The position numbers and the translations under genes were made by a program. The notes beneath the pieces are model-generated. The model was not told the DNA's origin, made no database searches, and saw only the letters and a program-made list of their open reading frames with translations. This document shows, piece by piece, positions 1 through 45,863 of a stretch of 45,863 nt of DNA. Origin of the DNA: a gamma proteobacterium symbiont of Ctena orbiculata (GTDB taxonomy: Bacteria > Pseudomonadota > Gammaproteobacteria > Chromatiales > Chromatiaceae); NCBI GenBank assembly GCA_003058525.1, contig QBVD01000019.1:1-45863 (forward strand), read 5' to 3'. Every line of letters begins with the position of its first letter. Position 1 is the stretch's first letter.

Positions 1-91
1 GTGCCCAGCAAGGCAGAATGAGCGTGGTGTAGTTATTCTACATGAGCGAATGATAACGCCGCTGGGTGCAAAAACAGCCCCAGCCCTTCGG

Positions 92-217
92 GTTGGGCCT
101 GAAAAAGCGCCACTCGGCGTTGCTCGTCGTTCATTTGAAGTGACCAAACCTCTCTCCTCGCGCCCCGAAGGAAGTGCCCTTGGGGTGCGCCTTGATTGGC
201 GCTTTTTCAGGCCCAAC
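92..217. repeat. Inverted repeat element, 21-bp arms
   Basis: Bases 92-112 and 197-217 are perfect reverse complements of each other (21 bp), separated by 84 bp. The first 267 bases hold no convincing gene. The flanking sequence is GC-rich with further short palindromes around 80-97. The structure resembles a small non-coding palindromic element or the edge of a larger dispersed repeat. I cannot name the family from the sequence alone. Confidence 0.6.
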
Positions 218-267
218 AGACCACATCTGATTAGTGTTAACAGGCCCTAAGTGAGGTTTCTTGATGT

Positions 268-1200
268 TCAGCCGTCGCTGGTGATCTGTTTGATCAATGC
301 TTGCAGGGTCTCTTCGGCCTGGCTGTTTTCCACTTGGCAGGTACCTGCGGCCTGATGACCCCCACCGCCGTATTTGAGCATCAGTTCGCCCACATTGGTT
401 ATGGAGCTGCGATCGAAGATCGATTTGCCTGTCGCAAAGACGGTATTCTGCTGTTTCAGTCCCCAGAGTACATGGATGGAAATGTTGCACTGTGGATAGA
501 GGGCGTAGATGATGAAGCGGTTACCCGCCCAAATCTGCTCCTCGTTGCGCAGATCGAGTACCACAAGATTTTCATGTACAGTGGCGCAGCGCTTGATCTG
601 CTCCTTGAATTTGGCAGCCTGTTCAAAATAGAGGTCGACCCGCTCTTTCACGTCTGGAAGCACGATGATTTCATCGATAGTGTGGTCCTTGCAGGCGTCT
701 ATCAGGTCCATCATCAGGGCGTAGTTGGAGATGCGGAAATCATGGAAACGGCCAAGGCCGGTACGTGCATCCATCAGGAAGTTGAGTAATTCCCATCCCT
801 TGGGTTCGAGTACCTCTTCCATATTAAACTGAGCAGCATCGCCTTTGTCCACTGCCTCCATCATCTCATCCCACTTTGTTGGGAACACATCATGACCGCC
901 ATAATGGCGCCAGACCACTCGTGCGGCAGATGGGGCTTCCGGGTCGATGATATGATTGTCCCGCTGCTCGTTGCGGATGATTTCTGACGAGTGATGGTCG
1001 AAAGCCAGATGGACACCCTCAACATAGGGAAGATTGGTGGTGACATCGCTACCGGAGATGTCGATTTTACCATCCTGCATATCCTTGGGATGGACAAACT
1101 TGATATCTTCGATGATTTCCAAATGTTTCAGTAAAACGGCACATACCAGTCCGTCAAAATCACTTCTGGTCACCAGGCGGAATTTGGTTTCGGCGCCCAT
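268..1200 (-). CDS. DHH-family phosphoesterase (exopolyphosphatase-like)
   Basis: A 310-residue cytoplasmic protein with the two signatures of the DHH/DHHA1 superfamily, which contains NrnA-type nanoRNases/pAp phosphatases and DHH exopolyphosphatases. Seen directly: DFDG at about residues 14-17, the metal-binding DHH triad at residues 68-70 followed by SS, and a glycine-rich GGGGHQAAGTC motif near residue 280, which is the DHHA1 substrate-binding motif. A good AGGAG ribosome site lies just upstream of the ATG at 1200. The gene stands alone. Whether the substrate is oligoribonucleotide, pAp or polyphosphate cannot be decided from motifs. Confidence 0.82.
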   Translation of the reverse strand: MGAETKFRLVTRSDFDGLVCAVLLKHLEIIEDIKFVHPKDMQDGKIDISGSDVTTNLPYVEGVHLAFDHHSSEIIRNEQRDNHIIDPEAPSAARVVWRHYGGHDVFPTKWDEMMEAVDKGDAAQFNMEEVLEPKGWELLNFLMDARTGLGRFHDFRISNYALMMDLIDACKDHTIDEIIVLPDVKERVDLYFEQAAKFKEQIKRCATVHENLVVLDLRNEEQIWAGNRFIIYALYPQCNISIHVLWGLKQQNTVFATGKSIFDRSSITNVGELMLKYGGGGHQAAGTCQVENSQAEETLQALIKQITSDG

Positions 1201-1476
1201 GAAAAGCTCCTGATTGTCACAATTTGATGGCTCAATAGTTGATAAACAAGCTATTTCTTCTTTCTCCGTTAGTACTCGGCTTTGTAGCGGGATTCTTTAG
1301 TGAAAGATGAAAATGGGGATCAGAACAACATTTCCGAAAACCAAGTGAAACCATATGGGAATAATTTCTCAGTATCAGGCACACCATCATCTCAGCATAC
1401 ACTGATCCCCTGGTACTCTCTGGTTTTGATAAAATACGCTAGTGAGCAACTGTAGTACTGCGCCAAGATTCGGCGT

Positions 1477-1798
1477 TCACTGATAGCCCAGTTCTCGACA
1501 AACCGACTTCAGCTTGTAACTTGCACCTGCCACCCCTTGAAATGGCTTTTTAAAATACTGGGTTATCATAAACCAACTGATGCTGTGAGGCCGCATACAC
1601 CATTTTGTCAGTAATTCTGACACCGTTTCGTGTCCGCTTGTGTGATTGCTTCTTTGGCAAGATCGCGTTGCATGCTCACAGGGAGCGAAAGAGACGTTCC
1701 CAACGTTCGATGATCTCCTCATCGTTCCACACTGAAGCTTGCTCGGTATCGATATGGTGTATGACGTGATAGTGATTTGAGGCTGCCAGTTTTATCCA
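1477..1798 (-). pseudogene. Decayed REP-type (Y1/IS200-like) transposase remnant
   Basis: On the minus strand the frame starting near 1798 reads through SNHYHV (1763-1780), the HUH-type histidine motif of Y1 transposases, and on into WNDEEIIERWERLF before stopping at 1676-1678. The neighbouring frame, 1722 down to 1477, then gives SISWFM, which in this family follows the ERW..LF region. It ends in a segment rich in AGA..KLK..C. Both halves therefore match consecutive parts of one roughly 300-residue REP-associated transposase, broken by a frameshift and shortened by deletion. No intact start was found. The family assignment rests on recalled motifs. Confidence 0.62.
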
Positions 1799-2036
1799 AT
1801 ATTGGAAAATCAACAATAGGCGTCCAGTTTAGCATCTCTATAATTTATCTAGGGATTTCCAAATATCAATTGGTCGATCTCCTTGTATACACCTTTCACA
1901 AAACTACGACCTAATTAATTTCTATCTGTTAACAGTCGATAAATTGCGATCAGCTTCACGTCATCCATGACATCGATACGATAAAAATTTCATAAACATG
2001 TTTCTTTTCGAACTTTCAGGGACGATGCAATAGCCA

Positions 2037-3083
2037 TTGAGATCCCTGATGAAGAAGATTCCCAAACAAAGCAAACGCTTGCTTTTCAACCACTACCTGT
2101 GGAACAAACGCATCAACCAGAAATATATGCCTCATGCGGGTTATATGGGCAATGGCGGTGACATTCATTTGATACTCGGTATTAATGGCACTGGCATTAA
2201 TCATTTGACACAACTTCTGTCACAACCATTACCCAACAGCCACTTTATCCACAATCCGCTCGCAAAGTTTGAACCCAAACTGACCCTGTCCACACATGAT
2301 GATAGATTGGCAATTCCATATCATAAGGAATTGACAGCAGACCACCCCTTAAACCGCGTCTACCGGATTTATGCTGAAAATAATCTTGCGGATACCAATT
2401 ACAATTTACTGCTATTGGAGAACAGAAAGACACCTCGTGCTTTACTCATTATGAAAGAGACGCATGGCCTGCTGGCGACTGAAGCCCTGTTACGGGAATT
2501 ACAGTGTCATGCTCTGTTCTATATAAGTGACCCCATCATACTTGCCGAGCAGATCTTTTCGCGGGAGGGATTAAATACTCCCTATCTCGATTTGGAGAGT
2601 GAAGCCGTTATGGAATCCCGATTTCTGAAGCGCTTTCTATCTTACGATCTTCGCACAATACTGCTTGCCTATAAACTGATACAGCGTCTGTCTTCAAGAC
2701 GTCAACGCCGTGTGCAGATGAAAATCTTCACTATTGCCTTAATCCAGCATATGTTTCGCATGTTGGTTGCTCGTTATCCTGAATTGGCGTCCGTCGTGGA
2801 TTTTGATTGCATAGAGAATGATCCCAAGAGTATGCAGTTCCCTCTTGTCAATTGGCTGGGCGCGAACAGTCTGGAACGTTCAGAACGTATAATCAATACT
2901 GCAACTTTCAAACCTGATGGACAAATGTCTCAACGCTGGACACGGTCATGGCCGGAAACAATCAACGCCTTTGAAGTACTCTCCGCCAAGGATGTAAGCC
3001 TGGCGTACAAAATCTTGATTGATCACGGATTGATGCGTGACGAAGGTAAGCGCAAAACCTGGGATGAGAGAGTTGCCGTATGA
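2037..3083 (+). CDS. Sulfotransferase-like protein, divergent
   Basis: A 348-residue protein of the P-loop sulfotransferase type, which would transfer sulfate from PAPS to a carbohydrate, lipid or protein. Seen: a beta-strand/loop LILGINGTGINHL near residues 45-57, in the place of the 5'-phosphosulfate-binding loop; a second strand LFYISDP..L..Q.FSREG near residues 160-175, resembling the 3'-phosphate-binding region; and a C-terminal W...W.ETI......A..IL..HGLM pattern common in bacterial sulfotransferases. The P-loop lacks the usual R-S-G-T, so activity is uncertain. The start is TTG at 2037; ATG at 2049 is an alternative and neither has a strong ribosome site. It stands alone beside a dead transposase. 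Confidence 0.5.
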   Translation: MRSLMKKIPKQSKRLLFNHYLWNKRINQKYMPHAGYMGNGGDIHLILGINGTGINHLTQLLSQPLPNSHFIHNPLAKFEPKLTLSTHDDRLAIPYHKELTADHPLNRVYRIYAENNLADTNYNLLLLENRKTPRALLIMKETHGLLATEALLRELQCHALFYISDPIILAEQIFSREGLNTPYLDLESEAVMESRFLKRFLSYDLRTILLAYKLIQRLSSRRQRRVQMKIFTIALIQHMFRMLVARYPELASVVDFDCIENDPKSMQFPLVNWLGANSLERSERIINTATFKPDGQMSQRWTRSWPETINAFEVLSAKDVSLAYKILIDHGLMRDEGKRKTWDERVAV

Positions 3084-3540
3084 AACGGTATTGAGCATAG
3101 GGATCGGGGTGAACCCGGAGTCCGATTAGGAACTATATTCCCTAAAGCACACGACTTCCATCGATAGAATGATTATTTAAAATTGAGATTACCAGCCGTT
3201 TTTTGTTAGTATCGGAGAGAATACATTAGGAAATGGGTATATGGCTGAGCCATACACCTGTAATTATGGAAGCGAAATAATCGTTATTCAGTTGTGATGT
3301 AGGTCAATATGGTATATCGAGAAAAGGGAGTTTCACCTCAAATAGCGGTCTACCCATCGCAAAACACGCGAATAAACCATCAGCTCCCCTCCAGAACCCA
3401 CATAACATCAAACACAAAGCCTTTCACTCTTCCAGTCTTGGCGACCAATGCAATCAGGTCGCCAAACGATAGTCACATTATCACGGATACCGTTAATACA
3501 GATGGCGGCATCCTTATCGGTCTTCATGGAGTCAACCTGG
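3084..3540. other. Intergenic region, no gene seen
   Basis: This AT-rich stretch between the sulfotransferase-like gene and the protease operon contains no open frame with family motifs. A small palindrome (TATGGCT around one G, then AGCCATA) lies at about 3240-3254. The region is presumed to hold the promoter of the next two genes, but no clear -35/-10 pair could be assigned. Confidence 0.4.
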
Positions 3541-4740
3541 ATGTTACGTATATTTCTAGCTTTAACTGTTTTATTAATCACCGGATGCCAGACAACACCA
3601 GTAAAAACAGCAGGTGAAATCAAGACAGGATCTAAAATAGATACCTCGATCAACTTACCCGTAAATCTTCCTGTGGCGATTTATGTCGACCGGCATAAAC
3701 CCGATAAGGGCATTAACTTCTACGGCAGCATGAAGGAGGCAGCAAAACTGGTCTCTGAGGATTTTTTCTCTAAAGTCGAATACCTTAAATCAGGAAACAA
3801 TTTTCACTATCTTATCAAATTCAAGACCAACAGCACCTGGGAGTATGGATGGGGGCGCTGGGCGTCTACCATTTCAGTTGATATATTAAGCAATCAAGGT
3901 GACACGATATACACCAGAGAATTTAAAGATTCTTCGGGCATGACGATATTCAACGACTTCAGCGCTGTATTCAACTCCCAAGCTAAAATTGTCAAAGAAA
4001 GCCTGATCGACTTTTTAAACAAGCAGGGAGCGATAAATTTGTCAGCAAGCGAACTCGTATCCATTCGAAACACAACCATTCCGCTACCTGCCAATAAGCT
4101 GATAAGAGACCTAAAGCCCTCTACAACTGGAACAGGTTTCTATCTTGATCATGACGGAACCATCATGACCGCAAACCATGTGGTTCAGGATTGTGTTTTT
4201 GTAGAAATAGGTCACAAACAAAAAACCTTTCCGGCAAGTATTCAACAAAACAGCAGGGTGCTGGATATAGCCATATTGAGTACGGATAATAGAGACACAC
4301 CCGCAGTCAACATCACAGACAAACAGTCCGAGGCCATATTAGGTAAGAATATTTTCGTCACAGGTTATCCCTTGCAAGGCATCTTATCCGACTCTCCCTC
4401 ATTGACTATAGGCACCGTCAGTTCACTTGGAGGGCTGGTGGGTGCCTCAGGCATCTTCATGTTCAGCGCTCCGGTACAGCCGGGTAACAGCGGTAGCGCG
4501 ATAGTAGACTACTCGGGAAATTTGGTCGGCATGGTCACCAGCAGCCTGAACCAGAAGATGTTGCTTGAAAAGCACGACACATCGTCACAAAACGCGAATT
4601 TTGGCATCGATCTCTCGATGCTGAAAAAGTTCCTCTACAAAAACCAAGTCGCCTACCAAACCGACCAATCAACGACGAACTTTGAAAACGCCACCATCCG
4701 TGCCGTGGAATATACTAATCAGGTTTTATGCTACAAGTAG
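3541..4740 (+). CDS. Trypsin-like serine protease lipoprotein
   Basis: A predicted envelope lipoprotein of about 399 residues. The N-terminus has a hydrophobic stretch ending in the lipobox LLITGC, so the mature protein should be lipid-anchored. Residues 20-180 form an unassigned alpha/beta region. The C-terminal half is a chymotrypsin-fold protease of the HtrA/Do type, with His in TANHVV (4177-4179), Asp in LDIAIL (4264-4266) and Ser in PGNSGSA (4489-4491), the full catalytic triad. No PDZ domain follows, unlike DegP. ATG 3541 is chosen because GGAG at 3528-3531 sits nine bases upstream and it gives a clean signal peptide; ATG 3526 is in frame. The next gene starts 35 bases after the stop, so the two are probably co-transcribed. 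Confidence 0.8.
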   Translation: MLRIFLALTVLLITGCQTTPVKTAGEIKTGSKIDTSINLPVNLPVAIYVDRHKPDKGINFYGSMKEAAKLVSEDFFSKVEYLKSGNNFHYLIKFKTNSTWEYGWGRWASTISVDILSNQGDTIYTREFKDSSGMTIFNDFSAVFNSQAKIVKESLIDFLNKQGAINLSASELVSIRNTTIPLPANKLIRDLKPSTTGTGFYLDHDGTIMTANHVVQDCVFVEIGHKQKTFPASIQQNSRVLDIAILSTDNRDTPAVNITDKQSEAILGKNIFVTGYPLQGILSDSPSLTIGTVSSLGGLVGASGIFMFSAPVQPGNSGSAIVDYSGNLVGMVTSSLNQKMLLEKHDTSSQNANFGIDLSMLKKFLYKNQVAYQTDQSTTNFENATIRAVEYTNQVLCYK

Positions 4741-4775
4741 AACCAAGCAATGACTATATGAAAGGAATGTGTTGT

Positions 4776-5369
4776 ATGTTTGCCTCCCAAAAATTATTGT
4801 TTAAAATTACTCTAGCTGCCTCACTGGCGCTGTTATTCAATCCCGGTGTTTTCGCCGAAGAACAAGTCACAAATGAGATAAAATCTTATCAGCATAAAGG
4901 CGAGAAGTATCCACCCATTCTACTCGTGACCAATATCAACATCCCCTCGATATCCCAGCTCCTGAACAAGTACCAAGCCTTTTCAAGGGTAGATAAAGAG
5001 GCAGTTGGACTACCCATAGGGGTACGCATTCTCAAACTCCATCGCACGAAAAGTGACTCCACACAATTCACAACACTTATGCTCGCGGCGTCTACTCTGG
5101 GTATAGTGCCTGTGGTTTCAAATAAGGAATTCAAAGTTCGTTATGATGTTTTTGCTCAGGGAGAGATAGTTTCTACTTTTACCTACCAAACCAAATCGAC
5201 AGATGTGAACAACCTATGGATGGGAGCTAATAATGAGCATGAAACCAAACCTGAGGAAGAGCTATTTATCGAGGACTCGGTTTCCCGCTTCCTTTCTGAA
5301 CTAAAGGACTCAGCGGATACACAAGCGCTGTTTCAGGAGTATCGAGAATACTACCCAAGTGAATCCTGA
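4776..5369 (+). CDS. Exported protein of unknown function, paired with protease
   Basis: About 197 residues. I do not recognise the family. From ATG 4776 the protein starts with a classic signal peptide (KLLFKITLAASLALLF, cleavage after VFA), so it should be periplasmic. An in-frame upstream extension to 4728 would overlap the protease gene and would bury the signal sequence; GGA at 4764-4766 is well spaced for 4776. A second hydrophobic stretch, TTLMLAASTLGIVPVV (about residues 102-117), could be a membrane segment. The C-terminus is acidic. Its position right behind the protease lipoprotein suggests that it is a partner or substrate, which is an inference. Confidence 0.65.
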   Translation: MFASQKLLFKITLAASLALLFNPGVFAEEQVTNEIKSYQHKGEKYPPILLVTNINIPSISQLLNKYQAFSRVDKEAVGLPIGVRILKLHRTKSDSTQFTTLMLAASTLGIVPVVSNKEFKVRYDVFAQGEIVSTFTYQTKSTDVNNLWMGANNEHETKPEEELFIEDSVSRFLSELKDSADTQALFQEYREYYPSES

Positions 5370-5606
5370 CATCCCATTGTAGATTCCGCATAAACTGAAA
5401 ATCCTATCGAGATTTTTTTAAACATACAAATACCAACCAAACAACACTTTTGGTTTGATAAATTGGCTCGTTAAGAACCTTTACAGTTCTAATGTCAACC
5501 AGCGCGATGCGGGTTATATTGGAGTTGAACTGTTGCATCCCAACAGATAAATTGTCCAGCCAGAAATAGCAACAATTGCAACAAATAGAGATATACCGCT
5601 GCAGGA

Positions 5607-7070
5607 ATGAGCGACCTACAAGACCTCGAACTCATCATCAGATCCGGCACCTCCATTCTCTTCATCGAAAGTGATGATGAAAAGCAGGTAGAGACCCTTT
5701 TCGAACGCCTCGCCAACCAACTGGGCCGCCAGCTGTTGCGCTGGACCGTGGCCAGCGGGTTGACCAACCTGCATACCAACCAGACCACCCACCTGACCAT
5801 CAAGGAACCCTCCAGGGTACTCGCCGAGCTGGCTGGCCGTACGGCGCCCGCCATCTATATGCTGATGGATATCCATCACTGGCTGGACGACCCCCTGACC
5901 CTGCGCCAACTCAAGGAGATCGCGCTGGGAAACCCGTCACAGACCCTTGTCCTGATCAGCCATAACGCCGAGATACCTGACGAGCTACGTTCGCTCTCGA
6001 CCAGATTCGAGCTCTCGCTACCGGACCGCAATGCCTTGAAACAGCTGCTTCAGGCGGAAATCCGGGAGTGGGGACGCCATAACAATCGCAACGTCAAGGC
6101 AAGTCGCGAAGTGATCGAGCCTATGCTGAGCAATCTCTCCGGCCTCAGCCTGAGGGACGCCAGACAACTGATACGCAATGCCATCTATGACGACGGCATG
6201 CTGACGGAGAACGATCTGGATGACCTGGCCAAAACAAAGTACCGCCTGCTCGACAGTACCGGCGTGCTCTCCCTCGAACTCGACAGTGCCAAGTTCAGCC
6301 AGGTGGCCGGTCTCGCCAACCTGAAACGCTGGCTGGAGCAACGCCGCACCATCTTCGTGGCGGAACGACCGCCGAGCGGACTCGACCTTCCCAAGGGGAT
6401 ACTCCTCCTGGGCGTACAGGGCGGCGGCAAGAGCCTGGCCGCCAAATCGGTCGCCGGCAGCTGGCACCTGCCCCTGTTGCGCCTCGACTTCGCCGCCCTC
6501 TACAACAAGTTCTACGGCGAAACCGAACGCAATCTACGGGAATCTCTGAAGACCGCCGAATCCATGGCACCCTGCGTGCTGTGGATCGACGAAATCGAGA
6601 AGGGACTCGCCACTGATGATGAGGGCGGTCCCTCAAAACGCATTCTCGGCACCTTGCTCACCTGGATGGCCGAACGTGACTCCAGGGTTTTTCTGGTAGC
6701 CACCGCCAATGACATCGAGATGCTGCCACCCGAACTACTGCGCAAGGGGCGATTCGATGAGGTCTTCTTCGTAGACCTTCCTGATGCCGAGATACGGGAG
6801 GCGATCTTCCGCATCCACCTCGGCAAGCGCGAGCAGGACCCGGCTTCCTTCGATATAGACAAGTTGCGCGACGCCAGCGAGGGTTTTTCAGGCGCCGAGA
6901 TAGAACAGGCCATAGTCGCCTCGCTCTACGCCTCCCATGCTTCAAAAGAGTCACTGGATACCGCACATATCCTGAGCGAGATAGAACAGACCAGGCCCCT
7001 CTCGGTTCTAATGGCAGAAAAGATCGCCTATTTACGTAACTGGGCCTCGAGTAGAACCGTTACTGCGTGA
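5607..7070 (+). CDS. AAA+ ATPase, Ycf46-like
   Basis: A 487-residue AAA+ protein resembling the Ycf46 family of cyanobacteria and proteobacteria. The N-terminal 210 residues (starting with LELIIRSGTSILFIESDDE) are the family's own domain. The ATPase domain has Walker A GVQGGGKS at residues 269-276, Walker B WIDEIE at 326-331, a sensor-1 ATAND, and an LLRKGRFDE arginine-finger region. There is no signal peptide, so it is cytoplasmic. The cellular role of the family is not well established; in cyanobacteria it has been linked to inorganic carbon use and photosynthesis. The gene stands alone and converges with the next gene. Confidence 0.75.
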   Translation: MSDLQDLELIIRSGTSILFIESDDEKQVETLFERLANQLGRQLLRWTVASGLTNLHTNQTTHLTIKEPSRVLAELAGRTAPAIYMLMDIHHWLDDPLTLRQLKEIALGNPSQTLVLISHNAEIPDELRSLSTRFELSLPDRNALKQLLQAEIREWGRHNNRNVKASREVIEPMLSNLSGLSLRDARQLIRNAIYDDGMLTENDLDDLAKTKYRLLDSTGVLSLELDSAKFSQVAGLANLKRWLEQRRTIFVAERPPSGLDLPKGILLLGVQGGGKSLAAKSVAGSWHLPLLRLDFAALYNKFYGETERNLRESLKTAESMAPCVLWIDEIEKGLATDDEGGPSKRILGTLLTWMAERDSRVFLVATANDIEMLPPELLRKGRFDEVFFVDLPDAEIREAIFRIHLGKREQDPASFDIDKLRDASEGFSGAEIEQAIVASLYASHASKESLDTAHILSEIEQTRPLSVLMAEKIAYLRNWASSRTVTA

Positions 7071-7130
7071 TCAAGCCGTAATCGTTTTTGACAGAGTTTG
7101 TGAAGATGCAGTAACAGGAGGTACAGCAGA

Positions 7131-8525
7131 TCACAAGTTGCTATAGAGACTGACTCTGACCCGCTGATTCTGTGTGGCGACCCGATTCCACTCTTTTGCT
7201 GTCTTCACCTCATAGACCGAGGGATAGGGTATCAACGGGTCATTGAAGCCACTGCTGAAAAGAAGAATTTCCAACTCACCGCCACTCCTGGCCAACTCCA
7301 CATTCATGTAGTTGGCGAAAGCGACGGACTGGCCGTTGATATAGTCATTGCTGTCACGGTGATCCGCCGCAAACAGACATTCGCTGATAGCCAGCCCGTC
7401 ATTGGCCAGGACATATTCGTCCCCCTCACTTTTCTGCAGACAATAGTTGCCGTGGGTTGCTCGCAACTCGATAGTACCGCGAAAACCCGCCTCCTTGAGT
7501 TGATCGACCAGTTCAGCCAGCCAGAGGGCCCGTTGATCGTTAAAGGGAATCTCGCCGTACTCGAACTCTGTCCCCTGGTTCGCGGCCCACTCGATCAAAT
7601 TAACCGGAATCAATGAACCCGGTGATGCCGCACTGCCAACCCCGGTTTCATCAATTTTCCGGGACATCTGTTCAATCTGCTCGTTCTGCGCACTGATCAA
7701 ATCGTAAATAGCCTCGCTGTCAGGGTCAGATCCGATAACCGCTTTTTTTTGTGCCGGTGATAACACCAGGAAATAGTAGGTGATGGCAAAGCCGACGAGG
7801 ATAAACAGGAGGCTTACTCCCCCCAGTATCTGCGCCCTCCTGGCCTGGAATCTCGACACCTCTTGCAGCGCTTCCAGCTCATACAGTTCGCTTTGGGTCT
7901 CGGCAAAATGCTTTTCCAGCTTTTCCTGAAGCCGTATTTCACTCAGATTCTGCTCCTTGCGTATGAACCGTTTCAGGGAATCATCGCCTGTTGGCAAAGA
8001 GCCCAATACACCATCCATGGGCAGGCTTACCGGTTCAACCGTGGCTGATTTACGTCGTTCGTGTTCAGTGATCGAGTGAATATTGCTTTGACGGCGAACA
8101 GTTCTCACACTCTCCAATTCACTATCTTCGAAACCGGGTACCAGGGACTCCTGGTCGGGCATCAGATGCAGTGAGCGGAGCACATCCTCCAGATCCTGCA
8201 CCTCCAGTTGTTTCGGCAATACCCCGACCGCCCCGAGCGCCCTTGCCTGGCTGACTTCCAAACCTCCAGCCTTGGAGGTATACATCATGACGGGGATGAC
8301 GGCCGTATTCGGGTTGGACTTGATGACCTTCAAGGCTTGAAAACCGTCCATCCCGGGCATCTCATAGTCCATGAAGATGGCGTCTGGTGCATTTTCATAC
8401 AGAAAATCGATTGCCGCCGCAGCCGACTCAAGCGCCACCACGGATATTCCATATTTCGAGAGCTTGTCCGACAAGACCTGTCGAGCGGTTTTTGAATCAT
8501 CGACGATGAGCGCGCGTTTGGTCAC
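7131..8525 (-). CDS. Membrane-tethered receiver domain protein with periplasmic region
   Basis: A 464-residue protein of unusual build. Residues 1-120 are a complete CheY-like receiver: DD at 9-10, phospho-acceptor Asp53 in FMDYEMPGMDG, Thr83 and Lys105. Residues 190-228 look like a coiled coil. Residues about 233-256 form one strongly hydrophobic membrane segment (GGVSLLFILVGFAITYYF). Residues 257-464, predicted periplasmic, include another short coiled coil followed by a folded domain of unknown type that ends in NQRVRVSLYSNL, vaguely like an OmpA-type C-terminus. No output or kinase domain is present. It could pass a phosphorylation signal across the membrane to a periplasmic partner. The function is not known to me. 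Confidence 0.72.
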   Translation of the reverse strand: MTKRALIVDDSKTARQVLSDKLSKYGISVVALESAAAAIDFLYENAPDAIFMDYEMPGMDGFQALKVIKSNPNTAVIPVMMYTSKAGGLEVSQARALGAVGVLPKQLEVQDLEDVLRSLHLMPDQESLVPGFEDSELESVRTVRRQSNIHSITEHERRKSATVEPVSLPMDGVLGSLPTGDDSLKRFIRKEQNLSEIRLQEKLEKHFAETQSELYELEALQEVSRFQARRAQILGGVSLLFILVGFAITYYFLVLSPAQKKAVIGSDPDSEAIYDLISAQNEQIEQMSRKIDETGVGSAASPGSLIPVNLIEWAANQGTEFEYGEIPFNDQRALWLAELVDQLKEAGFRGTIELRATHGNYCLQKSEGDEYVLANDGLAISECLFAADHRDSNDYINGQSVAFANYMNVELARSGGELEILLFSSGFNDPLIPYPSVYEVKTAKEWNRVATQNQRVRVSLYSNL

Positions 8526-8685
8526 TTATCTGTAGGCCGCACTGAAGCACGGCTTTCCCCTATTGATTCTGTGTATGCTATCTCGGCAATCTGCATGATA
8601 ATCCCACTAAGGTGCCATGCACAAATGCTTGAGACACCTGCCTAACCTAACTATATCTGACATATTCGAATAGAGGAAACGCACA

Positions 8686-9027
8686 ATGGCAGCGTTGACC
8701 GAGGAAAAGTGTGAGGCCTGTCGCGCTGATGCGCCAAAAGTCAGCGATGATGAGCTAGCGGAGCTGATACGCACCATACCCGACTGGAATATCGAGGTGC
8801 GGAACGGGATTATGCAGCTGGAGAAAGGCTTCGCCTTCAAAAACTTCGTCGACAGCCTGGAATTCACCCATAAAGTTGGTGCTTTAGCTGAAGAGGAGGG
8901 ACACCATCCAGCCTTATTGACAGAGTGGGGTAAGACCACCGTAACCTGGTGGTCCCATAAGATAAAAGGGCTTCATCGCAATGATTTCATCATGGCGGCG
9001 AAAACGGATCAGCTATTCAGTGGATGA
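8686..9027 (+). CDS. phhB: 4a-hydroxytetrahydrobiopterin dehydratase
   Basis: A 113-residue protein of the PCD/DCoH family, which dehydrates 4a-hydroxytetrahydropterin to regenerate the cofactor of aromatic amino acid hydroxylases. Seen: the conserved core EEEGHHP near residues 66-72, followed by [15 protein letters not shown]; the histidines and tryptophan are the usual active-site residues. The length fits the family. GAGG sits upstream of the ATG. No phenylalanine hydroxylase gene is in the window, so the pterin partner is unknown. In many bacteria this protein occurs without a hydroxylase and may serve molybdopterin metabolism. Confidence 0.9.
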
Positions 9028-9037
9028 AAGAAAAACT

Positions 9038-9326
9038 GTCCGCAAATGAACGCGAATCAACGCAAATTTTGACCTCAATGTAGGGTGCGGCTTGCCGCAC
9101 CGGAAGTATCGTCACACAAAGCACGAATGGGAATCATCGGTGCGGCAAGCCGCACCCGCTCTGATCACTTCCAACCTTTATCAGAATGGAAATCTATCAT
9201 GTTCAAGCGTTCCTGCGAGGGGATGCACAGGGTAGATGGAGTAGCGGGGGAGAGAGTTGAGTTCCCACGCGGGAGCGTGGGAACGAAAACGATATTATTT
9301 GCGTTGATTCGCATTCATTTGCGGAC
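9038..9326. mobile_element. Modular palindromic intergenic element (MITE-like), copy 1
   Basis: This 289-bp element fills the gap between phhB and the next gene. Its 30-bp ends, 9038-9067 and 9297-9326, are inverted repeats with one mismatch. Inside are a palindrome at 9080-9101, built on GGGTGCGGC/GCCGCACC, its inverted copy at 9139-9157, and a third palindrome at 9261-9284 built on GTTCCCACGC/GCGTGGGAAC. The same three modules occur in the same order at 36404-36549. No coding capacity is seen. The architecture suggests a non-autonomous, REP- or MITE-type element. Confidence 0.72.
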
Positions 9327-9340
9327 TGAATACAAAATAT

Positions 9341-10231
9341 TCAGGACAACGCATCCTTCATCTGCTGCTCCTGTTTCTGTTTATGCAGTTCGACCTCCGC
9401 CTTTCTGCGCATTTCCAGGATCTCTTTGCGCTCTTCTATACGCTTTTCAGTGGCATTGTCTTTCACCGGAATGGTGACTTCACCGAACAGAACCTGCTTC
9501 AACAGGCGGGTGCCGAACTGCATCAGGGCAAGATCCTCGTTCTCCATGGTCTGGTAAAACTTCTCATCCAGATCGTATGAGGCCTTGAAGGAGTCGCTCA
9601 GCACGAAACGACGCAGGCGGTCTGTGTCATAGGAGCACATGAAGAAGAACTGCAGACTGGTATCCGAGGGCCGGCCGATTGCCGGACCGGCAGATTTCTT
9701 TTTCAGCATCAGCTGTAACCATTCACGATTGAGCTGATCGTAGACCTCCACCTCCTGTTCTTTGCGGTATTCGTCGACCAATATCTCCCTATCCTCCTCA
9801 TGTCCCTTACAGTGATCCTCTCTGATCAGAAAGTAACGTGCTTCGTCCTCGCTGGAACCCGCTTCGCGCATGGCCATGTGTCCGATCGGATAGTAACGAC
9901 AGGCTGTCGGACGATCCTTATAGACACTGCAGCCTTCATCATTGACAAACAGACAGGCACCCTCATTATCGGTTCGAAGCTTCACCCCCGGCAGGCCATC
10001 CTTATCCATCTCGTAAGGTACCGTGTGGTCCTTGAGAAACTCCGTAACACTGATCCCCAGATTATCCTTCAGGCGCAGGATGTCATAGGGTGTGAGCTGT
10101 ATATCCGCATGCTTGCAGCAGGCGTTAAAGCAGGAAACCCCCTTGTGACAGTTGAACTTGATCTTGGCGCCAGGCTCAAGCACTGCGGGTACGAAACTGC
10201 TTTTGAAAGGAATATCGAATTTTTCGCTCAT
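9341..10231 (-). CDS. YkgJ-family cysteine cluster protein
   Basis: A 296-residue cytoplasmic protein whose first half carries a metal-binding cysteine cluster of the YkgJ/CxxCxxCC type (PF03692 as I recall it). Cysteines lie at residues 28, 34, 38, 39, 93, 101, 111 and 141, with the hallmark CR.YP (CRYYP) at 111-115. Such clusters are thought to bind zinc or an Fe-S cluster; the function is not established. The second half is helical and ends in a charged, Gln/Lys/Glu-rich tail (residues 265-296). It is transcribed in the same direction as aprBA, but a 270-base gap with a terminator separates them. Confidence 0.75.
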   Translation of the reverse strand: MSEKFDIPFKSSFVPAVLEPGAKIKFNCHKGVSCFNACCKHADIQLTPYDILRLKDNLGISVTEFLKDHTVPYEMDKDGLPGVKLRTDNEGACLFVNDEGCSVYKDRPTACRYYPIGHMAMREAGSSEDEARYFLIREDHCKGHEEDREILVDEYRKEQEVEVYDQLNREWLQLMLKKKSAGPAIGRPSDTSLQFFFMCSYDTDRLRRFVLSDSFKASYDLDEKFYQTMENEDLALMQFGTRLLKQVLFGEVTIPVKDNATEKRIEERKEILEMRRKAEVELHKQKQEQQMKDALS

Positions 10232-10450
10232 TCTCTGCCTCCGATATCGAAATCGGCTGGTGTAGGGATCAGTTTGTAAATGGACACAGTAAACAGGTGC
10301 CTGCGATCAGCGATGCAGCTACCTAAGCAAAACCATCGGCTGAATATTAATCCAAGTCGCGGACTGCAGATACGGTTCGCCTTTAGAGTATAACCGTACA
10401 CATGTGTTCATTTAAAAACTGCACAAATAGCATGCATTAAAGACGGAAAA

Positions 10451-10476
10451 GTCCGGGCACCTTACGATACCCGGAC
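10451..10476 (-). terminator. Rho-independent terminator of aprBA
   Basis: GTCCGGG (10451-10457) and CCCGGAC (10470-10476) form a 7-bp GC stem with a 12-base loop. On the minus strand it is followed by TTTTCC. It lies 28 bases past the aprA stop codon and ends the aprBA transcript before the YkgJ gene. Confidence 0.7.
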
Positions 10477-10503
10477 CCTCCTAAGCTACTAAACAGTCAA
10501 GTA

Positions 10504-12489
10504 TTACTTGAACAACTTAGCCTTATCTACGATATCTACGTGTGCCCGCTTGAAGCACTTGTAGGTCTTGGTCTCTCTGTCGTAGATGGAGTTTACGAAG
10601 CACTTCCAGTTCTCTTCGTCGACAAAGTTCTTATCCATGCGGTAGTAGAAACCAGGATAACGAGACTCTTGACGGAACTGAATGTGTTTCATGTGAGCTT
10701 CAGCAGTCAGGATGCGGTGATAGTTCTCCCACGCACGCAGCAGTTCGTGGAGGTCCTTGGCGCGCATCTTGAGGGCGTCTTCCTTGAGCATTTCCAGCTT
10801 CTGCTCAGCCAGGTCCAGCATGTGCTCGTTGGTGGTGTAGTAGGTGGCAACACCGGCAACGTACTCATCCATAACCTTCTGCAGACGGAACTGCAGCATC
10901 CGCGGTGTGATGTAGTTGGGATTCACATCAATCGCAGTTGAGTAGTCCTTGTGCTCTAGGTAGTTGCGAACCGGACGGTAGATCTCTTCGATCAGGGAAT
11001 CAACGTCGGTGTCCAGCTCAGGGCTGAGATCCTTGTTGTCCATGACGTACTTGACCATGGCCTTGGCGGCCATACGGCCTTCGGCATGGGAACCGGAAGA
11101 GAATTTGTGACCGGAAGCGCCCACGCCGTCACCAGCGGTGAACAGACCGGAGACGGTGGTCATACCACGGTAGCCCCAGTTCCAGCCCTGAGGCAGATGC
11201 TCAGGCACGCCAGCCTCGGTCTCCTCGGTAGGTGCGCCAACATCTTCAGGACCGGAGGTCCAGATGCCGCAACAACCGGAGTGAGAGCCCAGCAGGTAGG
11301 GTTCGGTAGGCATCAGCTCTGAGTTCTTTTTCTCAGGCTCGATGTTTTCACCCGCCCAGATACCGCACTGGCCGATACACATGTCCAGGAAGTCTTCCCA
11401 AGCTTCTGCTTCCAGATGCTTAACCTCACGAGGAGACAGGGTCTCACGCAGGTTGGCAAGGGCGGTGACGGTATCCATCCAGATAGGACCACGACCCTCT
11501 TTCATCTCTTTCAGCATCAGATGGTTACGCAAGCAAGATGCCGGAACGGCAGCCTGACCATAAGGAGGATAGTCGTCCAGCATCTCCTTGTTGCGGTCCA
11601 TGTAGACTTCACCAAAGGCGTTGGTGGCCTTGGATTTGAAGAGCAGGAACCATGCGCCAACAGGACCGTAACCGTCTTTGAAACGGGTAGGTACGAAGCG
11701 GTTTTCCATCATGGTCAGCTCAGCACCAGCCTCGGCAGCCATGGCGTAGGTGGAACCAGCGTTCCATACCGGGTACCAGGCACGGCCCTGACCCTCACCC
11801 ACAGAGCGGGGACGGAAGATGTTTACACAACCACCGGCAGCCAGCAGGATGGCCTTTGCCTTGAAGACATACAGCTTGTGCTCACGTACAGAGAAACCAA
11901 CGGCACCGGCGATGCGGTTGGGATCGTTCTTGTCGTTGACCAGCTTGACGATGAAGATACGCTCCTGGATGTTGTCCATGCCCAGGGCTTTCTTCGCGGC
12001 TTCAGCGACGATCCACTTGTAGGACTCACCGTTGATCATGATCTGCCACTTACCGGAACGTACGGGCTTGCCGCCGTCCTTCAATGGGGTCATGCCCTTG
12101 GAACCGTCGTGACGCTCACCGTTCTCATCAGTCTTCCAGATGGGCAGGCCCCACTCTTCGAACAGATGCACGGACTCGTCAACGTGGCGACCCAGGTCAT
12201 AGGCCAGATCGTCACGGGTGATACCCATCAGATCGTTGGAGACCATACGTGCGTAATCGGCGGGATCCTGTTCCGAACCGATGTAAGTGTTGATAGCGGA
12301 GAGACCCTGGGCGACAGCACCAGAACGGTCCATAGCGGCCTTATCGACCAGCTTAACTTTAATGTCGCCACCAGCGGCTTGTACCCAAGGACCGATCTCA
12401 TAGGCGGCACCACTACAGGCCATACCACCACCGATCAGCAGGATGTCTACCTCTTCTTGGACGACTTCCGGATTTCCGAACTCAGCCAT
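10504..12489 (-). CDS. aprA: Adenylylsulfate reductase, alpha subunit
   Basis: A 661-residue flavoprotein that interconverts sulfite plus AMP and adenylylsulfate (APS). In sulfur oxidisers it runs in the sulfite-oxidising direction and feeds Sat. Seen: an N-terminal FAD-binding fold with IGGGMACSGAAYE near residues 19-31, TKDENGERHDGSKG-like active-site region variants, and a conserved C-terminal region typical of AprA. The length matches the family (about 620-670). A GAGGAATT ribosome site precedes the ATG. aprB lies 51 bases upstream on the same strand and the two form the AprAB heterodimer in the cytoplasm. Confidence 0.97.
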   Translation of the reverse strand: MAEFGNPEVVQEEVDILLIGGGMACSGAAYEIGPWVQAAGGDIKVKLVDKAAMDRSGAVAQGLSAINTYIGSEQDPADYARMVSNDLMGITRDDLAYDLGRHVDESVHLFEEWGLPIWKTDENGERHDGSKGMTPLKDGGKPVRSGKWQIMINGESYKWIVAEAAKKALGMDNIQERIFIVKLVNDKNDPNRIAGAVGFSVREHKLYVFKAKAILLAAGGCVNIFRPRSVGEGQGRAWYPVWNAGSTYAMAAEAGAELTMMENRFVPTRFKDGYGPVGAWFLLFKSKATNAFGEVYMDRNKEMLDDYPPYGQAAVPASCLRNHLMLKEMKEGRGPIWMDTVTALANLRETLSPREVKHLEAEAWEDFLDMCIGQCGIWAGENIEPEKKNSELMPTEPYLLGSHSGCCGIWTSGPEDVGAPTEETEAGVPEHLPQGWNWGYRGMTTVSGLFTAGDGVGASGHKFSSGSHAEGRMAAKAMVKYVMDNKDLSPELDTDVDSLIEEIYRPVRNYLEHKDYSTAIDVNPNYITPRMLQFRLQKVMDEYVAGVATYYTTNEHMLDLAEQKLEMLKEDALKMRAKDLHELLRAWENYHRILTAEAHMKHIQFRQESRYPGFYYRMDKNFVDEENWKCFVNSIYDRETKTYKCFKRAHVDIVDKAKLFK

Positions 12490-12540
12490 TTTTAATTCCT
12501 CAAAAAATTTCGTTAGTTTCTAAATCTGTCTGAATCCGGC

Positions 12541-13014
12541 TTATTTGCGGATCAGTTCGCTAGCATCACCGGCACGGTAGCCGTTCTGCTCATTGTGATT
12601 GAAGAAACCGGGCTCACCGATCTTCGCGATATCGGCAGCAGGCTTACCACCATAGGGATCGATGGAACCCTCTGGAGTGGTACGGATCGGGAACTTGAAG
12701 CGCTTCATGGTGCCGTTGCGGAACTTGATGGTCCACATGATGGAATCGGTACCGCGCAGAGGCTGTACAGATGCGCCCAGAGGTACGATATCGGCGTAAG
12801 GACGCGCTTCGATGGCCTGCTGAGGGCAGATCTTGATGCAGGAGTAACACTCCCAGCACTGCTCAGGCTCTTGGTTGAAGGACTTCATGGCATGGCCTGT
12901 CTCTGAGCCGTCTTTATCCAGCTTCATCAGGTCGTGAGGACAGATGTACATGCAAGCTGTCCTGTCCTGGCCTTTACAGCCATCGCACTTCTCAGTACGC
13001 ACAAATGTTGGCAT
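12541..13014 (-). CDS. aprB: Adenylylsulfate reductase, beta subunit
   Basis: A 157-residue iron-sulfur protein that carries electrons between the AprA flavin and the membrane partner. Two [4Fe-4S] motifs are visible: Cys 10, 13, 21 and 25, and Cys 53, 56, 59 and 63 (the latter in CWECYSCIKIC). The unusual eight-residue gap in the first motif is characteristic of AprB. The C-terminal part is the tail that wraps AprA. A strong ribosome site, TAGGAG, precedes the ATG. It is the first gene of the operon; neither aprM nor qmoABC is found upstream or downstream inside the window. Confidence 0.97.
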   Translation of the reverse strand: MPTFVRTEKCDGCKGQDRTACMYICPHDLMKLDKDGSETGHAMKSFNQEPEQCWECYSCIKICPQQAIEARPYADIVPLGASVQPLRGTDSIMWTIKFRNGTMKRFKFPIRTTPEGSIDPYGGKPAADIAKIGEPGFFNHNEQNGYRAGDASELIRK

Positions 13015-13528
13015 GGTGTTTATCTCCTAAGGGTTTCACTGCAGTGATTCAGACGCCGTGAGATGCCGCAGCTTTAGTAAGCACACCCGGGCAATACCCG
13101 GCGTCATTCTTTAGTATCTCTACCGGCCCGTGCCCAGTGGCGTCCGAACCTAGTTTCACTCCCGAATCCGCCAGGCCGCACAGCCAGGCACTCCGTCGCA
13201 CGCATGCGCGCATGCTGGACTCGGGGCGACAAACATTAATGCCTTATAATCCCTTTAGCCAAACAGTCTTTTTATGAGGGCGCATAAAATACGCTTATTG
13301 ACCTAGCCCATTGTAAAACATACTATTTTAGTTGGTTTAGTAACTACCTATTTATAAAAAAGAAAATTCCAATATTCTAAATAAGGTCTTTTACCTCAGG
13401 CTTGATCAACCGGCCAAATATGCGACGCGACTATCCCAAGGGAGATATGCATTGCGCGATAATCTATCGAGTCAAAAAGTTGCAGACCCGGCCTTTTCGG
13501 TTAGAGTGGCCCTTTTTCGAGTATCCAC
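13015..13528. other. Divergent promoter region between aprBA and the thioredoxin-HEAT operon
   Basis: No gene was seen in these 514 bases. The aprB-proximal half (13030-13220) is GC-rich and has several short palindromes, such as CCGGGCAATACCCGG near 13088-13102, so the apr transcript may carry a long structured leader. The distal part (13300-13400) is very AT-rich and is the likely site of the two promoters. No individual -35/-10 elements could be assigned with confidence. Confidence 0.45.
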
Positions 13529-14179
13529 ATGAGCAAAGCTGAAGCCCCTGACGCCCTACTTCTCCTGGCCACTGGTTGTGCTCACTGTCCCGTGGTTTTG
13601 CAACATCTGAGCCAGCTGCTGAAGCAGGGCAAGATCGGTCGCCTGGAGGCTGTAAACATCGTTGAACATCCCCAAGTCGCACACAGCATGGGTACCCGCA
13701 GTGTTCCCTGGACCCGCATCGGCTCCTTTGAGCTGGAGGGTGTCCTGTCCCAGGGAGAACTCGAGCGATGGATCGACCTGGCAGGCCGGGAGGAGGGAAC
13801 AGCAAGCTATCTCAGCCACCTGCTGGAATCCCAGCGGGCCCATGGGGCGGTTTCCTGGTTGCAGAGACATCCCGATGCACTGGGGGATCTACTGAGTCTG
13901 CTGAATTCCCCCGAAACCCCCATCGTGGTACGCATCGGTATCGGTGTGGTTGCTGAGGAGTTGCAGGGAACACCCCTTTGGAAGTCAGTACTCTCTGACC
14001 TGCTGCCACTGGCAGAATCCCCTGACCCCACCCTGCGCGCCGATGTTGCCCACTATTTGGGCCTGACCCTGTCCAAGCAGGCCATCGAACCATTGCGAGG
14101 AATGCTCGATGACGAACACCCTGATGTCAGAGAGATCGCTGCGGAATCACTCGACCTGCTGCAGGGAGAAAACAGCTGA
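13529..14179 (+). CDS. Thioredoxin-fold and HEAT-repeat fusion protein
   Basis: A 216-residue protein. Residues 1-90 look like a thioredoxin fold: a strand LLLLATG followed by the redox-type motif CAHC (residues 17-20), then VPW near the cis-proline position and a further strand. Residues 120-216 are HEAT-like helical repeats (SPDPTLRADVAHYLG and DEHPDVREIAAESLD are two clear units). There is no signal peptide, so it is probably cytoplasmic. It heads a cluster of five overlapping genes and is transcribed away from aprB, which makes a role in redox or sulfur metabolism plausible but unproven. Confidence 0.7.
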   Translation: MSKAEAPDALLLLATGCAHCPVVLQHLSQLLKQGKIGRLEAVNIVEHPQVAHSMGTRSVPWTRIGSFELEGVLSQGELERWIDLAGREEGTASYLSHLLESQRAHGAVSWLQRHPDALGDLLSLLNSPETPIVVRIGIGVVAEELQGTPLWKSVLSDLLPLAESPDPTLRADVAHYLGLTLSKQAIEPLRGMLDDEHPDVREIAAESLDLLQGENS

Positions 14180-14730
14180 TGGATAAGAGAGCCCAGATCC
14201 TGGCGGTGCACGCCGCCTTCATCAATCAGGTTGTCGCCACCGGACCCAATCCTGAGCGTAACAGCGAGTTCGAACAACTCATGGCCCTGGCGAGCGAGAA
14301 TGGCTGGTCAGAGCTGGTAGAGACCATACGCAAGATCTTCAATCAGGGTCGGCGTGATATTGAGTTGTTGAACAATCTTGACGAAGAGGACCAGGTGATC
14401 ACCGAAGCGATCCTGCTTGGCCTGCAGGACCCCTCCACCCTGCCTGATCCCAACGCAAAACCAGACCCGGCAATGGCAGCCCCCGGTCTTGCCTCCATGA
14501 TTCACGCCGCTGGCAGTGGCAATCCCCAGGCACTGCAGATTATCGCCGAGATGGCGAATCAGATGAGCAAGGCCGGCGGTCCCATGAGCCGACTGGCTGC
14601 TGTGATTCGCCCCATGATCGATGGCGAACGCCATCCCGAGGTTCTATGCAAACGCATGGATAGCAAAACAGAAGCCATCGTCATGGGTATTCTGGAGGAG
14701 CTCAAACAACTCGAAGGGGACGACCGCTGA
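14179..14730 (+). CDS. Conserved-looking protein of unknown function
   Basis: A 183-residue soluble protein. I do not recognise the family. It appears all-helical, with acidic segments and a Pro-rich linker (DPSTLPDPNAKPDPAM, about residues 84-99) separating an N-terminal helical region from a C-terminal one. It has one cysteine and no membrane segment or signal peptide. Its ATG shares one base with the stop codon of the preceding thioredoxin-HEAT gene (TGATG), and its own stop overlaps the next start in the same way. It is therefore almost certainly translated together with them. It may work with the thioredoxin-HEAT protein. Confidence 0.65.
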   Translation: MDKRAQILAVHAAFINQVVATGPNPERNSEFEQLMALASENGWSELVETIRKIFNQGRRDIELLNNLDEEDQVITEAILLGLQDPSTLPDPNAKPDPAMAAPGLASMIHAAGSGNPQALQIIAEMANQMSKAGGPMSRLAAVIRPMIDGERHPEVLCKRMDSKTEAIVMGILEELKQLEGDDR

Positions 14731-15104
14731 TGACGCGCACCTTACTGGTTCTCGCCGCTGTCAGCGGTATGCTGCTGGTGATACTCGGTGCATTCGGCGC
14801 CCACACCCTGGAGGCCCGCCTGCCACCCGGCCACATGATCTGGTGGCAAAAAGCGGTTCACTATCAAGGCTTGCATACCCTGGCCCTGTTGGGTTGCGGA
14901 CTACTTGGCCTGCACTATCCCAGCCGCGCACTGAGTATCGCCGGCTGGTCTTTCCTGGCCGGAATCCTGCTCTTCTCCGGCAGCCTCTATATCCTGGCAC
15001 TCACCGGTGTACGCAGCCTGGGCATGGTCACCCCCCTGGGTGGTGTGGCCTTTATCGCAGGCTGGTTTGCCCTCGCCCTGGCTGCATGGCGCCTGCCCCG
15101 CTGA
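14730..15104 (+). CDS. DUF423 family membrane protein (YgdD-like)
   Basis: A 124-residue inner-membrane protein with four predicted transmembrane segments. It matches the DUF423 family (E. coli YgdD): FGAHTLEARL follows the first helix, then WW.KAV.YQ..HTLAL, and the last loop has the family motif LGMVTPLGGVAFIAGW. The function of the family is not known. Start and stop both overlap the neighbours by one base (TGATG). Confidence 0.85.
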   Translation: MTRTLLVLAAVSGMLLVILGAFGAHTLEARLPPGHMIWWQKAVHYQGLHTLALLGCGLLGLHYPSRALSIAGWSFLAGILLFSGSLYILALTGVRSLGMVTPLGGVAFIAGWFALALAAWRLPR

Positions 15105-16039
15105 TGCAGCTCAGTGATTTCGGTAATCGCCTGCAGAAGAACCAGCGCCACTGGAGCAAGTGGGCACGCCGGCGTGGCATCAGTTGCTACCGCCTCTATG
15201 ACCGGGATATCCCCGAATTTCCCCTCGCCATCGATTGGTACGAAGGCGAGGTCCACGCCCAGGTCTTTGCCCGCAAAGGCCAGGTGCCGCTGAGCGAGGC
15301 AGAAGAACTGGCCATCGGTGAGACGATCTGTGAGGCGCTGCAGATCCCAAACCAGTCACTGGCGTTCAAGACCCGTCAAAGACAGCGCGGCCTCGCCCAA
15401 TATGAAAAAACCGGCCAACGGGGCTGCCATCAGGTGGTCAGCGAGGGAGGTCTGAAATTCGAGATCGACCTGTACAGCTATCTGGATACCGGGCTGTTTC
15501 TCGACCACCGGGAAACCCGTGATCTGATCCGCCGGCGTGCCGAAGGGCGGCGCATGCTCAACCTGTTCGCCTACACCGGCAGCTTCTCGGTCTACGCCGC
15601 AGCGGGCGGGGCTCTGGCCACCACCAGTGTCGACCTCTCCAATACCTACCAGGCCTGGACCCGGCGCAACCTGATCCTCAACGGTTTCAGCGGCGATGAG
15701 CATCAGTTGCAGCGGGCAGATGTGTTTGACTATCTGGAACGGGCGGTGCGTGAACGGCGGCTGTTCGGCCTCATCGTCCTCGACCCACCCAGCTTCTCCA
15801 ACTCGAAAAAGATGCAGGAGATACTCGATGTTCAGCGGGACCACAGACAGCTGATAGAGGCCTGCCTGAAACTGCTTACCCCCAGCGGCGAACTCTACTT
15901 CTCCACCAACAAGCGCCGTTTTAAGATCGATCAGGGTCTGGAGTCCCTGCCTGGTTGTGAGGAGATCACCCGCCAGACACTGCCCGACGACTTCAAACGC
16001 CACCCGGCCCATCGATGCTGGATCTTCCGTCAATCCTGA
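15104..16039 (+). CDS. Stand-alone RlmK-type 23S rRNA methyltransferase
   Basis: About 311 residues. This matches the C-terminal half of E. coli RlmL/RlmKL, which makes m7G2069 in 23S rRNA. Seen: FGNRLQKNQRHW at the N-terminus, CYRLYD.DIPE, YLDTGLFLDHR, the SAM-binding NLFAYTGSFSVYAA, the catalytic-loop-like LDPPSFSNSK, and FSTNKR.F near the end. The frame is open further upstream, but ATG 15104 overlaps the preceding stop as TGATG and matches the domain start. The RlmL half (THUMP plus m2G2445 methyltransferase) is absent here, so it must be a separate gene or missing. Confidence 0.85.
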   Translation: MQLSDFGNRLQKNQRHWSKWARRRGISCYRLYDRDIPEFPLAIDWYEGEVHAQVFARKGQVPLSEAEELAIGETICEALQIPNQSLAFKTRQRQRGLAQYEKTGQRGCHQVVSEGGLKFEIDLYSYLDTGLFLDHRETRDLIRRRAEGRRMLNLFAYTGSFSVYAAAGGALATTSVDLSNTYQAWTRRNLILNGFSGDEHQLQRADVFDYLERAVRERRLFGLIVLDPPSFSNSKKMQEILDVQRDHRQLIEACLKLLTPSGELYFSTNKRRFKIDQGLESLPGCEEITRQTLPDDFKRHPAHRCWIFRQS

Positions 16040-16491
16040 ACCTGTCGGGTGGGCCAGTCGGACTCTTCATCGGCAGCTTCCTTGCCTCGACCCTGTTGCC
16101 CGGCGGTTCAGAGGCTATGTTGGTATGGGAACTGCAACAGCATCCTGACCAGGCAATCCTGTTATGCAGCGTTGCCACCCTTGGCAACACCCTTGGCAAC
16201 ACCCTTGGCAACACCCTTGGTGGACTCAGCAGTTGGCTGATCGGCTGGTGGACGGGGCGTCGATATCCCGGACGAGGGCTAAGCGACGAGAGACAGAGGC
16301 TTGCGTTAAAGCGGGTAACCCGCTACGGCAGCCCGATACTTCTGCTCTCCTGGCTGCCGGTGATAGGCGACCCGCTCTGCCTGGCAGCAGGCTGGAGCGG
16401 CGTCAGGCTGCTACCGGCCACCCTCTTCATCGGACTTGGCAAGGCACTGCGGTACGGGGCACTGGCAGGAACCATGGGCAGCCTGGGATAG
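16015..16491 (+). CDS. yqaA: YqaA family (DedA/SNARE-associated) membrane protein
   Basis: A 158-residue inner-membrane protein of the YqaA/DedA superfamily, whose members are implicated in lipid transport and membrane homeostasis. Seen: FL.STLLPGGSE near residues 23-33, LGNTLGGL...LG, YG...LLLSWLPVIGDPLCLAAGW, and a final LGKALRY helix, matching E. coli YqaA almost segment by segment. The start at 16015 overlaps the methyltransferase gene by 25 bases. Relative to E. coli YqaA the LGNT segment is expanded by eight residues because of a 12-bp tandem repeat. Confidence 0.85.
   Translation: MLDLPSILNLSGGPVGLFIGSFLASTLLPGGSEAMLVWELQQHPDQAILLCSVATLGNTLGNTLGNTLGGLSSWLIGWWTGRRYPGRGLSDERQRLALKRVTRYGSPILLLSWLPVIGDPLCLAAGWSGVRLLPATLFIGLGKALRYGALAGTMGSLG
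16180..16220 (+). repeat. 12-bp tandem repeat inside yqaA
   Basis: Three perfect copies of CTTGGCAACACC (16180-16191, 16192-16203, 16204-16215) and a partial fourth copy are seen. Each copy adds the four residues L-G-N-T in frame. They sit in the conserved glycine-rich loop and helix of the DedA-type core. Confidence 0.9.
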
Positions 16492-16617
16492 CGGCTGACG
16501 TATCTAGCTGCCTCCCTTGTAAGGATGTCGATTTACTTTACATATCTCAGTCATTGGGTCTCACCCTTCCCACACACAACCCTGCAAGCTATTAATTAAA
16601 CACGCATATTTTAGCCC

Positions 16618-16633
16618 TGGCACGGTTCATGCC
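16618..16633 (+). promoter_or_regulatory. Sigma-54 promoter of the PEP-CTERM gene
   Basis: TGGCACGGTTCATGCC matches the -24/-12 consensus: TGGCAC with the invariant GG, then GC after exactly ten bases, and T-G-C in the -12 box. Transcription would start near 16645, about 50 bases before the gene. PEP-CTERM genes in other bacteria are known to be controlled by the PrsK/PrsR pair through sigma-54. Confidence 0.72.
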
Positions 16634-16645
16634 TAATTAGGCATT

Positions 16646-16667
16646 AAAGCTTTACTGACAAAGCTTT
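16646..16667 (+). repeat. Hairpin in the 5' leader of the PEP-CTERM mRNA
   Basis: AAAGCTTT occurs twice (16646-16653 and 16660-16667), separated by ACTGAC. The copies are self-complementary, so the region can fold as a stem-loop or act as a repeated binding site. It begins right at the expected sigma-54 transcription start. Confidence 0.5.
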
Positions 16668-16695
16668 TGAATATAACTACGGGGAATCGAAATAA

Positions 16696-17211
16696 ATGTA
16701 TAAATCAAGCAATTTACTTTTGGGACTCTTGCTCCTGCTTCCTCTGGCCACCTCTGCGAACATCATTAGTACGACCGGATCGATTACAGCTTCTGGTGCT
16801 GGATCAGTCGCGTACACGTTGTTCGACCAGAGTACAGCTGGATGGACAGGCATTTCTGTTAATTCACGTGATTTTGACACCTATGTCTATCTGTTTGAGA
16901 GCAACGGTGCTCTCGACAACACCGACTACATCACGCGGAATGATGATGGCGGACCCGGCCTTAACTCTTTCATCGGCAGGATGTTGAGTGCAGGCAGTTA
17001 TATCCTGGCCGTGTCTGATTTCCATCTCTCCTTGAGCGAGGCACTATCGGGGTACAACAGCAACAACCGATATGGTGACTATGCTATTACTATCGCGTCG
17101 CGGGCCGAGGTGGGTTTCAACTCCAGCTCCGTACCCGAACCAACAACCCTATCCTTATTGGGCCTGGGTCTATTGGGTGCGGGGATTTCCCGGCGTCGAG
17201 CCAAAAAATAG
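16696..17211 (+). CDS. PEP-CTERM sorting domain protein
   Basis: A 171-residue exported protein. It has an N-terminal signal peptide (LLLGLLLLLPLATSA), then a beta-rich domain of about 110 residues with a D.Y.YLFE..G motif resembling DVUA_0089-type or pre-peptidase beta-sandwich domains. It ends in a complete PEP-CTERM tail at residues 146-171: VPEPTT, a hydrophobic helix, and RRRAKK. The tail is the recognition signal for exosortase EpsH/XrtA, which cleaves and processes such proteins at the surface. No exosortase or EPS gene is in the window. The leader carries a sigma-54 promoter, and a strong terminator follows. Confidence 0.88.
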   Translation: MYKSSNLLLGLLLLLPLATSANIISTTGSITASGAGSVAYTLFDQSTAGWTGISVNSRDFDTYVYLFESNGALDNTDYITRNDDGGPGLNSFIGRMLSAGSYILAVSDFHLSLSEALSGYNSNNRYGDYAITIASRAEVGFNSSSVPEPTTLSLLGLGLLGAGISRRRAKK

Positions 17212-17245
17212 CCTGCCTCTGATCTTAACTCTTTCATAACATAGA

Positions 17246-17274
17246 AACCCGCTGCAAATGCAGCGGGTTTTTTT
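17246..17274 (+). terminator. Rho-independent terminator after the PEP-CTERM gene
   Basis: A 10-bp perfect stem, AACCCGCTGC (17246-17255) with GCAGCGGGTT (17260-17269), a four-base loop and a following T-run. It lies 34 bases past the stop codon and faces the end of trkH. Confidence 0.93.
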
Positions 17275-17342
17275 ATTGACCTGAGAAATTATCCGCTTCC
17301 GCGGATGCTGGCAGTGGCGATTCGTCGATAACAGAGTGTCCC

Positions 17343-18794
17343 TTACTTACGCCAAAACGCGGGGGTCAACAACACCAGCAGGGTGAAGATCTCCAGACGA
17401 CCCAACAGCATGGCGAAACAGAGTATCCACTTGGCGGGGTCGTTGAGGTTGGCATAGTTGGAACCCACATCGGCCAGACCTGGCCCCAGATTGTTGATAC
17501 TGGCGGCCACTGCGGAGAACGAGGTCATCAGATCGAGCCCGGTGGAGGCCAGGGCCAGGTACATGACACCAAAACTGGCCACATAGAGGGCGAAGAATCC
17601 CCACACCGCCTCCACAATCCGCCAGGGAATGGTTTTGGTGCCGATGCGGATCGGAATCTCAGCATTGGGGTGGATCAGGCGATTGATCTCGCGTACACCC
17701 TGTTTGATCAACAGCAAAAAGCGTATCACCTTGATGCCACCACCAGTGGAGCCGGCACAACCGCCGACGAAGCTGGAGAACAGCAACAGGATGGATATGA
17801 ATCCCGGCCATAGGGAGTAGTCTGCCGTGGTAAATCCGGTGGTGGTGCCGATTGAAACCGCCTGAAACAGCCCACGTATAATCGACTCACCCCAGTTGCC
17901 GTAAACCCCCATGAAAAAGAGCGCCGAGGAGACGATAACTATGACCACCCCCAGGGTGGTGATATAGCCGCGAAACTCCGGGTCCTCGAAATAGGTGCGA
18001 AGGGACCTACGCCGCACGGCAAGGAAATGGAGGGCGAAGTTTGCCCCGGAGAGGAGCATGAAAATCACCGCGATCATCTCGATCAGGGTACTGTCGTAAT
18101 AACCGATGCTCTCATCATGGGTGGAAAATCCGCCGATGGCCACCGTCGAGAAGGCGTGTCCCATGGCGTCAAAAGGCTGCATGCCCCCCAACCAATAGGC
18201 GAGCATACAGCTGAGGGTCAGACCCAGGTAGATATACCAGAGCGCCTTGGCGGTCTCGGTTATACGGGGTGTCAGTTTATTGTCTTTTACCGGACCCGGG
18301 GTCTCGGCCCGATAGAGCTGCATGCCACCGATACCCAGCATCGGTAACACCGCCACCGCCAGGACGATGATCCCCATCCCCCCCAGCCACTGCAGTTGCT
18401 GTCGGTAGTAGAGGATGGAAACCGGCAGCTCATCGATGCCAACGATGACCGTGGCGCCGGTGGTCGTGAGGCCCGATATGGATTCGAACACCGCATCGGT
18501 GATGGTCATATCCTGGTTTTCCGCGAACAGGAAAGGGAGGGAGCCGGTCAGCCCCAGCACGCCCCAGAACATCACCACAACGAGAAATCCGTCGCGGACG
18601 CGTAAATCCTGGCGGCGGTTGCGTACCGGTGCCCAGCACGCCAGGCCGAGTCCCAGGGTGAGGATAAAGGCATCGGTAAAGCCCACCAGGGCGCCGTCAC
18701 CGGTCCACATGGAGATCCCAAGGGGTGGCAGCATGCTGAGACTGAAGACCATCAGCAGCACACCGAGTATCCGTTGAACCACAAAAAGATGCAT
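17343..18794 (-). CDS. trkH: Trk potassium uptake channel subunit TrkH
   Basis: A 483-residue polytopic membrane protein, the pore subunit of the TrkAH potassium uptake system. The four pore-loop regions are visible: SGLTTTGATV near residues 108-117, STVAIGGFST, GTTTGFTTADY, and ASINNLGPGLADVG. The usual order of helices and the length of about 480 residues fit the family. It lies 16 bases downstream of trkA on the same strand, so the channel and its regulatory ring subunit are made from one transcript. Confidence 0.95.
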   Translation of the reverse strand: MHLFVVQRILGVLLMVFSLSMLPPLGISMWTGDGALVGFTDAFILTLGLGLACWAPVRNRRQDLRVRDGFLVVVMFWGVLGLTGSLPFLFAENQDMTITDAVFESISGLTTTGATVIVGIDELPVSILYYRQQLQWLGGMGIIVLAVAVLPMLGIGGMQLYRAETPGPVKDNKLTPRITETAKALWYIYLGLTLSCMLAYWLGGMQPFDAMGHAFSTVAIGGFSTHDESIGYYDSTLIEMIAVIFMLLSGANFALHFLAVRRRSLRTYFEDPEFRGYITTLGVVIVIVSSALFFMGVYGNWGESIIRGLFQAVSIGTTTGFTTADYSLWPGFISILLLFSSFVGGCAGSTGGGIKVIRFLLLIKQGVREINRLIHPNAEIPIRIGTKTIPWRIVEAVWGFFALYVASFGVMYLALASTGLDLMTSFSAVAASINNLGPGLADVGSNYANLNDPAKWILCFAMLLGRLEIFTLLVLLTPAFWRK

Positions 18795-18810
18795 ATTCTA
18801 TTTTCCTGGA

Positions 18811-20184
18811 TTACAGGAAGGTCACACCGACCTGGAAAAGCTTTTCCACATCACGGATTTTCCGCTTGTCCACCAGGAACAAGATTACATGGTCGTCACT
18901 CTCGATCATGGTGTCATGGTGGGCGATCAGCACCTCATCCCCCCGCACAATCGCGCCAATGGTCGCGCCCTTGGGGAGCTTGATCTCCTCAACCGCGCGA
19001 CCCACAACCTTGGATGAATTTCTATCCCCGTGAGCCACTGCCTCGATCGCTTCTGCAGCACCCCTTCGCAGGGAGTGAACCTGTACCACATCACCGCGTC
19101 GCACATGGGTCAGCAGGGTACCGATGGTGGCCTGCTGGGGAGAGATGGCAATATCGATGGTTTCACTCTGCACCAGGTCGACGTAAGAGGGACGATTGAT
19201 CAATGCCATTACCCTGGCGGCACCCAGGCGCTTGGCCAGCATGGCGGAAAGAATATTGTCCTCATCATCATTGGTCACGGCACAGAATACATCCGTGTTC
19301 TCGATATTCTCCTCCAGCAGCAAACTCTCATCCGCCGCGTCTCCATGCAGCACGATGGTCATTTCGAGTCGCTCGGCAATCTCTCTTGCCCGCACCTTAT
19401 CGTTTTCGATGAGCTTGACCCGGTACTTCTGTTCCAGGGATGAGGCCAGTCGCCTGCCTATGTTCCCGCCCCCGGCAAGCACAATGCGCCGGTAGGGCTT
19501 CTCCAGCTTCTGCAGTTCACTCATCACGGAACGGATATTCCCCGCAGCGGCGATAAAGAACACCTCATCTCTCTCCTCGATCAGGGTATCACCCCTGGGA
19601 ATTATCACCTCACCCTCGCGGTAGATGGCGGCGACCCGGGCGTCCACATTGGGCATATGCTCATACAGCGCGCTCAGGGCATTCCCCACCAGGGGCCCGC
19701 CATGATAGGCCTTTACCGCCACCAACCTGACCCGGCCATCCGCGAAGTCGAGCACCTGCAGTGCCCCGGGGTATTCGATCAGTTTGAGAATATAGTCGGT
19801 TACCAGCTGCTCCGGGCTGATCAGCACATCAACCGGTACCGCGGTCTGCTCAAACAGCTGGGGATAGTCCAGATAGCCCTGAGCCCGCACCCGGGCGATC
19901 TTGGTCGGTGTATGGAACAGGGTAAAGGCGATCTGGCAGGCAACCATGTTGGTCTCGTCGCTGTTGGTGACCGCGAGGATCATGTCCGCATCCTCGGCAC
20001 CGGCTCTGCGCAACACATCCGGATGACCCGCATGCCCCCTGACAGTTCCGAGATCGAGGCGGTTGTGCAAATCCATCAATAGCTGCTCATCCTGATCGAC
20101 GACGGTGATGTCGTTGGCCTCGCTGACCAACGCATTCGCAACTGAACGACCCACCTGACCGGCACCGAGGATAATTATTTTCAT
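18811..20184 (-). CDS. trkA: Trk system regulatory subunit TrkA
   Basis: A 457-residue cytoplasmic peripheral protein with two RCK units, as usual for full-length TrkA. The first nucleotide-binding motif is [12 protein letters not shown] at residues 4-15, with an acidic VVDQD at the end of the second strand. The second is [13 protein letters not shown] near residues 234-246, followed by IEND. Each Rossmann domain is followed by an RCK_C (TrkA-C) domain. It binds NADH/NAD or ATP/ADP and gates TrkH. Confidence 0.95.
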
Positions 20185-20378
20185 TTTTTCATTGTTTGTA
20201 GTTGTTCAATGCCCGCCAAAACAGTGTTCAGAGGCGATCCGTCTACCTTAGTCGCTAAAGCTGTATTACTGCAACCTGGGGCCAGGATCCAATCAACACC
20301 AAGCCCCTCCCTGTTCAGGGCTCAAAATTGCATTCACGCTGAAGTCTATACCTGCTTGAAATATAGCATTCATGGAAA

Positions 20379-20396
20379 CGACATATATATGACACC
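20379..20396. promoter_or_regulatory. Possible Pho box upstream of the PhoX-family gene
   Basis: Read on the minus strand, this AT-rich site holds TGTCAT and, exactly eleven bases further, TGTCGT. That is the spacing and sequence of the two half-sites of a PhoB box (CTGTCAT-N4-CTGTCAT). It lies about 70 bases before the start of the phosphatase gene. The inverse orientation and the alternative reading as a simple TATA-type palindrome keep confidence low. Confidence 0.35.
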
Positions 20397-20467
20397 ATTT
20401 AGAAATGGCGGCTCCCTAGAATTCTGACGGCTTATTCTATTACGTCTTATCAAGGGGAGCACTTTCT

Positions 20468-22306
20468 ATGTTGAAGAAGAGATCTTTTCGTCTATTAACC
20501 CTGCCTGCCTCCATTGCGGCAGCAATTGTCTGTTCATCTGTGCTGCTAACCGGATGCGACGGTGATGACGGCAAAGATGGTGTTGACGGCATTGATGGTG
20601 TCGACGGTATCGATGGTCAGGACGGTGTCAGCGGCGGTAGTAACAACACCCCACTGGGCTTGAAGCGACTTGCGACCGCTCCCCTGGGAGCTGAGTTCAC
20701 CGGCATGTACCTGAACAGCGACAACACCCTGTTTCTCAATGTTCAGCATCCCAGCAGCAGCAACACAACCACTGACGCCGCAGGTAAGGTATTCGACAAG
20801 GGCACTGTGGGTGTCATCGTTGGCCAGGATTTCTCGGCCCTGTCCGAGAGCTTCGGCGCCCTCGACCTGCCGGTCACTACCACCGAGAAAGAGGTGGTCA
20901 TGACCGCGGTTGGCTCCTATCAGGTACTGACCCAGCAGGGCGACGCCCTGGATGACGGCACTTCCATGGGTGATATCATAGCCCTCGACGGCACCACCCT
21001 GATCAAGAGTTCCAACGATCCTGACTTCAACGGCGTCATCTCCGATGGCGACACCGGTTTCTATGTCTACAGCAACTGGGAAGACCGTCCCGGCAGCATG
21101 AGCCGTATCCATGTCAGCGGTCTTACCGACAGCGGCTACAGCACCATCGTCCAGGAAGGCATGATCGACTTCTCCAGTGTCGGTGGCACCTGGGTTAACT
21201 GCTTCGGTACTGTCAGTCCCTGGGAAACCCCGCTCTCATCGGAAGAGCTCTACTTCGACGATACTGCTGATTGGTTCAACCCGGACTACGAATATTTCGA
21301 CAATCCTCAGTCCCTGGCCACCTATTTCGGTTATCCCACCGACGGTAGCGGCGACTGGCCCAATCCCTATCGCTATGGCTACATCGTGGAGATCGGCAAT
21401 GCTGCCGATGCGGCAGTGGCCAACGTCACGGTCAACAAATTGGAGACCATGGGCCGTTTCTCCCACGAGAACTCGGTTGTCATGCCCGATCAGCGGACTG
21501 TCTTCCTCAGTGACGACGGCACCGGTGTCGTATTCTTCAAGTTCGTTGCAGATGCGGCCGGTGATATGAGTTCAGGCACCCTGTATGCCGCGCAGATCAC
21601 CCAGGCTTCCGGTGTTGACGATCCTGCAGAGGCTGCTCTGGGTATCGAGTGGGTCGAACTCGCCAGTATGGGTGAAGCCGACATCGAGGCTGCTATCGAC
21701 TCCTTCGATGGTAGCTTCGCCGATGGCAACTACATCACCGACGAGCAGGTCTGTGACTGGGCCGAGTCCAAGACCGGCACCGATCTGACCTGTGACGAAG
21801 ACGTCACTGTCGACGCCAACCCATTCAGCGATGACCGGGTGGCCTTTCTGGAGAGCCGTAAGGCGGCAGTCGCCCTGGGCGCTACCGGCGAGTTCCGCAA
21901 GATGGAAGGGGTGAACATCAACTACGGCCTGGCCTCGGACTGGTGGAACGATGGTGCTGCCGACGGTGACCAGGCCTACATGTACATGGCCATGTCCAGC
22001 TTCGACGCCACCATGAGCGACGACGAAGGAGCCATTCAACTCAACGGCGACAACGGCAAGTGCGGCGTTGTCTACCGCATGCAGCTGATGCGCAATGCCC
22101 AGGGCGAGGTTGATGTGGCAACCATGGTCCCGGCCATTGTTGGCGGACCCTACTACGCTGACCGTTCAGTCAACGAGTGTAACGTCAACAACATCTCCAA
22201 CCCCGACAACCTGCTGATCATGGATGATGGTCGCGTACTCATCGGTGAGGATACCGGCAACCACGAAAACAATGTGGTCTGGGTATTCGATGATCCTGCG
22301 ATCTAA
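20468..22306 (+). CDS. PhoX-family (DUF839) lipoprotein phosphatase with collagen-like linker
   Basis: A 612-residue predicted lipoprotein. The signal peptide ends in the lipobox LLTGC with Cys30. Directly behind it are eight collagen-type G-X-Y triplets (residues 32-55; GKD, GVD, GID, GQD and so on), rich in Asp. The rest matches the PhoX/DUF839 beta-propeller family: FTGMYLNSDNTLFLNVQHP near residues 78-96, GRFSHE near 330, and a DDGTGVVFFKF strand. PhoX is a calcium- and iron-dependent alkaline phosphatase; many DUF839 members are uncharacterised, so phosphatase activity is likely but not proven. PhoX enzymes are usually Tat-exported; this one has no twin-arginine motif. An AGGGGAGC ribosome site precedes the ATG. 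Confidence 0.78.
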   Translation: MLKKRSFRLLTLPASIAAAIVCSSVLLTGCDGDDGKDGVDGIDGVDGIDGQDGVSGGSNNTPLGLKRLATAPLGAEFTGMYLNSDNTLFLNVQHPSSSNTTTDAAGKVFDKGTVGVIVGQDFSALSESFGALDLPVTTTEKEVVMTAVGSYQVLTQQGDALDDGTSMGDIIALDGTTLIKSSNDPDFNGVISDGDTGFYVYSNWEDRPGSMSRIHVSGLTDSGYSTIVQEGMIDFSSVGGTWVNCFGTVSPWETPLSSEELYFDDTADWFNPDYEYFDNPQSLATYFGYPTDGSGDWPNPYRYGYIVEIGNAADAAVANVTVNKLETMGRFSHENSVVMPDQRTVFLSDDGTGVVFFKFVADAAGDMSSGTLYAAQITQASGVDDPAEAALGIEWVELASMGEADIEAAIDSFDGSFADGNYITDEQVCDWAESKTGTDLTCDEDVTVDANPFSDDRVAFLESRKAAVALGATGEFRKMEGVNINYGLASDWWNDGAADGDQAYMYMAMSSFDATMSDDEGAIQLNGDNGKCGVVYRMQLMRNAQGEVDVATMVPAIVGGPYYADRSVNECNVNNISNPDNLLIMDDGRVLIGEDTGNHENNVVWVFDDPAI

Positions 22307-22316
22307 ACACCGGCTG

Positions 22317-22375
22317 GCCCGTATTTCTCGCACCCGGACCTAGCGAGACGGCTCAAGGGTGCGGGATGAACGGGC
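22317..22375 (+). repeat. Nested inverted repeat after the PhoX-family gene
   Basis: GCCCG (22317-22321) pairs with CGGGC (22371-22375), and CGCACCC (22329-22335) pairs with GGGTGCG (22357-22363). Together they form a branched hairpin 10-70 bases past the stop codon. There is no T-run, so it may protect the mRNA end rather than terminate. Confidence 0.5.
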
Positions 22376-22396
22376 TTGAGTAATCAAATCAGGGAA

Positions 22397-22422
22397 ATGG
22401 GGGTGGTATAGGCCACCCCCAT
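22397..22422 (+). terminator. Hairpin between the PhoX-family and dihaem genes
   Basis: A 10-bp perfect stem (ATGGGGGTGG at 22397-22406, CCACCCCCAT at 22413-22422) with a six-base loop, followed by TGTGTTT. It lies just before the AGGAG ribosome site of the next gene. It could be a leaky terminator that lowers expression of the dihaem gene relative to the PhoX-family gene. Confidence 0.6.
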
Positions 22423-22442
22423 TGTGTTTCAGGAGATACAAA

Positions 22443-24083
22443 ATGAAACATATTCACATGTTCTTGATGACGGTAGTGTTTGCGGCCCTCACGGCATGCG
22501 GCGGCTCAAGCAGCGACTCAGACACGCAAAATCAATCGCTGGTTTTTCCCACAAGTTATGCGAAATCACCTGCCGGAGACCTGCGACCCGAGGAGACCGG
22601 TGTGGTCTACAATCTGGAGGCGATAGTCCCCCCCCAGTGTTATACCAAGCACGAAGCAACCCACAATCCCTGTATGATCTGCCACCAGACCTATACCTTT
22701 GGCAGCCGTCCGAACTATATGAGCGACAAGGCGCTGCAGGCTGAGTACTCATTCTCGGAGATCGGGGTTACCAACCATTGGCAGAATCTGTTTGAAGACC
22801 GTTCGGACGCGGTCTCCCAAATCAGCGACCAGGAAGTCATCGACTATATCTATACCGACAACTACTCGACCCTGATCGAGCAGTTGCAGAGCGACTCCTG
22901 GGATGGACCAGTCCCCGCCATCCAAGATCTGCATCTCGGTGCCGGCGCCTTTGACGACCAGGGCTTTGCACTCGATGGCAGCCACTGGGTGGCCTTCAAC
23001 TACAAACCCCTGCCCAGCACATTCTGGCCGACCAACGGTTCCACCGATGACGTCATGCTGCGGCTTCCCGCAGCGTTTCGCGAACAGAGCTGCAACGGCA
23101 GCGGCTACTCCCGGGATACCTACATCGCCAACCTGGCGATACTGGAGGCGGCAATACAGGAGCTGCAACGGGTAAGCCTGCCGCAAGTGGATGAAAACAG
23201 CTTCTGTACAGATTTGAATGGGGATGGGCAGCTTGGGGTGATCAACGAGATCATCCGCCCCGATGCCTATGTCGGCAACGCCTCCAATGTCAGCGTCACC
23301 CCGATGCTCTACCCCGAAGGTACCGAGTTCCTGCATACAGTGCGCTATATTGGCCTCGACGAGGATATGTCGATCAATATCCCGGCGCGGATGAAAGAGG
23401 TGCGCTATATGGTCAAGCAGACCTTCTACACACCCGCCGAGCTGCTCTCGATGTATGGTAACGAGAAGCAGGAGAAACTCGATGGCAACCTCCCCAACTT
23501 CGTCTCCCGGGGTGACAACGGCCTGGATAACGGCTTCGGCTGGCTGGTGCTGGGTTTTATCGAAGGTGCTGACGGCCATCTGCGCAAGCAGAGCGAAGAG
23601 GAGACCACCTTCTGCATGGGCTGCCATACCTCCATCGGCAGCACTATCGACCAGACCTTTGCCTTCCCCCGCAAGGTGACCGGAGCCTCGGGTTGGGGCT
23701 ATATCAACCTCAAGGGTATGCTGGACGCCCCCAATGTGGGTGGCACGGAGGGTGAGATTCTCAACTACCTGAAGCTTGCTGGCGGCGGCAACGAGTTCCG
23801 CGAAAACAATGAGATCATCCAGAAGTGGTTCAACGAGGATGGCAGCGTCAACGAGGAGAAGGTCCTGGCCGCGGATGTCTATGAGCTGCTGGCCCCAAGC
23901 CCTGAGCGCGCCCTGACCCTGAACAAGGCCTACATGGCCATCGTACGGGATCAGGATTTCATCCACGGCCGTGACGCCAATGTCACACCGGCGGTGAACG
24001 TCTATGATGCGGTCGATCCGGAGATCGCACCGGTTTTACCCACCGAACGTCAGTATGACTGGGATATGCGTCTGGCCTGGTGA
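22443..24083 (+). CDS. Dihaem c-type lipoprotein of unknown function
   Basis: A predicted periplasmic lipoprotein of 546 residues. The signal peptide ends in the lipobox LTAC (Cys19). Two haem-c attachment motifs are seen, CMICH at residues 77-81 and CMGCH at 391-395, with about 310 residues between them. I do not recognise the intervening domain. Four further Cys residues occur outside the haem sites. ATG 22443 is chosen because AGGAG lies seven bases upstream. It follows the PhoX-family gene on the same strand, 137 bases away. A redox role linked to that protein is possible, but no pathway can be named. Confidence 0.75.
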   Translation: MKHIHMFLMTVVFAALTACGGSSSDSDTQNQSLVFPTSYAKSPAGDLRPEETGVVYNLEAIVPPQCYTKHEATHNPCMICHQTYTFGSRPNYMSDKALQAEYSFSEIGVTNHWQNLFEDRSDAVSQISDQEVIDYIYTDNYSTLIEQLQSDSWDGPVPAIQDLHLGAGAFDDQGFALDGSHWVAFNYKPLPSTFWPTNGSTDDVMLRLPAAFREQSCNGSGYSRDTYIANLAILEAAIQELQRVSLPQVDENSFCTDLNGDGQLGVINEIIRPDAYVGNASNVSVTPMLYPEGTEFLHTVRYIGLDEDMSINIPARMKEVRYMVKQTFYTPAELLSMYGNEKQEKLDGNLPNFVSRGDNGLDNGFGWLVLGFIEGADGHLRKQSEEETTFCMGCHTSIGSTIDQTFAFPRKVTGASGWGYINLKGMLDAPNVGGTEGEILNYLKLAGGGNEFRENNEIIQKWFNEDGSVNEEKVLAADVYELLAPSPERALTLNKAYMAIVRDQDFIHGRDANVTPAVNVYDAVDPEIAPVLPTERQYDWDMRLAW

Positions 24084-24100
24084 AGAAGAAGAAAGGTAAA

Positions 24101-24140
24101 GGGGACAGACCACGGTTTTGGGAAACCGTGGTCTGTCCCC
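24101..24140. terminator. Long palindrome (REP-like) acting as bidirectional terminator
   Basis: An 18-bp perfect stem (24101-24118 with 24123-24140) around the loop TGGG, lying between the convergent dihaem and ntrX genes. The arm GGGGACAGACCACGGTTT resembles palindromes often seen near REP-associated transposases. A broken transposase of that kind is present at 1477-1798. It probably ends both transcripts. Confidence 0.72.
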
Positions 24141-24149
24141 GATTTTACA

Positions 24150-25520
24150 TCACCGCTTGTCTTTGAACTCGATTTCCAGGGATTTGAGCTTGCGATAGAG
24201 ATGGGTGCGTTCCATGCCCACCTCCTTGGCCATGCGCGAGATATTGCCCTCGTGCTGGCGCAGCTGATACTCCAGATAGACCTTCTCGAACTCCTCTCTG
24301 GCCTGTCGCAAGGGTTGATCGAAACTGACCAATGACTCCAGCCCCCCCAATGCACTCCCCACATCGGGGGCGCCCAGCGCCGCTTCCACCTCCTCCTGGG
24401 AGATCTCATTGCCGGCACCCAGGATCAACAATCGCTGCACCAGGTTCTTCAACTCCCGCACGTTGCCATGCCAGGGATGGTTACGCAGGGTATTCTGCGC
24501 TCCCACGTTAAAGTGCCGGTAAGGCAGCTTTTCGTGGTTCACATACCAGTCCACGTAGAAGTTGAGCAGCTCCGGGACATCTTCCGCATGCTCACGCAGG
24601 GGAGGAACATGCAGGGGTACCACATTGAGATGGTAGAAGAGGTCTTCACGAAATGTCTCTTCCTGCACCGCCTCTTCCAGATTGTGTTGGGTTGCGGCAA
24701 TGATCCGTACATCGATACTCACCGGCTCTGTGCCGCCGACCCGAAGAAAACTCCCGGTATCCAGCGCACCGACCAGTTGTGACTGGGCCTCCAGGTCCAT
24801 ATCCGCCACTTCATCGAGGAACAGGGTCCCTCCCACCGCCTGCTCCAGTCGACCGTAGTGAATTCGGCCGTCACTTTCACTGCCAAACAGTTCCTGCGCA
24901 GCGTTTCCCTTCACGATCGAGCTGACATTCACTTCCACAAAGGGTCGATCGCGGCGAACGCTCTGGGAGTGGAGATAGCGGGCCAGGGTTTCACGGCCAC
25001 TACCTGGCTCACCGGTTACCAACACCCAGGTATCGTGCTGGGCTATCCGCTTCACCTGCTCTCGCAGACGCAGCATCACCGGGCTGCGGCCCGTAGGCTC
25101 ATGCACGGCATGCACATGGCGTTTTAGGCCAACATTCTCCTGCTTGAGCTGTTCCGCCTCCAGGGCGCGATTGACCGTCAATAATAACTTGGCCAGAGAG
25201 AGAGGCTTCTCCAGAAAATCATAGGCCCCCAGACGCGTGGCCTCGACAGCTGTCTCCACTGTGCCATGCCCCGACATCATGATCACCGGGCAGGGCAGGC
25301 CCTCGTTCTCACCCCACTCCTTCAACAGGGTGATACCGTCCACATCGGGCATCCAGATGTCCAGCAGGATCAGTTCGGGGCGACGATCACGCAATGCCTG
25401 ACGCGCAGACTTGCCATCCTCCGCCATCGCTACCTCATAGGATTCGTCCTGGAGAATCTCTTTTACCAGGTTGCGGATGTCAGGCTCATCATCCACAACC
25501 AGGATATAGGCGCGACTCAT
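24150..25520 (-). CDS. ntrX: NtrX-type response regulator lacking the sigma-54 contact motif
   Basis: A 456-residue NtrC-family regulator paired with NtrY. Receiver: DD at 10-11, phospho-acceptor Asp54, Lys105. The AAA+ domain has Walker A GEPGSGRET at residues 170-178, with Arg176 in place of the usual Lys, and Walker B LFLDEVA at 233-239. Where GAFTGA should follow ELFGSE, the sequence is SDGRIHYG, so the loop that touches sigma-54 is absent. A Fis-type helix-turn-helix is at the C-terminus (NISRMAKEVGMERTHLYRKL). It probably acts by DNA binding on sigma-70 promoters. Its start overlaps the ntrY stop as ATGA. Confidence 0.9.
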   Translation of the reverse strand: MSRAYILVVDDEPDIRNLVKEILQDESYEVAMAEDGKSARQALRDRRPELILLDIWMPDVDGITLLKEWGENEGLPCPVIMMSGHGTVETAVEATRLGAYDFLEKPLSLAKLLLTVNRALEAEQLKQENVGLKRHVHAVHEPTGRSPVMLRLREQVKRIAQHDTWVLVTGEPGSGRETLARYLHSQSVRRDRPFVEVNVSSIVKGNAAQELFGSESDGRIHYGRLEQAVGGTLFLDEVADMDLEAQSQLVGALDTGSFLRVGGTEPVSIDVRIIAATQHNLEEAVQEETFREDLFYHLNVVPLHVPPLREHAEDVPELLNFYVDWYVNHEKLPYRHFNVGAQNTLRNHPWHGNVRELKNLVQRLLILGAGNEISQEEVEAALGAPDVGSALGGLESLVSFDQPLRQAREEFEKVYLEYQLRQHEGNISRMAKEVGMERTHLYRKLKSLEIEFKDKR

Positions 25521-27733
25521 ACTTCACTCTCCTCTGTTGCACTCTCTCGAGCCAAATCCAGCAGCATCGGCAGTTGCACCACCATACAGGCCCCTTTATC
25601 ACAGTTTTCTGCCCAGATGATACCGCCATGTTCCTCAACAATCTTCTTTACGATTGCCAAACCCAATCCGGTTCCCTTCGGTTTGGTTGTGACATAGGGT
25701 TCGAAGAGCTCTTGAATCATCGCCTCAGCAAAGCCCGGACCGTTATCCTGCACGCGCAATTCATAGTATGGGTGGTCATCCCTACTCTGAACCTTGGAGA
25801 CAAGGGAGACCTTACCCCGCTTCTTGCCCTCCAACGCCTCGACAGCGTTTTTGACAAGATTGTGTACAACTTGACGTATACGCAAGGGATCTGCCTCTAT
25901 CCTGGCGTTAGTGGCCGACAGGTCAATTTCAAACCCCACCCCATGAGTACCCCGATAGAGGTCCACAATCTCCCCGATCAGGGTATCCGGCTTGATCGGC
26001 TTTAGCTCCATTTGCGGTGGACGGGCATACTCGGAAAAGTCGTTAACCATGCTCTTCATGGCTTCTACTTGCTGTACGATGGTATGGGTCGCGCGATCGA
26101 GCACCTCGGCATCTTTCTTCGGCATATCCTTGAGATATTTATGGCGCAAACGCTCTGCCGAAAGTTGAATAGGCGTCAACGGATTTTTTATCTCGTGGGC
26201 CAGACGCCGCGCCACTTCACCCCAGGCAGCATCCCGCTGAGCACGAATCAGAGCCGTTACGTCATCGAACAAAACGATATGACCTTTGCGTCCGTTGGGC
26301 TGGGCGAAAGGCGTGGCCCTACAGATCAAGACCTTACGCCCCTCACCACCAAACAGGGTCAATTCGCCGCGCCACTCCTTGTCGATCTGGCGTAATGGAA
26401 CCTCCAAACCTTCGGCGAACTGTCTCAGAATGGGTGATTCAAGGGCCAAGGCCTGAACCGGCAGATCGATCATCCTATCCAAATTAATGCTCAGGATCTT
26501 TTCAGCGGCCGGATTGGCCGTGCGCAATTTACGTTGCGCATCAAAGGTCAGCACTCCGGACGAGAGCCGGGCCAGGACGGTTTCAAGGTAGGCGCGCTGT
26601 CCCTCCACTTCGCGCTGGCTCTCGGCGGCCTGATCCCTGGCCTGACGGATGCGGCGGGTCATGGTATTGAACGAGGCAACCAGGAAGGCAAGCTCATCCG
26701 CCCGCCTTGGGACAGGCAGACGCCGATCGTAATCCCCCTCGGCAACCGACTTGGTGCCGGCCGCGATGTTCGCTATCGGCGCCACCATGCGCCTGGCCGA
26801 GAAGAAAGCGGCCCAGACCGCTGACAACATTGCGAACATCAACACCAGAAACAGGGTCAGGGAAAAGTTGCGTTTCAGTGATTGACGCAAGAACGATAGC
26901 TCTTTGTAGCGGTTATAGGCCACTTCCAGCTTCTCCGACAAGGCACTCACTCTTTCCGATGCGGGATAGAGCCCCTGAATAATAAAGGGGCGCCCGAGCG
27001 GGTCCGCCACCGCGACCCGAATCATCAACTCATCCTTCTCCCTCGCCAATCCGACATAGCTGTTGCCCTCGCGCAGCCGCTGCATGATGTAATCATCCGG
27101 TTTGGCCGGCACCAGCTCATCCGCCACGGCATTGGAGTAGGCAATGATCTGCCCGGCAGGATCGCTGAGCGAGAGCTCCAGCGCACCCGATTGCTGACGC
27201 AGTTTCGCAATCGTCAGCGAGAGCGCCGATTCAGAGGTGTCCGCGATACTGAGCAGTTGCTGTTCCGTATATTTCAGCCAGACCCTTTGATTGAGGGACA
27301 ACGAAGCCTGGGCCAGATCCCGCGCATCCTGCATGGCCTGGTCGATCTGCACGTCAAACCAGCTGTCGATACCCCCTTGTAGAAAACTGAACGAGTAGTA
27401 ATAGACCACACCCACCGGAAGCAGGGAGATCAAGGTAAAGATCAACACCATGCGCAGGGTCAGCCGGGAACCTGCGCTGTGCCTCAGATATTGGCGTATC
27501 AGGCGTATCGAGTTGTAGGTGATCAGTACGAACAGAACGAACATGCCCGCCAGGTTGAATATCAGCAGCGGGACAAAGTAGCGGCTCAAGTCGGCGGAGT
27601 TCTGCACCGCGCTGCTCATCAGGTGCAGGCTTACCAGCAGCAGTATCAGCAACAGGCCGACGGAGAGTCCTCCCAGACGTAATCGGCTCAGGGTTGAAGG
27701 GGCCATTGGGACCATCCTGTCGTCAGTTTCCAA
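25517..27733 (-). CDS. ntrY: NtrY-type membrane histidine kinase
   Basis: A 738-residue sensor kinase. Order of parts: three to four transmembrane segments with a periplasmic loop (residues 15-310), a HAMP linker (RRMVAPIANIAAGTKSVAEGDYDRRLPV), a PAS domain, the dimerisation helix with the phospho-acceptor in RRLAHEIKNPLTPIQ, and a GHKL ATPase domain with NLVKNAVEAL (N box), DNGPGF (G1) and GTGLGLAIV (G2). It phosphorylates NtrX, and the family senses nitrogen, redox or envelope conditions. The start overlaps the DUF4390 gene by up to 46 bases; ATG 27715 or 27706 would shorten the overlap. Confidence 0.93.
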   Translation of the reverse strand: METDDRMVPMAPSTLSRLRLGGLSVGLLLILLLVSLHLMSSAVQNSADLSRYFVPLLIFNLAGMFVLFVLITYNSIRLIRQYLRHSAGSRLTLRMVLIFTLISLLPVGVVYYYSFSFLQGGIDSWFDVQIDQAMQDARDLAQASLSLNQRVWLKYTEQQLLSIADTSESALSLTIAKLRQQSGALELSLSDPAGQIIAYSNAVADELVPAKPDDYIMQRLREGNSYVGLAREKDELMIRVAVADPLGRPFIIQGLYPASERVSALSEKLEVAYNRYKELSFLRQSLKRNFSLTLFLVLMFAMLSAVWAAFFSARRMVAPIANIAAGTKSVAEGDYDRRLPVPRRADELAFLVASFNTMTRRIRQARDQAAESQREVEGQRAYLETVLARLSSGVLTFDAQRKLRTANPAAEKILSINLDRMIDLPVQALALESPILRQFAEGLEVPLRQIDKEWRGELTLFGGEGRKVLICRATPFAQPNGRKGHIVLFDDVTALIRAQRDAAWGEVARRLAHEIKNPLTPIQLSAERLRHKYLKDMPKKDAEVLDRATHTIVQQVEAMKSMVNDFSEYARPPQMELKPIKPDTLIGEIVDLYRGTHGVGFEIDLSATNARIEADPLRIRQVVHNLVKNAVEALEGKKRGKVSLVSKVQSRDDHPYYELRVQDNGPGFAEAMIQELFEPYVTTKPKGTGLGLAIVKKIVEEHGGIIWAENCDKGACMVVQLPMLLDLARESATEESEV

Positions 27734-28236
27734 CCCCTGCCAAGGTAGGCCAACGGCTGTAGAGGCAGGGGCAGGGATTCAATGTCGAGGTCGGCGCGCA
27801 AACGTAGCTGATAAGCCTCTCCGGGCGCCAGTTTTACCGGGCTGACCATGGGTAGATTGGTGATCTCACCCAATGCGTGCAGCGCCGCATCCTGGGTGAC
27901 GAAATTCTGTTCATCTCCTGTCTGTCCGTCAACGATTCGATAGAGCTCAGTCAGGGCATGGTAGCGAATCTGAAAACTCAAGGTGGTCGTGAATGGGCTC
28001 GGTTCCCAGAATCCACGCCATACCTTCTCCACGAGAAGTTGCACTTTCAAGGTCAGCGGCACACCGTTATTCAGCGCTTCGTGGGCCTGTTCACTTAATT
28101 GATAGTCGATTCGGGCATTCAACTGGTAGACGTTGTCGGCTTGTATGATCTGAACATCCTTGATGGTGAAGGCCGTCGCCTGCGTCAGCGGCAACATCAG
28201 CAAAATCGGCAACAGCCATGGTGATCCCCTCCTCAT
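27688..28236 (-). CDS. DUF4390 domain protein
   Basis: A 182-residue exported protein. It has a signal peptide (LPILLMLPLTQATA) followed by a beta-rich domain with LNARIDYQLSEQAHEALNNG and a final LRLRADLDIESLPLPL.P. These match DUF4390 proteins, which lie between rsmB and ntrY in many gammaproteobacteria and betaproteobacteria. The function is unknown; the fixed position suggests a periplasmic helper or ligand sensor for NtrY. Its ATG overlaps the rsmB stop as ATGA. Confidence 0.83.
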   Translation of the reverse strand: MRRGSPWLLPILLMLPLTQATAFTIKDVQIIQADNVYQLNARIDYQLSEQAHEALNNGVPLTLKVQLLVEKVWRGFWEPSPFTTTLSFQIRYHALTELYRIVDGQTGDEQNFVTQDAALHALGEITNLPMVSPVKLAPGEAYQLRLRADLDIESLPLPLQPLAYLGRGWKLTTGWSQWPLQP

Positions 28237-29561
28237 GAGGCCTGTTTTACTAAACGAGCATAGTAAAAACCGTCCAAACCATCCTCACCAGGGGCGATCT
28301 GGCGTCCTGACGATCTGGCTTCTCCCCAAGTCTCATTCATCATATCCTCCCTGGCATCGGCCTGGCGGGAGAGAAATTGCTGTAACTGCAGTTCATTCTC
28401 CTGCGGCAGGATTGAGCAGGTTGCATAGAGCATCACACCACCCGGTTTCAATAACTGCCAGACAGCGTCCAGAATTTTTGACTGAAGTTTCACAAGATTG
28501 ACGATATCCGTCTCCCTGCGCAGGTACTTGATATCAGGATGGCGTCGGATCACACCTGTCGCTGAACAGGGCAGATCCAGCAATATCCGATCATAACACT
28601 GCCTCGCCCAGGATCCACTGGGGTTAGCCGCATCTCCCTGCTGCAGGGTCGCCTGAAGTCCCAGGCGTGACAGATTCTCCCCCACCCGTTGCAGACGGTC
28701 GGCGTCGTTGTCCAGGGCAGTCAACTCGATCTTTGGCTCCAGCTCCAACATATGGCAGCTCTTGCCCCCCGGCGCCGCACAGGCATCCAGTACCTGCTGC
28801 CCAGGCTGCAATCTCATAAGACCTGCCGCCAACTGGGCTGCCCCATCCTGTACCGAGACACGCCCCTCGGCAAAACCGGGCAGCCTCTCCACGTCCATGG
28901 CCAGGGCCAGGTTGATGCCGCTTTCGATGATTGGCATGGGACTGGCCTCGATAGCACTCTCCTGCAACAGTTGCAGGTAATCCTGGCGCGAATTGATTTG
29001 CCGGTTAACCCTGAGACTCATGGGTGGATGGGCATTGAGCGCCTCTACCCGTTGACGCCAACTCTCGGGCCATTGGGTCTGCAGCGCTTGCAGTAACCAA
29101 CCGGGCATGGCATGCAGCGCCTCCACTTCATCCGCCAGATCAGCGAGCAGCTTCTCCTTCCGGCGCAGGAAGTTGCGTAGCACACCATTGATCAGACCCA
29201 CGGCCCAACGCTTGCCGAGTTTATTCGCCGCACCGGCCGTTTCATGCACCGCGGCATGATCACCAACTCTGAGTTCGAGCAGCTGATAGAACCCAACCAG
29301 AATCAGGGCCTCCACATCCCGGTCCTTCGACTTCAACGGTTTTGCCAATAATTGGCGTTGCAGATATTGCAGCTTGAGATAAAACCGCATCACGCCGAAG
29401 CAGATCGCCTGGACCAATCCCCGGTCGCGACTATCGTCAAGTTGATCGAGATAGTGGGGCAGCAACTCGGAGAGCGAACGACCCGCCAATACCTGCTGGA
29501 TGACAAGCGCGGAAACAAGGCGCGGATCACCGGAGTTTACTCTCCTTGCGCCAGCCGGCAT
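28233..29561 (-). CDS. rsmB: 16S rRNA (cytosine-967-C5) methyltransferase
   Basis: A 442-residue enzyme that makes m5C967 in 16S rRNA. An N-terminal NusB-like RNA-binding domain (residues about 10-140) is followed by the methyltransferase domain, with the SAM motif DACAAPGGKSCHMLEL and the two cysteine motifs DLPCSATGV and YATCSILPQENE that hold the releasing and catalytic Cys. The length is normal for RsmB/Sun. The start overlaps the fmt stop as TGATG. Confidence 0.95.
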   Translation of the reverse strand: MPAGARRVNSGDPRLVSALVIQQVLAGRSLSELLPHYLDQLDDSRDRGLVQAICFGVMRFYLKLQYLQRQLLAKPLKSKDRDVEALILVGFYQLLELRVGDHAAVHETAGAANKLGKRWAVGLINGVLRNFLRRKEKLLADLADEVEALHAMPGWLLQALQTQWPESWRQRVEALNAHPPMSLRVNRQINSRQDYLQLLQESAIEASPMPIIESGINLALAMDVERLPGFAEGRVSVQDGAAQLAAGLMRLQPGQQVLDACAAPGGKSCHMLELEPKIELTALDNDADRLQRVGENLSRLGLQATLQQGDAANPSGSWARQCYDRILLDLPCSATGVIRRHPDIKYLRRETDIVNLVKLQSKILDAVWQLLKPGGVMLYATCSILPQENELQLQQFLSRQADAREDMMNETWGEARSSGRQIAPGEDGLDGFYYARLVKQAS

Positions 29562-30499
29562 CAGCCTAGGACCACGCCTTGCATGGAATGGGCATTCAGG
29601 AAATCGGCTGCGGACATGGCGCGTTTACCCGGCATCTGCAACTGAGTGATGCGTAGCACGCCATCACCCGTGGCAACGTCGATGCCCGATTTACCGCTGC
29701 GCAATACCTCTCCCGGCTCAGCGGCACACCCCTGCTTAAGCGGTTCTGCCTGCCAGATGCGCATTACCTTTTCCCCAAAGCGGCATTGGGCCACCGGCCA
29801 TGGATTGAAGGCCCGTACCTTGCGGTCGATCTCTACAGCACTCTGCGACCAGTCTATCAGGCCCTCCTGTTTATCCAGTTTACTGGCATAGTTGGCCAGT
29901 TGGTCATCCTGGATTTCGGCCTGTAGCCGACCTGCAGCCATATCGGGCAGACAGGCCAACAGCGCCTGTGCACCCATCTCCGCCAGGCGATCGTGTAGCG
30001 AGCCACCGGTATCCTGGTCATGAATAGGGGTCTTCAATGTATATAGCATCGGCCCCGTATCCAGACCCGCCTCCATCTGCATGATGGTGACGCCCGTCTC
30101 CTCGTCCCCCGCCAACAGCGCCCGCTGTATCGGTGCGGCCCCCCGCCAGCGCGGTAACAGGGATGCATGGATATTGATGCAACCCAGTCTGGGTATATCC
30201 AAAACAGCCTGAGGTAACAGCAGTCCATAGGCCACCACCACCATCAAATCCGCTTTCAGATCGGCCAGTGCCTGCTGCGCACCCTCATCCTTGAGTGTCT
30301 GGGGCTGCCTCACCTCGATACCTGTCTCCAGGGCTAACGCCTTCACCGGACTGATGTGGACTTTTCTGCCGCGACCGGCAGGCCGATCGGGCTGTGTATA
30401 GACAGCCACCACCCGGTGTTGGGTAGTCAGCAGGGACTCGAGCGCAGTAGCGGCAAACTCCGGGGTCCCGGCAAAGACGATATTCAGTGGCTCAGACAT
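29561..30499 (-). CDS. fmt: Methionyl-tRNA formyltransferase
   Basis: A 312-residue enzyme that formylates the initiator Met-tRNA with 10-formyltetrahydrofolate. Seen: IVFAGTPEFAA at the N-terminus, CINIHASLLPRWRGAAPIQRALLAGD with the catalytic Asn/His region, an MEAGLDTGPML loop, and a C-terminal OB-fold domain. The frame is open further to 30577, but ATG 30499 (MSEPLNIVFAG) is the family start. It lies 120 bases behind def and is followed directly by rsmB. Confidence 0.96.
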   Translation of the reverse strand: MSEPLNIVFAGTPEFAATALESLLTTQHRVVAVYTQPDRPAGRGRKVHISPVKALALETGIEVRQPQTLKDEGAQQALADLKADLMVVVAYGLLLPQAVLDIPRLGCINIHASLLPRWRGAAPIQRALLAGDEETGVTIMQMEAGLDTGPMLYTLKTPIHDQDTGGSLHDRLAEMGAQALLACLPDMAAGRLQAEIQDDQLANYASKLDKQEGLIDWSQSAVEIDRKVRAFNPWPVAQCRFGEKVMRIWQAEPLKQGCAAEPGEVLRSGKSGIDVATGDGVLRITQLQMPGKRAMSAADFLNAHSMQGVVLG

Positions 30500-30619
30500 A
30501 GGTTGTTGACCTGCTTTGATCGATATCGAAGGGTAGATTTGATAGCTTTGGGAACGGTGTCTCAGACAAACCCGCATTCACGGATGAAGATTGGATCAAG
30601 ATGGGACTCCAGAGAAGGC

Positions 30620-31153
30620 TCAGATGGCCTGGTGGGCATTATCGCCAGGGGCAACTTGCTGTCGATTCTCCTTTTCCAGCTTCTTGCGGATCCGTTGTCG
30701 CTTGAGGCTGGATAGATAGTCCACAAACAATTTACCTTCCAGGTGATCCAGTTCGTGCTGAATACAGACCGCCAACAACTCTTCGGCCTCCATCTCAAAG
30801 GGAGCACCGTCGCGATCAAGGGCTCTCACCCGGATCTTGTTGGCCCTTTTCACCATTTCGTAAATACCGGGGACCGAGAGACAACCCTCTTCCATCTGCT
30901 CCTCGCCATCCTTCTCAATTATCTTCGGATTGACCAGACAAAGGGGCTCATTTTTCTCTTCGGAGAGGTCGATAACGACCACACGCTTGGCCACATTGAC
31001 CTGGGTTGCAGCGAGTCCGATCCCCGGAGCTTGATACATTGTCTCAAGCATATCGTCAATCAGCCGACGTATAGAGTCGTCAACCTGAGCCACAGGTTTG
31101 GCCTTGTTGCGCAGTCGTGGATCGGGAAAGTGGAGTATGTCTAGAATCGCCAT
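30620..31153 (-). CDS. def: Peptide deformylase
   Basis: A 177-residue iron or zinc hydrolase that removes the formyl group from nascent proteins. All three motifs are present: [18 protein letters not shown] (metal-binding Cys) and QHELDHLEG (two His ligands and the catalytic Glu). The start is taken as [11 protein letters not shown] at 31153, as in relatives; an in-frame ATG at 31165 is less likely. First gene of the def-fmt-rsmB-DUF4390-ntrY-ntrX series, diverging from the LysM gene. Confidence 0.96.
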
Positions 31154-31338
31154 CTGTTTTTCCAAAATCTATAGTACAAATGCAAGAAATTGCGCTAACA
31201 TTATGATCATACTGGAAACTAGTGTAGTGTCACAGACTGTTTTTCACGAAAAATCGTCATCGAGTATAGAACACAACACACGGGAGAATATCCGCAGTTG
31301 ATCGCTAGGTTTTCCGCTTCGTACCCAAGGGAATAGTT

Positions 31339-32373
31339 ATGTCATATCTTAACAACAAACTCATCGGAGTCATCAGCGGCCTGCTGCTCTCCTTTTCCGC
31401 ACTTGCGGCCGAGCATGTCGCACTTAATCCCTCACACCCGGAACGCTACACCGTGGTCAAGGGCGATACACTGTGGGACATCTCATCGATGTTTCTACGG
31501 GATCCCTGGCTGTGGCCGGAGGTCTGGTATGTCAATCCGCAAATTGCAAACCCGCATCTGATCTATCCCGGTGACGAAATTGTCCTAACCTATCGCGATG
31601 GTCGACCGGTGCTCCAACTGAGCCGCAAAAACAGTCTGTCGCCAAGAGTCCGGGCCACCCCGCTGGATCAGGCGATTCCGACCATCCCCATCGATGCCAT
31701 CGCCCCATTCCTGACCCGCCCCTATGTGGTCGACGAGAATGAGCTGGAAAAGGCGCCCTATATCGTCCATTTTCTGGATGACCATATTGTGGGCGGCGCG
31801 GGCATCAGCTACTACGCACGCAGCATCATGGAGGAGCGGCCCATCCAATACGCGGTGGTTAGACCGGAAAAGCCCTACAAAGATCCTGATACGGGCGAGG
31901 TTCTCGGCTATGAAGCCCTCTATGTCGGCACTTCCGAACTGAAAAGAACGGGCGATCCCGCCAAGCTGCTGCTTACCTCTTCCGACATGGAAGCGATCAT
32001 CGGCGACCGCCTGATCAAGGAGCAGGAGGACGAGCCGCTGATCGACTTTCAACCCAGGGTGCCTGAGAGTCCCATTGAAGGGCGTATCATCTCGGTGCTC
32101 AACGGCGTAACCCAGATCGGGCAATACAACGTGGTGGTGCTGAACAAGGGCGCCAACGTGGGTCTGGAGGCCGGCCATGTGCTGCGCATACTGCAGGGTG
32201 GCGAAGCTATCCGTGACATCGTCAAAGGCCGTGGTGAAAAGGTCACGCTGCCGCTGGAAGAGGCCGGCCATCTGATGGTCTTTCGCACCTTCGAGAAGGT
32301 CAGTTTCGCGCTGGTCATGGATGCCATAAAACCTCTGCATGTATTGGACTGGGTACGCACACCGGGCTCTTAA
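31339..32373 (+). CDS. Exported LysM-domain protein
   Basis: A 344-residue periplasmic protein. The signal peptide ends at about SALAAE. A LysM peptidoglycan-binding domain lies at residues 36-85, with YTVVKGDTLWDISSMFLRDP at its start and NPHLIYPGDEIVLTY at its end. The Trp-rich insert WLWPEVWYVNP is typical of the group encoded just before dprA. The remaining 250 residues are beta-rich and unassigned. It starts the LysM-dprA-smg-topA cluster, diverging from def. Confidence 0.88.
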   Translation: MSYLNNKLIGVISGLLLSFSALAAEHVALNPSHPERYTVVKGDTLWDISSMFLRDPWLWPEVWYVNPQIANPHLIYPGDEIVLTYRDGRPVLQLSRKNSLSPRVRATPLDQAIPTIPIDAIAPFLTRPYVVDENELEKAPYIVHFLDDHIVGGAGISYYARSIMEERPIQYAVVRPEKPYKDPDTGEVLGYEALYVGTSELKRTGDPAKLLLTSSDMEAIIGDRLIKEQEDEPLIDFQPRVPESPIEGRIISVLNGVTQIGQYNVVVLNKGANVGLEAGHVLRILQGGEAIRDIVKGRGEKVTLPLEEAGHLMVFRTFEKVSFALVMDAIKPLHVLDWVRTPGS

Positions 32374-32400
32374 TAAATCGATCCGAACAAGCCGCGTAGC

Positions 32401-33549
32401 ATGGATGGTACAACCGGCACCTCTTCACAAGACCCGGAGGCCTGGCTGCTCGTCGGCCTCGCCTCCGGTATCGGCAGTCGCTATTTTCAGCGTCTGCTGA
32501 ACCACTTCGGCGAACCGCAATCCATCCTGAGCGCCACGCGTACTGAACTTGCCGAGCTTGGCATACCGAATCCGGCCATCGATGCCCTGCTGGCACAAGA
32601 CCGCAGCCGGATAAAAGCCTCCCTGGAGTGGCTGGCGGAGCCGAATCATCAACTCCTCACCCTCACCGACAAGGACTATCCAACCCTGCTGCGACAGATC
32701 GACACACCGCCCCCCTTGCTCTTTCTGATCGGTGACAAACAGCTGCTGCACATGCCTCAACTGGCTATCGTCGGCAGTCGCAATCCAACCGCCACCGGAC
32801 TCGAGAATGCCCACGAATTCGCCCGAAGCCTGGCTGCTACAGGCTTCTGTATCACAAGCGGCCTGGCTCAGGGAATCGACGGCGCAGCTCACAGCGGCTC
32901 ACTCAAGGGCGGCTCAACCATTGCAGTGATGGGAACGGGTGCGGACCGGATTTATCCCGGCAGCCATAAGCGTCTCGCTCATCAGATTGCCGATCAGTCA
33001 CTCCTGATCACCGAGTTTCCACCCGGCACCCAGGCAAGAGCGGAAAACTTCCCGCGACGAAACCGGATCATCAGCGGCCTGGCGCTCGGCACCCTGGTTG
33101 TCGAGGCCACACTGCAGAGCGGTTCACTGATTACCGCAAGACTCTCATCAGAACAGGGGCGAGAAGTATTTGCCATTCCGGGCTCCATTCACAATCCCCA
33201 GGCCCGTGGCTGCCATGCCCTGATCAGACAGGGCGCCAAGCTGGTGGAGTCTGCCCAGGATATCGTCGAGGAACTGGGCGCCCTGTTCGCAACGCTCGAA
33301 AACCCGACAGATGCCGAAACACCTGCAGAGGGTTCTGATATCATGCAACGGGATGCCGACTACCAGCGCCTGGTACAGGCGCTGGGCTATGATCCGGTGT
33401 CGGTTGATGAATTAATCACCCGTACGGGTTTGACCGCGGAGGCAGTTTCGTCCATGCTGCTGTTGCTCGAGCTTGAAGGTCATGTATCATCGGCTCCCGG
33501 CGGCTACTACTGCCGCACAGACAGACTGACATCCCGCCACAGCGGGTGA
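32401..33549 (+). CDS. dprA: DNA-processing protein DprA/Smf
   Basis: A 382-residue protein that loads RecA onto incoming single-stranded DNA in natural transformation. An N-terminal helical (SAM/HhH-like) region is followed by the extended Rossmann fold, with IVGSRNPTATG, SGLAQGIDGAAH, GTGADRIYPG, FPRRNRIISGLA and VVEATLQSGSL. It ends in a winged-helix DML1-like domain (residues about 310-375, PVSVDELITRTGLTAEAVSSML). The stop overlaps an in-frame GTG that precedes the smg start. Confidence 0.95.
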   Translation: MDGTTGTSSQDPEAWLLVGLASGIGSRYFQRLLNHFGEPQSILSATRTELAELGIPNPAIDALLAQDRSRIKASLEWLAEPNHQLLTLTDKDYPTLLRQIDTPPPLLFLIGDKQLLHMPQLAIVGSRNPTATGLENAHEFARSLAATGFCITSGLAQGIDGAAHSGSLKGGSTIAVMGTGADRIYPGSHKRLAHQIADQSLLITEFPPGTQARAENFPRRNRIISGLALGTLVVEATLQSGSLITARLSSEQGREVFAIPGSIHNPQARGCHALIRQGAKLVESAQDIVEELGALFATLENPTDAETPAEGSDIMQRDADYQRLVQALGYDPVSVDELITRTGLTAEAVSSMLLLLELEGHVSSAPGGYYCRTDRLTSRHSG

Positions 33550-33557
33550 GAGAGCAT

Positions 33558-34034
33558 ATGAACGAAAACGTGGTCGACATTCTGATCTACCTCTATGAGA
33601 ACTATATGGATGGTGAACAGGCCCCACCATCGGATCAACACGAACTTCGTGACGAATTGATTCAAGCCGGCTTCCCCGCAAGCGAGATCGACAAGGCCTT
33701 CGATTGGCTGGATGAACTCGCCAACAACGATCAGTCTCAGCATGGTGATACCAACCAATCTCACTCCCTGAGGGTCTTCACGGCAGAGGAGACCGCCCGG
33801 CTGGATGTGGATTCCCGTGGTTTGCTGCTGTTTCTGGAGCAGAACGACATACTGACGGTAAATGCCCGTGAGCTTGTTATCGACCGGGCCCTGGCCCTCG
33901 ATACCGCCATCATCACGGAAGAGGAGTTGAAATGGATTATTCTACTGGTATTGATGAATCAGCCTGGACAGGAAGCAGCCTTCGCGCGCATGGAGGACAT
34001 GGTCTATAACGAAGTCCCTATGTTCCTGCATTAA
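33558..34034 (+). CDS. smg: Smg family protein (DUF494)
   Basis: A 158-residue soluble protein of the Smg family, found next to dprA and topA in many gammaproteobacteria and betaproteobacteria. The N-terminal pattern VVDILIYLYENYM and the later ALDTAIITEEELKWIILLVLMNQPGQE are family hallmarks. The function is unknown. ATG 33558 is chosen because MNENVVDIL matches relatives and GAGAG lies just upstream; a GTG at 33546 overlapping the dprA stop is also possible. Confidence 0.9.
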   Translation: MNENVVDILIYLYENYMDGEQAPPSDQHELRDELIQAGFPASEIDKAFDWLDELANNDQSQHGDTNQSHSLRVFTAEETARLDVDSRGLLLFLEQNDILTVNARELVIDRALALDTAIITEEELKWIILLVLMNQPGQEAAFARMEDMVYNEVPMFLH

Positions 34035-34070
34035 TCACTGCTGACATAAAACACTTGATTTCTTTTGCAT

Positions 34071-34093
34071 GGGACGGTTCACTGTCCCGCGTT
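34071..34093 (+). terminator. Weak hairpin before topA
   Basis: GGGAC (34071-34075) and GTCCC (34084-34088) with an eight-base loop, followed by GCGTTTTT. A weak terminator or attenuator between smg and topA; the stem is only 5 bp. Confidence 0.35.
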
Positions 34094-34119
34094 TTTCCCT
34101 TGAAACGACCCAAACAGAG

Positions 34120-36399
34120 ATGAATCTGGTTATTGTTGAATCGCCGGCAAAGGCAAAAACCATCAAAAAGTACCTCGGTGGAAACTTCGAGGTAATGGCC
34201 TCCTACGGCCATGTGAGGGACCTTATACCCAAAGAGGGCGCGGTCGATCCCGACAAGGGTTTTGCCATGAAATACCAGGTGATCGAGCGTAACGATCGCC
34301 ATGTCCAAGCCATCACAAAGGCACTGAAAAAATCTGAAGCCCTCTACCTGGCGACCGACCCCGACCGTGAAGGCGAGGCAATCTCCTGGCACCTTTCCGA
34401 GCTGCTCAAGCAGCGCGGCAAGCTCAAGGACAAGCCGGTCTACCGGGTCGTGTTCAACGAAATCACCAAAAAAGCGGTGAATGACGCCATATCCAACCCC
34501 CGTGAGCTTTCCCATGAGCTGGTCGATGCTCAGCAGGCGCGCAGGGCGCTTGACTACCTGGTGGGTTTCAACCTCTCGCCCCTGTTATGGAAAAAGGTTC
34601 GCAGAGGCCTCTCGGCAGGCCGTGTACAGAGCCCGGCCCTGCGCATGATCGTGGAAAGGGAGCATGAGATCGAGGCCTTCAAGGCGGAAGAGTTCTGGAC
34701 CATAGAAGCGGATACTGAAAAAGAGAAACAGGGTTTCTCCGCACGCCTCACCCATTACCGGGGTGAAAAGCTGGAGAAGTTCAGCATTACCGATGAGCTA
34801 AGCGCCAAGGCTGCTGAAAAACAGCTGTTGCAGGCAGGCAGCGGCGGCCTGCTGGTGGACAAGGTCGAGAAGAAACAGCGCAAACGCAATCCCGCCCCAC
34901 CCTTTACCACCTCTACCCTGCAACAGGAGGCGGCCCGCAAGCTGGGTTTCACGACGCAACGCACCATGCGCACCGCGCAGCAGCTCTATGAGGGGGTTGA
35001 TGTCGGTCAGGGCACTGTCGGCCTGATCACCTACATGCGTACCGACTCGGTCCACCTGGCGGACGAAGCCCTGGCTGAGATCCGGGAGCTGATCAGTAAG
35101 CGCTATGGCAGCGATCAACTGCCCCCCTCGGTACGCCACTTCAAGACCAAATCCAAGAATGCCCAGGAGGCCCATGAAGCGGTTCGGCCCACCTCGGTAA
35201 TGCGGATACCGGAAGAGATCAAAAGTCACATGACCAAGGATCAGGCCAGGCTATATGAACTGATCTGGAAAAGGTCGGTCGCCTGTCAGATGATTCACGC
35301 CACCATCCACACGGTGGCCGCCGATCTCCAGTGCGGCGAGGGCAATGTCTTCCGCGCCAATGGTTCGGTGATCGCCAAACCCGGCTTCATCACGGTCTAT
35401 CAGGAAGGGCTCGATGACGGCGCCAAGAGCGACAGCGATGAAAAACTGTTGCCGCCGCTGAAGGAGGGGGAGACGCTACCCCTGAAGGCGATCCGCCCCG
35501 AGCAGCACTTTACCGAGCCGCCACCCCGCTACAGCGAGGCGAGCCTGGTGAAGGCCCTTGAGGAGTACGGTATCGGCCGCCCCTCGACCTATGCCTCCAT
35601 CATCTCCACCCTGCAGGACCGGGAGTATGTGGTGCTGGAGAAGAAGCGCTTCAAGCCCACCGATGTGGGCCGTGTGGTGAACAGATTCCTCACCGATTAC
35701 TTTACCCGCTACGTGGACTACGGTTTCACCGCCAATCTGGAGGATGAGCTCGATGCCGTCTCCCGCGGCGAAGAGGATTGGATACCGCTGTTGAGCAAAT
35801 TCTGGGGGCCGTTCAAGGAGCAGATAGATCACACCCAGGAAAATGTGAAACGCAGCGATGTCACCCATGAAGCCCTGGATGAGGCCTGTCCCAGCTGCGG
35901 CTCACCGCTCTCCATTCGCCTGGGCCGGCACGGCCGCTTCATCGGCTGCACCAACTACCCCACCTGCGACTACACCCGTGACCTGAACGCGGATACCAGC
36001 GAGAAGGAAGAGCCGGAAGTGGTGGAAGGACGCAGCTGCCCTGAATGCAGCTCTGAACTGGTCATCAAGCGCGGCCGATACGGCAAATTCATCGGCTGTT
36101 CCAACTATCCAAAATGCCGATATATCGAACCGCTGGAGAAGCCGGAGGATACTAGCGTTAGCTGTCCCAAGTGCAACAAAGGCACCCTTTTCAAGCGTAA
36201 ATCCCGGCGTGGCAAAATCTTCTACTCCTGTTCCACCTACCCGGATTGCGACTACGCTGTCTGGAATGAACCGGTCGCCGAACCCTGCCCCAACTGCGGC
36301 TGGCCGGTGCTGACCATCAAGACCACCAAACGTAAGGGGACAGAGAAGGTTTGTCCGCAAAAGGACTGTTCATTCAGCGAACCCGTCGAAGAGGGTTGA
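34120..36399 (+). CDS. topA: DNA topoisomerase I (type IA)
   Basis: About 759 residues; it relaxes negative supercoils. The N-terminal Toprim domain starts NLVIVESPAKAKTIKKYLG and contains the ATDPDREGEAISWHL acidic motif. The active-site tyrosine is in GLITYMRTDSVH. The C-terminus has three clear four-cysteine zinc ribbons (starting near 35887, 36037 and 36163) and a fourth degenerate one (near 36286). The frame extends to 34069, but ATG 34120 gives the family start. It closes the LysM-dprA-smg-topA cluster. Confidence 0.96.
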   Translation: MNLVIVESPAKAKTIKKYLGGNFEVMASYGHVRDLIPKEGAVDPDKGFAMKYQVIERNDRHVQAITKALKKSEALYLATDPDREGEAISWHLSELLKQRGKLKDKPVYRVVFNEITKKAVNDAISNPRELSHELVDAQQARRALDYLVGFNLSPLLWKKVRRGLSAGRVQSPALRMIVEREHEIEAFKAEEFWTIEADTEKEKQGFSARLTHYRGEKLEKFSITDELSAKAAEKQLLQAGSGGLLVDKVEKKQRKRNPAPPFTTSTLQQEAARKLGFTTQRTMRTAQQLYEGVDVGQGTVGLITYMRTDSVHLADEALAEIRELISKRYGSDQLPPSVRHFKTKSKNAQEAHEAVRPTSVMRIPEEIKSHMTKDQARLYELIWKRSVACQMIHATIHTVAADLQCGEGNVFRANGSVIAKPGFITVYQEGLDDGAKSDSDEKLLPPLKEGETLPLKAIRPEQHFTEPPPRYSEASLVKALEEYGIGRPSTYASIISTLQDREYVVLEKKRFKPTDVGRVVNRFLTDYFTRYVDYGFTANLEDELDAVSRGEEDWIPLLSKFWGPFKEQIDHTQENVKRSDVTHEALDEACPSCGSPLSIRLGRHGRFIGCTNYPTCDYTRDLNADTSEKEEPEVVEGRSCPECSSELVIKRGRYGKFIGCSNYPKCRYIEPLEKPEDTSVSCPKCNKGTLFKRKSRRGKIFYSCSTYPDCDYAVWNEPVAEPCPNCGWPVLTIKTTKRKGTEKVCPQKDCSFSEPVEEG

Positions 36400-36403
36400 T
36401 TCC

Positions 36404-36549
36404 AGTCCGCAAATGAACGCTAATAAACGCTAATAAACGCGAATGTCATGTAGGGTGCGGCCTGCCGCACCATTAAACCTAGTTCCCATGCTCCTGCTTG
36501 GGTACGTATATAAAAAATATTTGCATTTATTCGCGTTCATTCGCGGACT
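36404..36549. mobile_element. Modular palindromic intergenic element, copy 2
   Basis: It has the same architecture as 9038-9326 but is shorter. Ends at 36404-36430 and 36523-36549 are imperfect inverted repeats starting AGTCCGC. Between them are the GGGTGCGGC/GCCGCACC palindrome at 36450-36471 and the GTTCCCA/TGGGTAC palindrome at 36482-36505. It starts five bases past the topA stop. Confidence 0.7.
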
Positions 36550-36938
36550 TCTTAATCTCTTCCAGTGTATTGGTGCGGCAAGCCGCACCCTACCTCCAGA
36601 TTGTTAGTTTCCATGCTCCCGCGTGGGTACGTATATAAAAACATTTGCTTTTATTCGCGTTCATTCGCGGACTTCTTAATCTCTTCCAGTGTATTGGTGC
36701 GGCAAGCCGCACCCTACCTCCAGATTGTTAGTTTCCATGCTCCCGCGTGGGTACGTATATAAAAATATTTGCATTTATTCGCGTTCATTCGCGGACTTCT
36801 TAATCTCTTCCAGTGTATTGGTGCGGCAAGCCGCACCCTACCTCCAGATTGTTAGTTCCCATGCTCCCGCGTGGGTACGTATATAAAAACATTTGCATTT
36901 ATTCGCGTTCATTCGCGGACTTCTTAATCTCTTCCAGC
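36481..36938. repeat. 124-bp tandem repeat, about 3.7 copies
   Basis: Copies start at 36481 (125 bp), 36606 (124 bp), 36730 (124 bp) and 36854 (partial, to about 36938) and differ at only a few positions. Each full unit contains the GTTCCCA palindrome, one terminal arm of the modular element, a short stretch identical to the 3' end of the hydrolase gene at 36899, and the GCGGC/GCCGC palindrome. The array looks like recent tandem amplification of one element plus the gene end next to it. Confidence 0.92.
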
Positions 36939-37516
36939 GAGCGATGAATCCCAGCGATGATCGCCACCGCCTCCTCCATGTGGTCGAAGGTATGGCTCCC
37001 CCCCTCGAAACTGTGAATGTCACCGATCCCCTGATAGATCCCCTCGGCGATACGGTAATCGATCAGTTCATCCCCCTTGTCGAGCAGCAAGGTTGTCGGC
37101 ACCCCTTCGGGGCTTGGTTCCACCGCATATTGCTGTGTATCGGCCACCATTTCCGAAGAGAGATAGTAACGATCATCCAAGGCCTGGTTGTACTGCCAAC
37201 CCACCACCTGCTGCAATAGTTCCCAGGGCTGTAGGGCCGGGTTGATCATCACTAGATGCTGGAGTCTCAACCTCTGTGCCAGCCAGGCGCCGTAGAACCC
37301 TCCCATGGAGCTCCCCACCATGACCGAGGGTTCGTCAGCATTATTCTCATCCTCCATCAGAGGCCGCAGGGTTTGCGTGAGCGTTTCGACAGCTTTCGCC
37401 GCAGTATGGGCAGGATAGGTCGGACTGATGACCTGTATGCCGGGAAGCGATGCGCTCAACACCGCCGCCTTGCCGGAACTGCCGGCACTGTTGAGTCCAT
37501 GGAGATAGATAATCAC
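36899..37516 (-). CDS. YqiA-like esterase / alpha-beta hydrolase
   Basis: About 206 residues from GTG 37516. A small alpha/beta hydrolase of the YqiA (UPF0227) type, cytoplasmic, with IYLHGLNSAGSSGKA at the N-terminus, the nucleophile elbow VGSSMGGFYGAWLA, Asp in LLLDKGDELIDYR and His in GGSHTF. E. coli YqiA begins at the same YLHG strand, hence this start; the frame is open to ATG 37633 and GTG 37708, and no start has a clear ribosome site. The last residues, KKSANERE, are encoded by the terminal arm of the repeated element, so that element supplies the stop codon. Confidence 0.78.
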   Translation of the reverse strand: MIIYLHGLNSAGSSGKAAVLSASLPGIQVISPTYPAHTAAKAVETLTQTLRPLMEDENNADEPSVMVGSSMGGFYGAWLAQRLRLQHLVMINPALQPWELLQQVVGWQYNQALDDRYYLSSEMVADTQQYAVEPSPEGVPTTLLLDKGDELIDYRIAEGIYQGIGDIHSFEGGSHTFDHMEEAVAIIAGIHRSLEEIKKSANERE

Positions 37517-37734
37517 GATACGAGAAATATTAATGTTCGGAATGAATCGGGTTGTAAGGCTATTCGGGTCGAGAGCCGTGAAGGTGTATAATAAAACGAA
37601 TTGAACGGAGTCGGCCACTTGAAGGGATTTCATCACCACATCGCTTTCCCTCTTGAAATCAGCACTCCGCATACTCCAGCGTTGGGGCGAAAAAGTAAAA
37701 CGCACCACGGCCTATTTCAGGGATTGGCGTCAGC

Positions 37735-38508
37735 GTGAAACTGCTAAATCAGACTAAAAAGATCCCTCGGTATATTCGCGAAAACGGTATTGCAAGCTTT
37801 GTCATCTACCTGATGACAACCGCACTGCTCACGGGCTTAAGCTGGCTGCTGATTCCCTTTAAGAAAAAAATCAATAGAGATTCCTTCTACCAGGTTTTCA
37901 ACCACTTCATTGAATCGGTCAACGATATGGAGCAGGCGACGCTTCTTGAGATCGGATCCAGAAACGTGACCGGCGTGGTTTGGCGAGAAGTATTCAGTCC
38001 AACTGTCGAATATACGGGAATGGATATTCATCCGGGCGAAAACGTCGATGTGACTGGAGACGTCCATACACTCTCATCGCTTCTTCCCGGCGAGCACTAC
38101 GACGCCGTGTTTTCGGTATCGGTGTTCGAACATCTGGCAATGCCATGGCAGGCGGTCATCGAGATCAACAAGGTCCTCAAAACCGGGGGATTATTCTATA
38201 TATCCACTCACCCGGTGAGGCCGCCGCACGAATTGCCCTGGGACTTCTGGCGCTTTTCCCAGGAAACGTTCAAAACCCTGTTGAATGAGAAAACAGGCTT
38301 CGAGATATTGGAGTGCGAGGAAGGCACACCGGGAAGAATTCTCTCTCTATCCCGCGACCACACAACATCGGGAATACACCTGGTGCCCATCAATCTGAGT
38401 ATCGCCGTACTGGCACGAAAAACCGGTGTGCCCGATCCCGGGTTATCCTGGGAGATCCCTGTCTCAAGCATGCTTCAGACATCCTATCCCAAGGATACTA
38501 CTACTTGA
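37735..38508 (+). CDS. Class I SAM-dependent methyltransferase
   Basis: A 257-residue protein. Residues 20-42 form a hydrophobic segment (ASFVIYLMTTALLTGLSWLLIPF) that probably anchors it in the membrane. Then comes a Methyltransf_11-type Rossmann fold: LLEIGSRNVTG near residues 70-80, MDIHPGENVDVTGD, FSVSVFEHLAMPW, and LKTGGLFYISTHP. Members with this build are often found in cell-surface polysaccharide or lipid loci. The substrate is unknown. The start is GTG 37735. It stands alone, before the cobalamin riboswitch. Confidence 0.75.
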   Translation: MKLLNQTKKIPRYIRENGIASFVIYLMTTALLTGLSWLLIPFKKKINRDSFYQVFNHFIESVNDMEQATLLEIGSRNVTGVVWREVFSPTVEYTGMDIHPGENVDVTGDVHTLSSLLPGEHYDAVFSVSVFEHLAMPWQAVIEINKVLKTGGLFYISTHPVRPPHELPWDFWRFSQETFKTLLNEKTGFEILECEEGTPGRILSLSRDHTTSGIHLVPINLSIAVLARKTGVPDPGLSWEIPVSSMLQTSYPKDTTT

Positions 38509-38542
38509 CCCCACCGTATCATCGCTGTAGTTTGTCGCCTGC

Positions 38543-38712
38543 CTCAGGTGCCCGGCGCGAGCCGGGGTAAACGGGAAGCAGGTGAGACGCCTGCACTGCC
38601 CCCGCAACGGTAAACAGACGAGATGCCGCAACAGGCCACTGTGGATTCGAACCACGGGAAGGCGCGACATCAGGTGAAACCAGTCTGTGAGTCCGGATAC
38701 CGGCCTGGGCGA
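38543..38712 (+). ncRNA. Cobalamin (AdoCbl-type) riboswitch
   Basis: All class hallmarks are in order: AGGTGCCC, GGGGTAAACGGGAAGC (38554-38579 region), ACTGCCCCCGCAACGGT, the B12 box GCCACTG at 38635-38641, CCACGGGAAGGCG, and GAGTCCGGATACC ending near 38702. It lies about 125 bases upstream of btuB. When cobalamin is bound, the downstream region should fold so as to block the btuB ribosome site or terminate transcription. Confidence 0.97.
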
Positions 38713-38836
38713 TTCGCTGTGTTGCGGTGGGCAACATAGGGACGCGTCCAGTCGACTCAGCGCTGAACCGTCTCTCCTCCCTCTGCACACACTCAACCCA
38801 ACCATCGGCGCGGGTGTGCGTCATCGGGAGTCGACC

Positions 38837-40795
38837 GTGAAACTTTCCAACAAAGGCCGGTGGTCAACGGCCGGTATATTGTTAGCGGCAAACCTGCCGC
38901 TACTGGCGGCATCGCATCTGCCCACCATCGTCATCAGCGCCTCGCGCACGGAACAGACTAGCATAGAAACCCCGGCCGGCATCACCGTGATCGAGCGGGA
39001 TGAGATCGAACAGAGTGGCGCGCAGAACCTGCAACGACTGCTGCAGTCCCGCAGCGGCATCCAGATCAACAGCCTCTACGGCGACGGCAGCCAGGCCACC
39101 ATCGACATGCGGGGGTTCGGCCCCACGGCGGGCTCCAACACCCTGATTCTGGTGGACGGACGGCGCCTCAACAACCCCAGCGACATCGCCGCGCCGGATC
39201 TCAACGCCATCGACCTGCGCCGGGTGGCGCGGATCGAAATCGTCCAGGGCAGCGCCGGCACCCTCTACGGCAACCAGGCGGTGGGCGGCATGGTCAACAT
39301 CATCACCCGTGAGCCTGAGGCATTCTCCGCTGACATCGCAGTTGCCGCCGGCAGCTACAAAGGCCGCGAAGGCTATGCCGACATCAGCAACCGACTCGAC
39401 AACGGGCTGGCCTATCGCTTCTCCGCCAAACGCCGGATCAGCGATAACTACCGCGACAACAACGAGACGGATCGCAACGATTTCAACCTGCGCCTCGACT
39501 ATGAATATGCGCACGGCAGTCTCTTCTTCGAGCAGCAGCGGATCGATCATTTTCAGCAGCTGCCGGGCTCCCTCTTTGCGGATGAGCTTGCGCAAAACCG
39601 CAGGCAGTCCGCCGCCGCCTATGCCGGCGACTTCAGCGAAACCGAGACAGACGTCAGCCGGTTCGGCCTGCATCAGCAGTTGGGCCACTACTGGTCCTTC
39701 GAAGGCGAGCTGACCCACCGCGACAACGACCGTGAGTTCCAAACCGGCTTTCGCACCTTCCCCGGTTCGCTCGCCACCCAGGAGAGAACCGTCAAAGGCT
39801 TCAATCCCCGTTTCATCGGCGTCTACCCGATGGCCAATGGTGAGGCCCGGGTGACTGCCGGCGCCGACCTGGAGCGCACCGACTATGCACTTCAGACCAG
39901 CTTTGGTCCGACCCTGCTCGATCAATCGGTGGATGCCGTCTACGCCCAAGTCACCTTACCCGCCAACGACCGCATCACGGTCACCGCCGGTTTTCGTCAC
40001 GCCTCGGTGGACAATGATATCGAGAGCTTCGCCGGTGTCGATCAGCTGGATGACTCCGAGAGCGTCGGCGCCCTCGGCGTGAGCCTGCAGGCGAACGATT
40101 CACTGCGCCTGTTCGTGCGTGTCGATGAGAATTTCCGCTTCGCCACCGTGGACGAACATACCAACCCGGTCTTCGGCCAACCGGTGGGGCTGGAGAATCA
40201 GACCGGCCTCTCCCATGAGGCGGGTGCCGAGTGGCGCAGGCCTGGTTTCAACGCAAAGCTGGTGATCTACCGGCTCGACCTCGACAACGAGATCAGCTTC
40301 GACACCTCCGGCTTCAGCAATATCAACCTGGACGAGACGAAACGCGAAGGCGCCATACTGGAAGGCAACTGGCAGATCCGTCCCGATATCTCGCTGGGCG
40401 GCAGCCTCACCTATACCGACCCCCGCATCACGGCCGGCCCCTTTGACGGCAACCGCATTCCCCTGGTGGCGGCCCGTACCGGCCGTCTCTCCGCTGACTG
40501 GACCCCGTCACAGAGATGGCATCTCTTTACCGAAGGTCTCTTCAGCAGCAAACGTGTCCTGGGGGGGGATTTCAGCAACAGCATCGAGCAGCTGCCAGGC
40601 TACGGCCTCCTCAACCTGGGCTCGCAATTCACCACCGGCCCCTGGCGCATCGGCCTGCGGATCGATAACCTGCTCGATAAACAGTACTCGAATGCCGGCG
40701 CTGTCGGATTCGATACCGGCTTCACCCGACGCGCCGCCTTCTTCCCGGCACCGGAGCGAAACCTTTGGCTGACCCTGAACTACCGCATCGAATAG
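38837..40795 (+). CDS. btuB: TonB-dependent vitamin B12 receptor BtuB
   Basis: A 652-residue outer-membrane barrel that imports cobalamin using TonB energy. Signal peptide, then a TonB-box-like region (PTIVISASRTEQ), the plug domain with VIERDEIEQSGAQNL, ILVDGRRLNNP, GSAGTLYGNQAVGG and VNIITREP, and a beta barrel ending in an aromatic strand (LWLTLNYRIE). GTG 38837 is chosen because GGGAG lies six bases upstream; the longer open frame runs back into the riboswitch. First gene of the btuBFCD cluster. Confidence 0.93.
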   Translation: MKLSNKGRWSTAGILLAANLPLLAASHLPTIVISASRTEQTSIETPAGITVIERDEIEQSGAQNLQRLLQSRSGIQINSLYGDGSQATIDMRGFGPTAGSNTLILVDGRRLNNPSDIAAPDLNAIDLRRVARIEIVQGSAGTLYGNQAVGGMVNIITREPEAFSADIAVAAGSYKGREGYADISNRLDNGLAYRFSAKRRISDNYRDNNETDRNDFNLRLDYEYAHGSLFFEQQRIDHFQQLPGSLFADELAQNRRQSAAAYAGDFSETETDVSRFGLHQQLGHYWSFEGELTHRDNDREFQTGFRTFPGSLATQERTVKGFNPRFIGVYPMANGEARVTAGADLERTDYALQTSFGPTLLDQSVDAVYAQVTLPANDRITVTAGFRHASVDNDIESFAGVDQLDDSESVGALGVSLQANDSLRLFVRVDENFRFATVDEHTNPVFGQPVGLENQTGLSHEAGAEWRRPGFNAKLVIYRLDLDNEISFDTSGFSNINLDETKREGAILEGNWQIRPDISLGGSLTYTDPRITAGPFDGNRIPLVAARTGRLSADWTPSQRWHLFTEGLFSSKRVLGGDFSNSIEQLPGYGLLNLGSQFTTGPWRIGLRIDNLLDKQYSNAGAVGFDTGFTRRAAFFPAPERNLWLTLNYRIE

Positions 40796-40798
40796 GTT

Positions 40799-41626
40799 AT
40801 GCAGATTAAAGCGATCGCCACACTGCTGATGCTCATCTCAGGCATGGCCATCGCCGCCGAGCCGCCCCGACGGGTGGTGTCGGTGAATCTCTGCAGCGAT
40901 CAGTTGCTGTTGATGCTGGCCGACCCCCAACAGGTGGCGTCGGTCAGCTACCTCTCCCGGGATCCCGACAGCTCCTTCGTCGCGGATGAGGCCGCGGCCT
41001 TTCCCCTCAACCACGCCCGGGCCGAGGAGATCATCCGTCTCAAACCCGACCTGATACTGGTCACCCCCCACACCAATCCACGCCTGCGCACGACCCTCAA
41101 GCAGCTGGGCTACCCACTGCATCAACTCTCCCTCGGCCACCGCCTCGACGACATCGTTGAGGATATTCGCCGAGTGGCCGCCCGGCTGGGACAGGGGTCG
41201 CGGGGCGAATCGCTGATACAACAGATACAACGACGATTGTCCTCCGGCGCAGCCGAAGCCACACACCCGCCGACGGCGATCTTCCTGCAACCCCGCGGTT
41301 ATACCAGCGGCAGCGACACCCTGCAGGACGAGGCCCTGCGACTCGCGGGCTGGCACAACCTGGCGGCACAGCAAGGCGTCGAAGGCTATACCCCGGTGCC
41401 GCTGGAACAGGTCCTGCACTGGCAACCCGAGACCATCTTCACCTCTCCCTATAGCGGCTCGGGGGATTCGCTGGCGGAGAGACAGCTGCGCCACCCCGCC
41501 CTGCAACGCCTGTTGGCGAAGCGTCCCATGGTGGAGATACCCTACAAGCACTGGATCTGTCCCGGGCCGATGCTGGCCGATGCGGTGGCACTGCTACGTG
41601 AGGCAAGAGAGAAGAAGAACAATTAA
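40799..41626 (+). CDS. btuF: Cobalamin ABC transporter substrate-binding protein
   Basis: A 275-residue periplasmic protein with a signal peptide (IATLLMLISGMAIAAE) and the class III solute-binding fold: RVVSVNLCSDQLLLMLADP, VSYLSRDP, a long helix linker and LRHPALQRLLAKRP near the end. It binds B12 delivered by BtuB and passes it to BtuC. It starts three bases after the btuB stop. Confidence 0.88.
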   Translation: MQIKAIATLLMLISGMAIAAEPPRRVVSVNLCSDQLLLMLADPQQVASVSYLSRDPDSSFVADEAAAFPLNHARAEEIIRLKPDLILVTPHTNPRLRTTLKQLGYPLHQLSLGHRLDDIVEDIRRVAARLGQGSRGESLIQQIQRRLSSGAAEATHPPTAIFLQPRGYTSGSDTLQDEALRLAGWHNLAAQQGVEGYTPVPLEQVLHWQPETIFTSPYSGSGDSLAERQLRHPALQRLLAKRPMVEIPYKHWICPGPMLADAVALLREAREKKNN

Positions 41627-41671
41627 ATGCAAATAGCCGACGTATCTTCAACACACGGCCCTCCACCATCC

Positions 41672-41743
41672 CGTCATCCCGGCGAATGCCGGGATCCAGG
41701 AGGTAGCGGCAGTATATGGATCCCGGCTTTCGCCGGGATGACG
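41672..41743. repeat. REP-like inverted repeat between btuF and btuC
   Basis: Arms 41672-41698 and 41717-41743 (27 bp each, few mismatches in the centre) are built on GTCATCCCGGCGAA. This is a very common proteobacterial intergenic palindrome. It may set the ratio of btuBF to btuCD by stabilising the upstream mRNA. Confidence 0.85.
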
Positions 41744-41832
41744 AAGATCGTCCCTGCAGATCTGTTATCGAGCTGGACCGAGCAGGTACCGTCAGTATCA
41801 CTTATCGCATACCCACCAAACAGGTTCTCCGT

Positions 41833-42834
41833 GTGATCACCTCGATCAGACAACACCGGCTGATGCTCTCACTCGGCGGTGCCACCGTCATCACCGCCCT
41901 GCTTTCCCTAACGATCGGCAGCCAACCCCTGCCGCTGTTGCAGGCCTTGCAGGAGAGCTTCGGCGAAAAGCCCGGCGTCTACAGCCTGATCCTCACCGAG
42001 CTGCGCATCCCGAGAACCCTGGTCGCCCTGCTGGCCGGGGCCTCCCTCGGCCTCTGCGGCGCGGTGATGCAATCCCTGCTGCGCAATCCCCTGGCCAGCC
42101 CCGGCCTGGTCGGCAGCGCCAGTGGCGCGGCCCTGGGTGCCGTGATCACCCTCTACTTCGGCGTCGCCGGTCTCTTCGCCTTCGCTCTGCCCCTGGGGGG
42201 CATGGCGGGGGCCCTGCTGGCGACCCTCACGGTCTACCTCCTGGCCGGTCGCGACGGGGGCACCCTCACCCTGATCCTGGCAGGGGTGGCGGTCAACGCC
42301 TTCGCCCTGGCCCTGGTCTCCCTGCTGCTCAACCTCGCCCCCAGCCCCTACGCGGTGCAGGAGATCGCCCTCTGGATGCTCGGCTCCCTGGCCAATGTGA
42401 GCCGCAACGAGCTGTGGATTCTCCTCCCCGGCACCCTACTGGGATGGCTGCTGGTATGGCGTCAGGGCCGCCCCCTCGATCTCCTCACCCTGGGGGAAGA
42501 GACCGCCAGCTCCATGGGCGCCGACCTGCCCAACCTGCGAAGGCGCCTCTTTCTCGCCGTCGCCCTGGCGGTGGGCTCGGCCATCTCGGTCACCGGCGCC
42601 ATCGGCTTCATCGGCCTGGTGGTGCCCCACCTGCTGCGCCCCCTTGTGGGCTACCAGCCCAGCCGGCTGCTGATCCCCAGCGCCATGGGCGGGGCACTGC
42701 TGCTGATGCTCGCCGACATGGGGGTGCGCCTGCTGCCGGTACAGGGCGAGATCAAGGTGGGCGTGGTCACCTCCCTCATCGGCGCCCCCTTCTTTCTCTG
42801 GCTGATCCTGCACCACAGAGGGAGAGGCATATGA
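41833..42834 (+). CDS. btuC: Cobalamin ABC transporter permease BtuC
   Basis: About 333 residues with roughly ten membrane helices, of the FecCD/BtuC family. Seen: LRIPRTLVALLAGASLGLCGAVMQ, NPLASPGLVGSASGAA, LAGVAVNAFALALVSL, WMLGSLANVSRNE, and the cytoplasmic coupling region VTGAIGFIGLVVPHLLRP. The frame is open back to 41716, but that part runs over the REP palindrome and is not membrane-like, so GTG 41833 is preferred. The stop overlaps the btuD start as ATGA. Confidence 0.88.
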   Translation: MITSIRQHRLMLSLGGATVITALLSLTIGSQPLPLLQALQESFGEKPGVYSLILTELRIPRTLVALLAGASLGLCGAVMQSLLRNPLASPGLVGSASGAALGAVITLYFGVAGLFAFALPLGGMAGALLATLTVYLLAGRDGGTLTLILAGVAVNAFALALVSLLLNLAPSPYAVQEIALWMLGSLANVSRNELWILLPGTLLGWLLVWRQGRPLDLLTLGEETASSMGADLPNLRRRLFLAVALAVGSAISVTGAIGFIGLVVPHLLRPLVGYQPSRLLIPSAMGGALLLMLADMGVRLLPVQGEIKVGVVTSLIGAPFFLWLILHHRGRGI

Positions 42835-43619
42835 GCCTGTTGAATGGCAGGGCGCTCTCCCTCAGTCGCGGGCAGCGGCCGATCCTAAAGGGTGTGGACC
42901 TGACACTGCACCCGGGGGAGATGCTGGGCCTGATCGGCCCCAACGGCGCGGGCAAGAGCACCCTGCTGCGCATCCTCGCCGGTGTGATCGAACCGGATGC
43001 CGGCACGCTCACCCTCGACGGTCAAGGGATCGGATCCCTCCCCCACCAAGCACGGGCCAGACGTATCGCCTACCTCCCGCAACTGAGCGAGATCGCCTGG
43101 CCCATAAGCGTGGAACGGATCATCGAACTCGGCCGCACCCCCCACCTGGAGCCCTGGCAATCCGTGGGAGAAACGGACAGGGAGATCATCGACAGGATCA
43201 TCCGGCAGACCGATCTGCTGGCGTTCAGGGATCGCGCCTTCAACACCCTCTCCGGCGGCGAACAGGCCCGCGTGTTGCTCGCCCGAGCCCTGGTCACCCA
43301 GCCCGACATCCTGCTGGCGGACGAACCCGTCTCCGCCCTCGATCCCGCCCATCAACTCGACGTCATGACCCTGCTCAGCGAACACTGCGAAGCGGGACAT
43401 GCCGTCATCGTCGTCCTGCACGACCTGAGCCTCGCCGCACACTACTGCCCGCGACTCCAGCTCCTGCACCAGGGTACAACCCTCGCGGAAGGGTCGGCGG
43501 AAGCGGTACTTAACGAGAAGAACCTGGCCGATGCCTATGACATTGCGCTGACCCAAGCCAACGGGAATGTGTTGAAGCCCGCCAGTCTGCCTTGGCGACG
43601 GCTTCATAAAGGCGAATAA
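42831..43619 (+). CDS. btuD: Cobalamin ABC transporter ATPase BtuD
   Basis: A 262-residue ABC ATPase that drives BtuC. Walker A GPNGAGKST at residues 36-44, Q-loop in YLPQ, signature LSGGE at 140-144, Walker B ILLADEP at 160-166, and the switch His in VLHDLS. ATG 42831 overlaps the btuC stop. A second copy of its C-terminal half is found at 44793-45200. Confidence 0.93.
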   Translation: MSLLNGRALSLSRGQRPILKGVDLTLHPGEMLGLIGPNGAGKSTLLRILAGVIEPDAGTLTLDGQGIGSLPHQARARRIAYLPQLSEIAWPISVERIIELGRTPHLEPWQSVGETDREIIDRIIRQTDLLAFRDRAFNTLSGGEQARVLLARALVTQPDILLADEPVSALDPAHQLDVMTLLSEHCEAGHAVIVVLHDLSLAAHYCPRLQLLHQGTTLAEGSAEAVLNEKNLADAYDIALTQANGNVLKPASLPWRRLHKGE

Positions 43620-43648
43620 AGACCGCCGTACCCGTTAAAAAGAGCCTC

Positions 43649-43677
43649 TTGTCCTTTAAGTAAATCCAACTTATCCT
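43649..43677 (+). promoter_or_regulatory. Candidate promoter of the HTH-GHKL-DUF4325 gene
   Basis: TTGTCC (43649-43654), a 17-base spacer and TATCCT (43672-43677) form a plausible sigma-70 promoter, with four of six matches in each box. Both boxes overlap TCCTTTAAG motifs, which fits repression. Confidence 0.42.
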
Positions 43678-43703
43678 TTAAGAAAACGATTATCTTAAAG
43701 GAC
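43652..43703 (+). promoter_or_regulatory. Triple TCCTTTAAG operator, two copies as palindrome
   Basis: TCCTTTAAG occurs at 43652-43660 and 43674-43682 in direct orientation (22 bp apart, about two helical turns), and inverted at 43694-43702. The last two form a perfect palindrome with 10-bp arms, TCCTTTAAGA and TCTTAAAGGA, and a 9-bp spacer (43674-43702). The last arm contains AAAGGA, the Shine-Dalgarno sequence of the gene starting at 43709. This looks like an autoregulatory operator. Confidence 0.7.
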
Positions 43704-43708
43704 CCACT

Positions 43709-44752
43709 GTGAATAACAGAGAAAGAGGCGAGAAAATCAGGCGCCAAATAGTCCGGGATGTGAGACACCATCCCACTGATATTTCAAAACATATTGCCAG
43801 TTTATTCTCAATAACCCCCCAGGCCGTAAATAATCATATTAAACGTCTGGAAAAAGAAGGGTGGCTAAGTTCGACGGGCAGCGGCAAGGGAAAACGATAT
43901 TTTCTGGGCGACTCAAGGAAACATAACTCATTGTTTCCGCTTACAGATGAGTTTACGGAAGATGGCGTTTGGAGAGACCATTTTTCCTTCTTATTTGATG
44001 GCCTGCCCGAGAACATATTCGATATATGCCACTACGGCTTTACTGAAATGGTAAATAATGTGATTGACCATTCCAGCGGTGAGCATATCTTTATCTCTGC
44101 CATGAGAGATCAAGAAAAAATCATGATTTTCGTGATGGATGATGGCGAAGGTATTTTCAGAAAAATCAAGCGGCTTTGCGAATTAAGCGACGAGCGCCAA
44201 GCCTTGTTCGAGTTATCAAAAGGGAAACTGACAACTGACCCGGACAATCATACAGGTGAAGGTATTTTTTTTACTTCCAGGGTATTTGATCAATTTGAAA
44301 TCGATTCACGAGGCACAAAATTCAGCCACGATGACAGTTTCGAATTTGATTATATTTTGGAAACAAACATTACAAGCAGTGAAGTCGGCACGGCAGTCTA
44401 CATGCTCATCAATCGGGATTCCGAGCGCAATATTCAAACCGTATTTGATGATTTTGCCGGGCCGGATGAGTTTCAGTTCAATAAAACGGTTATCCCTGTC
44501 CGGCTGGCTCAGTATGGAACTGAAAAGCTAGTCTCAAGATCTCAAGCGAAAAGATTATTAGCCCGTATAGAGAGATTTCAATACGTCATCTTTGACTTTG
44601 AGGGCGTATCGGCCATTGGCCAAGCTTTTGCCGATGAAATTTTTCGCGTATACGCACAGAACCACCCAGACATTGCGTTGTTACCTGACAACATGGTGTC
44701 TAATGTAGAGAAGATGGTCAGGCGGGCAATTTCGTCAAAGGCGGTTAATTAG
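43709..44752 (+). CDS. One-protein regulator: winged helix, GHKL ATPase, STAS-like DUF4325
   Basis: A 347-residue cytoplasmic protein. Residues 1-70 are a winged-helix DNA-binding domain (SITPQAVNNHIKRLEKEGWL, then a basic wing). Residues 90-240 are a GHKL/anti-sigma-type ATP-binding domain: N box EMVNNVIDHS, G1 DDGEGIF, G2 HTGEGIFF. Residues 255-345 match the STAS-like DUF4325: SRSQAKRLLARIERF, FDFEGVSAIGQAFADEIFRV. No phospho-acceptor His was seen. The start is GTG with AAAGGA six bases upstream. It is much more AT-rich than btuD before it and the btuD fragment behind it, which suggests transfer. The signal and target genes are unknown; three operator-like motifs at its start suggest autoregulation. 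Confidence 0.82.
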   Translation: MNNRERGEKIRRQIVRDVRHHPTDISKHIASLFSITPQAVNNHIKRLEKEGWLSSTGSGKGKRYFLGDSRKHNSLFPLTDEFTEDGVWRDHFSFLFDGLPENIFDICHYGFTEMVNNVIDHSSGEHIFISAMRDQEKIMIFVMDDGEGIFRKIKRLCELSDERQALFELSKGKLTTDPDNHTGEGIFFTSRVFDQFEIDSRGTKFSHDDSFEFDYILETNITSSEVGTAVYMLINRDSERNIQTVFDDFAGPDEFQFNKTVIPVRLAQYGTEKLVSRSQAKRLLARIERFQYVIFDFEGVSAIGQAFADEIFRVYAQNHPDIALLPDNMVSNVEKMVRRAISSKAVN

Positions 44753-44792
44753 CTCAAAAACAATCCCCCGCGTGGATTATATAGCGGGATAA

Positions 44793-45709
44793 CACACCAC
44801 CTGGGGCCCTGGCAGGAGCCGGGAGGAGAGGACAGGGAGATCATCGACAGGGTCGTCCGGCAGACTGATTTGATACCGTTCAGAGATCGCGCATTCAACA
44901 CCCTCTCCGGCGGCGAACAGGCCAGGGTCCTGCTCGCCCGCGCCCTGGTCACCGAATCCGACATCCTGCTGGCGGACGAACCCGTCTTCGCCCTCGACCC
45001 CGCCCATCAACTCGACGTCATGACCCTGCTCAGCGAACACTGCGAGGCGGGACACGCCGTCATCGTCGTGCTGCACGACCTCAACCTTGCCGCCCACTAC
45101 TGTCAGCGACTGCAACTGCTCTATGAAGGCAGCACCCTCGCCGACGGCGAAGTCGAAACAGTCTTGTCGGAGGAGAACCTTATGCGTGCCTATGAGATCG
45201 CAATCAATCCACCGGCAGAGACCGCATCGCTGTTCACTTGGTCGCTGATCTTCTTCGCTATAGTAACTGTCATTACGGGTATGTTCTTTTTCAATACCAA
45301 TAACTCAGTAAAAAGTCTTGATACCAAAACCCACAAGCCAGATAACATCACAGCAGAGAAGACAACTCAGACAACAACACCTTTTACTCAACACGAGGAA
45401 ACGAATAATAGAGAGGAAACAGGACGTATAGAAGACGATTATCAACCACACCAGGACCAACCTGACATGACGGAGGTTTTCGAAACCGCGACTAACATTC
45501 ACAATAACGCCACGGAATTTTATAATACCGTATTCCCCGGCATGGTGCAGAACTCTACCGGAAACTACGTTCATGAGGCCTACTCTGAGGCAACAATAGG
45601 CGAAGGTTTACCACCCACAAACAAAGCCACAAACAAGACACCCACTCTACAGTGTACCAATTACATTAGAAACACGACCATTTCTATCCGACCTGCATCA
45701 ATCAATTAG
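44793..45709 (+). pseudogene. 5'-truncated btuD paralogue fused to a membrane segment and Thr/Asn-rich tail
   Basis: From 44793 to about 45200 this repeats the second half of btuD (from residue 103 on) at high identity: LSGGE, ILLADEP and VLHDLN are intact, but Walker A and the Q-loop are missing. The frame is open from just after the preceding stop at 44750-44752 but has no good start; TTG 44870 is the first. After the homology ends, the same frame continues without a break into a membrane helix (FTWSLIFFAIVTVITGMFFF) and about 150 residues rich in Thr, Asn, Glu and Gln. The ATPase part cannot work alone. The tail may be a remnant of another gene joined by recombination. Confidence 0.75.
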
Positions 45710-45863
45710 CATTGAAATTCTTTGTTTCTCGGGAAAGATTTCACTATCAATCACTCTGAAACTGAAATCCTAAACAACCTCAACCCTCAGCATGGGGCTG
45801 ATTCACTATTTTGCTTGCTTCAGGTATGAAGCTTTAGGTGAAATAGCGTAAAGCAGCGCTCAA
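45710..45863. other. Window end, nothing recognised
   Basis: No gene start, RNA gene or clear terminator was seen in these last 154 bases. Confidence 0.4.

Follow-up and report, generated by a model that had tools for sequence, protein, structure and literature searches.

Why should a kinase-like switch protein that occurs patchily across phyla seem to control only itself? This question is raised by a gene found in a stretch of 45,863 nucleotides (hereafter called the window) from a gamma proteobacterium symbiont of Ctena orbiculata. The product of this gene, a protein of 347 residues, matches the Pfam families PF14213, which is described as STAS-like (E-value 8e-14), PF13581 (8e-7) and MarR_2 (1e-5). 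The scores of the MarR-type winged helix-turn-helix (wHTH) are just below the thresholds (25.7 bits for MarR_2, cut-off 27; 24.0 for MarR, cut-off 24.6). The AlphaFold2 model of the protein has a pLDDT of 82.5 and its predicted recognition helix comprises residues 37-50, while the best Foldseek matches of the GHKL part are SpoIIAB and RsbW (1til_E, TM by target 0.70). An earlier note on this DNA had described a DNA-binding domain, a GHKL domain and a STAS-like domain joined in one protein, a description borne out by Pfam, the AlphaFold2 model and Foldseek. Residues E113 and N117, which we take to be the equivalents of the GHKL catalytic residues, are conserved in 103 and 104 of 105 family members, respectively. 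Among the matches listed from the open-licence literature there is no functional work on wHTH-GHKL-DUF4325 or STAS-like domain proteins, and two papers of that literature name DUF4325, in table entries alone. The analysis described here provides a computed operator for this architecture.

Upstream of the gene, there are three exact copies of the motif TCCTTTAAG and a degenerate fourth one (Table 1). The start-to-start distances are 22 bp between R1 and R2 and 20 bp between R2 and R3. As the earlier note had pointed out, two of the motifs lie over -35- and -10-like hexamers and the third, which is inverted, carries the Shine-Dalgarno sequence; the exact positions agree with this description. 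The Shine-Dalgarno AAAGGA is located 6 nt upstream of the GTG start. The hexamers TTGTCC and TATCCT are separated by 17 bp and constitute a weak sigma70-like match (8/12), which is not among the promoters listed by a consensus promoter scan of the window. In the whole 45.9-kb window, exact TCCTTTAAG is absent beyond R1-R3. When one mismatch is allowed, six occurrences are found against a chance mean of 6.38, so that what is unusual is the clustering of the motif and not its number.

Table 1. Positions in the window of the repeats, the predicted hairpin, the gene and its domains.
Feature	Positions	Strand	Description
R0	43631..43639	+	CCCGTTAAA; degenerate fourth copy, direct; 3 mismatches; 21 bp before R1
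R1	43652..43660	+	Exact TCCTTTAAG; preceded by TTG; TTGTCC (43649-43654) is a -35-like hexamer
R2	43674..43682	+	Exact TCCTTTAAG; preceded by TA; TATCCT (43672-43677) is a -10-like hexamer
R2-R3 hairpin, read-through RNA	43674..43702	+	Stem 43674-43683/43693-43702; would cover the ribosome site
R3	43694..43702	-	Exact TCCTTTAAG, inverted; contains the Shine-Dalgarno AAAGGA (43697-43702)
Gene	43709..44752	+	347 aa, GTG start; MarR-like wHTH, GHKL (HATPase_c_2), STAS-like DUF4325
Residue 37 codon (Pro)	43817..43819	+	Start of the predicted recognition helix (residues 37-50)
GHKL ATPase/kinase-like domain	44000..44320	+	aa 98-204 (Pfam); E113, N117 and glycine boxes conserved
STAS-like DUF4325 domain	44543..44701	+	aa 279-331 (Pfam); Q305-A306 in the window protein

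The direct-direct-inverted triplet is shared, at unchanged spacing, by the window and the four homologues closest to it (L001-L005, identity of 68% or more). Its offsets from the start codon are identical in L001-L004 (-57, -35 and -15), and L005 has the same spacing one base closer. The upstream DNA of L004 (also seen via L047) and L005 is visibly different from that of the window, and the spacing of the triplet is still kept. Thus, the motif that the earlier note expected upstream of close homologues is indeed found there, with conserved spacing. In a wider set of 32 near-clade members, which includes three (L031, L042 and L046) without the TCCTTTAAG form, R1 with no more than one mismatch is found in 25, R2 in 29, R3 in 24 and R0 in six. 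The distance between R1 and R2 is exactly 22 bp in 24 of the 32 members, TTG precedes R1 in 22 and TA precedes R2 in 27. Five Chlorobiaceae that retain R1 and R2 have two mismatches in R3. Among the 26 members of the TCCTTTAAG class, TTG is particular to R1, and the profiles of R2 and R3 (the latter on its own strand) show AT before TCC. The confinement of TTG to R1 fits a -35 core that has been retained at this position.

The repeats are a property of the family as a whole. A collection of 105 distinct members, each with at least 100 bp upstream, was obtained from 127 matching ORFs in 122 loci after leaving out duplicates (L020, L021, L039, L047, L080 and L089), profile matches starting past position 12, members whose upstream stretch is below 100 bp and repeats of the same upstream region. 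The collection includes L018, the first piece of a gene copy that is broken in two (L018/L019) in G088, a genome of the same family. A tandem repeat at a lag of 21 or 22 bp was detected in 95 of the 105 homologues versus 32 of 590 control promoters, the controls being the upstream regions of neighbouring genes; in the other 10 members no repeat was seen at the threshold used. This comparison refutes a chance cluster of an AT-rich motif, an idea to which the chance-level count of one-mismatch copies in the window would have lent itself and to which we now attach practically no probability. For 9-mers repeated with at least 8/9 identity, a lag of 22 bp was found in 72 of the 105 members, 21 bp in 54 and 43 bp in 36; dinucleotide shuffles gave about 2 members (~2.3) per lag for the same score. 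Three-copy arrays are present in 54 of the 105 members and in 3 of the 590 controls, the commonest spacing being 21 and then 22 bp (32/54). Another sample, of 398 genomes, yielded six more members, all distant; three of them reach the repeat threshold and three do not.

The inverted copy is restricted to one part of the family. Counting with flanks included and up to two mismatches in 10-13 bases, it was found in all 26 members of the TCCTTTAAG class, in 1 of 47 of the TTGACAA class and in none of nine of the TTTACAA class. Because of this restriction, the arrays are direct repeats by origin, and the class of the window has retained R1 and R2, has in many cases lost R0 and has gained the inverted R3. 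The palindrome described in the earlier note is a trait of the TCCTTTAAG class, but the layout of the family as a whole consists of direct repeats 21 or 22 bp apart. The 7-bp cores of the units are themselves near-palindromic (CTTTAAG/CTTAAAG and TTGACAA/TTGTCAA each deviate from full symmetry at the central base alone), so that the head-to-tail direction rests on the flanking bases. In the TTGACAA class, 37 of 47 members contain TTGACA followed, after 16-18 bp, by GACAAT, a count that is no independent test of a promoter since the class is defined by its repeats. Consecutive repeats can be read here as -35 and -10 boxes, and hence array and promoter can share letters.

The sequence of the repeats differs between lineages. 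In the class of the window it is TCCTTTAAG, in the largest group it is GGTTGACAA (120 copies profiled) and in others TTTACAA, with divergent forms in L046 (CTTGTTTAA), L042 (a TTGTAG core) and L012 (TGTTGTCGA). Members were assigned to motif classes with fixed patterns, in which TTGTCAA (TTGACAA in reverse complement) counts as a direct variant. Residue 37, with which the predicted recognition helix begins, is arginine in all members of the TTGACAA (47/47) and TTTACAA (9/9) types, 56 of 56 altogether. In the 26 members of the TCCTTTAAG type it is proline, alanine or leucine, and never arginine. The 23 of 105 members that belong to no motif class have arginine (14), proline (5) or other residues (4). 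Residue 42 is lysine in 39 of 47 members of the TTGACAA type and in 2 of 9 of the TTTACAA type. In a tree built from the other domains, the TCCTTTAAG clade falls within lineages that have R37, and the change to P37 and TCCTTTAAG seems, on this topology, to be one clade-level event. Fisher values for the association between residue 37 and motif class consequently overstate the independence of the members. Host taxonomy is not explanatory: Gammaproteobacteria are present in both classes, the TCCTTTAAG class extends to Chlorobiaceae, Sulfurimonas and Sulfurovum as well, and motif class tracks the protein clade. These natural pairs of operator and helix (P37 with TCCTTTAAG, R37 with TTGACAA) make the specificity testable by swaps.

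The covariation bears on whether the protein that binds the repeats is the one encoded behind them. The repeats could instead be bound by a host regulator, or be activator sites, the HTH of the gene acting elsewhere; the weakness of the promoter match in the window would be in keeping with an activator. However, the repeat sequence follows the recognition helix across phyla and not the host, and in the genomes searched the tandem motif is found almost nowhere but at this gene, as detailed below, which makes such a regulator improbable. The genome of the window (G000, 4.74 Mb) has a single tandem pair and a single inverted pair, both at the gene, and ATCCTTTAAGAAAA with up to one mismatch retrieves the site of this gene alone. 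With up to three mismatches the tandem has one other match, versus four for the control. Nine further genomes were searched with exact patterns, seven of them per pattern, and the tandem adjoins the gene in six of the nine (G582, G019, G588, G584, G586 and G587). G583, G585 and G180 have no exact tandem at the gene, their motifs being different from the patterns or inexact. Away from the gene there is one tandem match in G584 and one in G583 (whose own gene has another motif), and the reversed-pattern control gave two. The match in G584 (G584:C1:627238-627266) is an extra TTGACAA tandem away from the gene in a genome of the TTGACAA type, which may be due to chance or be a second target. No regulon was found in G000 and the nine further genomes.

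Self-binding autoregulation of the gene through its own repeats is, judging from the sequences, by far the best reading and quite probable. The repeats would be the dedicated operator of the gene that they precede. The wHTH would bind head-to-tail sites 21-22 bp apart, that is, at two helical turns and on one face of the DNA, and the bound protein would overlap its own -35 and -10 boxes and repress its own promoter, with cooperative binding across the repeats blocking RNA polymerase. In the class of the window, the ribosome site is overlain by a third, inverted copy. A partner-switch module within the chain would be formed by the GHKL domain, which is SpoIIAB-like and has its ATP-site residues intact, and the STAS-like domain; this module most likely controls oligomerisation and hence release from the operator. 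The DNA itself shows that the array is conserved, that it is re-coded together with the recognition helix and is unique in the genome, and in what order the domains stand; the actual binding, repression rather than activation and an ATP-controlled release are what we infer. The self-repressing switch put forward in the earlier note is supported in part: the operator is conserved and co-varies with the recognition helix, and the two-layer scheme, in which RNA structure adds to the DNA operator, is plausible.

According to that scheme, the R2-R3 hairpin would have been selected to hide the ribosome site in transcripts reading through from upstream, the gene's own transcript starting inside the hairpin and being free. 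The end of btuD is at 43619, which makes read-through into the gene possible, and no terminator-like site between btuD and the gene is listed in the window scan. RNA starting at 43672 is computed to fold into a 10-bp R2-R3 stem (-13.6 kcal/mol, z -3.3). A start at 43649 favours R1-R3 pairing (-19.2 kcal/mol), which covers the ribosome site as well, and an RNA with its start at 43685 has no left arm, its ribosome site remaining unpaired. Across the 32 near-clade members, a leader that carries both arms has a more favourable computed fold than the gene's own leader, the former being longer and the comparison unshuffled. An upstream ORF in the same direction is present in 17 of 21 members with R3 within one mismatch versus 3 of 7 others, a weak association with p-values of 0.077 (one-sided) and 0.14 (two-sided) among related rows, from which four of the 32 members without a usable upstream ORF were left out. 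However, an inverted copy in a DNA operator yields an equal symmetry in the RNA, and the inverted copy is missing from 46 of 47 TTGACAA-type and from 9 of 9 TTTACAA-type members. In the five Chlorobiaceae with weakened R3, R1 and R2 are kept and the hairpins weaken to about -8 to -9 kcal/mol. The hairpin predicted in the earlier note does fold as a 10-bp stem, but it is confined to the TCCTTTAAG class and weakened in these five. Two-layer control is plausible but may be a consequence of the third copy, since selection on the DNA operator explains the symmetry equally; a hairpin selected in its own right seems to us somewhat doubtful. In transposase genes, hairpins of read-through RNA hide the ribosome site, with the same logic as that of the proposed second layer; the hairpin of the window family differs from them in being limited to one class and weakened in part. 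In the autoregulatory reading, hiding of the ribosome site in read-through RNA would be a plausible side effect.

The surroundings of the gene show no constant partner. No conserved neighbour was detected among 912 ORFs of 104 loci, with flanks of 1.5-6 kb, and the largest cluster of neighbours comprises six loci in mixed positions. In an uncontrolled tally of 73 proteins from 26 near-clade loci, based on PADLOC and Pfam, neighbours were mixed and some of them defence-like, with matches to type I R, SLFN/AlbA, IetA/IetS, SoFic, PIN and PD-Lambda-1 alongside housekeeping genes. For instance, SLFN_AlbA_2 adjoins L028, PIN adjoins L030 and a subtilase adjoins L032. Assignment of the gene itself to a known defence family was rejected, PADLOC giving weak partial protein matches alone (best E-value 1.9e-4).

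Occurrence across phyla is patchy, which suggests horizontal transfer. Relatives of the gene are present in 23 IMG/VR loci, and no match was found in 72,556 plasmid and 50,697 phage records (E-value 1e-5), for which reason a plasmid or phage gene was discarded. An iteron- or centromere-like element of a mobile element, for which autoregulation would be secondary, would be in agreement with the patchy distribution. Direct repeats near 22 bp with an inverted copy at the promoter also resemble the iteron/operator layouts of Rep genes. Nevertheless, the plasmid and phage records lack a match, and near-clade neighbours include housekeeping genes and no conserved companion in the flanks, so that we regard this origin as very improbable.

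Behind the gene, positions 44797-45111 are an 88% identical copy of the 3' part of btuD (43142-43456). The same layout is present in L020, whose protein is 95% identical, and a weaker match of 81% is located there in L021; L047 has no btuD in common with the window in the stretch compared.

The DUF4325 domain is also found detached. Stand-alone DUF4325 ORFs occur in two IMG/VR contigs (L121:4968-5330 and L122:4983-5258), being 52% identical to the DUF4325 of the window, and the second ORF of L015 is a stand-alone DUF4325 behind a genome copy of the gene. These ORFs, which resemble the detached C-terminal third of the protein, are possible trans-acting partners. Viral scans with single detached DUF4325 domains retrieved one locus besides the queries. 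In two related genomes there is a set of three ORFs (L134:381-2224 and L135:409-2254) that consists of a GHKL-like protein of 335-342 aa, a DUF4325 protein of 100-104 aa and a short third ORF; this set is reminiscent of VapK-VapS.

In L134 and L135, the DUF4325 proteins have Ser-Ser where the window protein has Q305-A306. The position of the presumed STAS acceptor was inferred from the GSSF segment of these proteins and a weak alignment to 3t6o (E-value 0.68), CapS not being part of the alignment. At residue 305, so mapped, glutamine is found in 96 of 105 members, three have gaps and none has serine or threonine. Residue 306 is serine in 14 members, and neither residue is serine or threonine in 88 of the 102 members with letters at these positions. 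The viral stand-alone domains L121 and L122 also have glutamine at the presumed acceptor position. Phosphorylation in cis of the CapS type is thus unsupported. Because the presumed acceptor serine is missing, ATP-dependent docking of the STAS-like domain and the GHKL domain, or else a trans-acting partner, would be favoured over phosphorylation in cis.

Different known systems share parts of this architecture. The wHTH, whose MarR scores lie just below the cut-offs, and the predicted operator over the own promoter bring to mind the MarR-family autorepressors. The usual MarR layout is a single palindromic operator bound by a symmetric dimer, in contrast to the window family, which has an array of direct repeats and C-terminal GHKL and DUF4325 domains. 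SpoIIAB-SpoIIAA and RsbW-RsbV are similar in the match of the GHKL fold and in having a STAS-like partner domain. The SpoIIAB and RsbW systems control sigma factors in trans and are not known to have a wHTH in the chain. The antagonists of SpoIIAB and RsbW carry an acceptor serine, as mentioned in PMC13373217. In VapKSC, a GHKL kinase and a STAS partner also act as a switch, the output being a VapC-like toxin, but no DNA-binding domain is described for VapK or VapS in that article's section on the system (PMC13373217).

The closest known system is CapK-CapS. CapK (HTH-STAS-GHKL), once activated by ssDNA, phosphorylates CapS (STAS-wHTH), which represses immune operons in addition to its own promoter (PMC13373217, EMBO J 2026). 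This work supplies a mechanism for comparison, and the term DUF4325 is absent from its main text. As presented there, the sites are palindromic, a conserved phospho-serine is located on STAS alpha-2 and an immune operon is mostly adjacent. Both systems have GHKL and STAS domains, a MarR/ArsR-like wHTH, which in the window family would likewise repress its own promoter, and an AT-rich half-site (TTAA) over the promoter, and the kinase residues of the CapK-CapS type are kept in the window family. However, CapK-CapS is described as two genes, capK followed by capS, with palindromic sites, an acceptor serine and an adjoining immune operon, whereas the window family has a single wHTH-GHKL-DUF4325 chain, tandem direct repeats, no presumed acceptor in most members and no conserved neighbour within the flanks covered. 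The gene of the window looks like a one-chain relative of the CapK-CapS logic, but it is not assigned to CapK-CapS because it differs in three defining features, the two genes, the acceptor serine and the adjacent operon. By this precedent (PMC13373217), release controlled by the GHKL and STAS-like domains is plausible, although the window family lacks the presumed phospho-acceptor.

A bolder proposal, speculative and in our opinion rather unlikely, is that of a stress or defence switch with one gene and one operator. The functions of CapK and CapS would be united in one chain targeting only itself, and a signal at the GHKL domain, through ATP-dependent docking of the non-phosphorylatable STAS domain and not through phosphorylation, would release the cooperative array; the protein would then flood the cell and be its own effector, and viral DUF4325 domains might plug the GHKL domain in trans.
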